Source: Actinotalea sp. (GTDB taxonomy: Bacteria > Actinomycetota > Actinomycetes > Actinomycetales > Cellulomonadaceae). From it: a stretch of 10,987 nt of DNA. The stretch lies in contig JACIXM010000423.1 in the NCBI GenBank assembly GCA_014360395.1, positions 1 through 10,987 of the forward strand, given 5' to 3'. Below are positions 1-10,987 of this stretch, in pieces. Position 1 is the first letter of the stretch, and the number at the start of each line of letters is the position of its first letter. The notes under the pieces were generated by a model. It had not been told where the DNA came from. It saw only the letters and a program-made list of their open reading frames with translations, and did no database searches. The translations under genes and the position numbers were made by a program.

Positions 1-707
1 CCGACCTGCTTCTCGATGACCGACGTCGCGCGCCGGGCGGCCTCCTCGCCGGTGATCGGTGCCGGCTCCCGCAGCGGGTACGACGCCGGGACCCGGTAGA
101 CCTCGCCGGCGAACGGGCCGAAGCCGGTCTTGTACGGCATCGCCTTGGCCGTCATGGCCATCGTGAGGTTCGTCCGCCCGTGGTAGGCGTGGTCGAGGAC
201 GACGACGCCGTCGCGCCCGGTGGCGCGCCGGGCGATCTTCACCGCGTTCTCGACCGCCTCGGCGCCGGAGTTCAGCAGCACGCTGCGCTTGGCGTGGTCC
301 CCGGGGGTCAGGCGCGCCAGCGCCTCGCAGACGGCCACGTACTCCTCGTAGGGCGTGACCATGAAGCAGGTGTGGGTGAAGCGCCCCACCTGCTCCTGCA
401 CCGCGCGGACCACCCCGGGTGCCGCGTTGCCGACGGACGTCACGGCGATCCCCGACCCGAGGTCGATGAACGCGTTGCCGTCCACGTCGACGACGACGCC
501 GCCGCCCGCGCGCTCCACGTACACCGGCAGCGTGCTGGCCACGCCCGCCGCGACGACCGCCGACCGCCGCTCGGCGAGCGCCCGCGAGCGGGGGCCGGGC
601 ACCTCCGTGCGCAGCAGGCGGTGCTGCGGCACCGGGTCGGGCGTCGGGGGCGCCAGGGGGTCGGCGGCGCTGTCGGGACGGTGCGTCGTTGCGGATCCGT
701 GCGTCAT
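1..707 (-). CDS. gabT: 4-aminobutyrate aminotransferase, N-terminal part (3' end beyond window)
   Basis: PLP-dependent class III aminotransferase that transfers the amino group of GABA to 2-oxoglutarate, giving succinate semialdehyde and glutamate (GABA shunt, cytoplasm). The minus strand from ATG at 707-705 is open to the window edge: 235 full codons of a family usually near 430-450 aa. Visible hallmarks are the IDLGSGIAVT segment (81-90), FTHTCFMVTPYEEY (110-122), the PLP-phosphate motif NSGAEAVENAVKIAR (146-160) and AYHGRT (174-179), where Tyr175 is expected to stack on the cofactor. The catalytic lysine lies outside the window. The stretch FTHTCFMVTPYE also resembles mycobacterial GabT as I remember it. 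About 30 N-terminal residues are Pro/Ala-rich and probably disordered. The gene is divergent from rseP and has a -10 box six bases before its ATG, so it is probably leaderless. Family call is very secure; strict GABA specificity is inferred. Confidence 0.93.
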   Translation of the reverse strand, partial: MTHGSATTHRPDSAADPLAPPTPDPVPQHRLLRTEVPGPRSRALAERRSAVVAAGVASTLPVYVERAGGGVVVDVDGNAFIDLGSGIAVTSVGNAAPGVVRAVQEQVGRFTHTCFMVTPYEEYVAVCEALARLTPGDHAKRSVLLNSGAEAVENAVKIARRATGRDGVVVLDHAYHGRTNLTMAMTAKAMPYKTGFGPFAGEVYRVPASYPLREPAPITGEEAARRATSVIEKQV

Positions 708-713
708 GGCGCG

Positions 714-719
714 ATCGTA
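714..719 (-). promoter_or_regulatory. Putative -10 box of a leaderless gabT promoter
   Basis: On the minus strand TACGAT (fits TANNNT) is followed by six bases (CGCGCC) and then the gabT ATG. Transcription starting about seven bases after the -10 would begin at or next to the A of the start codon. No good -35 hexamer is visible 17-18 bp upstream, which is common for actinobacterial sigma-A promoters. No Shine-Dalgarno sequence is present, consistent with a leaderless message. Confidence 0.5.
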
Positions 720-785
720 GTGCGCTGGTCGTCCGTGCGGGAGGCCCCGTAGGAACGAATTCCGTCGCATCGGGGGCATGGCCGC

Positions 786-810
786 CCGTGTTCGCGGATC
801 GCGGACACGG
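786..810. repeat. 25-bp near-perfect palindrome, candidate operator
   Basis: Two 11-bp arms, CCGTGTTCGCG and CGCGGACACGG, flank the 3-bp centre GAT. Only one of the 11 pairs is not Watson-Crick (T opposite G, a wobble in RNA). It lies in the divergent gabT/rseP gap, about 80 bp upstream of the gabT start and 100 bp upstream of the rseP start. No T-tract follows and no gene ends here, so a dimeric regulator site is more likely than a terminator. The regulator is unknown. The rest of the 708-910 gap shows no gene. Confidence 0.4.
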
Positions 811-910
811 ACCCCGGTGGTCGGGTCCGGGCCGCCCGCCGGGGGATGATGGTCCCGGCCCTCGGGTGCGGCGTCGTCGGACGCACCCCCGCCGGCCGGA
901 CGGGAGCGTG

Positions 911-2290
911 ATGGAGTACGTCCTCGGCGTCGTCGTCGTGGTGGTCGGTCTGCTGGTCTCCATCGCTCTGCACGAGATCGGTCACCTGGTGCCCGCGAAG
1001 CGGTTCGGCGTGCGGGTCAGCCAGTACATGGTCGGCTTCGGGCCCACCCTGTGGTCCCGGACCCGGGGCGAGACCGAGTACGGCCTCAAGGCGATCCCGC
1101 TCGGCGGCTACGTGCGCCTGATCGGCATGTTCCCGCCCGAGGAGGTCCTCGCCGGCCACGGCGCGCCCGCCGGCGCGGGCACGGAGCGCGCGGCCGGGAC
1201 CGGGTCGCCCACCGCGGAGGTCCTGGCGCGCTCGCGTCGCACCGGCCGGCTGGCGGAGATCGCCCGTGCGGCCCGCGCCGCCAGCGCCGAGGAGATCCGC
1301 CCGGGCGAGGACCACCGGGCGTTCTACCGGCTCTCGGCGCCGCGCAAGGTCGTGGTCATGCTCGGCGGGCCCGTGATGAACCTGCTGCTGGCCGTCGTCC
1401 TGGTCCTGGTCGCGTTCGTCGGCATCGGCCTGCCGGGTGCCCCGACGACGACCGTCGGTGTGGTCGGTCAGTGCGTCCCGACCGTCGGCGCCGCCGAGTG
1501 CGCACCGGACGCCCCGCCGACGCCGGCGGCGGAGGCGGGCCTGCGCCCCGGCGACCGGATCGTGTCCTACGGCGGTGCCGCCACGGAGACCTGGGCGGAC
1601 GTGCAGGCCGCGATCCGGGCCACACCGGGCGCGACGGTCCCGATGGTCGTCGAGCGGTCCGGCGAGCTCGTCACGCTCGCGGTCCGGCCCGTGCTCGCCG
1701 ACCGCCCGGTCGTGGGGGACGACGGGGCGTGGGTCGTGGACGACGCGGGGGAGCCGGTCACCGAGCCGACGCCGTTCGTCGGGCTGACGCCGACGGCGGC
1801 GATCGAGCGCCGTCCGGTCGGCGAGGCCCTGGCCTTCACGGGTGCCGCCGTCGCGGGGACCGCCGCGGTGATCGTCACCCTCCCGGTGCAGCTCGTGGAG
1901 ATCACGCGCGTGCTGCTGACCGGCGGCGAGCGGGACGCCACGGGCGTCCTCGGCCCGGTGGGCGTCGGCCGGATCGCGGGCGAGGTCGCCGCCGAGAGCT
2001 CCGGCCCGGCGCAGACCGCGGTCACCCTGCTCCTGCTGCTGGCCTCCCTCAACGTCGCGCTGTTCGTGTTCAACCTCCTCCCCCTGCTCCCGCTGGACGG
2101 CGGTCACGTCGTCGGCGCGGTGTGGGAGGGGGCCCGCCGTCAGGTCGCCCGGCTGCGGGGGCGTCCCCGCCCGGCACCCGCGGACGTCGCCCGGATGATG
2201 CCCGTCGCGTACGGGGTCTTCCTCGTGCTCATCGCGATGGGCGTCCTGCTGCTCGTCGCGGACGTCGTCCGCCCCGTCAGGCTCCTGTGA
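911..2290 (+). CDS. rseP: RseP/Rip1-family site-2 intramembrane zinc metalloprotease (M50)
   Basis: Membrane protease that cuts transmembrane anti-sigma factors and other single-pass proteins after a first cleavage, releasing signals to the cytoplasm. The ATG at 911 gives 459 aa, with GGGAG (902-906) four bases before it; GTG at 908 is possible but too close to that site. TM1 (about 3-25) carries the zinc motif HEIGH (21-25). The conserved [13 protein letters not shown] loop is at 61-73, TM2 with the GGPVMN motif at about 146-174, a PDZ domain at about 205-262, TM3 at about 368-390, the third zinc ligand in LDG (Asp396), and TM4 at about 438-457. Oddities are a charged, Ala-rich insert at 75-130 and Cys188/Cys196 just before the PDZ domain, which could form a disulfide outside the membrane. 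ispG follows 31 bp downstream, as in many actinobacteria; dxr, often found upstream, is replaced here by divergent gabT. Confidence 0.95.
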
Positions 2291-2315
2291 CCGCCCCCCG
2301 CTGAGAGGACATACT
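2287..2315 (+). promoter_or_regulatory. Putative ispG promoter overlapping the rseP stop codon
   Basis: GTGACC (2287-2292, close to TTGACA), a 17-bp spacer and CATACT (2310-2315), then six bases to the ispG GTG at 2322. The -35 contains the rseP stop TGA. This is the best complete promoter in the window. It predicts a leaderless ispG mRNA in addition to read-through from rseP. The alternative start signal, GAGAGGA at 2303-2309, ends 12 bases before the GTG, rather far for a ribosome binding site. Confidence 0.45.
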
Positions 2316-2321
2316 GGACCG

Positions 2322-3476
2322 GTGAGCATCCCCATCAACCTCGGCATGCCCGAGGCACCCCCGCCCGTCCTGGCGCCGCGGCGCCGGACTCGCAAGATCA
2401 AGGTCGGGTCGCTGGAGGTGGGCGGCGACGCGCCCGTGTCGGTGCAGTTGATGACGACGACGCGCACCAGCGACATCAACGCGACCCTGCAGCAGATCGC
2501 CGAGCTCACGGCGTCCGGCTGCGACATCGTGCGGGTGGCCTGCCCGACGGAGGAGGACGCCGCCGCCCTGCCGGTGATCGCGCGGAAGTCGCAGATCCCG
2601 GTCATCGCGGACATCCACTTCCAGCCGAAGTACGTCTTCGCGGCCATCGACGCCGGGTGCGCCGCGGTCCGCGTCAACCCGGGCAACATCCGCAAGTTCG
2701 ACGACCAGGTCGGGGCGATCGCCAAGGCGGCGCAGGACGCCGGGGTCTCGATCCGCATCGGCGTCAACGCCGGTTCGCTCGACAAGCGCCTGCTGGAGAA
2801 GTACGGCAAGGCGACGCCGGAGGCCCTCGTGGAGTCGGCGGTGTGGGAGGCGTCCCTGTTCGAGGAGCACGACTTCCACGAGTTCAAGATCTCCGTCAAG
2901 CACAACGACCCCGTCGTCATGGTGCGCGCCTACGAGATGCTCTCCGAGCGGGGCGACTGGCCGCTGCACCTCGGCGTGACCGAGGCCGGCCCCGCGTTCC
3001 AGGGCACGATCAAGTCGGCCGTCGCGTTCGGCGCCCTGCTCAGCAAGGGCATCGGGGACACCATCCGCGTCTCGCTCTCGGCCCCGCCGGTGGAGGAGGT
3101 CAAGGTCGGCATCCAGATCCTGCAGTCCCTCAACCTCCGGCCGCGCAAGCTCGAGATCGTCTCGTGCCCGTCCTGCGGGCGCGCCCAGGTCGACGTCTAC
3201 GACCTGGCGGACCGCGTGACGGCGGGCCTGGAGGGCATGGAGGTCCCGCTGCGCGTGGCCGTGATGGGCTGCGTCGTCAACGGCCCCGGTGAGGCCCGCG
3301 AGGCCGACCTCGGGGTGGCCTCGGGCAACGGCAAGGGTCAGATCTTCGTGAAGGGCAAGGTCATCAAGACCGTGCCCGAGTCGCAGATCGTCGAGACCCT
3401 CATCGAGGAGGCCATGCGGATCGCCGAGGAGATGGAGCCGGTCGAGGGCGCCGCACCGTCCGTCTCGGTGTCCTGA
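2322..3476 (+). CDS. ispG: 4-hydroxy-3-methylbut-2-en-1-yl diphosphate synthase (IspG/GcpE)
   Basis: [4Fe-4S] enzyme of the MEP isoprenoid pathway. It reduces 2-C-methyl-D-erythritol 2,4-cyclodiphosphate to HMBPP, using ferredoxin or flavodoxin, in the cytoplasm. 384 aa, the normal length of the short bacterial form, from a GTG start. The N-terminal TIM-barrel part carries [12 protein letters not shown] (40-51), RVNPGNI (117-123) and [18 protein letters not shown] (145-162). The cluster ligands are visible as Cys282 and Cys285 in SCPSCGR, Cys317 in [10 protein letters not shown], and Glu324. It follows rseP by 31 bp, the usual actinobacterial rseP-ispG pair, and has its own likely promoter. 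Nothing is missing or truncated. Identification is secure. Confidence 0.98.
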
Positions 3477-3504
3477 CCGGTCCGCGTCGGCGCGTGCGGG
3501 GCAT

Positions 3505-3522
3505 GGCGTCCCGCCGGACGCC
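3505..3522 (+). terminator. Hairpin downstream of ispG, possible terminator
   Basis: Perfect 7-bp stem GGCGTCC / GGACGCC with loop CGCC, 28 bases after the ispG stop and ahead of the GNAT promoter. There is no T-tract, so it would be the T-less hairpin type often proposed for GC-rich actinobacteria. Chance stems are frequent at this GC content. Confidence 0.35.
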
Positions 3523-3567
3523 CCTGACACGGCCGTCCCGCGTCCGGGCGCGGGCGACGTGCTGCGG

Positions 3568-3573
3568 CACAAT
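3568..3573 (+). promoter_or_regulatory. Putative -10 box of a leaderless GNAT-gene promoter
   Basis: CACAAT followed by six bases (CGCCCC) and the ATG at 3580. There is no Shine-Dalgarno sequence, and no convincing -35. The spacing is the same as at gabT, ispG and the nei-like gene, and this supports choosing ATG 3580 over the in-frame GTG at 3559. Confidence 0.4.
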
Positions 3574-3579
3574 CGCCCC

Positions 3580-4464
3580 ATGACACGGTGGGGCGGCGGC
3601 CTCGGCGGGACGCGCTCGGACGCCGCGGCGGTCACGGACGTCGACCTGCACGAGGCGCTGGTGGTCTGCGACCGCGACCCCGTCGCGTCCGTCCTGGCGG
3701 CCACCCGCATCGAGGCGACCCTCGCCGAGGGCGGGAGCCGAGCCGGCACCGCGCTGTGGGGCTTCCGCCGGCACGGTCGCCTGGAGGCGGTGTGCTGGGC
3801 CGGCGCGAACCTCGTGCCGGTCTGCGCACCGGGCGACGAGGAGGCGCTGGACGCCTTCGCCCGCACGGCGCTGCGCCAGGGCCGGCGCTGCTCCTCGATC
3901 GTCGGCGACGCCGACGCGGTCCTGGGGCTGTGGCGGCGGCTCGAGCCGCGGTGGGGGCCCGCGCGCGAGGTGCGGTCCGAGCAGCCGTCGCTCGTCATCG
4001 ATCACGAGCCGCTCGTCGAGCCGGACCCGGCGGTGCGCCCGGCCCGCCCGGACGAGATCGGGGCGGTGCTGCCGGCCTGCGTGCACATGTTCGTCGAGGA
4101 GGTCGGGTACTCCCCGGTCGAGGGGGGCGGCACGGCGTACGCGTCCCGGGTCCGCTCGCTCATCGCTGCGGGACGCTCCTTCGTCCGCATGGAGTCGGGG
4201 CCCGACGGTGCGCACGTCGTCTTCAAGGCCGAGCTCGGCGCGGTCACCCCACGGGTGGCCCAGGTCCAGGGCGTGTGGGTCACGCCAGGACGGCGCGGCC
4301 AGGGGCTGTCGGCGCCCGGGATGGCGGCGGTCGTCCGGCTGACCCGGGCGCGCGTGGCGCCGGTGGTCTCCCTCTACGTGAACCACTACAACGCCCGCGC
4401 GCTCGCGAGCTACGAGCGCGTCGGTTTCCGGCGCGTCGGCACGTACGCGACCGTGCTCTTCTGA
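3580..4464 (+). CDS. DUF4081-GNAT family N-acetyltransferase
   Basis: Probable acetyl-CoA-dependent acyltransferase, substrate unknown; cytoplasmic, no signal or membrane segment. From ATG 3580 the protein is 294 aa (GTG 3559 would add seven residues and lies upstream of the likely -10 box). The N-terminal half (about 20-145) fits the DUF4081 domain. The C-terminal half (about 152-294) is a GNAT fold with the acetyl-CoA pyrophosphate loop VTPGRRGQGLS (234-244) and the motif-B strand and helix LYVNHYNARALASYERVGF (265-283). This architecture and its place just after ispG match the actinobacterial neighbour Rv2867c of Mycobacterium tuberculosis, as I recall it. It ends convergent with the nei-like gene, 43 bp away. 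Family confident; function not. Confidence 0.88.
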   Translation: MTRWGGGLGGTRSDAAAVTDVDLHEALVVCDRDPVASVLAATRIEATLAEGGSRAGTALWGFRRHGRLEAVCWAGANLVPVCAPGDEEALDAFARTALRQGRRCSSIVGDADAVLGLWRRLEPRWGPAREVRSEQPSLVIDHEPLVEPDPAVRPARPDEIGAVLPACVHMFVEEVGYSPVEGGGTAYASRVRSLIAAGRSFVRMESGPDGAHVVFKAELGAVTPRVAQVQGVWVTPGRRGQGLSAPGMAAVVRLTRARVAPVVSLYVNHYNARALASYERVGFRRVGTYATVLF

Positions 4465-4507
4465 CCTCCCCCGCTCCGGCCCCGTCCCCGTCCGGTGAGG
4501 GGCGCTC

Positions 4508-5368
4508 TCAGCGCAGCAGGCGCGACAGCCGTCGGTCCGCCAACGGGCGACCACCGGTCTGGCAGGTCGGGCAGTACTGCAGGGACCGGTCGGCGAAGGA
4601 CACCTCGCGCACGGTGTCGCCGCAGACCGGGCACGCCTGCCCGGTGCGCCCGTGGACCTGCAGGCCCCGGCGCTTGGCGTCCTTGAGCTCGGCCGCGGGC
4701 CGGCCGGCCGAGGCGTCGAGCGCCTCGGTGAGGACCGCGCGGACGACGGCGTGCAGGCGGGCGACGGCGGCCGCGTCGAGCGAGGTGCTCAGGGCGAACG
4801 GGCTCATCCGCGCGGCGTGCAGGATCTCGTCGGAGTAGGCGTTGCCGATCCCCGCGATCGCGCGCTGGTCGCGCAGCAGCCCCTTCACCTGTTGCGTGCG
4901 GGCCGTCAGGAGGGCGCCGAGCCGCTCGACGGTGAACGCCTCCGACAGCGGGTCGACCCCCAGCTCGGCGACGAGCGCCACGTCGCGCGGGTCCTGCACC
5001 ACGTGCACCGCCAGGCGCTTGCGTGTCCCGGCCTCGGTGAGGTCGAAGCCGCTGCCGTCGTCCAGTCGCAGCCGCAGCGCGATGGGACCCCGACCGGGGC
5101 GCGGCGTCGTCGTCGGCACCCGGTCGTACCACCGCACCCAGCCGGCGCGGGACAGGTGGGCGAGCAGGTGGGGGCCGTCGGTGGCGAGGTCGAGCCACTT
5201 GCCGTGGCGCCGGACCTCCTGCACGGTCCGCCCGAGGAGGTCCTGCGGGGCCGGCCGGAAGGTCTTGAGGGCGCTGACGGCGACCACGGCCACGTCCGCG
5301 ACGGTGCGGCCGGCCGTGCGCTCGCTGAGGAAGCGCGCGAGCGACTCGACCTCGGGGAGCTCCGGCAC
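4508..5368 (-). CDS. Fpg/Nei-family DNA glycosylase (AP lyase)
   Basis: Base-excision repair enzyme expected to remove oxidised bases and nick the abasic site. From GTG 5368 the protein is 286 aa and starts MPELPEVE, which puts the catalytic Pro2 (Schiff base) and Glu3 exactly at the N-terminus after Met removal; this fixes the start. Lys57 in HGKWL matches the conserved beta-hairpin lysine. The H2TH segment reads [22 protein letters not shown]-terminal zinc finger has Cys246, Cys249, Cys266 and Cys269 (CPVC...CPTC) with Arg261 in the hairpin. The type with SALKTFRP and [13 protein letters not shown] resembles a distinct actinobacterial Nei-like group more than classic MutM, so I give no symbol. 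It is a single minus-strand gene, divergent from proS, with a leaderless-type -10 (CACGAT) six bases before the GTG. Confidence 0.93.
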
Positions 5369-5374
5369 CCCCTC

Positions 5375-5380
5375 ATCGTG
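5375..5380 (-). promoter_or_regulatory. Putative -10 box of a leaderless nei-like gene promoter
   Basis: Minus-strand CACGAT, then six bases (GAGGGG), then GTG. GAGGGG resembles a Shine-Dalgarno sequence but touches the start codon, too close to serve as one, so leaderless initiation is the better reading. Confidence 0.4.
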
Positions 5381-5381
5381 C

Positions 5382-5398
5382 CGCGGCGGGGCGCCGCG
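5382..5398. repeat. 17-bp palindrome in the nei-like/proS divergent gap
   Basis: Arms CGCGGCG and CGCCGCG, perfect over 7 bp, around GGG. It lies directly upstream of the putative -10 of the nei-like gene, inside what would be its -35/-10 spacer, so a bound regulator could block that promoter. Could be chance at this GC content. Confidence 0.25.
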
Positions 5399-5461
5399 TG
5401 CCATGCCCCGGGCAGCCCCGGACGGGCGGGGTCCGTGCGCGGGCGGCGGGACGCCCGCCAC

Positions 5462-5467
5462 TAGGCT
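5462..5467 (+). promoter_or_regulatory. Putative -10 box of a leaderless proS promoter
   Basis: TAGGCT (fits TANNNT), then seven bases (GGCGCCC), then ATG 5475. No Shine-Dalgarno sequence. A 6-bp inverted repeat (5445-5450 / 5454-5459, GGCGGG/CCCGCC) sits just upstream. Confidence 0.5.
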
Positions 5468-5474
5468 GGCGCCC

Positions 5475-7277
5475 ATGCTGCTGCGGATGTCGACCCTGTT
5501 CGTGCGCACCCTGCGGGAGGACCCGGCCGACGCCGAGGTCCCCAGCCACCGCCTCCTCGTCCGGGCCGGCTACATCCGCCGCGCCGCCCCCGGCATCTAC
5601 ACCTGGCTCCCGCTGGGCCTGCGGGTCCTGGCGAAGGTCGAGGCCGTCGTCCGGGAGGAGATGGCCGCGATCGGTGCGCAGGAGGTGCACTTCCCGGCGC
5701 TGCTCCCGCGCGAGCCGTACGAGGAGACGGGCCGGTGGACCGAGTACGGCCCCAACCTCTTCCGGCTGCGGGACCGCCGCGAGAACGACTACCTCCTCGC
5801 CCCGACGCACGAGGAGATGTTCACGCTGCTGGTCAAGGACCTGTACTCCTCGTACAAGGACCTGCCGCTGGCGCTCTACCAGATCCAGACGAAGTACCGC
5901 GACGAGGCGCGGCCGCGCGCCGGCCTGCTGCGCGGCCGCGAGTTCGTCATGAAGGACGCGTACTCCTTCGACGTCGACGACACCGGGCTCGAGGCCGCCT
6001 ACCAGCGCCAGCGCGAGGCCTACCAGCGGATCTTCAGCCGCCTGGGCCTGGACTTCGTCATCGTCTCGGCCGTCTCCGGTGCGATGGGTGGTTCCGGCAG
6101 CGAGGAGTTCCTCATGCCGACACCGATCGGCGAGGACACGTTCGTCCGTTCGCCGGGGGGCTACGCGGCCAACGTCGAGGCGGTCACGACACCGGTCCCG
6201 GACCCGCTGCCCTTCGACGACGCCCCGGCCGCGCACGTCGAGGACACGCCGGACACGCCGACGATCGAGACGCTCGTCGCGCTGGCCGACGAGCGCTTCC
6301 CGCGGCCGGACCGGGCGTGGACCGCGGCGGACACGCTCAAGAACGTCGTCGTGGCGCTCGTGCACCCGGACGGCGAGCGGGAGGTCGTCGTCGTCGGCGT
6401 CCCGGGCGACCGCGAGGTCGACGTCAAGCGCCTCGAGGCCTCCCTCGCCCCGGCGGCCGTCGAGACCGCGGGGGAGGCGGACTTCGCCCGTCACCCCGAG
6501 CTCGTCAAGGGGTACATCGGCCCCGGCGTCCTGGGCCGGGCGAACACCGGGCGCGAGGACGCGATCCGCTACCTGCTCGACCCGCGCGTCGTGCCGGGCA
6601 CCCGGTGGGTGACCGGCGCCGACGAGCCGGGACGGCACGTCTTCGACCTCGTCGCGGGCCGCGACTTCGTGGGCGACGGCACGGTCGAGGCCGCGGAGGT
6701 CCGGTCCGGCGACCCGGCCCCGGACGGCTCGGGTCCGCTGGAGCTCGCCCGCGGCATCGAGATCGGTCACATCTTCCAGCTCGGCCGCAAGTACGCGGAG
6801 GCGCTGGGGCTGACCGTCCTGGACCAGAACGGCAAGGCCGTCACGGTGACCATGGGCTCCTACGGCATCGGCGTCTCGCGGGCGGTCGCTGCCCTGGCCG
6901 AGACGAACCATGACGACGCGGGCCTCGCCTGGCCCGCCGCCGTCGCGCCGGCGCACGTGCACCTCGTCGCGACGGGCAAGGACCAGGCCGTGTTCTCGGC
7001 CGCCGAGGAGCTCGCTGCCGACCTGGTCGGCCTGGGCGTCGAGGTGCTCTACGACGACCGCCCGAAGGTCTCGCCCGGCGTGAAGTTCGCGGACGCGGAG
7101 CTCATCGGGGCGCCCGTCGTCGTGGTCGTGGGCCGTGGCCTGGCCGACGGTGTCGTGGACGTCCGCCTCCGGCGTCCGGTCGGCGGGGGCGAGGGCCGGC
7201 CGCAGGGTGAGCAGGTCCCGGTCGCGCAGGCCGCGGACCACGTGGGCCGGCTCGTCGCGGACCTCCTGCAGGGCTGA
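5475..7277 (+). CDS. proS: Prolyl-tRNA synthetase, bacterial type with editing domain
   Basis: Class II aminoacyl-tRNA synthetase charging tRNA-Pro; cytoplasmic. 600 aa from ATG 5475, starting [20 protein letters not shown], the usual actinobacterial N-terminus; the in-frame ATG 5487 is less likely given the -10 spacing. Motif 1 region is around VHFPALLP (71-78), the TXE-type loop PTHEEMFT is at 110-117, motif 2 is [20 protein letters not shown] (141-160), and motif 3 is GSYGIGVSR (461-469). Between motifs 2 and 3 lies the insertion domain (about 225-405) that hydrolyses mischarged Ala-tRNA-Pro, with the conserved GYIGPGVLG stretch (346-354). The anticodon-binding domain covers about 490-600, including [19 protein letters not shown]. 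Single gene between divergent and convergent minus-strand neighbours, so it is transcribed alone, probably from a leaderless promoter. Confidence 0.98.
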
Positions 7278-7290
7278 GGGCCGGGTCCCG

Positions 7291-7312
7291 GGCCGCCGCG
7301 CCGGCGGCGGCC
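7291..7312 (+). terminator. GC-rich hairpin after proS, likely terminator
   Basis: Perfect 8-bp stem GGCCGCCG / CGGCGGCC with a 6-base loop, starting 14 bases after the proS stop. It is the first of three hairpins in the convergent gap. No T-tract. Confidence 0.5.
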
Positions 7313-7337
7313 TGCACGTCGGCGGGCGTGCCCGTCA

Positions 7338-7355
7338 GCCGGCGTGCTCGCCGGC
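7338..7355. terminator. Hairpin in the proS/lipoprotein convergent gap
   Basis: Perfect 7-bp stem GCCGGCG / CGCCGGC with loop TGCT. As a symmetric structure it could act on transcripts from either side. Its left arm is part of the 16-bp repeat shared with the 3' end of the lipoprotein gene. Confidence 0.4.
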
Positions 7356-7357
7356 CG

Positions 7358-7376
7358 GCGCGGGGGCAGCCCGCGC
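7358..7376 (-). terminator. Hairpin just after the lipoprotein gene
   Basis: Perfect 7-bp stem GCGCGGG / CCCGCGC with a 5-base loop, ending five bases beyond the minus-strand stop codon at 7382-7384. Best placed to terminate the minus-strand lipoprotein transcript. No T-tract. Confidence 0.4.
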
Positions 7377-7381
7377 GGAGG

Positions 7382-8506
7382 TCAGCCGGCGTGCTCCGGC
7401 ATGCCGGGCAGGACGGGTACCTGGGCGGTGAGCGCCGCCGCGGCGCCCGCCGCGTCCGCGGCCGCGGCGACGAGCGCGGCCCGCTCGCCGGGCTCCGCCC
7501 GCGCGACGAGCGCGAGGTAGGCGTCGGCGAGCGTGGTCTCGAGGTCCGCGACGTCGCGCGTCGCCGCCGCCGTGTCACCGGTCAGCAGGCCCGCCGGCAG
7601 CGCGTACCCGGTGCGCCGGGGGTCCAGCCCCGACCCCGCGACATCGGTCGCCACGGCCCAGGCCTGCGCCCGCGCCCGGTGCGCCGCGGCGCGCTCGGCC
7701 GCGGCGGTGCGGGCGTCTCCCTCGCGGCGCGCCGCGACGACCTCCCACACCTGGCCGGCCCGGTCCTCGGCCGTGACGAGGGCGAGGGCGTCGGACGCCG
7801 GCACCCCGGCGGGCGGGCCGGCGGCGTCCGGCGGGGCCACGCGCCAGGGCTCGGCGCGCTCGGCGGCCGCTCCGGCCGTGGCCACCGTCAGGCGCTCGGA
7901 GAGGAGGAGGCGGTGCACGGCGACGGAGCCGAGGAGCCGGGCCACGGTGCCGTCCGCGACGTCGTCGGCGTCGGTGAGCGCGGTCGCTGCCGTCGTCTCG
8001 AGGGCCCTGAGCAGGCGGCCGAGCGCGGCGTCGCCATCGCCGGGCTGCTCCGGGACGGCTGCGTCGGTGCCCCCCTCCCCGGTGCCCGACCCTGCGGTCT
8101 CCGTGGCGTCGGGGGAGCTGTCGGCTGCTGCGGTCTCCTGGTCGGCACCCGCGTCGGCGTCCGTCCCGCCGGGGACGGCCGACGGCGCGGGCTCGTCGGT
8201 CCCGTCCGTCCCCGGGTCGTAGACGCCGCCGAGCGCCTCGACGTGGGCTGCCGCACCCTCCGCGACGGCGTCGACGAGGAGCTGGACCGCCGGCTCGGGG
8301 TGGGCGACCGCCCCGGCGAGCGCCTGCAGCTCCTGGGCGTCGGCCACGGTGCGCTGCCGGACGGTCTCGGCGGCGTCCGGCGTCGGAGGGGCCGGCGGCG
8401 GGGTCTCGAGCCGGACGTCGCAGGCGGCCAGCAGGACCGCCACCACGGCGACGAGCGTCGCCCTGACGACGGTCACGGCGGGGGTCCGGGCGGAGGTGGC
8501 GGGCAT
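7382..8506 (-). CDS. Lipoprotein with C-terminal DUF4439 (ferritin-like) domain
   Basis: Exported lipoprotein of unknown function. From ATG 8506 the protein is 374 aa; longer in-frame upstream starts would bury the signal peptide and overlap rimP. Residues 13-28 are a hydrophobic signal ending in the lipobox LAAC, so Cys29 should be lipidated and anchor it to the outer face of the membrane. A Pro-rich stretch (35-43) is followed by a helical segment (about 45-96), a long Asp/Gly/Thr/Ala-rich acidic linker (about 97-160), a second helical segment (164-215) and the C-terminal domain (about 238-365). That domain has the DUF4439 pattern: TAEDRAGQVWEVV, HRARAQAW, GYALP and a late helix with DLETTLADAYLALVA. 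A similar protein (Rv2844) lies beside rimP in mycobacteria, as I recall. Whether the ferritin-like fold binds metal is not clear: I see few candidate His/Glu ligands. Confidence 0.8.
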   Translation of the reverse strand: MPATSARTPAVTVVRATLVAVVAVLLAACDVRLETPPPAPPTPDAAETVRQRTVADAQELQALAGAVAHPEPAVQLLVDAVAEGAAAHVEALGGVYDPGTDGTDEPAPSAVPGGTDADAGADQETAAADSSPDATETAGSGTGEGGTDAAVPEQPGDGDAALGRLLRALETTAATALTDADDVADGTVARLLGSVAVHRLLLSERLTVATAGAAAERAEPWRVAPPDAAGPPAGVPASDALALVTAEDRAGQVWEVVAARREGDARTAAAERAAAHRARAQAWAVATDVAGSGLDPRRTGYALPAGLLTGDTAAATRDVADLETTLADAYLALVARAEPGERAALVAAAADAAGAAAALTAQVPVLPGMPEHAG

Positions 8507-8544
8507 CGGCGTGATCCTGCCACGACCACGCCCGTCGGAGTCGT

Positions 8545-8550
8545 TAGGCT
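8545..8550 (+). promoter_or_regulatory. Putative -10 box of the rimP-nusA operon promoter
   Basis: TAGGCT, identical to the proS -10, with a weak -35 (ACGACC at 8522-8527, 17-bp spacer). Transcription would start near 8557, leaving a leader of roughly 58 bases before rimP. CCGTCGGAG occurs on both sides of it (8532-8540 and 8578-8586). Confidence 0.45.
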
Positions 8551-8614
8551 GGGCCGGACAAGTCCAGAGGGTCGTATCCGTCGGAGGGCCCGCCCTGACG
8601 ATCGGGAGGCGAGC

Positions 8615-9130
8615 ATGGTCACGTCCGGGAACGGCCCCGCGCAGCAGGTGCGCGAGGTGGTGGAGCCGGTGGTGGCCGCTGCCGGCCTGTACCTCGAGGA
8701 GGTGGCGGTCGTGCGCGCCGGCCGCCGCTCGGTGGTGCGGGTCACCGTGGACCTGTCGCAGGACGACGTCGGCAGCCTCGACTCCGACCGGCTCGCGGAG
8801 GTCTCGCGCGACGTGTCCGCGGCCCTGGACCGCAGCGACCCCGTGCGGGGCGAGTACGTCCTGGAGGTCTCCACGCCGGGGACCTCCCGGCCCCTGACCG
8901 AGCCGCGGCACTTCCGCCGGGCACGGACCCGACTGGTCCGGCTCGCCCTGCGCGACGGTGGCGCGGTGCAGGGACGTCTGGTCGCCGTGACGGACGACGA
9001 GGTGCTCGAGCTGGAGACCCCGGCCGGGACCACCGCGGTCGCGATCGCGGACGTGGCCCGCGGCACGGTCGAGCTGGACTTCCGGGGCGGGCAGGAGAGC
9101 GCCGACGGCGCCGAGGACGAGGAGGGCTGA
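8615..9130 (+). CDS. rimP: Ribosome maturation factor RimP
   Basis: Binds the 30S precursor and helps late maturation of the small ribosomal subunit. 171 aa from ATG 8615, with a strong ribosome binding site GGGAGG (8604-8609) five bases upstream, unlike the leaderless genes nearby. The N-terminal alpha/beta domain covers about 8-93 and includes the signature [20 protein letters not shown] (81-100). The C-terminal SH3-like domain spans about 103-156 ([20 protein letters not shown], then [15 protein letters not shown]). The tail is acidic ([11 protein letters not shown]). Its stop overlaps the nusA start by one base (TGATG), so the two are translationally coupled in the standard rimP-nusA-ylxR-infB operon. 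Confidence 0.97.
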
Positions 9131-10185
9131 TGGACATCGACATGCAGGCGTTGCGCCTGGTGGAGCACGAGCGGGAGATCAGCCTGGACACCCTCGTGTC
9201 GGCGATCGAGCAGGCGCTGCTCTCGGCGTACCACCGCACCAGCGGTGCCCACGAGCACGCCCGGGTGGAGGTCGACCGGCGCACGGGGCACGTCACCGTC
9301 TGGGCGCGCGAGAAGATCGCCCGGCCCGTCGAGCCGGTGGCCGACGAGGCGGGGGAGGACCCCGCGTCCGCGGCTCCCGCACGCCCGGCGTTCGACCTCG
9401 GCCCGGAGTTCGACGACACCCCCGAGGGCTTCGGCCGCGTGGCGACCGCCACGGCCCGGCAGGTCATCGTCCAGCGCCTGCGCGACGCCGAGGACGAGCA
9501 GGTGCTCGGCAGCTTCCGCGGGATGGAGGGCGAGATCCTCGCCGGCGTGATCCAGCAGGGTCGCGACCCGCGCACGGTCCTCGTGGCCGTCCGCGGCACG
9601 GAGGCCGTCCTGCCGCCGCACGAGCAGGTGCCCACGGAGCGGTACGTGCACGGCGAGCGGCTGCGCTCCTACGTCCTCGACGTCTCCCGCGGCCCGAAGG
9701 GCCCCTCGATCACCCTGTCGCGGACCCACCCCGGGCTCGTCCGCAAGCTCTTCGAGCTGGAGGTGCCCGAGGTGGCCGACGGCTCGGTGGAGATCACCGC
9801 GCTCGCCCGCGAGGCCGGGCACCGCACCAAGATCGCCGTCCGGAGCGCCGTGCCCGGCCTCAACGCCAAGGGCGCGTGCATCGGACCCATGGGTGCGCGC
9901 GTGCGGGCCGTCATGGCCGAGCTGCACGGGGAGAAGATCGACATCGTCGACCACAGCGACGACCCCGCCGAGATGGTGGCGCACGCGCTCTCGCCCGCCC
10001 GGGTGAGCTCCGTCACCGTGGTCGACCCCGTGGCCCGGTCCGCCCGGGTCGTCGTGCCGGACTACCAGCTGTCGCTGGCCATCGGCAAGGAGGGGCAGAA
10101 CGCCCGCCTGGCCGCGAAGCTCACGGGATGGAAGATCGACATCCGGTCCGACACGGCGGACGAGGCCACCGGTCCCGCCTCGTGA
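9130..10185 (+). CDS. nusA: Transcription termination/antitermination factor NusA
   Basis: RNA polymerase-associated factor that modulates pausing, Rho and intrinsic termination, and rRNA antitermination. 351 aa, the short actinobacterial form without the C-terminal acidic repeats of E. coli NusA. The N-terminal polymerase-binding domain is at about 1-122, S1 at about 130-196 ([15 protein letters not shown]...[11 protein letters not shown]), KH1 at about 200-275 with GPMG (252-255), and KH2 at about 278-345 with GKEG (319-322). An Ala/Pro/Glu-rich insert (about 67-95) interrupts the N-terminal domain. GGAGGG at 9121-9126 inside the end of rimP is its ribosome binding site; the ATG overlaps the rimP stop. 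ATG 9142 (Met5) is a less likely alternative start. Confidence 0.97.
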
Positions 10186-10195
10186 CGCGGCGCGC

Positions 10196-10201
10196 TAGAC
10201 T
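10196..10201 (+). promoter_or_regulatory. Putative internal -10 box upstream of ylxR-infB
   Basis: TAGACT lies 11 bases after the nusA stop. A transcript would begin near 10208 and carry ylxR and infB without rimP-nusA. No clear -35. The GTG at 10207 is correctly spaced for a leaderless start, but its frame does not encode YlxR. Confidence 0.4.
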
Positions 10202-10258
10202 GCCTGGTGCTGGACCGCGGGTCCGGCTCCCCGACCACAGCACAGGTGGCGCCGAGCG

Positions 10259-10282
10259 CGTCACGGGTCCCGTCACGGGTCC
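10259..10282 (+). repeat. 12-bp tandem duplication just before the YlxR core
   Basis: CGTCACGGGTCC occurs twice in direct succession with no mismatch. Twelve bases is four codons, so in the ylxR frame it would read VTGP-VTGP if the gene starts upstream; otherwise it is in the leader. Confidence 0.8.
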
Positions 10283-10283
10283 G

Positions 10284-10550
10284 GTGCGCACGTGCGTCGG
10301 ATGCCGGAGGCGCGACCAGCAGACCGACCTGCTGCGGGTGGTGCGCGTGGCCGGCGACGAGGGTGACCTCGCCGTCGTCGACGCACACCGGTCCCTTCCT
10401 GGGCGAGGTGCCTGGGTGCACCCCGACCCGCAGTGTCTCGAGCTCGCCGAACGGCGACGCGCGTTCGCCCGTGCCCTGCGCGCGGGGCCGATCGACGTGT
10501 CGCACGTGCGGCGTCACCTCGAGGACCGGTCCGGCCGACCGTCGGCCTGA
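10284..10550 (+). CDS. ylxR: YlxR/RnpM-family RNA-binding protein
   Basis: Small nucleic-acid-binding protein found between nusA and infB in many bacteria; the Bacillus member (RnpM) has been reported to bind RNase P RNA. The core begins RTCVGCRRRDQQTDLLRVVRV and continues with LPGRGAWVHPDPQCLELAERRRAFARALR, the family's GRGA signature. The start is ambiguous. GTG 10284 (used here, 88 aa) begins right at the core. GTG 10182 would give 122 aa and overlap the nusA stop as GTGA. I prefer the shorter form because codons between 10185 and about 10215 have unusual third bases (AGA, GCT, CCT, GGT, GCT, GGA) and a promoter-like TAGACT lies there. Neither start has a good ribosome binding site. Family call secure. 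Confidence 0.85.
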   Translation: MRTCVGCRRRDQQTDLLRVVRVAGDEGDLAVVDAHRSLPGRGAWVHPDPQCLELAERRRAFARALRAGPIDVSHVRRHLEDRSGRPSA

Positions 10551-10592
10551 CCGGGTTCACCGTTCATCGACAAGGAAGCGGGCTGGAAGCCG

Positions 10593-10635
10593 ATGGGCCC
10601 CCGATGAGTACCTACCGATGAGTCCCCAGAACTGA
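10593..10635 (+). promoter_or_regulatory. Three overlapping leader mini-ORFs upstream of infB
   Basis: ATG 10593-TGA 10607 encodes MGPR, ATG 10604-TGA 10621 encodes MSTYR, and ATG 10618-TGA 10635 encodes MSPQN. The first two stops each overlap the next start as CGATGA, so one ribosome could pass along all three by termination-reinitiation. GGAAG at 10585-10589 is a possible ribosome binding site for the first. They lie in the 128-nt ylxR-infB gap and end 10 bases before the hairpin that hides the infB ribosome binding site. Translation of the mini-ORFs is inferred, not shown. Confidence 0.5.
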
Positions 10636-10645
10636 CGACGGTCCG

Positions 10646-10674
10646 CTCCTGTCCGGGCGGGCCGAGGACAGGAG
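10646..10674 (+). promoter_or_regulatory. Hairpin sequestering the infB Shine-Dalgarno sequence
   Basis: CTCCTGTCC (10646-10654) pairs perfectly over 9 bp with GGACAGGAG (10666-10674), around an 11-base loop. The 3' arm contains GGAG, the infB ribosome binding site (10671-10674, four bases before GTG 10679). Folding would block infB initiation. A competing helix, GGTCCG (10640-10645) with CGGGCC (10658-10663, one G-U pair), overlaps its loop and could not easily coexist with it. Together they look like the expression platform of a translational leader. Confidence 0.6.
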
Positions 10675-10678
10675 AGTT

Positions 10679-10987
10679 GTGGCAAAGGTCCGCGTCTACG
10701 AGCTCGCGAAGGAGCTCGGAGTCGAGAGCAAGGCCCTCATGGCCAAGCTCAACGAGATGGGGGAGTTCGTCCGTTCGGCGTCCTCCACCATCGAGCCCCC
10801 CGTCGTGCGTCGCCTCCGCGACGCCTACCCCGCCGGTGGCGCTCCCGCGGAGAAGCCCGCGGCGAAGCCCGCCCCGAAGGCCCAGAAGCCCGCCGCGCCC
10901 GCGGCCCCGGCCGCTCCGGCCGGCGGTCCGGCGTCGAAGGCCCCGGCCCCGGCGGCCCCGCAGCCGCCCGCGGCCGAGCCGCCGGCC
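10679..10987 (+). CDS. infB: Translation initiation factor IF-2, N-terminal part (3' end beyond window)
   Basis: GTPase that brings initiator fMet-tRNA to the 30S subunit and promotes subunit joining. GTG 10679 with GGAG four bases upstream; 103 codons lie in the window and the frame is open at the edge. The protein begins [20 protein letters not shown], the conserved IF2 N-terminal domain (about 1-50, ending [13 protein letters not shown]). From residue 52 it enters the Ala/Pro/Lys-rich linker typical of actinobacterial IF2 ([17 protein letters not shown]). The GTPase and C-terminal domains are outside the window. It ends the rimP-nusA-ylxR-infB gene string, with a 128-nt structured gap before it that probably controls its translation. 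Actinobacterial IF2 is long, so most of the gene is not seen. Confidence 0.95.

Follow-up and report, generated by a model that had tools for sequence, protein, structure and literature searches.

What is the role of the short reading frames that precede infB, the gene for translation initiation factor IF2, in an Actinotalea genome? The stretch of DNA analyzed here (the window, 10,987 nt) carries rimP, nusA, ylxR and, at the right-hand edge, the beginning of infB (Pfam), and a gap of 128 nt separates the ylxR stop codon (10548-10550) from the infB GTG (10679). The initial annotation placed three overlapping mini-ORFs in this gap, at 10593-10635; their coordinates and frames prove exact, and the units are joined through two ATGA overlaps. 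The window contains exactly two copies of CGATGAGT, at 10602 and 10616. Table 1 shows the arrangement, including a hairpin downstream of the chain and its pairing with the infB Shine-Dalgarno (SD) sequence or codons, which the annotation did not contain. A scan for promoters and terminators returned nothing, with no intrinsic terminator-like site found. An Rfam search of 10100-10987 (evalue threshold) gave no match in the leader and only four matches, at 10239-10398, all below gathering. Further upstream, at the rimP/nusA junction (9128-9132), the last base of the rimP stop codon is the first base of the nusA ATG.

Table 1. Elements of the infB leader and their positions in the window.
Feature	Position	Strand	Basis
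SD-like purine stretch AGGAAGCGGGCTGGAAG, candidate for loading ribosomes on mini-ORF 1	10573..10589	+	
Mini-ORF 1, MGPR(stop)	10593..10607	+	corresponding unit found in relatives
Mini-ORF 2, MSTYR(stop), ATGA-joined	10604..10621	+	frame and coordinates checked
Mini-ORF 3, MSPQN(stop), ATGA-joined; stop ends 3 nt 5' of the hairpin	10618..10635	+	
Arm 1 of the leader hairpin; core GGTCCGC 10640-10646	10639..10648	+	MFE
Anti-SD strand CTCCTGTCC, partly hairpin loop	10646..10654	+	9-bp complement of 10666-10674
Arm 2 of the leader hairpin; core GCGGGCC 10657-10663	10655..10664	+	MFE
infB Shine-Dalgarno region GGACAGGAG	10666..10674	+	predicted partner of 10646-10654 once arm 1 is occupied
infB (IF2), N-terminal part only, GTG start	10679..10987	+	Pfam IF2_N, E 4e-15
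Arm 3, GGTCCGC, end of infB codon 3 to codon 5	10687..10693	+	alternative arm 2 partner

The annotation held that such a chain is unlikely to arise by chance. For the window alone this is only suggestive, because a chain of three appears in 33/5000 dinucleotide shuffles of the 220-nt stretch upstream of infB (9/5000 for 120-nt shuffles), and it is the comparison with relatives that decides the question in favor of the claim. The loci compared comprise the best 80 of 178 confirmed named infB loci, 131 infB loci of the class (Actinomycetes) chosen across genera, and the window; L057 and L188, with upstream sequence of 71 and 126 nt, were too short and were removed, reducing 212 loci to 210, and L057 was kept in the codon counts (n=211). 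The detector allows NTGA, TGATG and TAATG joints within 240 nt of infB. A chain of at least three mini-ORFs is present in 204/210 loci and in 1.8% of 10,500 dinucleotide shuffles, and is missing from six loci; the loci are related, and counts over them are not independent events. With NTGA joints only, the chain is found in 187/210 loci, again against 1.8% of shuffles. Stop and start codons overlap at the joints, of which 414 are ATGA, 15 TGATG, 14 GTGA and five TAATG. Among 320 control windows, each 240 nt long and taken from other parts of 80 loci, one contains a chain (those of L057 fall inside infB); infB leaders from outside the class contain one in 0/25 cases, 40 genomes having been tried and 25 having given an infB match. 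Both the chain and its stop/start overlaps are kept through the class. The annotation had suspected conservation across actinobacteria and proposed the ylxR-infB gaps as the place to look for it; its mention of ATGAGTAC repeats before infB in Streptomyces is likewise right, the sequence there being ATGAGCACTCGATGAGTACGCGATGAGTACGC.

A second survey used R1, a model built from the leader (including 18 nt of infB) and searched through 296 genomes of the phylum without infB anchoring. R1 matched 27 of the 29 class genomes among those listed (the list is ordered by kinship and does not extend to 241 genomes without a match), with the position at infB left unconfirmed for G002 and others; the window's own genome has a single match, at the infB leader. 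Weak matches fall at nine places in eight genomes outside the class, and these were rejected as infB leaders, since 0/9 lie at an IF2 N-terminus. A second match in one class genome (G109) lies away from infB and is not followed by an IF2 N-terminus. The pattern ATGAGYACN{1,4}CGATGA was discarded as a count across the phylum: in most matches listed outside the class the spacer is 2 nt, so that a single frame is preserved and the site resembles an ordinary protein start. Outside the class, L251 (G588:C34:115500-116000) shows a tandem CGATGAGCGCC, read as MSAR(stop)-MSAR(stop)-ATG..., that runs into an ORF other than infB. In eight loci (L095-L098, L100, L108, L111 and L112) a conserved block resembling CATTGTTGTGTAACGACGAG lies about 40 nt upstream of where the chain begins and is possibly a promoter for the leader.

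The geometry of the chain fits translated reading frames. Neighboring ATGA tetramers at most 30 nt apart, chosen irrespective of frame, are spaced by 2 mod 3 in 360/384 cases (219/239 in genus representatives and 155/176 among distinct segments), mostly at 11, 14 or 17 nt, and the units therefore gain or lose whole codons. Middle units consist of 4 or 5 codons in 226/244 cases, and CGA is the last codon ahead of 312/428 NTGA joints. The first unit, for which no stop overlap is needed, may begin with ATGG (48/204 chains). The chain reads MSTR(stop)-MSTR(stop)-MSTP... in Streptomyces, MAAR(stop)-MSTHR(stop)-MSTQR(stop)-MSTQH(stop) in Cellulomonas, and MSTP(stop)-(GTGA)-MKxxR(stop)-(ATGA) in another group. 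No run of one amino-acid codon was seen in the listed peptides, and no stall motif was recognized. Pairs of units that differ at a single position do so synonymously in 28/82 cases in the ORF frame, compared with 23 and 19 in the other frames and an expectation of 21% (p 0.003, the unit pairs not being independent), which amounts to a modest amino-acid constraint. Because synonymous differences are only modestly enriched, the frame seems to matter more than the peptide. The last mini-ORF is longer, at about 20 codons or more, in L154, L156 and similar loci; in L154 and L156 it nevertheless ends just 5' of the hairpin.

The units also differ in their potential to load ribosomes. Over 204 loci, mean pairing with the anti-SD sequence is -7.9, -2.95 and -2.15 kcal/mol for the last three units in order (shuffled, -4.2), and it reaches -5 kcal/mol or stronger in 90% of loci for the first of them and in 10% and 1% for the next two. 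The pairing of infB itself averages -9.2 kcal/mol and is strong in all 204 loci. In the window the purine stretch before the first unit forms an anti-SD duplex of -9.3 kcal/mol, the second and third units reach -5.7 and -2.2, and infB -9.7; the weak SD-like pairing that unit 2 has of its own counts against a single loading site. Since the later units have little SD-like pairing, they should mostly need termination-reinitiation. The annotation had left the choice between selection and duplication open. Class-wide conservation, frame-preserving spacing and SD-like pairing confined mainly to the first of the last three units speak for selection, and comparative evidence strongly supports the view that the coupled mini-ORFs are selected. 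Duplication fits the near-identical units of some clades, but it is not needed, because diverged units still keep frame and overlap, as in the chain of L178 (MSTP(stop) GTGA MKYQR(stop) ATGA MNVHRS(stop)).

Structure in the leader begins where the chain ends. Removal of chains below three and of tails outside 30-75 nt left 200/210 loci, in which the chain region gives no structure signal (mean z 0.0) and the tail from the last stop to infB is structured (mean z -2.2). The first paired base lies 0-4 nt after the last stop in 184/200 loci. The whole leader of the window folds with no unusual stability (z +1.1), the signal being local to the tail that follows the last stop. The core hairpin, arm 1:arm 2, is paired in 95.1% of cells across 72 tails. 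Its position immediately behind the last stop would fit a ribosome whose location decides the fold.

When the 5' arm is masked in folding, a second partner of arm 2 appears, namely infB codons 3-6 (AAG GTC CGG GTN); in the window, arm 2 can pair with arm 1 or with infB codons 3-5. In the 143/200 loci that have both arm motifs, arm 2 pairs better with its own infB codons (-14.93) than with permuted infB arms (-12.75, sd 0.19). Against synonymous recodings the arm 2:infB pairing has a mean z of -1.20 over 200 loci, compared with +0.09, -0.03 and -0.12 for other codon blocks, and 44 loci fall in the best 5% for the block of the infB helix, compared with 11, 8 and 17 for the control blocks. The helix is paired in 93.9% of cells (62 sequences), and RNAalifold chose it unprompted on the full leader. 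At the wobble position of the infB Arg codon, 51/62 sequences pair with infB as opposed to 29/61 with leader arm 1, through CG, UG, GC, UA, AU and GU pairs. Where infB has C for T at position 2 of codon 4, the leader carries G rather than A in 13/14 loci, against 44/144 otherwise (158/211 loci entered this comparison, 29 lacking the infB motif and 24 the 3'-arm motif). Codon 4 encodes Val as GTC in 140 and GTT in 13 of 153 loci, and as GTG or GTA in none. Codon 6 is GTG or GTA in 107/211 loci. GTA is a Val codon normally rare in high-GC genomes; it stands at codon 6 in 83/211 loci, where the neighboring GTATAC may have a further role.

For both helices, paired cells, doubly changed cells and covariation score exceed nearly all shuffles (0/500), whereas pairs changed on both sides show no excess, 100/500 and 419/500 shuffles reaching the count. 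The alignments behind these figures, A1 (72 sequences) and A2 (62), were hand-picked and include the window, and A2 is without several divergent tails; A3 holds 54 of the 56 listed sequences. The leader thus combines, as modeled, two mutually exclusive helices, arms 1:2 and 2:3, both paired with covariation, and a variant that involves the SD in the window.

In this variant, which the window shares with many of its relatives, the loop pairs with the infB SD instead (CTCCTGTCC:GGACAGGAG), and with arm 1 masked the MFE structure of the window contains the SD pairing and not arm 2:arm 3. Own loop and SD pair at -17.80, compared with -16.61 (sd 0.38) after swapping, in 28 loci that were chosen by outcome, so that only the within-set swap is informative. 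Masking of arm 1 gives the infB helix in 140/200 loci, the SD helix in 52 and neither in eight, counts that are without a shuffle control. With arm 1 free, the leader:infB helix is already in the MFE structure of 119/200 loci, and the open state may therefore need co-transcriptional folding. A full pseudoknot of both window helices was set aside by judgement: the connecting loops would measure 0-3 nt, which makes alternative helices likelier.

The consequence of masking for the infB start depends on what is measured. Opening of the start (-16 to +15) is computed to cost 7.3 kcal/mol with arm 1:arm 2 formed and 18.4 kcal/mol with arm 1 masked, although synonymous recodings already give 7.2 of this difference of 11.1 kcal/mol. 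The real difference exceeds its recoding control in 177/197 loci; masking raises the cost by more than 2 kcal/mol in 196/197, and the difference is below 0 in none. In the window, computed SD accessibility drops from 0.54 in the free leader to 0.01 when the 10 nt that follow the last stop are blocked. Over 200 loci, however, mean SD accessibility is unchanged by masking (0.56 to 0.58), falling by more than 0.3 in 6/200 and rising in 10/200. SD pairing alone was accordingly rejected as an explanation of the switch, and the effect is visible only when the whole start footprint is opened.

On balance, the ylxR-infB gap is probably a translational attenuator that is run by the mini-ORF relay and exerts negative feedback on IF2. 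In such an attenuator one SD would load a ribosome on mini-ORF 1, and units 2 and 3 would be reached only by a terminating ribosome that re-initiates at the overlapping ATGA. The number of ribosomes that finish the last unit would then be a product of successive reinitiation probabilities and would report IF2 with fMet-tRNA; since each step of the relay needs a new initiation, a drop in initiation capacity should steeply reduce the traffic that reaches the end of the relay. The arm 1:arm 2 hairpin would compete with the pairing of arm 2 to infB codons 3-6 or, in the window, of the loop to the infB SD. With few ribosomes at the last unit, arms 1 and 2 would pair and the infB start would be open. 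Ribosomes on the last stop would mask arm 1, the alternative helix would close the infB start, and IF2 synthesis would go down; full relay traffic is therefore predicted to close infB. We infer from the layout that the mini-ORFs are translated, and likewise the quantity sensed and the sign of control, for which negative feedback on IF2 is the simplest reading. The proposal that the chain reports initiation capacity to infB was already made in the annotation and would gain here a concrete means of output in the exclusive helices that follow the last stop. More tentatively, the leader may be a class-wide initiation sensor, in which serial reinitiation through at least three mini-ORFs gives a steep read-out of IF2/fMet-tRNA and a ribosome-gated switch controls infB.

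Ribosomes that finish the relay could instead melt the hairpin and hand over to the infB start, or keep it open, and so boost infB. A last stop commonly 42-48 nt from infB would suit such positive coupling, as would a reported case in which AUGA termination-reinitiation made downstream expression uORF-dependent (PMC11260477, in part). However, infB has strong SD-like pairing itself in 204/204 loci, and masking of arm 1 makes the computed opening of its start costlier almost everywhere; positive coupling is considered unlikely. Slightly less likely again is a relay in which the quantity sensed is drop-off of short peptidyl-tRNAs, or termination, in place of reinitiation. Drop-off may be frequent on units as short as 4-5 codons and is reported to be promoted by IF1 and IF2, and NTGA joints need RF2, so that high IF2 would empty the relay; Karimi et al. 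reportedly described the removal of short peptidyl-tRNAs by IF1/IF2 in 1998. The uniform length of the middle units and the frequent CGA before NTGA joints agree with such a sensor, yet the start-stop overlap is not required by it, and high IF2 would, with the predicted switch, open infB and create positive feedback.

Two further explanations leave more of the leader unaccounted for. Rho-dependent control is known in translated bacterial leaders, which lends general plausibility to transcriptional polarity, with translation of the relay controlling the access of Rho to the leader; the lack of an intrinsic terminator-like site has no bearing on Rho. Polarity is nevertheless improbable, leaving unexplained both the leader:infB helix and the short distance from stop to hairpin. 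Lastly, the repeated GATGAGTAC might act as an untranslated nucleic-acid motif bound by a protein, the ORFs being incidental. The units are indeed highly similar in Streptomyces and in Cellulomonas, but their spacing keeps the frame, the chain persists through changes of joint (ATGA, GTGA, TGATG, TAATG), the A that follows ATG can be absent from the first unit, and the chain is without structure signal, all of which make a protein-bound motif very improbable.

In yeast, several very short uORFs precede GCN4, and the probability of reinitiation reports the availability of initiator tRNA and initiation factors (PMC5972666, in part). Very short uORFs and a proposed reinitiation read-out make GCN4 the nearest functional analogue of the infB leader. 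GCN4 differs in its scanning 40S ribosomes and spaced uORFs; the infB leader is bacterial, has stop-start overlaps and a predicted RNA-helix output, and its target would be the factor itself. Should the leader be an initiation sensor, the third arm of its switch would often lie inside the infB coding sequence and the whole would be a bacterial counterpart of GCN4-type control, an idea that we put forward with similar reserve. In erm-type attenuators, one arm is covered by the ribosome that occupies a leader ORF, and exclusive hairpins around the SD/start are switched in this way. The infB leader resembles them in its short, putatively translated leader ORFs and its computed, mutually exclusive helices. 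By contrast, erm senses stalled elongation in the leader ORF, whereas the infB leader has a chain of units, no recognized stall motif and a third arm within the coding sequence.

Closer relatives of the joints are found in mycobacteria. The uORF uPPE2 is linked to ppe2 by AUGA, as in the infB leader, and reporters support termination-reinitiation there; it is a single uORF with direct gene coupling and a B12 riboswitch, and the part of the paper available concerns neither a chain nor infB (PMC11260477). Small ORFs coupled by RTGA are over-represented in mycobacteria, but these couple directly to an annotated gene, and the text, supplements aside, makes no mention of infB or of a chain (PMC4633059, in part). 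The initiation-factor genes infB and infC are under conditional or feedback control in Escherichia coli as well, IF3 auto-repression being among the controls (PMC6511841, PMC2965389); infB is governed there by promoters, mRNA stability and a cold-shock bias, and the sections that treat it describe no mini-ORF leader (PMC6511841). The rimP-nusA-infB operon has another conserved element, the rimP-leader motif, which is a terminator located before rimP and not before infB (PMC2965389, in part). Streptomyces infB is a reported member of the SigR regulon (PMC5472188, in part). No description of the infB mini-ORF chain was found in the literature searched, which included few subscription papers and had supplements outside its scope; the accessible portion of PMC8079986 is likewise without one.

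Coupled uORFs in mycobacteria and AUGA reinitiation are thus already known (PMC4633059 and PMC11260477, each in part). The infB leader looks built to sense initiation, and it precedes the very gene whose product drives initiation. To our knowledge, the known bacterial attenuators sense elongation (through stalled ribosomes), ligands or proteins. Conservation of the leader extends through a class with antibiotic producers such as Streptomyces among its members. Even if the proposed signal is set aside, the covarying helix that joins the leader to infB codons 3-6 is a widespread regulatory structure that can be tested. If true, the proposed mechanism would account for the setting of IF2 levels in actinobacteria and provide a natural assay for reinitiation, and mini-ORFs of 4-5 codons, below the usual length limits of annotation, would be under long-term selection.
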